From contig CM060196.1 of the NCBI GenBank assembly GCA_030549335.1, positions 9,749,501 through 9,813,500 on the forward strand: a stretch of 64,000 nt of DNA. Reading direction: 5' to 3'. The notes under the pieces are model-generated. The model did no database searches. It saw only the letters and a program-made list of their open reading frames with translations, and had not been told where the DNA came from. The position numbers and the translations under genes were made by a program. Origin of the DNA: Pontederia crassipes. Its lineage: Eukaryota; Streptophyta; Magnoliopsida; Commelinales; Pontederiaceae. Positions 1-64,000 of the stretch are shown here, in pieces; within the stretch, counting starts at the first letter, position 1, and each line of letters begins with the position of its first letter.

Positions 1-940
1 ATGAATAAATAAATTAGTATTTAATTTATTCCAAAACCTATGTGATAATCGTTTTCGATAGATTCCCAACTCATGATGATGATGCTAGAAACTACCTTAT
101 CAAGTTTTTATTGTGCTTTTGAACCACCAACCTCTTTCGGGGACTCACTCAAAGGTTGTAATCTCATCTGTTTCAATTTGCTCTGCATCAAAGAACATTA
201 CATGGATGTGCTAAACTTTCAATTAACTGCTAACAAATGTATTCCATTTGTATATTTCACATTGATAGTACCTTTGTTTTTCTACTAATACAAGTACGGC
301 ATATTTTGGACTTGACCTTTGTAAGATTTTAAGTGCTAAAAACTCAGAGAATAAATCTTGATGATATTATTATCCCATGTCAACCTTTCGTGGTTATGTG
401 AATTCCAGGATGCTTAATACACTGTATCACTAATTCACCATTTTAAGTTTTCATTTAAAATAATATTTATTGAAAACTTTTCCTAAAAAATGTTTAGTGA
501 AGATGATAAAGAGTAAGAGGAAAAGGTAACTGTAGCATTTTCGTATGAGCTCTTGGTTTTTCTTGGGCAGTTGTTATTTTTTATTTCAAATGAGAGAAGG
601 TGATGGGAAAAAGATACAACATTGAATAGAAAATTGATAACCAACATGAATATGCTACATGATGTAGCATCCTTTCAACTACACTAAACCTAAATAAGAA
701 TAGCAAGTTTATAAAACATTTTTGGTTACGTGGAAATCTAAATGTTTGTATAGTTGCTCGGAAAGATATAATTTGATCTTTATTGCCTATGACAATTTTG
801 AGTTTCCTCAAGTTTTGTGTAAAACTTATTCCATGTCTTATTCTTGGCTTTTTAATGTTTATCCTATATGGAAACATAATTTTTATGTCAGCTTCATTAG
901 ATCCACTTTTTAACACCGGTGAGAAATTTTTTTATTTTAG
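1..940. other. Intronic or unresolved 5' part of the callose synthase locus
   Basis: No exon could be recognised with confidence. The protein segment that normally precedes the PRLFVGRGM block (a Trp-rich stretch at the end of a transmembrane region) was sought and not found in any frame. The window therefore most likely opens inside an intron of about 940 bp or more. Short open frames here look like chance ORFs in AT-rich DNA. Confidence 0.5.
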
Positions 941-3900
941 CCTCGATTATTTGTTGGACGTGGAATGCAAGAAGGCCAAGTATCTCTTTTAAAGTAACTT
1001 TCCATGCTACATCAATACATTATTTGTTTGGTATTTTTTATGGCATTTTTTAATTTTTATCTTCTCAGGTATACCATATTTTGGATGATCCTGTTGTCTG
1101 GAAAATTTTTGTTCAGTTATCATTTTGAGGTAATTAATCACTTAATGCATTTTTTAGATGAACTTATGAAAGTGTGATCAGTATTGACTAATAATACTAA
1201 AGACACTGTCTTTCAAACTTTAGAATAGTGATATTTAGATGAACATGGCTCATGAAAGTTATATGTACTTTTTTGAATGGGTAACTTGTATACTGATTCA
1301 AATAGCGGAACCATTTCTTTTAATTTCCTATAAATTTTATTGCGAAGTATCTTCTATGCTATTTGCAATTGAAATTTCATTGGTGTGTTTTATATGATAT
1401 CAGCACTTGCACATGGATGGCTTGTTTTTTCTTAATCATTTTGAATTTTGTTTTAGTTAATTTTTACAGGAGCTTATCTTTGCTGATTGCAAAATTATAA
1501 ACCCTATAACTTTGGTTCTGGTGTATGATACATATATTCCGACACAAGAGCTGATGTGATGGTTGCATAGTGGTGTCATTGCCTGGTCATCATGAAATTA
1601 TGTTGTGATACGCTAGCTGCTTTGTTTTTTTTTTTTTTGTTTTTTGGAGACTGCACAATCAATAAAAAAATAGTTTCGATTACATGTAGGCTGATTGATC
1701 TATTATGGACGGAAACTGTATGTACTGAAATACACTCTTACCAACAGAATTTTGCTCCAAACTGATTTGGAACTTCCCCTTCAGATAAAAGAGGATATGG
1801 TAATTTGTGCACAGCGTAGAAGGATGTTACATGCTGATGAGTTCCAGACTTATAGAGGGAATAGGATTGCTACTAACCCAAGCATTCAATGGGTCTGTCC
1901 TTGAACAGGTTAGATCTCACAGAGGAGAAATTCTTTCTCAGGATCTCACCCAAAGCAATAGCCCAGCTGAATTTGACAAAAAGAAGGGTCTTCTGGAAAG
2001 GAACCCTGCTTTTGCAGCAGACCAGAGGAAAACAAAGAGAATGATCTCAATACCAGAAATTTAATAATCCGCTCTTCTTTCCCTCACAAAAAATAAAAAT
2101 CTCTCTTCTCTCTCTAGTAGAATAAAATAAAACTCTAGCCCTAACTAACAAGGGATAAAATGATTATTCCTCAATTGGATAGGACTCAAATAATAGAAAA
2201 TAACGAACTAATTAATTAACACAAATCAAATGGCTGTAGAGCACGATCCATCCTCCCAACTCAACAGCATAATAGATTTGATCTGTGGCTTCTTCTTTCA
2301 CACAACCTTCTTCTGTGCAGTCTTCAATTAGTTCAGCATACAAGGCGATAATTTCTTTTGCCCTTCTCCATGTTATTGGTCCTTAGCACATCACATGCCT
2401 TGTGAACTATGAGGAAATAAAGCTCTCTTAATAAAAAAGGACTGATGACCATGGGCTAAAAGTATAAATCTTTTGTTTTTGTTGTTTTTATTACATTGAA
2501 GCCAAGGTTGAACACTATAAATTTTCATATTACACAACTAGTTGAAATGTTTGATTCTAAACCATGAACTTTTCGGTCATTATCATTGTTCTTGGACATT
2601 TCTTTTAATAGATGCATTGATTATGAGTATAATAATTTAAACCCAACTGATGATACACAAATAACAAATCATTGCATTGTAACAGTTTGAGTAGAATGAA
2701 TATGTTGACACATATTGTACTCGGACAAATAACATAGGATAAGATAAAAATATAATTAACGATAACTCTTTGACATGATTATAATATTAAAGAGGCTCAA
2801 AAGTACATATAAAGTGGTCGTGTTTAGGTCGGTCGATCCGGTCCAAGTCGATTTTGAGCCAAATCGGGCTAAATCAATTCAGCCTGACCAAATATATAAA
2901 AGAGTGATTTGACACATGTGTGACATATCTCTGATTACTAATTGATATTTTAGCAGTTAATAATGATTAATTATGTCAAAATCCTTCTAATGCTTATGAT
3001 CTTATCATATTATTCTTCCACTTCTCTTTTTGAACAAAGTTGCTTGGGAAGGAGGAAACTTATTCTCTGATCCTTTAGAACAGAATACAACAGAAAGGGA
3101 TTGTAAATACTAGTAACAGATCTTAATGTAGGGCTTAGCTGAACTACTATATTCGTGGATGTATTTGTTTTATTTCAAAATTTTATTGACAGTTCATGAT
3201 GTGAAAATATTGGGTTTTGTCTGTCAGGACTCAGGACTTGTATCCAAAAGAAAAAGAAAGAACATAAATATTTGATTAAGTGAATGAACAAAAAATTTGA
3301 ACCTGAAACCGAATAAGAATGCCAACTTTTTTGCTGAAGCTTTACTGTTTTCAAAATATAATATAATGTTTCAATTTCCTCAAAGAAGCTTTTCTTGAAA
3401 GGCTGCATCTTTTCTTCTTTATGCTTCTTTGTAGAGTAGTTCAATTAATAACCAATTTATCCTTTGCAAATGTACAGATAAAGCCTCTTGTACAACCCAC
3501 AAAGCAGATTATGCAAGTTAGCATTAATCAGTATGATTGGCATGAGCTATTTCCTCGAGGTGTTTTTGATTTAACAAATATATACTGTATTCCTTACCAT
3601 TATTAGATTTAGTTTGCAAAACTAAGTTTCTTGTTATTGTTGCAGCTAAAAATAATGCTGGTGCAGTGCTTGCTATCTGGGTCCCTATAATTCTTGTGAG
3701 CGTACTTTTTTTAAGCTTACCCTTCTTGCAGTTCATTGTTAAGGTGCTTGATCTCAGCTCTGATGCAGGTATACTTTATGGACACACAGATATGGTATTC
3801 CATATTCTGTACAATCTTTGGAGGGGCTTATGGCATTATACATCATCTTGGTGAGGTGAGATTTCTCCTCTATTTAGATCTTCTTGACTAACTGGATGCC

Positions 3901-6900
3901 TATATTCTCAGATTATACTTGAGAGATAGTCTTTCACTTCCAGATACGTACCATGGGAATGGTGAGAAGTCGGTTTCACTTCTTACCAGCTAGGTTCAAT
4001 GTTTTTCTGGTTCCTCTGTCATCACATTCAGAAAAGAGGACTCACAAAAGCATTCTACCATGCAAAATATTTAAGGTGTGGTTCTAATGTCTATTGTTTG
4101 ATCATTCAAATTCTGATTTGCTTACTCGTGTACTCTTTATTCATAGCATTTTTTGTTTTACTTGACCAGAGAAAAACACTTGAAAGGAATGGTGACCTTG
4201 CTAAATTTGCTCTTGTCTGGAATCAAACCATCAGTTGTTTTCGCTCTGAGGATCTGATAAGCAATGAGTATTGTTTAGATTTCTTGCCTGATATTAAATC
4301 AATATATTCTATAATTTATCCACATCTAGAGTTTTTGTTAATAAAATGTGTTAGGATTTTTGCACGAGAGAAATTATGCATCGTAGAATAAACTGAGAAA
4401 TTTAGGACGACACATAATTGTTGAGAAACATGTTTTCTCTTATTATTCACCAAACACTAGAGCCTCCTTATTTATAATAAAGGTAGGCAATACAAGAAGG
4501 GAGAATATGCTAAAATATTACTCAGAAAATCAGGGATATTATCCCAAAATATCTGGGATATTATCCCAGGAAATCTGGGATACTACCCTGAATTATATTG
4601 CAAACATATGAAAAGATATGCAAATCTCAACACTCCCCCTCAAGCTGGAGCGTTAATATCATTTAGGCTCAGCTTGGAACATATAATATGGAGTTTTTTC
4701 TTAGGAAGTCTTTAGTAAAGATGTCAGCTTGTTGATCTTCAATGGTCAAGTGTGGAGTGAATATCTTCTTAGTTGTAATAGCATCACGAATCAAGTGACA
4801 GTCCACTTCTATGAAACACAGGATTGTTTACAATAAATATTGCAGCCTTGTTATCACATACATAGGTAATGGAGAAGCAACAGAAAGTCCAAAATCATGT
4901 AGGAGAGAGATCACCCATAAAAGTTCACATGTAGTATGAGCCATTGCTCTATATTCTGACTCAACGTTAGAGCGTGAAACCACATCTTGTTTCTTGCTGC
5001 GCTACGTTACGAAGTTTTCACCAACATAAGTACAATAGTCGGTGGTTGATCTTCTATCTTCACGAGCCTCGGCATAATCTGCATCAGAATAACCCTACAC
5101 TTTTAAATGTCCATGATTTTTTAAGTGAAGGCCTTTTCCTGGAGAGGCTTTTAGATATCGTAAAATCTGATATACACCTGCCCAATGTACTTCACGTGAT
5201 TCTTGCATAAATTGACTTAGGCGACCGATGGCATAAGAAATATCAGGACGAGTTACATTGAGATACAAAAGTTTACCAACCCTCTATATCTGGTGACATC
5301 TTGTAGAATAAGATTGCTCAAATCAGCTAGAGGTAGTTGTGGATCCATAGGAATGGTGGTTATTTTACAGCTCATCATACCAGCTTTCTTTAATAGATCC
5401 AAGACATATTTTCTTTGAGAGATAATGAGTCCATCATCAAATTGATTTACTTCAATGCTTAAGAAATATTTTATTAGACCAAGATCTTTGGTCACAAACT
5501 GTGATTGCAGAAACTTCTTTACTGTCAAAATATTGTCAGTGTCACTACCAGATATTAAAATATCATCTATATAAACTATGAGGATGATTGAGCCTTTAGA
5601 ATTATGTAAGAGAATGCTGAATTGTCTGAAGAGGATCGACTAAAGCCATATTTTTCAATAACTTTGCTGAATTTTTCAAATCATGCTTTTGGACTTTGTT
5701 TAAGATCATAGATTACTTTTTTTAACTTACGGGGTGGTACAAGCGATGGAGGAGACTGTGGTTGTGGCGGTAGATCATGTTGTGGGTCAGGAATTAGAAT
5801 TAGATGACTCTCATGATTATTCGTAGGGTTCAAAAAGTAAGGTTTATCTTCGAAAAAGGTAACATTTGCACTAACATAGGACTTTCGAGAAGTAGGATCA
5901 TAGCACCAGTAACCTTTTTGAGTTCGCGAGTACTCCAAAAAGATGCACTTGATTGCTCTAGGAGCTAACTTATTAGTTTGAAAGAGGTGAACAAAACATT
6001 GACATCCGAAAACACGAGGGACAGGAAACAAAGACTTTCTTGGGAATAGGAGATGGAATGGAATTTGTATATTGAGAACCGATGATGAAACTCGGTTAAG
6101 TAGATAACCAACGGTGAGAACGACATCTGGCCAATAGGTGGAGGGTACTTTCATAAGGAAAAGGAGGGTGCGAGCAACATCCAGCAAGTGGCGAAGTTTT
6201 CGTTCAGCAACGCCATTTTGCTGAGATGTTTTTATATAGGAAGTTTGATGAATTACACCAATAGATTTAAAAAATGATGAAAGATTAGAATTTTCAAACT
6301 CAAGTCCATTGTCGCTGCGAAAGATTTTAATTGTGGTAGATAATTGGGTTTTTATTTTTGTAAAAAATTCTCAAATAATACGAGGAGTTTCTGTCTTATT
6401 TTGCAACATATAAACCCAAGTGACCCTAGAAAAGTCATCTACTAAAACCAAGAAATATTTGAAATGACTATTGTTGGAAACTCGACAAGGACCTCACAAA
6501 TCAGCATGCACCAGTGAAAATGAACTCTTTTCTCGTTCGTCAAGACGAAGTGGAAAAAGAGTACGATGATGTTTTCCTATTTGACAAGCTTCACACTCAA
6601 GAACCTCAATACTTGAAATGTTGGGAAATTGTCGACGAAGAACAGTCAAACTGAGATGACCTAGGTGGTGATGGAATTGTAGGGAAATGCTGGTAGTGTA
6701 GGCTGTGGGATTTTGGGTAGATGGTTGGAGATAATAGAGTCCGTCACATTCAAATCCTCCATCAATTTGCCTCATCGTTTGGAGATCCTGTAGAACGAAG
6801 AAAGAGTCATAAAAAAATGCTCGAAAATATAAGGATTTTGTCAATTGACTGATCGAAAGAAGGCTAAGAGAAAACTTTGGAGCATGCATAACATTATCAA

Positions 6901-9900
6901 GAGAGAGGTCACAATTAACAAAAACTGTGCCAAGGTTAGTGACAGAGAGAGAGAACCATCAGCAACTTTAACATTAAAAGGATTCGATAGAGATTTGAGG
7001 AATGAGAAGAATTGGCATCACCTGTTATGTGTGAGGAGGCACCCGAATCTGCAATCCAGTCGGATTGAGAACTAGTAGAGAGAGCAAGAGTACCTGAACG
7101 ATGCATTACAGCAGCACCAGTTGACGGAGATGCAGGCTCAGTTATAGAAAGAGAACGAAGGCGATCATATTCTTCTTTTGATATTAGAATATCTGATTCA
7201 TTAGTAGTGGCAGCATGAACGATATCCAAACTTTTTCAGCAACGATCCGAGGGATGATTGGATCGATGATAGTGGTCACAAAAGAATTTACCACGTCCTC
7301 CGGAGTCATTCCCTCGTCCACGTCCATGGCCTTTGCTTTTGTCAGAGAAAATTCCTCTTCCTCTTCCACGTGTCCATTGTCCATATCAAGTCCATTGTCC
7401 ATTGTCCTATGCAGTCCAGTGTCGCTGCAAAAGATTTTAATTGAGACTCTGAATTATTCCCTCAAAATCCCTCAAATGTCATACAGATGACAATGAGACC
7501 CCTGTAGTGCAAGGGCACCTTTTACTTCGGAGCATCTTGGGGTTAGACGGGTTTGCAGTTGGGGTAGGATTCAAGGCATTATTAACAAATCTTTACCTTG
7601 AATTGAATTCTCCAATCAGATATCTAACACTCTCTGCAGTCGGCGGTCCCAACTTGGGACTATTACCAGTTATCAATATTTAGCAAGTTCAAATAATGTT
7701 GAAACTTGCTAGTAGGAATTAACTTGGTGAACATGTCACTGGATTATCTTCTGTGCCAACCTTCACCATGATCTTCTTCTCGGTACGGATGAAGTGATAC
7801 CTGACGTTGATTTGTTTGGTTCTTTCAAGAGGCACTTGATCTTTGGCTAAGCATATTGCACTTAAACTATCACAGTACACTATAGCCTGATCTTATTGTA
7901 GTCCAAGATCACCGACAAGGTCTTTTCCTTCTGTCAATGTCATGTACTCTGCCTCTGTGGTAGACAATGTAACTGATAGTTGGAGTGTGACTTTTCAACT
8001 GATAACAAAGTTGTCAAGAGTGAAAAGATAACTTAATCAACACCTATAGCATAATCTGAGTCTGAAAACCTATAATCAAACACTCTTTACCAGTTCTATA
8101 GATGAGGCCAATGTTAGACGTTTTTCTCAAATATCGAAAGATGCACTTTACTGCCTGCCAATGCTTCTTCTTTGTATTGCACACGAATCTACTTACCACA
8201 CTAGATATTGTGCATGCCATAGCATACATCAAGCTTCCGACTGCACTGACATATGGAACTCGAGACATGTACTCCTTTTCTTCATAAAAAATAAGTGCAG
8301 TTGCGGAAAGGTGCACATTTAAAGCTGATTCTTCCGATTGCTTTTCAGGTTCTGGTTGCTTAGCCTGATGAGATTTTTTTACCCCATTTTGAATTAGAGT
8401 TAATTCAAACTCCACTTGTTTGTCGGCACTCATCGCTGATTCAACAATATTTGATTTCTACTGGAGCATGGACGTCTCATCAAAGATATGTTTTTGCTGT
8501 GAATAAACTTGTGTTATGAAGGAAACTAGATTCGAACTAGATTCTGAAGCCTTTTACACCTGTACCATATCCCACAAAGATTTCTTATTTGTCCCTTGAT
8601 TCCTACTTTCATTCGCAGACATGGTAATATGCTGGACATAATTAGCAGGAAAATCCTGATCATATCTTAATAGGATCGATCATGGTTGCAGAACTCCAAT
8701 TTACTAGGTAATATCCTGTGCTACCAACTCAGAATGACTTGTTCACACTAGAATTAGAGAGCATGCATTGTGCTCTCTGCAAAAGAGTTCTGTTCATGCG
8801 TTCTGTTACACCATTATACTGCGGTGTATCTCTAACGGCGCAATGTCTAGCAATACCTTCATCCTTACAGAACTAATCAAATTCAGACGAACAAAACTCC
8901 AAACTATTATCGGTGTGAAAGCGTTTCACCTTTCGCAATGTTTGATTCTCTAGCAACGCCTTCAACTATTTGAATGCTTCAAATGCCTTGCTCTTGTGTT
9001 TCATCATGAATACTCATGTCATCATTGAGTAATCATCTATCACATATAAAAAGTATGTAGAATCTCCTAGAGATGAAACACGAGAGGGGCCCCAACAGTC
9101 AGCGTGGATGTGATCGAGTGTTGCTTTCGTCTTCTGCACTGCTTTGCTGAATTGAAGTCATTTTTGCTTGCCGAAGACACTATGCTTGCAGAATCCAATT
9201 TTGGATATCTTCTGACCACCCAGAATATTGCGCTTGTTAAGGATATCCATATCTTTTTTACTCATATGTCCAAGTCACATGTGCCACAACGTGGATGCTT
9301 CTTATTTTAATTGGGATGAATTACTTACTGCAACCACACCAGAAATTATTGTGCCTTGTAGTATATACAAGGACTTCTCCTTGACTCCTCTCATGACTTC
9401 AACATCATCCTTGTTGACCGTGAGAACACCTTCTGCAGCATCAATCCGACATCCTTTGGAGTCTAGAACTCCTAATGATATTAGATTTTTCTTGAATTGC
9501 AGAACATGGCGGACCTTTGTTAATGTCCTCACCCGATTGTCATGAGTTTTGATCTAAATTGAGCCGATTCTACATATTTTACAGGCTGCATAATTGCCCA
9601 TGATGACATTTTCTCCATCAATATTTTGATAAGTTCAGAACCACTCTTTGTTTTGAGTCATATAATAAGAGCATCCTGAATCCATAACACAACTCTCCTC
9701 CAAACATCTCTGAACAGACACCATGAGAGCCAAATCGTCATTGTTAGATTCTCTACTCCGGTGTACTATTGCAACCGTGTCCTTTTTCTTCTTCTTGGGG
9801 CCAATTCTTCTTACAGTGACTAGGTTCTTTGTAGTAGTTGCAGATGTCCTTCGGATTGACGTTCTTCTTCGGCTTACCCTTCTTAGAGTTCAGATGATGC

Positions 9901-12900
9901 CCCTTCTTTGCAGTTGTCACTAACCCTTCAACCTGAGTCTCTACGGATGCCCTGTGTCGAAGTTCATGAGTATGTATACTCGATCTTACTTCTTTCAGAG
10001 TTATTGTGTCTCTTTTGATGATCACAGACTGAACGAAATTTTCGTATGACAGAGGAATAGACACCAATAAAAGTAGGATAGCATCTTCATCCTCAATCTT
10101 CACATCTATATTTCGTAATTCCATGAATATAATATTCATCTGACAAGATGATCTTTCACAGGGGTACCTTCTTACATGCGGAGGGCGACAGATATTGCTT
10201 CAATAACAATTTGTTGGTCAGAGACATGATCATGTAGAAACTCTCAAGTTTCGACCACAGACCAGCCGCCGTTTCTTCATCGGCGACTTCAATAATTATC
10301 TCGTCCGCCAGGCATAACAGGATCATAGAGTGCACATTTTCTTCCTATGCCACTAAATTGGCGAGATCGATCTCTTTTTCTTTGCCTTTCGAGTCTTCCA
10401 CCTTTGATTTATTCTTCGACACGTTCGCGAGTGGTGCCCAGACTCGTTGTTTTAGAGACTGAAACTATTACGTCATGTGAATTTCTCGATCTTCACATTG
10501 TGCGATGCCATCTCTACGTCTGCTAGAGGATCGATGACGCAACCTCGCTCTGATATCAGTTTGTTAGAATTTTTGTACGAGAGAAATTATGTACCGTAGA
10601 ACAAACCGAGAAATTTAAGGCAACGCAAAATTTTATTAGATGAAAACAGAAGAAGATTACCATTTAGATTACTTTCTATTTGTACCCCTAGGAATTTTAT
10701 ATAGGCATTCCCTTTATAGATGATAGGAATTTCATACCAATTGGGACTTTGAATTAATCTCTCAAAACTAGGACACCTATCTCGTGGTAAGAAAATAAAT
10801 CAATTAGAATCACAGATAGAATACCTTGTAATGCGAGGGTGCTTTTTACTTCGGAGTGTCTTGGGGTCTAGATGGGTTTCCAGTTGGAGTAGGATTCAAT
10901 CCATTATTAACAATATGGATTCTTCTTTTCAAAAGACAAAAATATGGATTCTTACAGTGATTCCATTTTTATGTAGGGAAAGAGATTTACTAGTTATGCC
11001 AGACAAGAAGAGCTTTGAGCATATCAGCTGGCCTTTGTTTCTTCTAGCCAATGAGGTGTTTCGCCTTTTGATATAATGAAACAATGCTCTGTTTTTGTTT
11101 TCTGACTTGTCTGTTATTATATTTGCAGTTTTCAACTGTGGTAAATATGGTTAAAGACTTTGACAGTGGTAAATGTGGTAAATTTGAGCAGCTTAAAAGA
11201 AAAATAGAAAAAAATAATTACATGAGCAGTGCTGTTAAAGAGTTTTATTGCTTGTTGAAGAATATCTTGAAGTCCCTTGTAATTGGAGAGTTGGAGAAAA
11301 GGTTAGATATCTCCTGTCTAAATATTCTACAATTTGCTACTTCATTATTATCTTTTCTTCTAACCAGTTGAATTTCCTATTCTATTACTGTTGATGATCA
11401 TAGCAGAATTGTTGTTTCTCTTTCAGGGTTTTAGATGCCATTTACAATGAAATTGAACAAGGTATCAGAAACTCAAGCTTTCTTGTCGATTTTCAGATGA
11501 ATGAGCTGCCAGTTCTACACAATAAGTTGGTCCAACTGACTGAGATTTTGGTAGTTATTTCTTTGCAGCTATATGAGTATCTCATCTTGATCTGGGGTAC
11601 ATAGACATATCTTCATCTTTAAATCATTAATATGTGCCATCTTCCGGTACATTTTTGTGCAGAATTATTCCAATCAACCAACTTATCGGGACAGAGTAGT
11701 AATTTTATTACAAGATATTGTTGAGATTTTAACCAAAGATATGATGACCAATGGTTACAGGTGATGAATCTAATACTCATTGCTCAAGCAAAATTTGTAT
11801 GATTGCTGTAAGCATTTCTTTACTTTGACAGAATATTGGATGTCATAAATTCATCAAGTACTAAGGATCAGCATCGGGAAGTATTTTCTAGTTATCTCGA
11901 ACCACAATTATTTAAATCAAATGGCTCAGGTGTTGCTATATGTTTCCCACTTCCAAACAATAGTCTACTGAAGGATCAGGTTAGTGCTTTTTTTTTTATA
12001 AGTTAATATTTCTGCTTCTTATTCTTGATACATTTGTACCAGATAAAGCGTCTTTATTTGTTGCTTACTATCAAGGACAAAGCTATGACTATCCCCACTA
12101 ACTTGGAAGCTCAAAGACGAATCCAATTCTTTGCTACTTCTCTTTTCATGACCATGCCTAATGCACCGAAAGTTCATAACATGTTGTCTTTCAGGTAAAG
12201 GAATCTATGTTACAATTGTTTGTCCTCAGACTTTGAGTGATGAATAGGCAAAGCTAGATACAATTTAATTTTTCTTTGCTTGCTTCCAGTTTAAATTATA
12301 AAATTATTGATGTGATAGAATTCTTTTAGCTTATGGCCACTTATATCACATGCATAAAAGGGAGACCTCATCTAGCATTAGAGTTTATTTCTTTTTTTCC
12401 CTTCCTAGGTTGGATCTCAACATTTTTGAAAGCTATGAAATTTGCACGAAGATCAAATTCTTTCACTAACACAAACTAAAGGAAATTGTATGGCAACTAA
12501 ATCTGTGTCCCTTAACTCAGGATGGGTAGAGTAAGGGAAAGAAGATGGAGTTCCAGAACATATCACTGTCCATTATTTATTTTCCTCTACTACTCTTAGC
12601 TCTCTTTCACACATAACCCACATGCACATATTGCCCATGGTCATACAGTCACAGGGGCACATAGATGCACATACATCCCCAGCATGTGTTCTTGGGTGCA
12701 TCACGATGCACACTACACACACACACACAATAGCCGAGATACTAATGGGTCCTTCCATCGCATCAGGTGACTATAGGTGAAGGTGAAAATGTGCAGATTT
12801 AGCAATTGCAAGGAATAATAAAGAGGCACACAGTAGCAAATAAGGTGTTGACTCCATTATTATGGATCAAGTTATTAGTTATTTTAACAAGTCTTGAAGT

Positions 12901-15900
12901 TTGAACCTATCTGTTATCCAATAAAAACCCAAAATTCCTAAATAATAAACCAAAATCCCCTACATGATATCTTACAAAAGCTTTTTGACAAGCACTTGCA
13001 GCAATCGGTCGTGTGAACCAAAAGCCTATTAACAAATATGAACAAACTTCCACCAGTTCCCAAAAATATATGGAGGGAGGGAGGGAAGGGGAGGAGAGAG
13101 AGTTTACATGCTTCAAAATTCCTAATGCAGAAACTTAATCTGATGGCATCTCCTTGTCTAAGAAAGTTTTTCATAGACAGTGTGATGACTCCTTATTACA
13201 TGGAAGAAGTTAACTTTGGAGAGAAGGCACTAAACTCAAGTCAAGATGGGGCATCCATCCTCTATTACATGCAACAAATATATCCTGGTATTTGTTGAAA
13301 GAATTTGTACAATGTGTTGTGCTAAAAACTTTGTTTATATCACTAATTGCTTCCATTCAACTGATTTCGATGAATGGGAGAACTTTCTTGAACGCCTTGG
13401 CCCTAAGGCATCCCAAGAAGAGACCCGATATTGGGCTTCTTTTCGTGGACAAACACTGAGTCGTACAGGTGAGAATAGACCAGCTGTAGGCCTTTGGACA
13501 TGAATGCTTCTTTAGACTATTTGTTTAAGTTATCTAAAGATTTTCTAATTTTCTCTTTGGATTTTGATAAATTAGTTCGGGGGATGATGTACTATAAGAA
13601 GGCATTGAAGTTTCAGGCATGTCTGGACAGAGCCAGCGATCAAGGTTACAAATGTCTTAGTTTTGATGATACCAATGGGCCACCTTTCTTGCTTCTTTAT
13701 AGTATTTGCCAATTGCCACTTTTAACTACAAAGTTTTGAATTACTAAGCTGAAGGCTTTCTTTGCATGATTAATCATCAATCAGAAATTTCTAAAGGGCA
13801 TATTGGTGTTGAGCGAGAACAAAATAGGAGAACCAACCAGCACCCGTGGCAAGCACAGATAGATGCATTGGTTGATCTAAAATTCACATGTGTGGTTTCT
13901 TGTCAAAATTTTGGTGCACAAAAATCTTCAGGTGATCCACGTGCTGAAGACATAATCGATCTAATGATAAGGTACTTTTCATACAAGGCGCTGTTTTTTT
14001 ATTATCATTTTTTCCTCACTGATCAACATTTGGCATTCAAGATATCCATCATTGCGTGTTGCGTATATTGAAGAGAAAGAAGAGATCAAGGCTGATAAAC
14101 CTCACAAAGTTTACTCTTCAGTCTTGATTAAAGCTGATAATAAGTTTGATCAGGTAAGTATCATTTTACCATACTAAGCTAAATTTCAGTGTGTAACGCT
14201 TAAATGTGTGCATGACTTTCTTGCAAAAGATTCGATATAATTTTTTGAGATTGAGGACATTCCCTGAGATTCTCTAGAAAGGAGACAGTGATATATTGTT
14301 TTCATCAACGCATTGTATTCTGAATTACCCAATTCCATGGAGGAGATCATCAGATTGAGCATTCTAGTTTTTGGTATAGTAAGAGGAAGGTCAGAATCTG
14401 ATATTGGAATTCTTAAGAAACTAGTCATATCCTTCAACTGTGTTCTGAGTTATCTCTAAGATTAAAATATACATTAAAATAATGAATTTAAAAATAATAA
14501 TAGAGGGCAGTGCATTAGACATATAATACATGTCAATTGTCAAACATTATAGATTTAATAAATACTACATAGAAATATCTAAAAATGTACTTTTTCTGTT
14601 CAGGGCTAGGATTTGAGTAGTCGGATGTCTCCAAACATAGCTGTAAAGGTTTACCCTCTCCTGTCTTATAGGATTCAAACTTAGGGATTGTATGTTTGAT
14701 GTTTATTATGTCCTTGGTCTTATGTTTTAGAAAAGTATCGTAGTGATCGGCTATGCCTTTGTGCTTATGTTTTAGAAAAGTATTATGTCCTTTGTGTTTT
14801 GTTAATTTTGCATTGACTCAAATAAAATTATAATACTTAATGGTGGTTATGTAAAAATAAAGAATGAGATGAAATAATCGAATCATCATTTTTGTTTGCT
14901 TAATTGACATTACTTATAGGATTAGGACATATTTGAGAATGATACACTTTTCACTACATAAAGGAATTATCATCCTTTCTCCTCATTCCCATGTTTAACC
15001 AAACACCCAATGAAACAAGATACAAGGATAATAATTTCTTCTCCAAATACAATATTTTTTATTAACTAATGGAGTTATCAATTCTGAGGATAATAGTTCC
15101 TCTTCCATAGATAATACCTATCCAAACAAATTGTATATAGCGAGAGATATCATGAGGCTTTTTTTGGCATCTCACAAGTAGTCGACTTAACGTAGGATAA
15201 AAGATCATATCATATTATATCAGATCCCATTAATTCACTTGAGAATTCGTCATACATTGAAATAGATAATAATTCCAGAAATCTTTCTGCAGATTAAAGA
15301 GGATAGTTGTTGTGCATTTGTAACATAGACCTCACTTGTGAGACTGGCTGGTTCATGAGATGACAGTAAATTTCAGAAAGATAACCTCTTATCTCTCATG
15401 CTATTTTTTTTTCAAGAAAAGAAAGTGTTGAGAAAAATGTTCTCTTATTTTTTGACCAAACACTAGTGCCACCTATTTATAATCAAGGTAGGCAATACAA
15501 GAAGGGAGAATATTACTCCAGAAAATCAGAGATATTATCCCAAAATATCTGAGATACTATCCCAAGAAATTTGGGATACTAATCCTAACTAATATTACAA
15601 AGATATGCGAAGATATGGAAAGATATGAAGAGATATGCAAATCATATCTCAACACTCCCCCTTAAGCTGGAGCGTAAATATCATTTAGACTCAGCTTGAA
15701 ACATATATCCAGGAGCTTCTTCTTAGGAAGTGCTTTAGTAAAGATGTCAGCTAGTTGATCTTCAGTGGCCAAGTGTGGAGTGGATATCTTCTTAGTTGTA
15801 ATAGCATCACGAATGAAGTGACAGTCCACTTCTATGTGTTTAGTCCTCTCATGAAACACAAGATTGTTTGTAATAAATATTGCAGCCTTGTTATCACAAT

Positions 15901-18900
15901 ACATAGGTACTGGAGAAGTAACAGAAATTCCAAAATCACGTAGAAGAGTGATGATCCATAAGAGTTCACATGTAGTATGAGTCATTACCCTATATTCTGA
16001 CTCAGCGCTAGAGCGTGAGACCACATCTTGTTTCTTGCTGCGCCATGTTACAAGATTTCCACCAACATAAGTACAATAACCAGTGGTAAATCTTCTATCT
16101 TCATGAGCCCCGACATAATCTGCATTAGAATAACCCCACACTTTTAAATGTCCATGATTTTTTAAGTGAAGATCTTTCCCTGGAGAGGCTTTTAGATATC
16201 GTAAAACCTGACATACACCTGCCCAATGTACTTCATGTGGTTCTTGCATAAATTGGCTTAGGCGACCAACGACATAAGAAATATCAGGACAAGTTACAGT
16301 GAGATACAGAAGTTTACCAACCATAGCTCTATATCTGGTGACATCTTCTAGAATAGGACTGCTCAAATCAGTTAGAGGTAGTTGTGGATCCATAGGAATG
16401 GTGGCTATTTTACAGCCTATCATACCAGCTACCTTTAATAGGTCCAAGACATACTTTCTTTGAGAGAGAATGAATCCATCATCAAACTGATTTACTTCAA
16501 TGCCTAAGAAGTATTTTATTAGACCAAGATCTTTGGTCACAAACTGAGATTGCAAAAACTTCTTTGCTGCCAAAATACCGTCAGTGTCACTATCAGATAT
16601 TAAAATGTCATCTACATAGACTATGAGAATGACTGAACCTTTAGAAGTATGTAAAGAGAATGCTGAATGGTCTGAAGAGGATCGACTAAAGTCATATTCT
16701 TCAATAGCTCTGTTGAATTTTTCAAACCATGCTCTTGGACTTTGTTTGAGTCCATAAATTGCTTTCTTCAACTTGCAAACCTTTGAACATTCCCCCTGAG
16801 TAATATACCCAGGCGGCTGTTCCATGTAAACCTCTTCAGTAAGATCATCATATAAGAAAGCATTTTTAACATCAAGTTGGTGAACTTGCCACCCAGAGTT
16901 GACAGCAACAGAAAGTAAGATTCGAACAGAATTAAAACGAGCAACTGGAGAGAAAGTCTCAAAATAATCTACTCCATACATTTGGGTGTAACATTTGGCT
17001 ACTAAACGAGCCTTATAACGATCAACCGTTCCATCAGGGAGATACTTTAGGGTGAACACCCATCGACAACCAGCTACTCTTGCATCAGTTGGGAGATCTA
17101 CAAGCTCCTAAGTCTCTCTAGATTGCAGAGCGGACATCTCCTCATCCATAGCATTTTTCCAGTACAAATGGTGGAATGCCTCAGAATGATTGCGGGGAAT
17201 AAAAAGACTATCAAGAGAAGCTGAAAAAACTTTGACAGCAAGAGACAAATGATCAAAAGTCATAAAATTAGATAGAGGATATTTCACACAAGACCTAGTG
17301 CCCTTGCGATGTGCAATAAGAACATCTAGGTCATGAGTTACCCGAGGAGGATCTCCTTCCAACAAGTCAGGATTGTTTGGAGGATTACGTGATGGAATCG
17401 TGGAGAGTGGTTCATCATCAAGGTCCGGTGGAGGTTGTGGAGGTTGAGTATGTCGGCGGCTATAAACTCTCAAGGGTCGTGCAGGCCATGGAGGAGGAGA
17501 CTGTGGCTGTTGTGACGGTAGATCTTGTGATGGGTCAGGAATTGGAATTAGATGACTCTCATGGTTATCCGCAGGGTCCGAAAAAAAAGGTTTGTCTTCA
17601 AAAAAGATAACATCAGCACTAATATAGGACCTGCGAGAAGTAGGATCATAACACCTGTAACCTTTTTGAGTTCGCGAGTACCCTAAAAAGATGCACTTGA
17701 TTGCTCGAGGAGCTAACTTATCAGTGTGAAAGAGGTGAACAAAACATTAACATCCGAAAACACGAGGAGGGACAAGAAACAAAGACTTTCCTGGGAAAAG
17801 GAGATGGAATGAAATTTGTCCATTGAGAACCGACGATGAAACTCGATTAATGAGATAACCCGCGGTGAGAACGACATCTGGCCAATAGGTGGAGGGTACT
17901 TTCATATGGAAGAGGAGGGTGCGAGCAACATCCAGCAAGTGGCGAAGTTTTCGTTCAGCAACGCCATTTTGCTGAGATGTTTTTACACAAGAAGTTTGAC
18001 GAATTACACCAACAGATTTAAAAAAACGATGAAAGATCAGAATTTGCAAACTCAAGTCCATTGTCGCTGCGAAAGACTTTAATAGAGGTAGAGAACTGGG
18101 TTCTTATTTCTATAAAAAATTCTCGAATAATTCGAGGAGTTTCTGCCTTATTTTGCAACATATAAACCCAAGTGACTCTAGAAAAAATCATCTACTAAAA
18201 CCAAGAAATATTTGAAATGCCTATTGTTGGAAACTCGACAAGGACCCCACAAATCAGCATGCACTAGTGAAAATGGACTTTCTTCTCGTTTGTCAAGACG
18301 AGGTGGAAAAATAGTACGATGATGTTTTTCGAGTTGACAAGCCTCACACTCAAGAACTTCAGTACTTTAAATGTTAGGAAATTGTCGACGAAGAACAATC
18401 AAACTAGGATGACCTAGGCGGCGATGGAGTTGTAGGGAAATGCTGGTAGTGTAGGCTGTGGGATTTTTGGTAGATGGCTGGAGATAATAGAGTCCATCAC
18501 GTTCAAATCCTCCACCAATCTGTCTCATCGTTTGGAGATCCTGCAGATAAAAAGAGTCATAAAAAAGTGCTCGACAATTTAAGGACTTTGTTAGCTGGCT
18601 GATCGAAAGAAGGCTTAGAGCAAACTTTGGAGTATACATAACATTATCAAGGGAGAGGTCACAATTAACAGAAACTGTGCCAAGGCCAGTGACCGGAGAG
18701 AGAGAACCATCAGCAACTTTGACATTAAGTGGATTCGATAGAGATTTGAGGGATGAGAAGAAAGAGGCATCACCTGTTATGTGTGAGGAGGCACCCGAAT
18801 CGGCAATCCAGTCAGATTGAGAACTAGTAGAGAGAGTAAGAGTACCTGAATGATGCATTACAGCAGCCCCAGTTGACGAAGATGTAGATTCAGTAATAGA

Positions 18901-21900
18901 CAGAGAACGAAGGCGATCATATTCTTCTTTTGATATTAGAATATCCGACTCATTAGTAGTGGCAGCATGAACCTTTGGGTGATCAGCAGGATATCCAAAC
19001 TTTTCCTAGCAATGGTCAGAGGGATGACTGGATCGATGACAGTGGTTACAAAAGAATTTACCACGTCCTCCAAAGTCGTTTCTACGTCCACGTCCACGGC
19101 CTTTGCCTTTGTCAGGGAAAAATCTTCTTCCTCTTCCACGTGTAGCAAGTGCAGATGCATCCGTATAAGGTGAGAAATCATCGATACGGGAGAGTCGAGC
19201 ATAGACTTCTTCAGGGGTTGGAATAGTTTCCTGTGTCATCAACTGATCCTTGACCGATTTATATTCAGGACCCAGACCAAAGAGAAACTGGACGGATCTA
19301 ATTTGATCACGTTGTTCATTCCAGAGGTTAGTTAATGTCCTAAAATATCTTGATATCTGTAGAGAGAGGCTGATAGATATCTTGCTCATTCCAGAGGTTA
19401 GTTAATGCCCTAAAATAATTTGCTAACGGCTGATCATTTTTCTTGCATGATTGGATTTCTTCAAGAACCTTGTAAAGGCAAGATATATTGCTTTTATGAG
19501 AGTGAAGTTTTTGGAGTATCTCCCACATAGTCTTGGCTAACCTATAAATCATGACCTGTTTGGCAACAGATTCGGTCATGCTATTGAGCATGGCAGAGGC
19601 GACCCAATTATTGTCAGCATCCCAATCTTCTGTACGTTCTTCAGATTTGGTGAGGATATGCTTTTTCCTGTGGGACCCTACGTAGCGCTCAAATGCCGTG
19701 AACCAGAGGAGATAATTGGTACCATCAAGTTTGATATTGATACCGAGTGGAGTGCTGAGGATGGATTTAACACCAGAATTGCTAGATAAAGCTTTCTAAT
19801 CGGCCATGGTTGAGCACGACGGGTTCCATGGAGAAAAAAAACAAGCGCCGATCTTGAGAACTATGGATCTAGGTCGGACATCCATTTAGATTGAGGAGGG
19901 AAGGGAGAGGAATAAGGATCAGATCGTTACTGCTCTGATACCATGTTGAGAAAAATGTTTTCTCTTATTTTTTGACCAAACACTAGTGCCACCTATTTAT
20001 AATCAAGGTAGGCAATACAAGAAGGGAGAATATTACTCCAGAAAATCAGGGATATTATCCCAAAATATCTAAGATACTATCCCAAGAAATCTGGGATACT
20101 AATCCTAACTAATATTACAAAGATATGCGAAGATATGGAAAGATATGAAGAGATATGCAAATCATATCTCAACAGAAAGGTTACTGGGTAGTCATCCAAA
20201 TTTATATTATGATTAGAAAGTCAATGATGTACAAGTGTGTCCTGCGAGGAGAACAACAGAAAAGTTAGAAGTTGTGTTTGTTGACTACATTACAACCTGA
20301 ACCCCCATTCTCGAATAAAAAAGGGAGATATGATGTGCAATGTTTGCAACATAGCATCTCTCACCTCAAAATATAACTTGATTATGTAGGAGCCAGATGA
20401 TCCAAGTGACCGTGAAAAAGGTGATTGGTGCTCGCCTGGTTTGGCCACCCCAACCACCAAGAGCTTTGAGGGACTACCAAAAGGCCTGATTGTTGGGATG
20501 GTGGCATCAGGGATGTGATTTGGTCTCAAAGCCTCTTGATCCACAGAGCACCCGAAGGACAAGCGGATGACGTCCTCATCCACCTTGATGCATAGAGTGA
20601 GATGATATTGCTTGGTTGATAATCAACAAAGGGATTGAGGATTGTGTAGACCCAAAGTGGGTTCACACGTGGACTACCATTGATCTATATGTCAATGGTA
20701 GTCTTAAATTCATTATAAATTCACTTTAAAAGGTGTTGATCAAGGACTACCATTAATTTATAAATCGATGGTAGATCTACATATCTTGGGCCCACACATT
20801 CCTTAAATCCATCAGCAAATAAAAACTCAGAAATATAACCCTTTATCTCTAGTAATATGAGAGTAGGATTCTAGACTCTTAATTATGAGCCAATTTGTAT
20901 CGGTTGAGGGAAATGATATACAGTAGAACATACAAAGGTATTTAAATCATCAAAATTATTTTTTGCTTTCAGTCAATTGATGGTGTTGAGTTGGTTCTGT
21001 TTCATTTTTTGTTGCCTTGTTTATTAGAACTACTAGAAAATATGGAAAATTTCACATTATTTTAGTCTCACATATCTATTTCTTAAAACAGCTGAATTAA
21101 AGCTTCTTTTAGGTGGGCGGGCTGTTAGAATTGAGATTGAATCCAAACGTTGATGTTTATGATCACCAGATAATATCATTTGGTTGATGATATAAAGAAA
21201 ACGATGTCTCATAAAAGAATGTTGATGATTCAGGAAGTGGCTAATTTCTCGAATGTATTTTAAGAGGAAAGTTATAAGTTATGAGGAGTGCTTTGCAAGA
21301 TTCTATCAGCTTCATTTCTTTACCCTCAAAATAGCTAATCAAGAGCTCCCTTTCCGGGATCACATTGGAAACTTGCATCCATGCATAAATGCATATGATT
21401 TTCCAGATGATATTGTTTGGTTGATAATAATAAGCAAATATGACTCATATTACTTATGCAAGAACAGTGAATCATGAAATGTTTAATTTCTTGAATATAG
21501 CTGAGGAGGAAAATAAAAGTTTATCAGCGTGGTTGTTTCATTTTGATTTCTTCCCATTTCTGATCTTAGTCATGTTCATTCTTCAACATCATAGGAGATA
21601 TACCGTATCAAGCTTCCAGGTCCACCAATTATTGGTGAAGGGAAGCCTGAGAATCAAAACCATGCAATCATTTTCACTCGTGGTGAGGCACTCCAGACCA
21701 TTGATATGAACCAAGTGAGTGCTCTCGATTGATATTTTTGTTTCCTTTAGCGGTGCAATTATTTTAACATTCTGTTTATTCAGGACAATTATCTTGAAGA
21801 AGCTTATAAGATGAGAAATGTTCTTCAAGAGTTCCTTGAGCATCATGGAGGACATCCTCCAACCATACTCGGATTGAGGGAACACATATTCACGGGAAGG

Positions 21901-24900
21901 TTGATAATGGTCTGAAGTTTAATGTTTACAGATTTCGAACAATAGTGGAATGTTATGGTTCATGTGTACCATTTCTTAAACTAAACATATGTAATGTTAA
22001 AAAATGCATAACTGTTTTTTTCTTAATGATCACAGTGTCTCATCTCTTGCTGGATTTATGTCCTATCAAGAGACTAGCTTTGTCACAATTGGACAGAGGT
22101 TTCTTGCAAATCCTCTCAGGTAAGGGCTTGAGCACAACTTTAATGGCTTAAGAAATAATAATTTCAAAGTACTTTTTTTCCACATCCAGGGTAAGATTTC
22201 ATTATGGCCATCCAGATTTATTTGACAGAGTGTTTCATCTGACAAGAGGTGGAGTTAGCAAAGCATCGAAAACTATCAATTTGAGTGAAGATGTCTTTGC
22301 TGGTAGACAATTCTTTTAGTCTACATTTGATTATGTATTTTTGTCAAAGTGATTCAATCTGGACCACTTTCAGGATATAACTCCACATTACGCAGAGGAT
22401 ACATTACTTATAAAGAATATATACAAATCGGAAAAGGACGTGATGTTGGTCTGAATCAGATATCAAAGTTCGAGGCCAAAGTGGCCAATGGAAACAGCGA
22501 ACAATCTCTCAGTCGTGATATATACCGCCTAGGACAGCGATTTGACTTTTTCAGGATGCTCTCTTGTTATTTCACAACAGTTGGTTTTTACTTCAATAGC
22601 CTAGTATGTTTTCTCCATGAACTTGCTGAGTCTTCTGCTTGTTTGTGCCTATATGTATGGTGGTGTATTTCTTCTATTAGGCTCAGATATTATAAATATC
22701 AACTGATTCCATGCAAAATTTGTTTCAGTATGTTACTTTTGCAGGCGACCCATCTCTGTGATCAAGCTTAATAATTAGAGATTTGTCCTTCTACAAAAAA
22801 AATAAATTAGAGACTTGTATACTTGATGCTGTTAACAACCAACATATTGATGTTTCACTAAGCCACGAGTGTTAAAAGCAGTAATATAGAAGCACACTAG
22901 CGTGCAACCACAGACTATGGTCTCACAGTGCAATTACATACCCTGGGCCTTTGGATGTAGAGCAACATTTTGATCTGTCCAAAACACAGGTAATCTACAC
23001 TATTAGATTAGAATGATGCTAATCCAAAGGTCAAGAGTATGTGATTGCATGGTGTGACCACAGTTTGTGGTTGCACGCCAATTTAACTCAACTTACATTT
23101 ATTTTTTTTGAAGTGAGTAAACTTATGCTTTTTGAAATCTCATCTTTTACATACCATGTTGATGTAGAGCAAGATTAATATTATGAATTCTTTGGACATG
23201 AGTTATTAGTCTCCAGTTATGGGCATGAGCCAATAGTTTAATTAGGAGCACATTAGGGGATTTTCTTTATATTATATTTCCTTTTATTTGGATTTTATTA
23301 TTTGGCAAGTAGTGTATAGAACCAGTATAAATACTCTTGTATGGTTACTTTGAAAGACAGTTTTGAATGACAACATTATGTTCTGATTATTTTTGAAGTA
23401 GCTAACTTAATTTAGGGTTTAGGAGTAGATTAACTTAGTTGGTCTCCATCATATGGAGTTCTTCATATGGCGTTCTTTAGCTGTTATGCGAGCCTTTATT
23501 TTTGGACATATATTGTTGGTTTGCAAGATTCATTACAATTTGAAAGTTGCAGTTTAGCTCTTCCTTTGTATGTTAAAGATGGTTCACTTGCATGTTCAAC
23601 TGTCTAGAATGCTTATGCTAATTAATCTAACATATGTGATCACCCAACCTATTGTCATTTGCAGATATCAATACTTGGGGTTTATGTCTTCCTCTATGGG
23701 CAACTCTACTTGGTTCTTAGTGGGTTGGAGAAAGCACTTCTTACAAAGGCAAAAGTAAAAAATGTTAAATCATTAGAAACAGCACTTGCATCACAGTCTT
23801 TCCTCCAACTGGGACTTCTTACTGGGTTACCAATGGTGATGGAGCTTTGTTTGGAGAAGGGACTCCGGGTGGCCCTGAGTGACTTTATTCTTATGCAGTT
23901 GCAGCTGGCTTCCGTATTTTTCACATTCTCTCTTGGAACAAAGGCACACTATTTTGGAAGGACAATCCTTCATGGTGGTGCTAAATATAGACCCACAGGG
24001 CGGAAGTTTGTCGTCTTTCATGCAAGTTTTACAGAAAATTATCAGTTGTATTCACGAAGCCATTTTGTCAAAGGGTTTGAATTGCTTTTCCTGTTGGTTA
24101 TCTATAACCTGTTTAGAAAATCGTATGAGAGCACAGTTGCTTATCTAATGGTCACATACTCTACATGGTTTATGACTTTAACTTGGCTATTTACTCCTTT
24201 CCTTTTTAATCCTTCTGGATTTGTTTGGCAAAAGATTGTTGAAGACTGGAGCGAATGGAATAAATGGATGAAAAGTCAGGGTATAGGCATACAGACAGAT
24301 AAGAGCTGGGAATCCTGGTGGAATAATGAGTATAATCATCTCAGACATTCAGCACTAACTTCAAAGATCTTTGAAATAGTTCTCTCTCTCCGATTTTTCA
24401 TTTATCAATATGGACTTGTTTATCACCTCGACATATCACACGACAACAAAAATATTTTGGTATATGTCCTTTCTTGGATCGTCATAATTGTCATCTTTTT
24501 GTTTGTTAAGGTAAGCAATCACATAATCACGCTCAAATTCAGCTGGTTCTAGGCGTCAGTAATTACTTGTGCTATCTCCATCTCGTGGATTTATTTTCCC
24601 TTGTTGGTAACTGAAACTTCATCTCTATTTTTCAGGTGGTTAACGAAGGACGTCGAAAGCTGAGTACAGAACATCATCTTCTGTTTAGAGTTTTCAAGAT
24701 GCTGTTATTCTTGGCTGTCATAGCGTGCATAATTACTCTATCAAGTTTATGCAAACTGTCTCTGATGGATCTCATAATTTGCTGCCTTGCATTTGTTCCA
24801 ACTGGTTGGGGAATATTGTCGGTGAGTATGCATACGGCATTTATAACTGTCTTACTGCAGGTGCTAAAGCTAATTACCTCTCTTTATTCATTCAGATAGC

Positions 24901-25126
24901 ACTAGTTTTTAGGTCCAAGATGGAAAAGTATGATTTATGGGAGCCCGTCCAAGTTATTGCCTACGCATACGAATATGGAATGGGTTCGTTACTCTTCGCC
25001 CCAGTAGCAGCTTTAGCATGGATGCCATTCATCTCAGCAATTCAAACTCGTGTTCTCTTCAATCAGGCCTTTAGCAGGCAGTTGCAAATTCAACCTATTC
25101 TTCCCGGAAAAAGTAAAAGTCGATAA
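941..25126 (+). CDS. Callose synthase (1,3-beta-glucan synthase, GT48), 3' two thirds, 26 exons
   Basis: Transfers glucose from UDP-glucose to make callose; a multipass plasma-membrane protein. Exons, joined by frame continuity: 941-993, 1069-1129, 3478-3559, 3646-3695, 3769-3855, 3944-4075, 4170-4267, 10977-11055, 11129-11301, 11427-11550, 11663-11760, 11832-11979, 12043-12194, 13181-13287, about 13370-13468, 13576-13644, 13785-13971, 14042-14153, 21595-21714, 21784-21899, 22036-22119, 22190-22302, 22374-22603, 23665-24510, 24636-24821, 24896-25126. Family hallmarks in order: [88 protein letters not shown], then the catalytic block (21595-21899) with [30 protein letters not shown] and [12 protein letters not shown], and a multi-helix C terminus. 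About 1,280 codons are visible of a usual 1,900, so the N terminus is upstream. No in-frame stop was seen. The acceptor before exon 15 is non-canonical (see findings). The many-exon type excludes the intron-poor callose synthase group; the exact paralogue is not assigned. Confidence 0.93.
1130..3477 (+). other. Callose synthase intron, 2.35 kb
   Basis: The flanking exons join in frame (FSYHFE to IKPLVQ), so nothing coding is missing. It holds a poly-T tract near 1621. From about 1785 to 2400 there is a less AT-rich stretch with a weak open frame and a CT-rich tract near 2100, which looks like a decayed transposon but which I could not classify. A small GC-richer patch lies near 2815-2890. Confidence 0.5.
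4419..7443 (-). mobile_element. Truncated Ty1-copia element (family A, copy 1) nested in the TNT1-like LTR
   Basis: It begins with a 214-bp LTR (4419-4632) that is clearly homologous to the LTRs of the element at 15426-20174, followed by a polypurine tract on the minus strand (CTCCCCCT on +). The element then reads antisense through RNase H, RT, integrase and protease into gag. Its distal end (5' LTR, most of gag) is missing and replaced by a short scrambled junction at about 7371-7443. It interrupts the older element's LTR at 4418/7444. Confidence 0.8.
4633..7402 (-). pseudogene. Decayed pol with partial gag of copia family A, copy 1
   Basis: Minus-strand pieces: gag tail and GRG-rich region (7184-7402), protease with [14 protein letters not shown] (6936-7229), GAG-pre-integrase with [16 protein letters not shown] and a zinc-binding CEACQ (6494-6889), integrase C-terminal part (5681-6187), RT (5253-5528, [13 protein letters not shown]), and RNase H traces down to about 4650. 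Compared with copy 3, about 700 bp is missing around 5730: the integrase tail runs directly into the RT motif YDLKQSPKA. The N-terminal RT half, including the region before the YVDD box, is therefore lost. Non-functional. Confidence 0.75.
7690..10540 (-). pseudogene. Degenerate gag-pol of the TNT1-like copia element
   Basis: Fragments on the minus strand in retrotransposon order: gag (9753-10139, basic KKGKPKK tract next to a decayed CCHC-type knuckle), GAG-pre-integrase region (9302-9532, with [16 protein letters not shown]), then the RT C terminus (8044-8433, with [15 protein letters not shown] and [13 protein letters not shown]) running into RNase H towards 7690. The pieces lie in different frames with stops, so no working polyprotein remains. 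The Gly-Ser-Leu-Met-Tyr-Ala and Lys-Arg-Asn-Leu-Ile-type motifs are typical of the TNT1 branch of copia. Confidence 0.75.
10562..10912 (-). repeat. 5' LTR of the TNT1-like copia element
   Basis: It is 351 bp, bounded by TG and CA, and matches 4349-4418 plus 7444-7587 over most of its length. Shared blocks include the GAGAAATTATG region near the start and the TTTTACTTCGGAG region near the end. Confidence 0.75.
12195..13180 (+). other. Callose synthase intron, about 1 kb
   Basis: The flanking exons join in frame to give MLSFSVMTPYY. It contains a short (AC)n run at about 12713-12730 and a G/A-rich patch near 13071-13102. No exon or transposon was recognised. Confidence 0.7.
14154..15420 (+). 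other. Callose synthase intron, part upstream of the copia insertion
   Basis: AT-rich DNA with no coding or repeat signal that I can name. The exon upstream ends KADNKFDQ (14153), and the next exon starts [11 protein letters not shown] at 21595, so the whole interval is intronic. Confidence 0.7.
15426..15654 (-). repeat. 3' LTR of copia family A, copy 2
   Basis: 229 bp, TGTTGAG to TCTCAACA. It contains several copies of a GATAT-type motif (GAGATACTATCCC and AAGATATG variants) near its inner end. Confidence 0.9.
15662..17110 (-). pseudogene. Copia RT and RNase H, near-intact frame
   Basis: A 465-codon open frame starts at an internal Met at 17059. [20 protein letters not shown], the [14 protein letters not shown] block, then the active-site box VYVDDILIS. 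RNase [15 protein letters not shown] and the terminal ADIFTKALP. In a live element this would copy genomic RNA into DNA in the virus-like particle. The upstream frame is the same but is cut by a TAG at 17108-17110, so the polyprotein is broken. The stop of this frame lies inside the polypurine tract next to the LTR. Confidence 0.88.
17111..18858 (-). pseudogene. Copia protease and integrase region with stops and frameshifts
   Basis: Protease active site [14 protein letters not shown] lies near the start (minus strand, about 18800). A GAG-pre-integrase segment with [10 protein letters not shown] follows, then a zinc-finger remnant near 18350, the integrase core including [18 protein letters not shown] (about 17930), and a Pro-rich C-terminal part (17108-17473). 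Comparison with copy 1 shows nonsense changes at 18367 (Ser codon to TAA) and 17747 (Gln codon to TAA), plus extra A residues in A-runs near 18020 and 18185 that shift frame. Not functional. Confidence 0.85.
18936..19807 (-). pseudogene. Copia gag with a nucleocapsid zinc knuckle, disrupted
   Basis: The minus-strand start is at 19807; codon 4 is a TAG (19796-19798). Gag motifs: [13 protein letters not shown] and LYKVLEEIQ, then a Gly/Arg-rich tract, then the CCHC knuckle [14 protein letters not shown] at about 19010-19055 (Cys-x2-Cys-x4-His-x4-Cys). A partial 70-bp duplication at about 19315-19420 repeats the LTNLWNEQ coding segment in another frame. Confidence 0.85.
19932..19943 (-). promoter_or_regulatory. 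Primer-binding site for initiator Met-tRNA
   Basis: Minus strand TGGTATCAGAGC, the standard plant copia primer-binding site, directly next to the LTR end at 19944. It sets the element's direction as minus. Confidence 0.9.
19944..20174 (-). repeat. 5' LTR of copia family A, copy 2
   Basis: 231 bp, same termini as the partner LTR. The 2-nt length difference comes from TT at about 19961. Substitutions relative to the partner: A/G in CAG[A/G]GATAT, G/A in ATCT[G/A]AGAT and T/C in AAAT[T/C]TGGG. Confidence 0.9.
20180..21594 (+). other. Callose synthase intron, part downstream of the copia insertion
   Basis: No exon recognised. It contains two related small inverted repeats (20672-20703 and 20748-20774), listed separately. 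The exon acceptor is the AG at 21593-21594. Confidence 0.65.
20672..20774. repeat. Pair of related short inverted repeats
   Basis: The first has perfect 12-bp arms, GACTACCATTGA (20672-20683) and TCAATGGTAGTC (20692-20703). The second has CTACCATTAAT paired with ATCGATGGTAG (20748-20774). The shared ACTACCATT core suggests both come from one small foldback sequence. Confidence 0.7.
22604..23664 (+). other. Callose synthase intron, 1.06 kb
   Basis: It separates exons ending FYFNSL and starting [15 protein letters not shown], which are adjacent in the family. It holds a MITE (22899-23079); the rest is AT-rich and unremarkable. Confidence 0.75.
22899..23079. mobile_element. Foldback MITE with about 58-bp terminal inverted repeats
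   Basis: The left end reads GCGTGCAACCACAGACTATG and onward; the reverse complement of the right end reads GCGTGCAACCACAAACTGTG and onward. Similarity continues for about 58 bp to CTTTGGAT on both sides. The element is about 180 bp with a short unique centre. It has no coding capacity. The superfamily is not clear because no unambiguous target-site duplication is visible. Confidence 0.8.
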
Positions 25127-26175
25127 TTCAGGGCTTTGTGGTGTTAATCATAAAGTTTCTCTTCCTGAAGTTTTTCCTTTTTCGTAGTCTGCCCAACATA
25201 TATTCCATCAACCGGAAATATTGAACATACAGTGAAACTTTGGCCCAATGGTTTCTTTTTCTGAAATAACATTACTCAGGCACGTTGATAATACAATGAA
25301 CTTTGGCCCAGTAGTTAAGTTATGGTTTCGAGATTTGGTAACAACCACTTTGCAGGAGGGAAATCTGTCCACATGTCTATTATCCTGTAGCCTTTTTCCG
25401 GGGAGCTCATAGTACAAGAAGTAAAGAATTCGACAAACTGACCAGATATCACATATTTCGTCACCCTTTCATTACGTTTTGGCTCGTCGACAAACAGTAA
25501 ATGAGATTTCATTTTATGTAGTTATTTATGCCGATAATCTTATCCTTTATTATTCTTTTTGTAGCCAAATGTATAGGTCACAATTACCATAATTGTACAC
25601 ATTATTCATTCTCTCTTACTCCATTTAAATAATGACTACAGATTTCTGATTTCATTGCAGAATTTCCTTGTTCTCTAGCTTATTAGATTGCAAATGAGCA
25701 TTTCAATGTCTTGACCAAGGTTATATTTTTAAACTGTAGTATCCCAGAGGAACCGGTGAATAATTATGATGCCCCTTTCTACCTGCATATGCATTCATTT
25801 CAGCACGTTGTTCAGATGATTATGTAGTACACAAGTGGATGCAGTTTTGACTTGACGCAGCGACATAAGTTTTTTTTCTTTTTTTATCAAAAGTGATATT
25901 ATCTATTGATTAAGAAATCAGAGTAGTCCGCATATAAAATATCGTGGCAGCGGCAAGTCCATTAAAAAATGATTGGAATTAGTCGATCGGCCATAGGTGG
26001 CCAGGAAATCAACGACATAAGCTACAATGCAGGCAATTGCTAGTCATCTCGTTGTGTCTTCCCTTTTTCCTGTTTTGTTGTCTCATTTATTTGATTACTC
26101 TCATTTTTCGGACTTAAGCATTTATTTACACACACATATATATATATTATTTTTTGAAAAATGCGAGTATCATTT

Positions 26176-26345
26176 ATGATTATTTTCATAAATTATTTTT
26201 AAATTATCGTAATTTTTCACGTTTAATTTTAAACTATGAATTTATTTTTATTTTTAAACTATTATAATTTTTCGATTTAATTCTTCTATCAATTTTTTTG
26301 TTAACTTCATTTTTTTATTTATAAAAATAGAAATTTCTTTTTCAA
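26176..26345. repeat. Partial copy of the foldback family also present at 41168-41690
   Basis: It shares the arm sequence of the larger element: GATTATTTTCATAAA, then AAACTAT and AATTTTTC-type blocks, then TTTAATT..AAACTATGAATTT, in the same order. Only one arm is present, so it is a half-element or a very decayed copy. Confidence 0.55.
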
Positions 26346-26409
26346 CATCAAATAAAAAATAAAAAAAACAGAACCCCCTCCCCTCTTTTCCTGGCGCACA
26401 TGACGCAAG

Positions 26410-26423
26410 CCTTGACGTCAAGG
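26410..26423. promoter_or_regulatory. Perfect 14-bp palindrome with a TGACGTCA core
   Basis: CCTTGACGTCAAGG is self-complementary and contains the CRE/C-box core bound by plant bZIP factors (known from the family). It lies 2.4 kb upstream of GLR1, so a regulatory role is only a guess. Confidence 0.35.
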
Positions 26424-28676
26424 ACTGCACGTAATTAGTTTAGTTCTAATCCTAGGAAGCTTTCCCCATAGTTACTCTTAGTTTTATTTCTTTCGTTATC
26501 ACAGTGGTAAGCCTAATACAAAATAAAAAAATATTAAACAAAACCAAGAATCTTCAGATGATTGACAACTTGTTTAGTATTTGGCAATCAATTAATTTTG
26601 ATTCTCAAATTAAAAAATGTAGCTCAATGTCAGACATGTTGACTAGTCTCCACGTCATCTCAAATTTTAGTAGGGGAAACGCGACGAGAATAAAACATAT
26701 GTGCTCCAAGGCCGTCTCAAGGCATTTTTAGCCCTAAAGCGATACTATATTTTTTATATAAAAAATAGTAATATATTTATGATCTTTTTAAGTTTTTGAT
26801 ATGCAAACTTATGATTATATCTTTAAAATAATTAATTTATGAATAAAATAACTAAGAAGTAAGTGTATTTCAATGTCAAAAAAAAAAAAATAAAACTGAT
26901 GTTAATCGTAGACAAATTAATAAAAAAAATTTGATTAATTATGAGAAAAAATAATTGAAGAACTATTTATTGTTGATAATGAATTAAATATTGAAATAAT
27001 TAATAAAATTGAATTATAAGATAAAGAAATATGTAATGATTATAAATTAATTATGATTTCCCTGAATAATACCATAAATGAAAGATATTATACATATTTA
27101 TTGATGATTTTAGACTAATAAAAATATTGAATTATTAATTTTATATTATTACTGATGTGCTCTTTTATTTTTAGTTTTATTTTTCTTGTATTACGTTGCC
27201 TCTCCTATATTTTTAGTTTTATTTTTCTTGTATTTAGTTACCTCTTTTGTAATTAAAAAGAAAAGTTGGGAACGCAACTGTACACACTTGAAGCTAAAGA
27301 AGCTACTGGGAACGTCTGATATCATTTTCAACCATGTGGAAGTGTTCACCATGACCAAGTAACTAACGAAATAACGCACCACAGAGTCTAGTCTACATTA
27401 ATTGTTCCTGTCTACAAAATTCCATAATCAAAATGCTATATTAAATATGTTAAAGAGATGGAATTCATAGAATGATATATACTTTTTTTTTTATACTTGT
27501 AACAGTAACAATATTTTTTTTCTATAGTTTTGATCTAGTAAAATCAGCTCGGTCCATTATGTAAACCCCGTTAAAGCAACCGACATGGACGACTTCTCGG
27601 CACATTTAGGATAATGGATACAAGTCAAAAATTCTGTTTGAATCGGTTGATAAATACATTTTTTAAAACACAGTTTATGATTGAGAAGATGAAATGTTGT
27701 AACTTTTTTTTTTTTTGAGAATGTTATAACTTATTCCGGTGGCCTCATAAAGTCTACAATTTAGAGATTGAACATTATTTTTCATATGTCATTTTCCTTT
27801 CATCTTAAGAATATCTTGAATCTTATCTCAAGCGTCCTCACACTACATCTATAATTTCTATTGTCTATAAAAAAAACGTGCGGTTCAAATAAAAAAACCT
27901 GATTTATAATTCTTTTTTATTTTCATCCAATAAGATTCTACATCGTTGCATTCGTCAGTGCATAATTCCTCTAATCATAACAAAAATTTTATTTAATGTT
28001 CAACTTAATAGTTTACCTTTTTTTATCTTTTGATCAAAATAAAAATTTTTATTTCTTTGTTTTGAATAGTTTAATTTGTCTTCATTTTTACACTAAAATA
28101 TTTTTTAATAAAAAAATATTTAAAAAAACAATAGATAACTTAATTATTATGTTATTGTGCATAAAAAATCATTTTATAATTATTCGTTAATTTAGTCGTT
28201 ACATTTATCATTTGTTTTCTTATTAAATTTATTAATCAAATTGCTATTCTTAAGACAGTATTTTGTTGATTAAACTAGTCAAATCGACAATATAGATTTT
28301 ATATAGATTTAATACAGAAAAAAAATAAAGGAAACAACTTAACATTTGTAAGTCACAGATGAAGCATGGCCTCATTAGTTGTAGCGTATGAAACCGCGAA
28401 TGCGAGAACGTGCTTACATGATGTCCATATGTATAACCCTAACGCGTTCAAGATTCATTGAACTCTTCTAGAAGAGGTGCTTTCATTCATCAAGATTCAC
28501 ATATTTCTCGAATTTAGCTTAAATTAAAATGTGCAAAGGACCAAATTAAGAAGGGCACAAGAACATTCTCTGCCCCCTAGCTACCTGGGGGTGCTGGGAA
28601 ATTGCAGAAACTGAGATCAAGAAGCAACCTCTAAATCCAATTGCTTTTACATCTCTCCTGATCACTTCCCTCTATC

Positions 28677-28683
28677 TATAAAA
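28677..28683 (+). promoter_or_regulatory. Candidate TATA box of GLR gene 1
   Basis: TATAAAA about 160 nt before the ATG would place transcription start near 28708 and give a 5' UTR of about 130 nt. A second TATATAA at 28810 is too close to the ATG to serve it. Confidence 0.5.
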
Positions 28684-28836
28684 CTAGATGCAACGTCCTG
28701 TGTCATAATGCTTCCATTTCACGCTCGAAACCAATAATAACATTGTTACCCTACGTTTTATACGGCAGCCAAATCAATTAGTCCTTAGTCCTGTGCAGGT
28801 TCCTCTAGCTATATAAACAGAAAAGAATAAAAAAAA

Positions 28837-31800
28837 ATGATCAGATGTCTTGTCTTCCTTTTCCCCTTGTTCCTAATTTGCTCCTGCTGTCTCACACTAC
28901 CATGCATGGCAACAAGAGATGTGCGTATTGCCGCCATAATAAACACCGATTCCCGGGTTGGGAGGGAGCAAATGGTTGCTCTTAAAATGGCAGCAAGAGA
29001 TTTTAACTCCTCTACTTCAGCAGTCGTATTTCTGAACTTTGCTAGTTCCAACAACAGTGATCCACTGAAAGAACTCACCACTGGTAATTGATCAGCTCAA
29101 TTCCATTAGTTCTTTTAGATTGCTCTGATCCTTAATGTCTCGTTGGTTATAATGTTGTGTTTACCGTACTGCGCGCAGAAACCTTAAAAAGCTAGAGCTT
29201 CTTATTCGTTTGAACTTTGAATTTATTGTGCCAAAATTAGATGTCGCCTTTAAATTCAATTAAAAGCACTCATGCATGCCCTCTTGTGCTTGTATATGTT
29301 AACGCAGTGCAAAATCTCATCACCTGGGGAGCGGACGCGATCATAATAAGCACAGGGACGTGGCCGGACACTCTGGCAGTGGCCAAGCTCGCCAGCAGAT
29401 CGAACGTCCCCGTGCTCTCTCTCACCGCGCCGGGGGCAGCCGCACCGTTCGCGCTTCCCAATCCCTACTTGCTTCAGATGTCGTATCCGGCCTCGCCCGA
29501 GGTCCGCTGCATTGCCAATATCACGAAGTCATACAATTGGCGGCGTGTGGTTGTCATATACGAGGAAGACGATTGTGGATGCGTCTCCGGAGCCTTCGCC
29601 CTCCTCTCCAACGCACTCAGAGTCGACGGTCTGGAGATCGACTACCACGTTGCTTTCCCGTCCCTGGACGGGTTCCCAGATCCGAAGGGTGTAATCAGAC
29701 AGAAGCTGAGAAGCATTCCCCCGCAGATGTCGAAGGTTTTCGTCGTCCTTCGCTCCTCATGGAATCTGACGATCAATCTGTTGCAAGTAGCGAAGGAGCT
29801 CAAACTGATGGAAGACGGCCACGTATGGATCGTCGGGGACGACGTCGCTGCCCTCGTCGACTCGACTCTGAGCCCCTCCTTCGTCTCAGATTACATGCAG
29901 GGTGTAATAGCAGTCAAGACCTACATCAACAAGTCCGCCGGTTCGTACCCCGACTTTACCTCCAAGTTCCGCAATGATTTCAGATCGGAGTACGAGAATC
30001 AGGGCGAGCAGAACTTCGATCCTGGCGTCCATGCAGTCCGGGCCTACGATGCAGTGAGCTTGATAGCTCGCTCCGCAGCAAGCACTGCAGCAAGGACGGG
30101 AAGGAAGCAGACGACCTTGATCGCAGCGATGCTATCTAACGATTTTACTGGGTTGAGTGGTCGCATTGCCTTCAGAAGAGATGGGACTTTGCGAGAAGGG
30201 AAGGGCCACTCGGCTTATCGAGTGCTGAACGTAGTAGGAAGGAGTTACCGGGAGCTAGGGTTCTGGTTGGATGGATACGGATTCTACAAAGACGAGGGCG
30301 AGCTGTGGCGGCGAGAGCCGGCAGCGGCCCGAGTGACTGCCTTTGGCTCGGTTTACTGGCCGGGAGGACGCGCAACGGCAAAGTTCCCCGCAGGATGGGG
30401 CAAGCTTAAGATCGGACTTCCCAACCACACTACCTTCGGACAGTTCGTGAAGGCGGGCACCGACGAGAATGGCGTCGATCACTTCACCGGCTTCTGCATC
30501 GACGTGTTCAACGAGATCGTGAAGAACTTGGAGTATGATCTCAACTTTGAGTTTGTCCGTTTCAATCGAAGCGGTTATGACGACCTCGTCAATCAAGTCA
30601 CACTCATGGTATACATTTCTTCCTTCTTTATTTTTCTTCTTTTAACGCGGTAATTAGAAACGACCTAGCTAGTCTTCTTCGCTATTTAGTTACGGTCAAA
30701 TTTAATAAAAAAATACATTTATTAAACTTGTGGAAATTAAACTGAACGTTATGACGTTAACTCATCATCTTATAGACTTATAACATCTCTTACGGAATAC
30801 ATACATAGTAAGGTGACTACTTTGTTTAGTTTATCCATCTTTATATATAATATGATCTCTCTCTATATAATCATGCACTTACACAGAAATTTGATGCTGT
30901 GGTTGGAGACATCACCATCTTGGCTAAACGGATGGAAAATGTGGCCTTCACGCAGCCGTATTTGTCGTCGGGGCTATCGATGATGGTGCCGGTAAAAGTG
31001 AACGACACGACATGGATGCTCACGAAGACCTTCTCCAAGGAGGTCTGGCTCGCCATTCTGGCCACCATCCTCTTTACCACGCTCATCGTCTGGTACCTGG
31101 AACACGGCAGCAACAATCCTGATTTCGACGGCTCTCGCACAGTGCAGCTCGGAGCCACCTTTTGGTTAATCGTCTCCACCATTTTCTTCACCCATGGTAT
31201 TATAATTAATATCGTGTCATCCCCCTAATTAGCACATGCTTTACTACTAGTTGGATTGTCAAGAGTTAAGATGAGTATAACACATGTTGGCTGGCATGCA
31301 GGGAGGATCAACGGCAACTACACGAAAGTGGTGGTCGCCGTTTGGCTCTTGGTGGTATTAATCTTGACCACCTGTTTCACAGCCAACCTGAGCTCCATAC
31401 TAACCCTTCAGAAGCTCGAGCCACGCCCACCAGGAAGCACAGTTGGGTGCGACGGGGATTCGTTCGTCGTGAAGTACCTGGGGCAGGCGTTGGGCTACAC
31501 GAAGGAAAAGATTGCGGAGATCCACAATGTCGACGACTACACCAAAGCTTTCCGAGTCAACAACATCTCCGCTGCCTACATGGAGCTGCCGTATCTCAAG
31601 GTCTTCCTTTCTCAGCACGAGGACTTCACCGTCTACGGAGAGCTGCACAGGCTTGGAGGCTTCGGATTTGTAAGTATATCTGATGCATGCATGCATGCAT
31701 GATCGTGTTAATTGGATCATGAATGTGATATCCATAGTGTCTCGTCTCAGGTGTTCCCAAAGGGTTCTCCTCTAGCTGATGATTTCTCCCGCGTCATACT

Positions 31801-32113
31801 GCAACTGGCAGAGAATGGGGCTTTGAAGGATCTTGAAAGCAAATGGTTCAAGTTCCAGCTGACGGTGTCTCCAGGACCCAACAACGACAGACAGACTGAT
31901 GGTTTAACGTTGCGAAACCTGTGGGAGCTGTTCGTATTGACCGTCGGCACTTCCATGGTGGTCTGCGCCATCTTCAAGATCCATTCGCTCTTTCTCATCC
32001 ATGGGAATAGCATGAAACTGGCTGCACTGGGAGAAAGCTTCAAGAGGTTGACAGATCATAAGGTGCGCCAGCTTCGACCTGATGACGGACAATGCGATGG
32101 GGCAGCAATGTGA
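28837..32113 (+). CDS. Glutamate receptor-like channel, gene 1 (GC-rich copy), five exons
   Basis: A ligand-gated cation channel subunit of the plant GLR family. Exons: 28837-29083, 29308-30608, 30887-31196, 31302-31669, 31751-32113; 862 residues. Signal peptide at about 1-24 (hydrophobic LVFLFPLFLICSCC). An amino-terminal ANF-receptor domain covers about 30-410, including GTWPDTLAVAK and YNWRRVVVIYEEDD. Ligand-binding S1 starts at about 445 (GWGKLKIGLP), with GFCIDVF and SGLSMMVPV. M1 at about 569-588, pore loop at 605-619 (FWLIVSTIFFTHG), M3 at 629-655 with CFTANLSSILTLQ (a variant of the SYTANL gate motif), S2 with GCDGDSFVVKYL and AAYMELPYLKVFL, M4 at about 800-818, then a short tail. Phases 1-0-1-0 match genes 2 and 3. 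Third codon positions are strongly G/C-rich, unlike gene 2. All frames are open. Clade II-like by general look, but divergent. Confidence 0.93.
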
Positions 32114-32388
32114 CTACTGACTACCCTTTAAGGGTTGACATAACAAAATAAGTGTTCAATCTTGCAGCTTAGTGCAATCTTTCTTTTTTTTCCCTATTTC
32201 CTTCCGTCATTTTTTTATCACTTAACTAATTGATGTACATATTATTAATAATTTAATCCCGTTTAATGCTCAGATAATTATCAGAGTAACTTATGCACAC
32301 GATGCTTATACTTAGCTTTTATTGAATCCTCGGATAATAATATACTTGGTTTTTTTATTGAATTCTTATAAGAACAAGAGTCGGTCTA

Positions 32389-34348
32389 TGTAACGTCCCG
32401 AATTTTTAAAAAATAGATAAAGGATATTTATTTTTATTTAATAGATTTGAAAATTTCAATGTTAATATTCTGGAATTAAATAATTTCGAACTTGATGAAA
32501 ATTGTGAGATAAGATGGAGAAAGAGGATAGAATTTGAATAAAGATAAAATTGTTATGGAGATAAGCATGAATTTAAAAAGTAAATTCGGATTTAAATAAA
32601 TATGAATAATTAAGAAGTGATTAGTCATTGATGGATGATCAAGATTGATTCTAAAAGAGTCTAAGGCTTAATAGAATTGATATCTCAAATCTACACCTAT
32701 AAATAGACATTAAAGGGTGGCTGAAAATCCATTTTTCTGCAAAAATAGAATTTACCCACAAACCATATTTTCCTCTCATTTGCACGTGAATCGAGGCACT
32801 TCTAATAACGTGTGATGGCTGGTTTTGAAGACTGCATATAGGAGAAGAAGTTCCAGGTGGTGGCTGCGATTTTCGGAGCGAGGACAGAGAGCAATCGTCG
32901 GTCAAAGTTCGGCATCCGTGCAGATTTTCAGAGAAGGGACTCCAGTTAGTTTTTCAGCCAACTTTAGGTGCGTAGGAGGAATCCCTATGTCGTTGGTTTT
33001 CAACGACATGGAACCCTAATCTCTTCTCCTTTGTATCAATATTCCATTGATATATCATATGCATAGTTTAGACGTCGTATGGCATAGTTATGATGGTCGG
33101 AAAAGTCGCGTCGGAACGCACTCCTTCGTCGGCGGCAGAATCTGGCCCGAGTTCTGTTGTATCCGGCCCGGATTTCGTTGAATCCGAATCGAGTCGGATT
33201 CGGAACTGGATCGGGTTGTCCAACCCGGCCCGGATTCCTATTGGCCTGACCCGGGTTCGGTTTTGGCTCGACTCGAACTTGGCGCGATTGGTTTGGAGGT
33301 GAACCGGCCGACCCGACCCGGATTCATAATGCACCCGGTCCGAGTTTGCCCTGATCGAGGTGATATTGATCGTTTCTGAACACGGCCTGGGTTTTACCTG
33401 ACACGGGCCGGGTTTTGGGGACAAAAAACGTAAATTGTGATATATTAATTGAATAGTTACTATAATTGTTGCTGATTGTATTGTTGGTAGATCTAACCTC
33501 ATTAGATTTTTATTAGATTTAATTTGAGATTATATTCATCGTTATCATATCAGATTCTGTTATTCATCATGTTATTGATCTAGTAGTTTTCCCTTAATTT
33601 GGTCATTGTCTAATCTAAAGTAAATTGTTAAAGATAGATCTTTAGGTTAAACAAGATAAAAGATGAAAATTGCTGTGTCTCCATGTTCTTCGATTGTCTC
33701 TAGGCCTCCTGAACCATTATCGTTATCTTATTGTATGGGACAGATAGTGTATTTAGAGGTTTGAGACGTTATCCTTTAGAAAAGCTATGGCTATCATGTG
33801 ATGGCCATGGTCCATCGCCATCACGAAGCTATTGTTAGTGTTATCATTGGAGGGCAGCTTGTCGTGGCTTGATCTCCCACTGATCTACATGAAAGAGACA
33901 TGGAGTTTCCCATAATTGGCTGAGCGCTCCCAAATTGAATGGAATTGAATTGAATTAAATTGAATAGAATTGAATGGAATTGAATTAAATCCTAGTCATT
34001 CGGATTTAGATGTTGATTGGTTTTGCCTCCGCCTATTGAATAGAATGAAAATTGGTAATTGACCGATGACCACAAATATTAATAATAAAAAATTATTAAA
34101 TTGGATAGGTGTCATAGTGATCAGGCATAATTGATAATTGATATTGACTGATCCATTGATCTCTTACCTGATCCCCTTTATTGATTCATGCTCTCATTGA
34201 TTTATTGTTTTATTATTGAGCTCTTTCTATATGGTCTTATCATGTGCTCTATTGTTTATTACTTATCGATTATTGATATTTGAGCATCATTGATCCTTTA
34301 TTTATCGTTATAGTTAGACCCTACGTACTGAGTATTTTTATAATCATG
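32389..34348 (+). repeat. 5' LTR (3'-truncated) of the gypsy element
   Basis: It is collinear with 36542-38530 of the 3' LTR, including a GC-rich block (33090-33420 against 37250-37540) and a GAATT-type simple repeat (33930-33990 against 38050-38190). Similarity ends just after GTACTGAGTATTTT. Divergence from the 3' LTR is substantial, with many C/T and G/A differences and several indels. Confidence 0.85.
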
Positions 34349-36480
34349 GTTAGACTCGAATTAATGTTGAAGATTGCAAAGGCACAACTAAATGACAATG
34401 AGTACGATCACCTACTCAAGTTGTGCGAAAAGATCCATGCCGACTTTACAGTCTCAGATGGAGTCGTCAGATACAGGGGACGTTTGTGGGTGCCTGACCA
34501 TGATGGATTAAGAAGACGAGTGCTTGATGAATGTCACAAATAAGAATTCGCCATTCATTCCGGAAGCACGAAAATGTATAAGGATTTGCAACGAACCTTC
34601 TGGTGGAACAATCTGAAGAAGCACATTGTGAAGTACGTTGCAAAGTGCATAGTATGCCAGCAAGTGAAGGTTGAGCATCAAATGTCATATGAAGTACTGC
34701 AGGAACTTAAAATCCCACAATGAAAATGGAAAAAGATAACGATGGACTTTGTTACAGGATTTCCAAAAACACAGCAGGGTCACGATGCGATATGGGTAGT
34801 GGTGGATCGATTTAGTAAAGTGGCCCACTTCATTCCCATCAAATGGAAGCAGTCCATCGAAAGCCCGATGGACATTTATATTAAGAAGGTTATTCGACTA
34901 CATGGAGTGCCAGTCTTCATTGTGTCAGATAGAAATCCACGGTTTACGGCAAAATTTTGGCGGGGCATCCAGAGTGCCTTTGGAACGAAATTGAATTTCA
35001 GCACAGCGTTCCATCCTCAGACAAACGGACAGTCTGAGCGCACCATACAGACATTGGAAGATACGCTCCGAGCATGTGTTTTGAACTAGAGTGGCAATTG
35101 GGATACTCACCTTCCACTGATTGAATTCACATATAATAACAGCCACCACTCTAATATTGGCATGACACATTTTGCAGCCATGTATGAAAGACCATGTCGC
35201 TCCCCTATCTGTTAGAGTGAGGTAGGAGGATGGCAGTTCTTATCAGAGGAAATGTTTAAGCAAATCATGGAGGGTGCTGAAAAGGTTCGTCTCATTAGAG
35301 AAAGGTTGAAAGTAGCATTCACTAGACAAAAGACTTATGCTGACAAGAAACGAAAAGAACAGATCTTCAAGGTTGGAGATCGTGTGATGCTATGAGATTC
35401 AGCAAGAAGAGCAAGCTGAGCCCTAGGTATGTTGGTCCATTCGAGATACTTACATTGATTGAAGATGCAGTCTGCAGGTATGGACACGTGCATAATGTCT
35501 TCTACGTATCAATGTTGTGCAAGTATCAACATGATGATGCTAATATAGTGAATATGGAAGAACCAAACTTGAATGTGGACCTGACATATGTAGAACAGCC
35601 TATAGAGAAATTGAAGTTCCAGACTAAGCATTTGGGCAGTGATTGGTTGGGAACATTTCGCGAGAACATCGCGAAATGTTCCCAAACACCTTACGTGACG
35701 GGAACACCTTTCGCGAGAAAAAAATGTCGTGAGTTTGACGAGAACTTTTTACGAAAAATTTTCGTCAAATGTTCATTTTCTTTTTTTTTGTCAACTGTAC
35801 CACCGCATTCTTTGACTTTTTCTAATTTCAATTATTTTTTAATTGTTTTATAATGTATGCATATATAATTTAGAATAAATTAATACATTATTAGGGATAT
35901 TATAACATAATTTATTAAATGTTATTAATTAAAAATTATAAAATAATTAGTTCTAGTAATTAATAAATATTTTATTAATTAAACTATTCAATTATTTTTT
36001 TAAAAAATATACTATATTTGGATATTAAAAAATATATTAAATGTATGTAAATTATAATATTAATAATATTAAAAGATTTAATCAAAATAAATAAAAATAA
36101 TATTAATAATATAATGATTTACGTAAAATATAATATTAATAACATATTCTTATTTATTATACTTTTATACCTCATAAAATAATAAATTATATTCTTAGTT
36201 CTTCTTTTTTATCCAAACACCCACTAAAATTTATCCATCACATCAACTTTTTAAATTCTCATTATTACATTTTTTCATCCAAACACCAACACAAACTTTT
36301 CTATCAAATTAATTAGTTCTCGAAAACTAATGTTCTCTCAATATTTCCGTACCATACGCACCATTGAAGAATAAACTGGTACCTATGGTGAAAGTGGCAT
36401 GGACACATCATAAAGGCGAAGACGCTACTTGGGAATTAGAAGATGAAATGAGGAAGGATTTTCACGAATTGTTTAAATAG
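34349..36480 (+). pseudogene. Gypsy integrase with chromodomain, broken
   Basis: Integrase zinc-binding region with HSGSTKMYKDL and CIVCQQVK (34540-34680), interrupted by TAA at 34541. The core follows: MDFVTGFP (34743), IVSDRNPRFTAKFW (34917), FHPQTNGQSERTIQTLED (35010), with the acidic catalytic positions still visible. A stop lies at 35087. The C-terminal GPF-type region is KLSPRYVGPFEIL (35410), then HNVFYVSML. The chromodomain remnant at 36380-36480 reads VKVAWTHHKGEDATWELEDEM. It is split from the rest by about 0.7 kb of unrelated AT-rich DNA (about 35645-36360). Non-functional. Confidence 0.85.
35645..36360. repeat. AT-rich insertion inside the gypsy element, headed by a perfect hairpin
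   Basis: It interrupts the segment between the integrase C-terminal region and the chromodomain. The left edge carries an inverted repeat with perfect 14-bp arms, GGGAACATTTCGCG (35649-35662) and its complement (35670-35683). The rest is extremely AT-rich and ends in repeated CATCCAAACACC-type motifs. It is probably a non-autonomous DNA transposon, but matching ends were not found. Confidence 0.5.
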
Positions 36481-36541
36481 TTGATGTAAATTTTTTTCTT
36501 AAGCAAATTAGAGGACGAATTTATTTTTAAGGAGGTTATGA

Positions 36542-38854
36542 TGTAACGATCCAGATTTTCAAAAAATAGATAAAGGATATTTATTTTTATTTAATAGATC
36601 TGAAAATTCTAATGTTAATATTCTGGAATTAAATAATTCTGAAATTGATGAAAACTGTGAGATAAGATGGAGAAAGATGATAGAATTTGAATAAAGATAG
36701 AATTGTTATGGAGATATGCATGGATTTAAAAAGTACATTCGGATTTAAATAAATCTGAATAATTAAGAAGTGATTAATCATTGATGGATGGTCAAGATTG
36801 ATTTTAAAAGAGTCCAAGGCCTAATAGAATTGATATATCAAATCTGCACTTATAAATAGACATTAAAGGATGACTGAAAACTCATTTTTCTACAAAAAAT
36901 AGAATTCTGGCCACAAACTCTCTTTCCTCTCATTTGCACGCAAATCGAGGCACCTTTCTAGAACGTGTGATGGCTGATTTCGAAGCCTGCACATAGGAGA
37001 AGAAGTTTCAGGTGGTGGCCGCGAGTTTCGGAGCGAGGACAGAGAGTAATCGTCGGTCAAAGTTCGACGTTCGTGCAGATTTTTAGAGAAGAAATTCTAG
37101 TTGGTTTTTCAGCCAACTTTATGTACGTAGGGGGAATCCCTATGTCGTCGATTTTCCGCGACATGGAACCCTAATCTCTTCTTCTTTGTACCAAGATTTT
37201 ATTGATATATCATATGCATAGTTTAGACGTCGTATGGCATAATTATGATGGTTGAAAAGTCGCGTCGGAACACACTCCTCTGTCGACGGCAGAAGCCGGC
37301 CCGGGTTCTGTTGTACCTGGCTCGAATTTCGTTGAATCCGGACCGAGTCAGATTCATAATTGGATCGGGTCGTCCAACTCGGCCCGGGTTCGGCGTCGGC
37401 TCGACTTGGACTCGGCGCGATTGGTTTGGAGGTGAACATTCACCATACACCCCGCTCGGGTTTGCCCTGGCCGAGGTTATATTGACCTTTCCGAACACGG
37501 CCCAGGTTTTACCCGATGCGGACCGAGTTCTGGGAACAGAAAATATAAATTGTGATATGTTAATTGAATAGTTACTATAATTGTTCATAATTGTATTGTT
37601 GGTAGATCTGACCTCATCAGATTTTTATTAGATTTGATTTGAGATTATCTTTATCGTTATCATATCAGATCATGTTATCCATCAGTTATTGATCTAGTAC
37701 TTTTTCCCTGATTGGGTCCTTGTCTAATCTAAAGTAAATTATTAAAGATAGATCTTTAAGTTAAATAAGATAAAAGATAAAAATTGTTGGGTCTCCATAT
37801 TCTCCGATTGTCTTTGTCTTTAAGCCCCTTGGCCATTATTGTTACCGTATTGTATGGAGCAGATAGTGTACCTATAAGTTTGATACGCCATCCTTTAGAG
37901 AAGATATGACTGTCATGTGATGATCATGGTCCCCCACCATCACGAAGTATTTGTTAGCGCTATCATTGGAGGGCGGCTTGCCATGACTTGATCTTTCACT
38001 GGCCTACACGAAAGAGACATGAAGTTTCCCATAATTGGCTGAGCACTCCCTAATTGAATTGAAATTGAATGGAATTGAATAGAATTGAATTGAAATTGAA
38101 ATTGAAATTGAATGGAATTGAATTGAATTTAATTGAAATTGAAATTGAAATTGAAATTGAATTGAATGGAATGGAATTGAATTCGACCCTGGTCATTCGG
38201 ATTTAAGTGTTGATTGGCTTTGCCTACGCCTATTGAATAGAATGGAAATTGGTAATTGACCGATGACCACAAATATTGATAATAGAAAATTATTAAATTG
38301 GATAAGTGCCATAGTGATTAAGCATAATTGATAATTGATATTGATTGATCTCTTACCTGATCCCCTTTATTGATTCATGCTCTCATTGATCTATTATTTT
38401 ATTATTGAGCTCTTCCTATATGGTCTTATCATATCCTCTATTGTTTATTGCTTCTTATCGATTATTGATATTTGAGCACCATTAATCCTTTATTTATCGT
38501 TATGGTTAGACCCTTCGTACTGAGTATTTTCATACTTATGGATTTTTTCTGCATCTAAATTCGTGCAGGTGAGATGATAGAAGATGGTGATACAGGTGGT
38601 CAGGCTTAGTGCACATGGTGTAGGATTTAGTCCTACTAAATTAATTAGATTAGTTTTTATTTTCCACATATTTTGGATGATGGAGTCATGGATATTTTCG
38701 ACTTCTTGCGACTAGAGATTTTTAAATATTGATATTATAAATTTTGCATTTTATGGTTTATATTTTCGCAAAAAAAAATATTTATATAGAATTGCGTAAC
38801 GTCTTCGGAACGACTCTGAGCACGTGATAATTACATGGGTCTCGAGTCGTTACA
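36542..38854 (+). repeat. 3' LTR of the gypsy element
   Basis: 2,313 bp, TGTAACG to CGTTACA, followed by the GTCTA target-site duplication. It includes a long run of GAATT/GAAATT units at about 38050-38190, expanded relative to the 5' LTR. Confidence 0.9.
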
Positions 38855-41167
38855 GTCTAATATGCACTCGATGCATATGATATTAACTGGACAAGTTACT
38901 CATTAACCTTTATATTATGATTAATGTGCAAAATATTTAAGCTTTTCGAATGATAATTAAGACTTTTTTGTTGTCTGTCTGACCCGAAAAAGGTCTTTAG
39001 GGCAAACATCGATTTGGGAGATCACGAAAGAAAACGTCCAACCTTCTGGCCCATGAGAAAGCCCAATGGTATTCATGGGCCTTCATTGGATAAGCCTTTC
39101 TTCTAGCGGCCGAGAACTCAAATAATAAAGACAATAATACGTGTTTTTCTTCCATTGAGAAAGCCTCAACTTGCAAGTGTAGTAAGAAAGCAAACAAAAT
39201 AAAATAAAAGAGGCCTTTGGAGAAAGAAGAGAAGATTAAAATTATAGATAGACTGGAAGGAACTTTGAATAATTTTCTTGACACTGCAATTACAAATAAT
39301 TGCAATATCAAGTGATATTATCTATACTAATTATTTTAATATTTTTTAAGCAGTGAGTAATTTTTTTATTTTGTGTAAAATTTGAGTAATCTTAGACTTT
39401 TTTTATTGGTATATTGATATTGAACTCTAATTATCTTATCATTATCCCTACTTATTATAGCGTTCTTGATAAATTTATTGTGTTCCCTTTGCTTGATATT
39501 ATTTTCTATGAACTATGCAAACTTGAAATGTTTAATTCACATGTATATCTATGTTAGAATTTTCAACACATCGATACCAAAGGATTATTTCTTTTGTGTG
39601 AAATTAAATTGATAAAATATAATTTTAAAAGAACACTTAGGTCAATCATTATTTAGTTTGAAAACAAAGGCGGAGGATGTTCTTTACTTAATGGCTTGCT
39701 TGATCCTAATGAAAATCTAATATGCAATGACGGTAGAAAATGTGCAAAAAAAAAAGAAAAACTTTGACAACGCATTAATATTAATATTTTTCATCATATT
39801 GTTTGAAAGATAGATGCATACTTTGTTGTAAAGAAAATACAAGACTTATATGAGAGGAATGTTCTCTAGATAGCACCGTGATTAGGACATTGATGAGTTT
39901 AAACTTTAAAGATAAAAAATCTACTGTGGAACATTGGATGAATTTTATAATTTAATATATCAATTACAAGCAGGCAAGATCGTGATATTTTAAAGTTTAA
40001 AGTTCTTTGCCTAGCTCATGTCATAGGGAAAGAACTTAGTGTCATGATCCTAATTAATAGTGTTGTATCAATTTTCATGGTTTGAAATTGTTTGTTCAAT
40101 AAAAAAACATAAAGGAAGAGCATGATATCATATTGCACATGCTCTTATAGGTACACAAAAGCAAAGGCGCATATTCCCAATGGGGATTTAAAGTGTTAGG
40201 ATCAAATTTTGCAAAATCATTGTTTGGGTCACTCTTGTTTAGTGTTTAATACACAAAGTTACTATATCAATCTATTTATGAAAAATCATTATTTGAGTCA
40301 CACATTTATGTATCTAAATTTTTTTATGTCAAGATTTAGTAGTTAAATTAAATAATACAGAGCTTCTTTTTCTAAAAAATAAAATTATATGTTTAAAAAT
40401 AGTTTATGCAAAATATATTTTGTAAATTCATGTTTATAAAATATTATTTCCAAATATCATTTTTATTTTTACTACAAAATGGATATATAGCATATGCACC
40501 ATATGGCTCAACAAGATAGTTAGAAAAAAAAGGATGAACTAAATAATAAAGGAACTAAAGTTAATGTAAAAATTAAAATCCAAAGTTTAAAGACATAAAT
40601 CTTGATCTTGCAAGCTTGAATAACTTGTATAATGAAAATCAAAATTGAGTTACTCAAACAATAATCATACAAAACTTGTGTGACTCATGATACTATAAAC
40701 CCTAATAATATACCACAATTTATAGAAAAATAGTTAAAAATTGTAATATTGTTGTGACCAAGAATGTCTTATTAGACAAATATCTAAAAATTGAAAGAGA
40801 AAATAAAAATCAGAAGACATAAAAAATGTAGATCTAGAGTACTACTAGTGACATTCAATAATTAATTTTATTTCTTTTAAATGAAAACTAGTATGACACC
40901 TTCACGATATGCAGACGATGTACAAATAAAGTTAAAATAATAATGTATTTAGTCATATTTTTATAAACATAATTAAAATTTATTATTACTACTATTAAAA
41001 GAGCTTATTTTTATTTTCATCAACATATTAAATGTTTAACTATTAAGATTGACCGTAAATTTTTACTACTAAATGACTATCAATCATAATTTAACATATG
41101 TAATACTTTTTTCTCATTAATTTTGTCCATCATCATAATCTAAATAATATTTACTCAATTATGCTTT

Positions 41168-41690
41168 AAGATTATTTTCATAAACCTCCCCTAAACTATC
41201 GCAATTTTTCGCATCTAATTCCAAACTACGAATTTTTTTTATCCCTAAACTATCATAATTTTTTCACTTTAGTCCTTTCGTCGACTTCTATTATATTTTT
41301 CGTTAGTTTTGATTTTTTTTCCATTTATGAAAAGAATAAATTACCCCTCCCTCCATAACACATCAAATAATAAATATAAAAATGAAAAAAATTTGGGGAG
41401 GGTAATTTAGTCTTTTTCATAAATGATTTTTTTTTGTTTACCACTTTAATCCTTCCAATGATTTTTTTCTATTTTTTATTTATTATTACATGTTTTTCTG
41501 GAGGGAGGAATAATTTAGTCTTTTCATAAATGAAAAAAGTAAAAGTAACGTAAAACATAATAGAAGTGAATGGGAGGATTAAAGTAAAAAAAGTCGTGAT
41601 AGTTTATGAATCCAAAAAAATAAGTTCGTAATTTGAAGTTAGATGTGAAAAATCATGATAATTGAAGGGAGGTTTATGAAAATAACTCTA
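41168..41690. mobile_element. Large foldback element (MITE-like), about 520 bp
   Basis: The left arm (from 41168, ATTATTTTCATAAACCTCCC and on) and the reverse complement of the right arm (from 41690, TTATTTTCATAAACCTCCC and on) match over roughly 140 bp with moderate divergence, including AAACTATC, CATCTAA and TTTAATCCT-type blocks. The centre repeats the GTAATTTAGTCTTTT motif twice. It has no coding capacity. A one-armed relative lies at 26176-26345. Confidence 0.75.
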
Positions 41691-43464
41691 TACTTTATAT
41701 TGAGTGGAACAAGAATTAACCAATACAAATAATTCATAAAAGAATTCCACTACATAATGGACCACTACATATGCATGTTTTGTAGTACTGATGAAGAATA
41801 CATGTCATATTTACTCTTGCATTGAGTGAATAGTACGGGGATTCATTGCTTTGCATCATATAACTCCTTAAAATTGATTATTTAGTGCATATAAACTTAT
41901 GATTTCAGCACAATGAATATGAATAATACATGTAAATTTAAAATTATAGGAGTTGATTATGTATGTATAAAAATAAGTGTAAGTTGTGAGTTGCTTATAA
42001 ATGTTCTTAAACACATATAAACTTTGTGCCTCAATTTGATTAATTATTAGCTTTTGGTTCAAGATCATCACAATGATAAAAGTCATAGAAAGTGAAATAA
42101 CTTAGGGATCCATGTGTTGTTAAATAAAAGTTATCAATTGTTTTATAGAATTACATAGGGTTGTTCATCGGGTCGGGTCGACCCGATGAATCCGAGAACT
42201 TGATCTGATCCATGTCGGGTGCAAATTAAAATTTTTCGACTCAATTCGACCTGATTTTTTATTTTTACTTAATTTTCAGCTTATATCTTATATAAAAAAC
42301 AATTAAAATAAAAAAAATTTAAATGTGCAAAATAATACTTTAAAATTTATTTTATGTTTTTTAAATAAAAATTATATAGCATTTGTGTATACTAAATAAT
42401 AAAAAAGTAAGAAAAAAATGGAGGTCGAGTTCGACACGATCTGAATCGGGTCATATTAGATTGGGTCTAATCCTCCAAAGAGAAGTGACATGAACCGTGA
42501 ACACGCCTAAATGAATAAATGAATATATCTGAACAATTGATTGTTGTAATAAAATATAATTGTCAGCATATTTGTAATATAGATTGTTACATGGATGTAG
42601 TATGAAAAATTCTGATATTAATCCTACCAAAGGTAAAACTCTAAATTGTTGTGACGTTTAGTTTGGTAAGTAGTCTAGACTATCTTTGTCTAATTCTCAA
42701 ATTAAAAATAAACAAATTTAGTTGGCACATTAGGGTCAAATTAATGTTAATTCCATGTGTTATAGTAATATTTTGTTACTTTTATTAGTGATACTTTACA
42801 AGAATTAAGGATTTATCTTATGAAAAAATGACAAATATTTTAGAATTTTTTAGAGCTTTCATGTCATGGTGAAAAAATGGAACATAAAATTATTTGAAGT
42901 GTTTCGTATGGAGAATGATAATGAAATATTTAAAAAATTAAGAGTTTATGTTTAGACCATGACATCAAATATAAAAAGACAATGTCTAATACTCTACAGC
43001 ATAATGATATTCTTGAATGAATGGACAAAAGCACATATATGTTGAAGGAGACTACATTGCCAAAAGTCATTTTAGTGTGAGGATGTAAATACTATAAATT
43101 TTCATCAGCTCATTTGAATTTAGTATTTTTGTGAGGATGTAAATGTTTGATTTTCTCAAAAACTTTTGTTGCAAAGATTTTAGGCATTGAATGAAAAAAG
43201 ACCAAAGTACATATTCCATATTACGAAAATGTAGTTTAAGTTAAATTTTGAAATCCAAAATATTATTTGAAAAGAAAACAATTTGAAATAGGGTGTATTA
43301 TTTCATAAATTTAAAACTTTGATCAACTATAATTCATTAAAGAAACAAAATAATGACTGTGTATAAGTTAGGAATAATGAGCTATGATGGTGATGTAAAG
43401 AATTTTGATCTAGGGGCAAGCTACTATTCAACTTCATATATTTATGGAAAAAACATCATTCTTC

Positions 43465-43465
<1 letters not shown>

Positions 43466-43525
<60 letters not shown>
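43466..43525. repeat. (AT)n microsatellite
   Basis: Two long AT dinucleotide runs separated by a single AAGT interruption. Confidence 0.95.
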
Positions 43526-43530
<5 letters not shown>

Positions 43531-46500
43531 TAGTTTTGAATAAATGGTGATCATTGAAAAATAAAAGTCGAAAACAAATCAATATGAAAGTTAGAACTAG
43601 GTGTCAATATAAGTAGATGAGATTTGTTGGGCCAAAAATTGAACACAAGACAAAGGTCAGCAGGGTCTAACTTATTCAAGTTGTATGATTAAATTGTTAT
43701 GCACTTGCCATTTTCATTGGATAAGTGCAATCCCTGAACCTAAAAAGAATTATGTTTTTATATTTTTTTTCAAAAAAAAAGGATAGTGACAACTTATTGG
43801 AGGTGCAGCAACCAAATGTGTCTTGCTAATTATTTAGTATTATTGTAGAATACTTTATTTTCTATTTTAAATTGATTATAGTTTTATGTTCAAGAAAATT
43901 CAAAAGTTATTGTATATTTTTATTTATGGATGTTTCTTTGTGATTTTCCATAATTTGTTTTTTTTGGAGGATTTTTAGCATAAAAATTTGGCACAGATTA
44001 TTAATTCAGAATGTTCAATTAAAAAATTTCCAACATTCTGTATCATGTAGCTATTTTGGCAAATTTGCAAGATAACTGTGCACCTCATACCAATATTTTC
44101 TTTTATTTTGAAAAAAATACTTTCAATCTTGAATAAGTAAAATAAATTTGGGTTTTAAAATATTTTATGGTGTAATTTTTAATTATTTTATTTTTGTGAC
44201 GTAATAATGAAAAATTTTAATCAATCATTTGTAACATAACATGGAGCATCTAAACAAATGTCAATGAACAATTATCATGTCAATAATCAATAAATTACTT
44301 ATACTTAATTAACTATTGTCGTTTTTCATTAGCCATGATCAATTATCCATTATCAATTAATACTTAGTCATTGTCCACTAATCACAGTGATCTATTACTC
44401 ATAGTTGTTCACGGCTAATAATTTTAATTATTCATTGGTCATAATTATTAATTTATATAAAAAATTATCATATCTTAATTCTTTTGATTTTATCATGTGG
44501 AGAGCTATCTCTTATTAATGATGTACTATATTATGTTCGTGTTTACAATCAATTGTGGCATATATGCTATGATGCTGCTCTAGGCCATCTAAAGTAGAAT
44601 ATAACCTTGAGGATTCTTAAGCTCATTGCAAAGGGTTAAAGAGTCCTATACGACAAGAGTATGGAAAGCTTGTGTTGCTACACTATCCATCCTTATCTTA
44701 AACTTTCGTTTCTTAATATCAATGGACATATCCACAATCATAAACATGTACAAATGTATTGGATTCCTCAATATTAGTCATAAATAACAAACAGGGTATT
44801 GTGGTATGTAGATGTTTATTTTTACACTTTTTTTATCTTGTTCATCATAGGTCACCATAATATAATTCATTATCATACAATAAGTGCAAAAATTAGTAGG
44901 AACAAAATAAATATGCAATAAACTAATTATCATATGAAACAAAACTATAAACCAAATTAATTGTAAGAAATCAAAGAAAAGAATTAAATAATCAAATAAT
45001 GATTAAAATAACAATTAAATATAAATATTATGAAAAAAATTATTTTTTTAATCATCGTGGCGAGTAGTCATAGGCTGTTGGCTAACCTCATGTCATGAAT
45101 CTACAATCCAACACCAACAATAAAAGGTGAGTGTATATTGGCAAAATTATCTCTTAAAGGTGAGGGACAGCTTGATTCCTTAATTCAACACATTCTCTTC
45201 TTCTTCACCTCCTCTAGTTGCTGTTGCAATCTCTATGTTCCTGTGTTAAAGGGATCCCACATAGTCGTCGTCCCATGGTGCCTAGGGGGTGCATGCTCGC
45301 CTGAGACAACTGAGGGAGAGAAGTAGGATAAGGGAAGATATTATTTATAAGAGTTTAGATCCAACAGATCAGATCTCAATCTAATTTAAGATCATGAAAG
45401 GATTAGATTTAGAGATAAGTTTTGTTTTGGACTTTAAAGATAACCTTTGATTTAAATTCAACTCTAACTTCTTTTTCTACTTCATTTATATTTTTTCCTT
45501 TCTTTTTCTAGGCTAGGTCACCATATCCCGATGACGAGGTTGTCCATACTTTTAGAATTGCTAACTTATATGGCAACTTAGATTTAGTTTCTATTAAACT
45601 TTTATGGCAACTTGCTATGCTATCGTTGTTACATAATATTTTCTAGCTTATATAATGACTTTGATCATCACATAAAACACAAAATATCTATATTGGGTTA
45701 TATAAAATGATAAAAAAAAGTAAAAAAAAAGGGCAACTTTACCATGAGTAGTTTCGAAAAAAACCATCAATCCCCAGTTGAACAGAAATGAAATAAATTA
45801 AACGTGTAGGTTGAATTTATTATTGCTTGTGCTTCTATAAACCGCTGAGGAAAAAATTGTGCTACTTTTCAAAAAAAAATATTAGAAATAAAAATATGGA
45901 TTATGAAATTGCATAAAGACATTTCTGTAAAATTATCTGCTAGAATTTCTGAATGTCGTCATTCTATGACACGAATGACGAGTCAAGGCCTTGTGATGTA
46001 GACCCTTTAACTACTAATTTATTTCCCAAATCCAACTAATAGCCTTAATTTACGAAGAAAGCCGAATTCACAATCTAATTTTGTCATGTAGTATTTACTA
46101 CGAAGTCTGCCGCATGCATCACCTCCTGAGATGAAAAAGACTGGCAACTTCTAGAGACTTTATTTCTTTTATCGATTTAAAGTCGAATACAAACAGATCA
46201 GACTTATATTTTTCATAGATTTTTTTAAAAAATTTTAAAAATGAAGCTCTCGAAATGAACTCATCTAGCTAAGGCAAGTTTCTATTTCTTCTGCATATAC
46301 TTTTATCAAATTGTCCCAGAATTGGTTCACAAGTCATGGCATTAAAAAAAAGGACGAAAATTGGAGATCAAAGACTTTCGACTTTCTTCTCAATTCCGAA
46401 CTCTGAGCCGTAAAGATAAAACACCTGTTATCAAGCTGATTCAGCTTTGATTAAACCACATCAGGGGCGCATTGAGATCCCTAGGAGAAATAAATTCGAA

Positions 46501-46936
46501 ACCACACAGAAAGCACAAGTGTTTTTGGAAACATCGAGTTGTGGATATTTATAAAATCGTGTCACAATCATCATATATTTACTTGATGCTGAAGGAAGTT
46601 TAACTCATGTAAGCATCTTAGAATCTCTGTTTCAGGGCTCTCAAATCTCTTCATCATGATCTGTACAGATCGTATCCAAGTCGGATTCAGATAACTTCAC
46701 CGTAGTGTTGCAACTCCAAACGCAAAGATGCAACCACTACGGACCACATACTTCTACTCCTGCGATTCTGAGAAGTTGCACGCAGTGAAATTGGTAGACA
46801 ACGTTGCACATCACTTGTGACAACACTCGTGATCTCAGCAAACCCAGCTTCTTTCCACTTGTATAATAATTAACATCTGCACACAAAAAAATAAAAAAAA
46901 AATAAAATGGTTTAAGTTGTTCCCAGTTGTTTGTAG

Positions 46937-46944
46937 TATAAAAA
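46937..46944 (+). promoter_or_regulatory. Candidate TATA box of GLR gene 2
   Basis: TATAAAAA, 118 nt before the chosen ATG, predicts a 5' UTR of roughly 90 nt. Confidence 0.55.
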
Positions 46945-47047
46945 GTTGACATGATCGACTCTCACGACCTAGTTATCTCCACCAAGGGAGGATCCCACAG
47001 AGTCGTTCCATATACTTCCTAGTCGAGAGCAAAATTGAAACGTATTA

Positions 47048-47065
47048 ATGCTTACGACGCTATGA
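47048..47065 (+). promoter_or_regulatory. Short upstream ORF overlapping the GLR gene 2 start
   Basis: ATG CTT ACG ACG CTA TGA: five codons, with the stop sharing bases with the main ATG (ATGA at 47062-47065). Confidence 0.55.
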
Positions 47066-49890
47066 ATTCTCTTACTCTCATATTCTTGTGCTGGTTCTCA
47101 TTGGCTGGGGCAGCTCAGTCTATGCATGTTGGCGCCATCATTGACACTGGTACTCGTGAAGGAAGGGAGCATAAGATCGCCATTGGCATTGCCGCTGATC
47201 ACTTACAATCCTCTTTAGTTTTCCTGGATCTGAGCGAGTTCAAGAGCAGCAATCTCTTCCAGTTAGCTTTACATGGTAAGAAGGCGACCAATACAAATAT
47301 GCATACTTTAAGTTCACAACAGTGATGCTCCTAATGAGATTTGTGTAAAAATGCAGCTGAAAATGTAACTGAAAGGGGTGTGGAATCAATCATAATAGGA
47401 ACTGGAACGTGGCCAGAGTTAGCCACTGTGGCAGATATAACCAGTACAGCAAGGATTCCACTCGTGTCTGTAGCCAAAGGAACACCTCCAACATCAGCTG
47501 CAAAGCCTTTATTCATAACCATGTCTTACTCAGAAACCATTCAGGTTCATTGCATTTCAGACCTCATAAAATCATTCAACTGGAGAAGGGTGATCGTCAT
47601 CTATGAAGATGATGTATATGGTGGCATGTCTGGAACCATTAACCTCCTTTCCAATGTTTTACAAGATAATGGAGCATATATTGATTACAAAGCAGCGTTT
47701 CCACCAATAGATAAACTCTCAAACCCAAAGGCCTTTGTGCATCAGAAGCTGAAGAAAATACAGCAATACCTTTCACAAGTATACATCATCATGAAGTCCT
47801 CGCCAACCATGGCTATCCATCTGTTCAAGGAGGCCAAAGAGTTAGGAATGATGGCAGAAGGGCATGCATGGATAGTGAATGATGATATCACCACTCTCCT
47901 TGACACAAACTTCAGCCCCTCTTTCAATTCGTTTTACATGCAAGGAGTTATAGGAATAAAAACCTACTTCCCAGAAGCAACAGATGCATATCAAGAGTTC
48001 AGATTGGAATTTCAGAAGAGGTTCAAACAGGAATATAAGAATAAAGGAGATCGAAACCATGAACCAGGAATTTCTGCACTTCGAGCATATGATGCCATGT
48101 TTGTGCTCAAAAAAGGCTTGGAAAAGAGTCAAAGGGGGCATAAACAATTTATGGAAGGGATTCTTTCCTGCAAGTTTCAAGGGCTAAGTGGTGCAATAGT
48201 CTTCAGAAAAGATGGCACCATAGCAAAGGGAAGGGCCATCTCATCTTACAGAATTATCAATGTGGTGGGAAGGAGTTATAGAGATCTAGGTTTTTGGGTA
48301 GAGGATGTAGGTTTCTACAAAGAGGAGAATAAAATTGGATTTCATGGGCAGGAGGTGGAGAACCTCAGTCCAGTGTACTTTCCTGGAGGCCCAGAGAAAG
48401 CCCCAGGAGGATGGGGTCCTCTAAGAATTGGGATTCCGGCTCATTCTGCATTTGATCAGTTCGTGAAAGTGGAGTACTATGCAGGAGGACAGGTCAAGGG
48501 AGTGACAGGTTTCTGCATTGATGTCTTTAAGGAAACTGTTAAGAGATTAAAATATGATTTGTGGTACCATGAGTTCATCCCCTTCAATGGAACCTATGAT
48601 GAACTCATCTCACAGGTGTCTTCTAAGGTAAATTCTTTCCCTAAACCAGTAATTTTGTCTGAATAAAGGAAACAAATATACATTTTGCTGTTGCACCTAA
48701 TTCTACAGTTGAAAATTTTCTCAGACCATCCATCAGGACAATTAATGAAAACATATGTTGAATTTGTGCCAATAATCAAACATTTATAAGAATATAAACA
48801 ATGAGCCAACATCTCCTTAGCTTCATAGTCAGCTTAGATTCCATAATCTAAAAGCATTATTATGTTATGTATTCCCTTAAAAAATTATTCTGTTACGTAT
48901 TTTGAATGTAGATAAATAAATAACACCCAGTAGAATTTCTCCTATTTTGTCTAGTTTACACCATGTTTTTCTGTTAATCAATAATATTATATGACTATGC
49001 CTGGTAGTCAACCTCCCCCTTACAGAAAAAGAGGAAGTGATGTTCCAATATATATCATCCATACTACATTATATTGATGTAGAGCCATAATCAATATAAC
49101 ATATGAAATTGTACAAAATACATGAAAACAGCATATGCAGCACTAGGAATACATGAACAACATTCAAACTTTTGACATTAATTCCAGAATACCACAAATG
49201 TTGAGCATACTGACTTATTTCAAAGAGGACGCACAATGATCCTGTCATTTATACAAAAAATTAAAATAATAATACATATTAAATAAATTGGAATACATAT
49301 ATGAAACTTACATAAATAGCACAACAAAAATATTATGAGACAAAACCAAACCTGTCTTCTTTTTTTAAATTCCTCGTTATCAATTAGTCTTTGTCTCCAT
49401 CATGCATCCCACATAAATTAATTTTATCAAGCAACAATGATCAGCTAAGCATTATCATATTTTACCAAGATGCACTCGGTATAATAAACCAAGACTTTGA
49501 GTTTAAACAATTATTGTCATACCTGAAGTATCAAATCAGGCATTTTACAATTATTGTCATACCTTGCACTGTGGTCCAGGTACATGAAAGATATACTTCA
49601 TTCCTCAGTGAATCAATTTTAATGAACCTAACAAGCACCATTGGTAACATACAATTAGCTTCATATTTGTTCCCTGCATAGCATGCCACAAAAACATACT
49701 GAAACCAAATCTCACAAGCTCGAAACATGTGAATTATTTTGTGATGTCACAGCCCTGGAAATAGTTTCAAATCCTTTCAATCAAGTTCTATCACATGATT
49801 CCACTTGCAATCTTAGAATGTAACCAAGTCCACTTGAATTTGATTTCCAGAATATCACTCTTGCTCAATCTACTCGTATATTCTTACAGT

Positions 49891-49965
<75 letters not shown>

Positions 49966-52090
49966 AAAATTAGTGTGAGATCAGAGATTTTAATCTCACC
50001 GTCAAATCAGTGAATCTCAACCATTATAATCATGCATCAACGGTCTAGATCGATATCTTAGTTGAACCTGGTTCAAATGAAAAAAAAAATCAGGTTCAAC
50101 CTTTTATTTAGTCTCATGAGATCTGGACCATTGATGCATGATTATAACAGCTGAAATTTACTAATTTGAGGCTCTGATCTCACGCTAATATTCCTCTATA
50201 TATATATATATATAGACTTTGAAATGAATTCCATATTTATTTTGCTTCATGTTACATGTATACTTTGAAGTGAAGATCATTCTTGCAATAAAGGATTATT
50301 GCATATTCAATTATTTTTCATTCTGTTATTTAAAATTAAATTTACAAGTAGGACTTATTTTCTCACTTGTAAAATTTGATAGGTATTTGATGCTGTAGTG
50401 GGTGACATTGCAATCCTCGCCAACCGATTAGAAAATGTGATATTTACCGAGCCTTTTCTGGGGTCAGGTTTATCCATGCTAGTTCGTGTAAAGCCTGATC
50501 ACCAAGTGTGGATACTTACCAAACCATTTACAAAGGCAGTGTGGATGTTGATCATAATCCTCTTCATCTACACTGGAGTCATTTTGTGGTGCCTAGAAAG
50601 AAAAAGAAATCCTGAATTTGATGGTCCATGGTGGACACAAATTGGAGCCACTCTTTGGTTGATTTTCTCTACTATATTCTATGCACATGGTAAGGACATC
50701 CATCCTCGCTCAAAATTTCTGCCTTTTCATTGGCCAATAGCAAGTGAAAGATCTACAATAATTTAAAATGTCAAATGAATCATGCACTTGCTTACTAAAA
50801 ATTGCATATTTCACTAAAATAAACTGTATCAAGAAGTAAGATGTCCAATGTGTTGTTTAAGTATTAATCTTTTTCTGTAGCTTTTTTCTCGTGAGATTTT
50901 TAATCTCTTTGTAAAAAGAATATTATCCCAAGTAATTATTTATTACATATCACTATCTACAAAGCCTTCCAGAAAATTTACTTGCTATGGGCAAAAATAC
51001 AGTGAATCAAGGAAAATGGAATGAAGCTAATAAGTCATCAACACCAACAGATTTACAGCGACAAAACTTGTTTGCTTGCAGGGAGGGTATATAGTTATTA
51101 CAGTAAAGCAGTGATTATTGTGTGGCTATTCATGGTAATGATTTTGGTATCTATCTACACGGCGACTCTCAGTTCAAACTTAACTATGCAAAAGATTGAA
51201 CCAGCAGTGAAACATGACAAAATTGGTTGCGATGGAAACTCTTTTGTTGTTAAGTACTTGCAGGATGTGCTTGGGTACAAGGAACAAGCTATTGTGAGGA
51301 TGGAAAGAGCAGATGATTATGCCAGGGCATTTGACAGTGGAAAAATCAATGCTGCATACCTTGAAACACCCTACCTACGGGTTTTTCTCTCTCAACATGA
51401 TGGTTACACCATTCATGGAAGGACCCACAGACTGGGAGGCTTGGGCTTTGTAAGTATGAATTAGTTACAAACTAATAAAGCTTCAAAGTGGAAACACAGA
51501 TGTATTGAACCATATGAAAACCAATAGTGGCCTTGAACATTACATTAGTTTGAGAATCATAAATGGTAATTATGTGATAAGAGTATCGATTTTTTTTTCA
51601 GGTGTTTCAGAAAGGTTCTCCTATAGCTACTGATATCTCTGAAGCTATACTGAAGCTAATCGAAGATGGAACACTAGAGCAATTAGAAAGGAAATGGTTC
51701 TCATTCTCCTTGTCCAATTGTCTCGATCCAGATAACAATAGTAGTAAGGATAGCCTAAGCCTTGGCAATCTGATGGAGATCTTCCTTTTCAGCAGCACTG
51801 CCACAACATTTGTGTTTCTTCTATTCATTGCTCGCTTACTCAGACGAAATCATTCATACACCAAAACTGTTAGTGCGAAACTACGAGAGAGATTTAGAAA
51901 AATGTGGAGATTTAAGGAGATAAGGAGCAACAGTGAACACCCAGACACCATCTATAATGAAGCTGAAGAAATAAACCCTATCCAAGTAGGCATTGAAGAA
52001 ACTGATGATTGCAAGCTGTGGTCCCTTGATTCTTTTTCGAATGTTGTTCAACATGATGAACACACCACCCAAATTGTCAAGTATATATGA
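47062..52090 (+). CDS. Glutamate receptor-like channel, gene 2, five exons
   Basis: A plant ligand-gated cation channel subunit. Exons: 47062-47275, 47357-48627, 50383-50689, 51082-51449, 51602-52090; 882 residues. The ATG at 47062 is chosen because it starts directly before a signal peptide (LTLIFLCWFSLAGAA); the frame is open further 5' but has no other ATG. The ANF-receptor domain has GTWPELATVAD, FNWRRVIVIYEDD and FSPSFNSFYMQG. S1 starts at about 423 (GWGPLRIGIP), then TGFCIDVFKE and FTEPFLGSGLSML. M1 at about 548-566, pore at 583-597 (LWLIFSTIFYAHG), M3 at 608-633 with IYTATLSSNLTMQ (Asn where Ile is usual), S2 with GCDGNSFVVKYL and LETPYLRVFLSQH, M4 at about 778-798, and an 84-residue hydrophilic tail. 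Intron 2 (1.75 kb) holds a MITE in a TA repeat. Very close in design to gene 3. Confidence 0.93.
49900..50215. mobile_element. MITE inserted in a (TA)n tract within GLR gene 2 intron 2
   Basis: The element spans about 49962-50196. The left end GAGAAAAATTAGTGTGAGAT and the reverse complement of the right end (GAGGAATATTAGCGTGAGAT) match; further in, ATTATAATCATGCATCAA is present in both arms. Both sides are pure TA repeats, preceded by (TC)n at about 49890-49909. Insertion at TA fits Tc1/mariner-type (Stowaway-like) elements, but the TA repeat hides the real target-site duplication. Confidence 0.75.
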
Positions 52091-52222
52091 TTAACAGTTG
52101 TAATTCAACTTATGTCCCAACCAGGATGCAGGTAATGTAGCTAAATTGTCCATATCAGTTATTGAAACATGGTTATTATAGCTACAATAACCATGTCTAA
52201 TCCAACTATGTTCATATCATGC

Positions 52223-52228
52223 AATAAA
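52223..52228 (+). terminator. Polyadenylation signal of GLR gene 2
   Basis: AATAAA 133 nt after the stop codon, in a T-rich 3' UTR. Confidence 0.5.
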
Positions 52229-53390
52229 AAAACTGTGTACATATTATATCTAATTGACTTTGTTGTCTACATGAATCTTTTATTGGCAAAAGAATGATGC
52301 TGCCTTGTGGATTAAATTTATGAATCTGAAACTATGTGATCAGTTCAATTGTGGGATCTCAGAATTTTCATGATAAACTTCTATGGCAACATCCGACAAA
52401 TAATTCCAACAATGACTTCCCATTGAAACTTTCTAAAATTTATTTTTTCAGAGGGAATAAATTGTCACAAACAACAGACTTTTACACGTCTTATGACAAT
52501 TTTAAATGATTATTATCTATGGAAACTTCCAATTTCTCTAAAGTTTTATCCACAAGAACTCACTAACAAATTAATAGTTATCCAGCAAAAAAGGAGCAAA
52601 ATCATGAAAGAAAGACTCCACCAACGCCATGAATGTGTTTGATTTATCTTCCCAAAGAAGCTGCACTTGAGCAGATGCTTGTGGCCTTTATATAAAGCCA
52701 AGGCAACCAAAGATAGTTATGGCGAGTGTCAATTTCATAATTAAAGTTCTTTTCCCTATAAACGAAAGTAGGAAATGGAAAAGAAAACACACTTTCCAAC
52801 AGCCACCTCTGTAGTTATGTTCCATAACTCATCTAATGGCATAACGATGTGTCTGTTTTCATTTGTAAGTTATTTTCCTTTCTTATCGATATTCCTATTT
52901 TACCTTTATCAAATCAAGTATTCAAATCAATTAGAATTTAGATTAAGCATATGCATGCAAGCATTGTCCATGAATCAGTAGGAAAAGAACCAATTTCCAA
53001 AGTCGTGATCAAGTCAAGGAAATAAAACAAATAAGTTATAGTTGGTCAAGAGATTCACAATCAATTGACCTGGGCATGGACCTGGTGGTTTTCGTTATTG
53101 ATCTTCAAGAGGATAATATTCATGTAAAATCTTCATAATGACAAAGATATAAATTTCGATATAACGTGTTCAGAAAACATATTCTACATAATTTATCTTC
53201 CTTCAAAACCCATTCTCTGGAAAACAAATGTGACACAAGTTTTAACTTGTTTCAAAAAGAAAACAAGAGTGGAAGATGTCATTCCAACGGAGACTTGATT
53301 AACCCAAGAAACATGTTTGGCCAAAATTGCAACACCATTTCAATCCTTTGGCCAAAGTTTTTGGAAGGAAAGCTTAATACAGCATTAACA

Positions 53391-53770
53391 GCCTGTTTGG
53401 GAAAAAAAAGTGTTTTAATCTCTGAATTGTAAAATTTTAAAGTATCCCACATTTCAAAAAGTATGATACTACAGGTTAAAATTATTCAAGAAAATTTTCA
53501 GTCAAAAGTGTTTGGATCCCAACATTTTTCCTTTTGGCGCTCATTTTTTTTTTCCCACTTGCACAAGCTGCCTATGGGAAAAAATCCGGAGTTGTGACCT
53601 AGTTCTTTTACACCATTTTGGACTGTAAACCATGGTTTTCAAACCAACTTTTGACATCCAACCCTCTCAAAGAAAAAAAAAAAACTTTTGACATCCAAAC
53701 ATCAACTTGCAATTTTTACAAACTATGGTTTGTTACCATTTCTTTAATTTTCCAATGTTCCCAAACAGGC
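53391..53770. mobile_element. hAT-like MITE
   Basis: The left end GCCTGTTTGGGAA is the inverse of the right end TTCCCAAACAGGC. The inside repeats ACTTTTGACATCCAA and holds AACCATGG/CCATGGTT-type inverted motifs, which is common in this plant repeat class. No clear 8-bp target-site duplication was found. Confidence 0.65.
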
Positions 53771-55392
53771 CGTATGACTAAAGGGAAAATGGAGCAGACC
53801 CAAAGGAAAGATAAGATTTTTGAGAGGGGAAGCTGATAACTTCATGGAAGCTACCTGATTTTTCTGATCCAATTAATATTTGGGAAACGAAAATTTGTCT
53901 CGCTCACCAAGTTCCTAATTGTCAATACGCGTGCTTCTACAATGGCCACATGAGGAATCAATAGACCTCAAGACCGGTCCAAGCTATTCAATGCAGCATA
54001 CCTGTTTGAAACAATGACTCCATATTTACTTCTCCAAATAGACACGATTGCTTCTTGCGACTTGGAATCTCATGATGAACCTTCAATCAGAATCTGACTA
54101 CGACGAGATTGCTAAAACAAGAAGTTTCTATTCATGCAATTGATGACTCGGAAATTACTTCCATATCTAAAGCAAAGGGGTTAAAACGACACACGGATGT
54201 CTGTGAATATCCATCCATGTAAACAGTTCTTATCGTTTCGTATGGAAGAATGCTATGAATGAATCGCGTGAAAATTGTACAAAAGGGAGAAAAATAGAGG
54301 TAGAAAATAAACCTGATCACTTTGTAGCATTTTTAGGTGAGATGCATCAAACGTCCTTGTCGCCCCTGCCGCCTCGTTATTTCGATTTTATGGCGCTTCT
54401 CAGATCTGTTACTTTCGTCTCTCTCGTGTGGCTGCTGTTATCATTTTTTTTTTCTATTGACTGACACTACAAAAATACACAATATTCAAGAATCATTAGA
54501 TCAAACTTTTTTTTTAAGAAAAAAAACCTCGTGACTATACTTTTTTTAGAAACGAACGTAGATTTTTGCCGAAATTATTTCAGAACGATTTAGAAAAATT
54601 AAGATGAAATAAAACATGAATGCGATTTATATCTCAATAGTTAAAAATGCGATTCGAAATAAAATTAAACTACAAGCTCTCTATTTCTCAACGTGAAATT
54701 TCAATTTCGAAAGCTGGCCGATTGCCTCGTAACTTCTTATATGCTTTTTTTTTTCTTTTTTGTTAATTTGCGTTCTACGGAACTTTCTTCTTTTATCGAT
54801 CGCCAGCTGTGTTAAGTATTTACTACGTTATCAATCGCCAGCTGTGTTAAATTGATCTTTTCGAATGCGCGAGAAACACTTTCACTGTCAATCTCATAAT
54901 CTTGATTCCGAACAAGTTAAATGGACAAATGCCACGTGACTGGGAAAACTGCAAGGTCCCCAGTAATTTCATGTGGCTGGCTTGGAGTTACTGAATGAGA
55001 CCCTTCTTGGCTGGCATCAGCGATGACGTGAGCACAGTTTTGCTTAAGCGAGTGACCTGAAAGATATTAAGATGTTAATCTGAAACATAATTGCCTCATC
55101 TTTGGCACTGTTTTCCATGAAGTTGTTGATGAAATAAATCATGAATCTTGAGCAGTACAGAGCATCTGTACGGATCCTCTTGTTATCATTTTTATCATCT
55201 TACGGTGGGATATTCAACTGTTTTTTTTTCTCAAGTAAGTTTAATTGTGCTTGATGACGGGTTGCCCTTTATGCGAGTTGGACAATTTTCTTAAATAGCG
55301 ACGGCTGGATAAAAAAAATTAATTTTATTTATTCCAGGACAATTTTACCTTTTGTTTTTAATCATTAATATATTAAATTTGATTCAATACAA

Positions 55393-55718
55393 CAACAACA
55401 AAGCCTTATCCCACTAGGTGGGGTCGGCTACATGGATCATACGACGTCATTCCGCTCTATTAGTAACCAAACCTTTCGGTATATTATTCACCAATAGATC
55501 TTGCTCTATTAGTTCGCCAAGTGTCCGCCTTGGCCTCCCTCTCCCTCTTTTAATCGGACTCCAGATTATTTGATCTACTCTTTTTACTGGCGCATCTAAT
55601 GGTCTTCTCTGAACATGACCAAACCATCTCAAACTAATAGTGACAGTAGTTCTACTCTTTTTTTTTTAATTTCATGTACTAAACAGCCATTTTATTTTAT
55701 TGCATTAATAAGTGCATT
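55393..55718 (-). mobile_element. 5'-truncated LINE with a 20-bp target-site duplication
   Basis: Identical 20-bp sequences (TTAAATTTGATT followed by CAATACAA) lie at 55373-55392 and 55719-55738. The insert ends on the minus strand in a (TTG)n tail (55393-55402 region), and its minus strand encodes the C-terminal part of a LINE reverse transcriptase: MRWFGHVQRRPLDAPVKR, then GRGRPRRT (55447-55632). This is the footprint of target-primed reverse transcription with a non-A tail. Confidence 0.85.
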
Positions 55719-57409
55719 TTAAATTTGATTCAATACAAGGATAAAATAGTCTGACAAAAGTTATATTAAAATTTTAAAAGTGACAATAATGAAATCCTAT
55801 GTAGATTTGTCTTGTCTCTTTAATAGCTTTGGCTTGAGTTAAAATAATTAGTCGGCCGAATAATTTCATTAATTAATGGCATCCGTCTAAAAGTATCGAC
55901 AAACTCAATTTATTTGGAGCATTGGGAATGTTTGAAACACTATTAAGAAACAAACATATAACTTGAAAGAGAAAACTGGACGTGACAAAAAGAAAGCTAA
56001 AGAAACAATATATAGTTGGATACAAAATAGAGAATAATGATTATGTTGTGCAAAAATTAATTCATATATACGAAGCATTGCGCGATTTAGTATTATCAAG
56101 AAGTTTATAAATAGGCGTTTATTCGTGAGCCATCAACTAACGATGTCCTATATATATGACTCGATTTTTCACCACATAATTAATATTCCTACAAAATACT
56201 ACTTGACATAAAGAATTATAAATTTAGCATATAAGAAAAATAGATTAAAGAATTAGTATAAATAACTTTATTTTATAACAAAATGCATAAAAAGTAGCAT
56301 ATATACTATGATTAACAACAAGATCACTCAATAATCACTTATATTTTTATTATCAAGTAATAATATCGGCCATTTACTGATTTTTTTAGTTCATTTACCA
56401 AATTGACCGAATATAGATTGGTTAATAAATTACATATTGATCAAAATTGGATCAAACAATACAGTAATAAATTGGATAACGATCAGTTCGGCTAAATCAC
56501 TAATCATGATCTCCCCTCCAACGTCAAAGCTGACATTTCAAAAAAAAGAGGAAAATAGGGAAAGTAAATGGACAATGAACATGTTCACTGCATAAGTAAT
56601 CTATCTGCATATTATTGATATGTTCATTACATTATCATTCAACATTACTTAATAATATAGATTATTTTTCAGAAAAATTATCACTTATTAAATTAACAGT
56701 AATGTACATTATCTTATTTAGTGTGCATAAGTAATCTATCTGACAATTCATATTAATTATTTATAAGAAAAAAATTTAAAAATATGATAATAATATATTC
56801 ATAATAATTAACTAATATTTATTTAATTAATTTTATAATTTATTCAATGAGTTTTAAAATTTATTTAAATAAAATTGTAAAGGATAAACGTGTAAAGTGA
56901 AATTAAAAAATTGTAACTCTTGTGATAACGTAGATTGATTTTGCAACATCCTAAGATTTCAATAGAGGTAATAAATTAATTTGCTAATTGAATCAGCAAA
57001 TATTAATGAATTAAAAGATACACTCAAATTCTTCACCCTTCCGATCAAAGGAAGAAGGAAAGCAACGCCATGAAAGGGATAGACCATAAGAAGAAATTGC
57101 AAGGAAGAAACTGCATGTAAAACCTTGATCCCAACTTCACACTGTAGTTGCGTAGCAGAGTGAATTATCCATGCTTTAGCCCTCCGTATACATATTTCCC
57201 GGAATCTGGGAGTTTGAAAAAAAAAACACGGAAAGTTACGGTATGATGTCCCAATCTTTCAGGAAATGGTTCGATAATAATACCCAAAACAGATGCCAAA
57301 CTAGTCACCAATTCAATGTAACATCTTTCCTTGTACTTTCACCTCATCGTTTTTTGTCTGTTTTGTTTATTCGAGTATCTACTGTCCAGTTGACGTGAAC
57401 TCCGACATC

Positions 57410-57418
57410 TATATATAT
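57410..57418 (+). promoter_or_regulatory. Candidate TATA box of GLR gene 3
   Basis: TATATATAT 91 nt before the ATG, predicting a 5' UTR of about 65 nt. Confidence 0.5.
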
Positions 57419-57484
57419 AGCAATTTACGTAGCAGCAGATGAGCATAAAAATTACAGAATCATATCAACTCCTTCCACACCCTA

Positions 57485-57512
57485 ATGAATGCTACATTTT
57501 GAAACAAAATGA
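57485..57512 (+). promoter_or_regulatory. Two short upstream ORFs before GLR gene 3
   Basis: uORF a is 57485-57502 (five codons). uORF b is 57489-57512 (seven codons), and its TGA overlaps the main start as ATGA at 57509-57512. GLR gene 2 has the same kind of overlap (47048-47065). Confidence 0.55.
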
Positions 57513-60500
57513 TGTATGCGGTTTGTGTTACTGTGTTGTGCTTACTCTTCTGCTCCTGTCTGGCCGGAGTAGCCACGGCCACCCGTATTGGTGTCATCCT
57601 CGACACCCAAACCCGAGAAGGAAGAGAGCAAAAGGCCGCCATTGATGTTGCAATGCAGCACTTCCGTTTCTCGAACTCAGCATTATCTTTCAAGATCACA
57701 AACTCTGATGGAAGGAATCTCCTGCAGTCAAGTTCGAAAGGTATCAAACAGCTGTAATTTATGAATGTTACCGAGTTTATAATAGTTAAGTTAGTGCTGA
57801 GATTTACTGTGCCATGGAACTGCAGCTGAAGAGCTGATCCAATGGGGTGCGGAAGCGATCATCATTGGAGCTGGAACATGGCCACAGGTGGCAACTATCG
57901 CAGATATCACCGGTTCAGCGAGAATTCCATTGCTCTCTCTTGCCATTAGCCCACCTCCAACAGCAGCTTCTAGACCATTTCTCGTAACAATGTCGCATGC
58001 AGAGTCCAGTCAGGTTCGCTGCATTGCAGAACTTATAAAGGCATTCAACTGGAGAAGGGTCATTCTCATATATGAAGATGATGACTATGGAAGCATGTCA
58101 ACAACTATCGGGCTCATGTCAAATGCCATTCGAGAAGTCGGAGCAGAAGTCGACAGTGAAGCAGGATTTCCACCAATCGATAAACTCTCAAATCCACAAG
58201 AACATGTGCATCGAAAGCTGGAAGTAGTCAACCAACAGCTTACACAGGTATATATTGTCATAAGGTCCTCGCAACACCTTGCCACTCTTCTCTTCAAGGA
58301 AGCAACTAAGCTCGGAATGATGACAAGAGGCCATGTCTGGATAGCAAATGATGATATCACCAATCTTCTCGACTCCTCTTTCAACGCATCCTTCATCACT
58401 TCTTACATGAAAGGGCTCATAGGAATCAGAAACTACGTAGATGAAAAAGTTGAAAACCACGGAAACTTCTCTGAAGAGTTCCAAGAGCGATTTAGACGGG
58501 AATATGAAGACGAAGGAGAGGAGTACTTTCATCCAGGAATCTCGGCTCTTCGTGCCCACGATACAGTACATGTGATTGCATGCGCCACATCAAAGAAAGA
58601 GATGAAGCAAAACAAACTACTGGAAAACATAGTTAAATGCGGACTCGAAGGAGTTGGTTCAGTAAAGTTAAGAATAAAAGATGGAAACATAACTGAACCG
58701 ACTGCTGCATCATTTAAAATCATCAATGTCGTGGGGAGGAGTTATATGGACCTAGGGTTCTGGTCAGAGGAACATGGGTTTGAGAGAGTGGAGGGAGAGA
58801 GAGAACATGGCAGGAAAGAGGTGGAGGTCCTTGGTCCGGTGTACTTCCCAGGACGTCCAAAGAGAGCTCCTGGAGGATGGGGTCGGTTGAAGATTGGGGT
58901 TCCTGCTCGGACATCATTTCAGCAATTTGTGAAGGTAGAATACCATGACAAAGGAAAAGTCAAGGAAGTGACAGGATTTTGTATTGATGTATTCAAGGAG
59001 ACACTGAAGCGACTGAAGTATGATCTCGAGTACCATGAGTTCATTCCCTTCGAGGGCACCTATGATGAGCTCATCTCCCAAGTCGCTTTGAAGGTAAACA
59101 TTATTTCTGCCGTTCCGATTCTTCTCTTTGATAGAAATTTTGTATACACTTGAATATTTTCTACTTGATCCAAAAAAATCAAACTTGTGTTTAAGTTCAG
59201 ACACTAATTATCATGATCATGCATCCATTTGTGGTGTTGTAAAGAAACTAAATTTCTATCCATTCTCGGTAGGTATTTGACGCTGTGGTGGGTGATATCA
59301 CCATCCTCGCCAATCGGCTAGATAACGTAACATTTACTGAGCCATTTCTAGGATCGGGTCTGTCTATGTTAGTTCGGGTGAAGACAAACCACAAAGTCTG
59401 GGTGCTCACCAAGCCATTTGCAAAGGCAGTATGGATGCTGATACTTATTATCTTAGTCCACACTGGCATCATCTTGTGGTACCTGGAAACGAAGCGAAAG
59501 AATCCCGCCTTCCATGGTCGTTGGTGGACACAACTTGGAGCAGCTCTATGGCTAATATTTGCTAGCACCTTCAATGCACATGGTGAGAGCACTGATCCAA
59601 TGAAACTAGTGTTTTCTCTTCTTTTTTTCCTTCCAACAAAATGAAAAGATCCCCTTTAAATTGCTTGATAGGCCAGACCGCCAGAATCAATTTGAAACAG
59701 ACCGAAAATAAATGAACCTTATGCATCCAAAAATCATCCCGAGTGTTTCAGAAAAAAAAAACTCCCAAAAGTAGTGCTAGTGATTTTATATTTGATAAAA
59801 GATTTGTTTCTGCAGGGAAGGTCTACAGCCAATACAGTAAAGCAGTGATCTTGGTGTGGCTTTCCTTGGTGTTGATTCTGGCATCTAGCTACACAGCAAC
59901 ACTGAGCTCAATCCTGACTACCCAAAAGCTTGAACCTATTGTACATCATAAAAAAGTCGGGTGCGAAGGAGATTCTTTTGTTGTTAAATATCTGCAGGAT
60001 GTGCTTGGCTACAACGAACAATCTATTCGAGCAATTGGCAGACCAGACAACTGCATTAGTGCCTTTGAAAGTGGAAACATCACTGCTGCTTATCTTGAAA
60101 CACCATACCTGCGAGTCTTTCTCTCGCAACACAGTGGCTTTACTGTTTATGGAGAGACCCACGCATTAGGAGGATTTGGCTTTGTAAGTATTATCATTTT
60201 TCCATCAAAGAAATGTATTCACCTTTATGTTTAGCATGGTAATAAGGTTTTAACTTATATTGGCCATAAGCAAATGGATAATGACCAGATTGGAAATCTA
60301 GATGCCAATGCAAGTTGCTCTACGGTTAAGTAATGCTCAAGTATATTAGAAATTGTAACTAAGATTTCTATTCCTGGATTTAATGGTTCAGGTGTTCCAG
60401 AGAGGTTCTCCAATAGCTGCAGATATTTCTGATGCAATACTCAAGCTGGTTGAAGATGGCACACTAAAGCAGCTGGAGAAGAAATGGTTCTCAATCGTAT

Positions 60501-60862
60501 TGTCCAACTGTCCGGGGCCGCACGAAAGCAGAAACAGAGACAGCTTGAGTCTTGATGGTTTGTGGTCACTCTTCCTTCTTAGTTGGGCTACTACAACTGC
60601 AGTGTTCCTGCTCTTTATAGTTCAAATGTTTAGAAGAAGTCGTCCATCCTCGAATGCACCGAGGTCACAGGGAAACCAAGATGTCCATCTTTCAAGTATG
60701 TATTCTACTTCAGCACAAACAAGGCATGATACCAGTACAGATCTTGAAGTTCAAAGAATTGATGACATCGCAGCAGAAAACATTGGCAGTTCACACACAA
60801 CTTCTCATGTTGATCAGCATAAGAATGATATACAAAGAAGTCACATGACATCTGATTCATAA
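57509..60862 (+). CDS. Glutamate receptor-like channel, gene 3, five exons
   Basis: A plant ligand-gated cation channel subunit. Exons: 57509-57740, 57826-59093, 59273-59582, 59816-60183, 60392-60862; 882 residues. Two consecutive ATGs open the frame; the first is used here. Signal peptide YAVCVTVLCLLFCSCLAG. The ANF-receptor domain has GTWPQVATIAD and FNWRRVILIYEDDDYG. S1 starts at about 428 (GWGRLKIGVP), then TGFCIDVFKETLKRLKYD and FTEPFLGSGLSML. M1 at about 553-571, pore LWLIFASTFNAHG, M3 at about 613-640 with SYTATLSSILTTQ (closest of the three to the canonical gate motif), S2 with GCEGDSFVVKYL and LETPYLRVFLSQH, M4 at about 784-803, and a Ser/Thr-rich hydrophilic tail. Intron phases 1-0-1-0 are as in its neighbours. 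All exons are open and splice sites are GT-AG. Confidence 0.94.
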
Positions 60863-61500
60863 TCAAACAATGCCCGAGTACTAGGGATTATAGATACTTA
60901 CAGTAGGTACAGGTCTGTAGCCACATGCACTGATGACTTGTTATCAATGGATAGATGCCTCGTGGTGTATTTCACAGCCTCAACTGTAAACGTATATGGT
61001 ATTTAAGGTGGTAGCAATATACAAAACATCAATACAACTAGCACTTCTAAATCTTGTGCCAAATCACACGTTCATCTAATTTGCATTCAAATGTAGAGAA
61101 GGTTGCCAGTTTATCAATAATTTATAAATCTGTACAAATGTTGAGTCCCAAATCACAATCATTTACGTGCTAGAATTGAAATGTATGTACATTAAACTTC
61201 TTAGACATCAGTCAGTAGGAACATATGTTCTATTCTAGATGCAGGTTTCTGTTCCAACAAAAAATTTGAACGCTATATGTCAAGAAGTTGAAGTAAGACC
61301 ACCAATATTAACTTTTCAAAGTTAACCCTAGCATCCAGAAGCTCAGTTCAAAGGAGGGAGCTAAATCTTTCTCAAAAGTGAAGTTTAAGTAATGATTGTT
61401 AGCTTTAATAATGGACACACAGTTCACTGTCAAGGAGATAAGAAGATCAGCATTTGGGAGAAATGTTTAGCTTAAACCTCTATTGCAGTTCAGTCATGGG
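60863..61500. other. 3' flank of GLR gene 3
   Basis: 3' UTR and intergenic AT-rich DNA; no canonical AATAAA close to the stop and no gene recognised. Confidence 0.6.
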
Positions 61501-61889
61501 TCAGATTTCAGTTCTTGGCTATTTTCGACGACTAATTTCCGACGGGTTGACATTTTTCAATGAAATTTACGACAGGAAAAAATATCCTTTCGAAATAGAC
61601 AGCAAAAATGCTCGTCGCTAGTACCAATGGCACAACCCATCAGTCATCGCCTCGATGGATAGGACGACTGTCAGTGGTCCCAAAGATTAGGAACGTCAAA
61701 ATTTGAATCTATAACAAAATATATTATAGTAGTATATAATAATATATTGGCATAAGATTAATATTTTCATATTAAGATTTCATATGGTCATCACCTTCGA
61801 AATTTTCGACGGATGGACATTCATCGGTAGTTCTGAAGGCTATGACCATCAGAATTTAAATTTATAATAAGTACCCCTCTTTCAACTGA

Positions 61890-62125
61890 TTTTTTTCTCT
61901 CACTCTCTCCCTCTGGATCTCTCTCGCCCTCTCCCTATCTCGATCTCTCTCTGCACAACTTTGGACCTCCGACTCCGGCAATGACACAACGGCTCCGGCT
62001 CTGACGAACCCGGCTCCGACTATCCCTCTCTCTCACTCTCTCCTTCTCTTCCCCTCTCTGATCTCTCTCTCTCCATCTTTCTCTCCTTCTCTCTCGCTCG
62101 CTCTCTCTCTGTCTCCCTTTCCCTC
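61890..62125. repeat. CT-rich low-complexity tract
   Basis: Long runs of CTCTCTCC-type pyrimidines interspersed with GACTCCGGC/GGCTCCGGC units. The Arg/Glu-rich minus-strand ORF over it is an artefact of composition. Confidence 0.85.
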
Positions 62126-62326
62126 TCTCATTCTCTCTTATGCACGGCTTCGGTGACCCCAATTCTGGCAATCTCACGGCTCCAATGATGTCACAGAGGC
62201 TCCGGCTCTAGATCTGCCGACCCCCGGACTCTCCCTCTCTCTGTATCGATCGTTGGACATACAGATCCGGCTACAAGTCCAATGGTCAAATTTAAAAAAA
62301 AGAAAATCAATGGTAAATTCGTCAAA

Positions 62327-62436
62327 AATTTTAAAGGATGGATGCCCTTCGAAAGTCTCGACAAGGGTTTCCTATTGGAATTTTCAATGGGAACACCCCC
62401 GTCGAAAGTTTCGAAGGGCACCCATCCTTCAAAATT
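62327..62436. repeat. Long near-perfect hairpin, about 110 nt
   Basis: The left arm starts at 62327 (AATTTTAAAGGATGGATGCC and on); the complement of the right arm reads AATTTTGAAGGATGGGTGCC and on. Pairing continues through CCCTTCGAAA and CGAC towards a tiny AATT loop near 62379, with a handful of mismatches over about 54 bp. A transcript would fold like a small-RNA precursor. Confidence 0.75.
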
Positions 62437-62640
62437 CCAACAAGTTAGTCTCACCGAAATTTTGAAGGGTGTCTTTGCGACGGCAATACCTATTGAAAAT
62501 ATCGATTTTAATGCATCCGATGAAAAATCATTCTATTTTTTCACGCATCGCCCATCGGAAAATTCATTGAAAATTAAATTTTTCGATGAATTTTATGAAA
62601 TTTCCACCGGATTTTCCTGTCAAAAATTCAAAAAAAAAAT

Positions 62641-63820
62641 TATATTAAAAGATGAGAGGCAAATTTCATGACCTCATCACATCCCACTACACAACAGCTC
62701 TAGACAGTGATGAAAAATTACTGCCATTTTTTTTTGAAAAAAAAAAAAGAAGCTAAGCATGAATCTTCTGAATCATGCTTCTTCCAAAACTACTATAAAT
62801 GAATCTCACTAATTTCAATTGATAGAGATGAAACTTCTTCTAGAGCATTCAAGTCCATTAGAAAATCCTTCGGCACATGTCCTAACCACTTTGTATATAT
62901 ATGAATGTATATGTATGTCTGTATGTATGTATGTAATTAAGATATGATATATATATATATATTGTATGTATAATATATTGACATGTGTTAATCACTAATG
63001 AGAAGAATATCGTTGTCATCCAAAAAATTTGAGAATTATATGTCGACCAAATGAGACCTCTAAGAAGTCTCAAGAGGTCCAATTATTGAGAAATTAATTT
63101 TTAATAATTTTTTAGATGCACAAAGTAAAATATACCATTTTGAATACTCTTTTAAGTTTGGATATAAAAAAATTCTAAGAAAATTAGCATTTCTTAAAAA
63201 AATTTGAAAACCTTATGTCCACTAAACAGGGGCATTCTGAGCGACCCCAAAAGGTCTAATTTTCAAGAACGCGCATTTTTTAGATTTCTTAGGTGGGTCG
63301 AAAGTTTTGAAAAAAATATAATTACAAAAAATATGTATTTTGAGAATTGGAGGAAACGGAAAACATGTGAAATATGAAAATGTTGTGCCTCCCCACCTTC
63401 CCGAGCCCTTCAAAATGCCTATTGTTCCATGGCCATCCTAGCGAGGACCACGAAGAATCGACCGTTTCTATTATGAAATTTTTCCCATTTTATTGAATTT
63501 CTTTCGACCTCCGATCATCATGATTCTTGTGCGGGAGGACAGCTCGCATCGACCTCTACGACTTTGTAATTTTCGTTTTGATTTTTTCCTGCCCGACTCA
63601 CGTCGGCGACCATTAGAAGCTTTTTTACTAGGTTCTTAACTATGATGTCGACCTCATAAAATCGTCAAAAAATACTAAAAAATCTGTGTTGTCGTATTCT
63701 ATGGGAGGTACAAATTTCGCAATGATCCGATGGTCAGATCTCCAGCAATCGCCATTAGAAGCCCATGAAAAACGAAGAGGCACTATTCCCCAAATTTTAG
63801 AATTTGAAAATTGGAGTATA
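62641..63820. other. Intergenic AT-rich DNA
   Basis: TATG/TA microsatellite-like tract at 62890-62960; otherwise no gene or named repeat recognised. Confidence 0.6.
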
Positions 63821-63824
63821 ATGT

Positions 63825-63990
63825 ATGTATAGCATGGTATATTAATTTTTTTATACTATACAATAATATAATATAGTATAGTATGGTGTATAATATAGTA
63901 TAATTTGTAGTATAGTATAGTATTGTATTGTATAGTGTAGTTAGTATAGTATAATGTTCTATAATATACTATACAATATATAACATATAT
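63825..63990. repeat. TATAG-type minisatellite
   Basis: Degenerate tandem TATAG/TATAGTATAG units with TATTG and TGTAG variants. Confidence 0.8.
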
Positions 63991-64000
63991 TGTCAAAAGA

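Follow-up and report, generated by a model that had tools for sequence, protein, structure and literature searches.

The window, a 64,000-nucleotide stretch of the Pontederia crassipes genome (C14:9749501-9813500), carries exons 16-41 of a CalS8/GSL4-type callose synthase gene at 941..25123 on the plus strand, the strand of all features of this gene given below. Exons 1-15 are located on the same contig upstream of the window, and the modelled first exon, at which we infer the start codon, starts ~7 kb upstream. The gene model was derived from spliced alignments with Musa and Ensete proteins and a single-exon paralog, together with an exon-by-exon comparison with a second copy of the gene on contig C13, and is further supported by its open translation and Pfam matches. 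The joined reading of the window copy is 1908 aa long and contains PF02364 (725.8 bits) and PF14288 (139.1 bits), both above the cut-off, as well as a match to PF04652. The C13 copy shares 74% identity over the full length with the Zingiber and Curcuma proteins annotated as putative callose synthase 8, and many of the best full-length matches (120 listed of the 2131 found) bear this name or that of glucan synthase-like 4. In our tree, the two copies cluster with seven Zingiberales entries with a support of 0.999, a limited test of class in which a single callose synthase of another class (L029) served as the contrast. Identities among the 120 listed matches reached at most 76%, with no protein or transcript of the same species for this gene, and the 48 matches in the protein collection that span the junction region discussed below included no near-identical entry.

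Two features of the coding sequence lie away from that junction. In the window copy, the exon at 11129-11301 carries 12 additional bases that keep the frame and add four residues, an insertion that neither the C13 copy nor any of the 120 listed homologs shares. At 22036-22119, the W of the motif SLAWFM, present in 78 of the 120 listed homologs, is replaced by G in both copies; the same G occurs in 20 of 21 chosen monocots and in 41 of the 120 overall, and seems to reflect a change within the monocot CalS8 lineage.

The window also contains repetitive elements and further genes. An LTR element at 15426-20174, which we take to be copia-like from its protein fragments, lies within one of the introns of the window copy; its LTRs (15426-15654 and 19944-20174) are 97.8% identical, and the corresponding position on C13 is an empty site. 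The intron between the exons ending at 4267 and starting at 10977 holds a mass of retroelement remains (4300-10900) that is partly alignable to C13, with rearrangement. Following the callose synthase gene, a cluster of what are presumably glutamate-receptor-like genes extends from 29241 to 59129, in which some tracts read through stops.

The 3' end of intron 29

Exon 29 (13181..13287) ends with TAT CCT G in phase 1 and is followed by intron 29 (13288..13369), an 82-nt intron with a GT donor at 13288-13289 and CG at 13368-13369, the position at which the acceptor AG is expected. The first-pass annotation had pointed to an exon with a normal GT donor and no correctly placed AG behind it, and the letters confirm this. 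The family sequence YPDEW requires the codons (G)AT GAA TGG after TAT CCT G, and the window sequence bears out the junction that had been placed on this basis at 13369/13370, with CTGATTTCG on its 5' side and ATGAATGG on its 3' side. The sole AG within the intron (13300-13301) is too near the donor. The CTAAT at 13343..13347, which we take to be a branch-site motif and hence a candidate branch site, is unchanged in the C13 copy.

The predicted products differ greatly with the site that is used. Read-through of the intron gives IYPGIC followed by a stop, and the first AG 3' of the candidate branch site (13379-13380) gives IYPELS and a stop after three codons, a product of 1114 aa, while the TG at 13362-13363 (TA in the C13 copy) would extend the exon in frame by 6 nt and add two residues (PDFDEW); all three outcomes had been anticipated and are reproduced by translation. 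Full-length products would arise from this TG (1910 aa) or from the CG at 13368-13369 (1908 aa, the exact protein). There are also in-frame escapes beyond those listed earlier: two cryptic AGs ending at 13417 and 13420 (13416..13420) yield 1892 and 1891 aa, without a run of 16 residues and, for the second, the E that follows; and skipping of exon 30 (13370..13468), which comprises 99 nt or 33 codons, joins exon 29 in frame to exon 31 (13576..13644) as IYPVRGMMYY, in a protein of 1875 aa. We also combined GT donors that would end an exon at 13190-13339 with AGs up to 13468 for introns of at least 60 nt. None of these canonical junctions restores the family sequence, and the seven combinations that give proteins longer than 1500 aa are each short by 16 to 44 residues.

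Scored with a matrix built from the acceptors of the CalS8 gene itself, all of the alternatives are low and hardly separable: the frame-shifting AG that ends at 13422 has -2.21, the CG -2.64, the TG -2.68, and the AG at 13379-13380, which is not favoured, -4.12. The acceptor of intron 29 in the C13 copy scores 3.59, compared with a median of 8.48, which argues that this acceptor was weak from the outset. A spliced retrocopy that could serve as a record of splicing was not present in the genome, where the six matches are single exons of the C14 and C13 copies.

The position of the junction in the protein is constrained among the 120 listed homologs (of 2131 found). In 117 of the 118 with residues at the junction, a single residue stands between the P and the E/W pair or what corresponds to it; two have no residues there and one has a longer insertion. 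Yeast FKS1 aligns at the junction with HPVEW and further on with WASLRSQTLYRT, both inside the glycosyltransferase domain by the limits of ~713-1281 given for it in PMC12715860. A two-residue insertion through splicing at the TG, or the loss of exon 30, would hit this conserved catalytic-domain sequence.

An AG kept in the sister copy and paralogs is lost from an otherwise open gene

A search of the genome (1.13 Gb in 43 contigs) with the segment 13200-13478 had two hits, one being the window and the other C13:44295909-44296187, which matches at 96% over all 279 bases. The C13 and C14 gene copies are collinear, insertions aside, and the adjoining glutamate-receptor-like genes are present on C13 as well, so the two regions would appear to be homoeologous or haplotypic. 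Intron 29 of the C13 copy is likewise 82 nt long, begins with GT, and ends with AG, reading CTAATTTAG at its 3' end (TTTAG). The window intron differs from it by three substitutions only, at 13319, 13363 (A in C13, G in the window), and 13368, where a change from A to C relative to C13 abolishes the AG. An earlier suggestion that one A had dropped from TTTCAG to leave TTTCG is rejected, because the sister intron is equally long and reads TTTAG; the defect is a substitution, and a one-base assembly deletion need not be invoked. Among the three readings offered at first, a non-canonical intron, a loss-of-function allele, and a one-base sequence error, the loss of function through a lost splice site is thus the best supported, and the error in its deletion form is unnecessary.

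The AG is also found outside this pair of copies. Among the other callose synthase loci in the genome, four align straight through the site with no intron, and an intron is present there in five (L031-L035). The first alignments of these loci required AG, and we then read the letters directly: all five show AG followed by ATGAATGG at the junction, which argues that the AG is ancestral. A non-AG acceptor kept in relatives was therefore not observed, as the C13 copy and the five intron-bearing loci all end in AG. At the 5' end of this intron, L034 (5711, +) and L035 (5033, reverse strand) carry a GC donor (gcactt) along with the AG acceptor.

In the C13 and C14 models taken together, all 80 donors are GT and one of the 80 acceptors is non-AG, that of intron 29 in the window; these models were built with AG required, and the window copy was then realigned with the splice boundaries open to every dinucleotide, under a penalty of 8 or 14. 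With free boundaries and the C13 protein as the reference, intron 29 is the only one of the 40 introns of the window copy that departs from GT-AG. With a Zingiber protein (P0122), there are two, the second being a CC-AG intron at -5102, upstream of the window, for which a GT 6 bases further on fits the models used. Intron 29 is hence the only defect on which both references agree, and none of the four free-boundary runs contained a frameshift. Frameshifts that had suggested decay elsewhere in the C14 copy came from AG-required alignments to a distant single-exon paralog; a frameshift at intron 29 with the Ensete protein also came from an AG-required model and was gone with free boundaries and two references.

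The remainder of the gene shows the pattern of a protein under constraint. There are 74 coding substitutions between the copies, 31 of them nonsynonymous, corresponding to a dS of 0.036 and a dN of 0.0070, with dN/dS at 0.218 before the junction and 0.160 after it. In 2000 runs of a neutral simulation, 51.7 nonsynonymous changes (sd 3.9) were expected against the 31 observed, along with 3.05 stops, and 4% of the runs were free of stops; neither copy contains one. Using 21 monocot orthologs chosen from the 120 listed homologs, 11 derived residues were assigned to C14 and 11 to C13, leaving 9 of the 31 unassigned, so that derived residues are not clearly in excess in the window copy, and the tree branches measure 0.0067 for C13 and 0.0101 for C14. 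As for the signs of a pseudogene, the lost acceptor AG counts as a probable disabling lesion, but a broken frame elsewhere or relaxed selection was not detected in the 1908 codons and 41 exons of the window copy, which lack stops and frameshifts, at an overall dN/dS of 0.195. The ratio of ~0.20 and the lack of a clear excess of derived residues argue that the lesion is recent, and any decay of the window copy that has begun would be recent too; the absence of decay elsewhere fits a very recent lesion, but also a gene that is still in use.

The stretch around the junction (13181-13468) holds 10 copy differences in 288 bases, compared with 4.4 expected; of the seven that fall in exons, six alter the residue (one-sided Fisher 0.019, uncorrected for the choice of region). 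These changes fall on both lineages, so the cluster is not simply decay of the C14 copy.

Loss of the acceptor and the competing explanations

The ordinary explanation, that a substitution recently removed the acceptor from one member of a duplicate CalS8 pair, is most likely on the sequence comparisons above. We consider it probable that the window copy is a young loss-of-function duplicate, newly damaged by the recent A to C change at 13368. This change would destroy the 3' splice site of intron 29, and C14 transcripts would mostly retain the intron or take a cryptic AG, the first candidate being that at 13379-13380. By either course, translation would end early, with 11 exons left 3' of the stop. 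Skipping of exon 30 or splicing at the in-frame AGs might occur in a minority of transcripts, and the C13 copy would presumably supply the function.

It is unlikely that a non-canonical acceptor, the TG at 13362-13363 or the CG at 13368-13369, still splices intron 29 and leaves the gene functional. Both sites would yield full-length proteins, the purifying selection between the copies and the lack of a clear derived-residue excess in C14 would be expected of a working gene, and minor non-canonical splice sites do occur, at a mean of 0.09% across 121 plant genomes according to PMC6310983. However, in the account of an Arabidopsis mutant whose acceptor was changed from AG to AC (PMC11420051), the intron was kept in almost half of the transcripts and cryptic AGs were used in the other half, and the mutated site seemingly was not used. 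As for the TG, the human survey described in PMC2374985 reports TG acceptors only as alternatives beside a nearby working AG, never as the sole acceptor, and describes a shift of splicing to neighbouring AGs in human mutants whose AG had become TG; PDFDEW would, in addition, disrupt the spacing that nearly all of the listed homologs keep.

An error of sequencing or assembly at the level of the base call, with A as the true base at 13368, is likewise improbable. It would account for the only clear defect in the gene, which lies where the copies differ more densely than expected, and the three differences in the 82 intron bases are above the mean of 2.06% for aligned introns. Against this, the change is a substitution rather than the indel that had been proposed, and five of the six nearby residue differences can be assigned, three to C14 and two to C13, which argues against a simple run of poor sequence in one of the copies.

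We regard as decidedly doubtful a partial rescue, in which the skipping of exon 30 or the use of an AG ending at 13417 or 13420 gives a shortened protein, of altered or no activity, that escapes nonsense-mediated decay. The length of exon 30 and the phase of both cryptic AGs would permit it, but the AG at 13379-13380, first after the candidate branch site, shifts the frame, and the segment that would be removed aligns to the conserved FKS1 sequence around HPVEWECF and WASLRSQTLYRT, within the glycosyltransferase domain as delimited in PMC12715860, so the shortened protein would probably have lost its activity. Least probable of all is efficient splicing at the TG at 13362-13363 as the sole acceptor of a plant U2 intron, with the A/G difference at 13363 and the A to C change at 13368 as a linked pair, in which case a motif conserved between yeast and plants would be two residues longer in the enzyme.

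Under the favoured explanation, the recent loss of the acceptor by substitution, the window copy would show in clean form how a duplicated plant gene can begin to fail, through one splice-site base with the rest intact. Because the C14 and C13 copies differ so little, the pair offers a natural test of how the plant spliceosome responds to one missing AG. The dosage of CalS8 copies could matter, given the role in stress-induced callose deposition at plasmodesmata that is described for Arabidopsis GSL4/CalS8 (PMC9893415). For annotation, a gene predictor that requires GT-AG would break this CalS8 model, as the AG-only alignments did.

Comparison with known systems

Compared with the monocot CalS8/GSL4 (GT48) orthologs, the window copy possesses the same domains, and both copies group with Zingiberales, but the window copy differs from them in the missing AG of intron 29 and in the four-residue insertion in the exon at 11129-11301. 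The lesion resembles that of Arabidopsis egy1-4 (AG to AC), in which the acceptor AG of a short intron was also destroyed by a base change; the egy1-4 change, as PMC11420051 describes it, was induced and is accompanied by exon substitutions and a 5-bp deletion, whereas that in the window sits in one of two duplicate copies. Intron 29 also resembles the GNAS-type TG 3' splice sites of U2 introns, in having an in-frame TG 6 nt 5' of the ancestral acceptor. In contrast to intron 29, which has lost its AG, the human GNAS-type cases presented in PMC2374985 have a working AG nearby.
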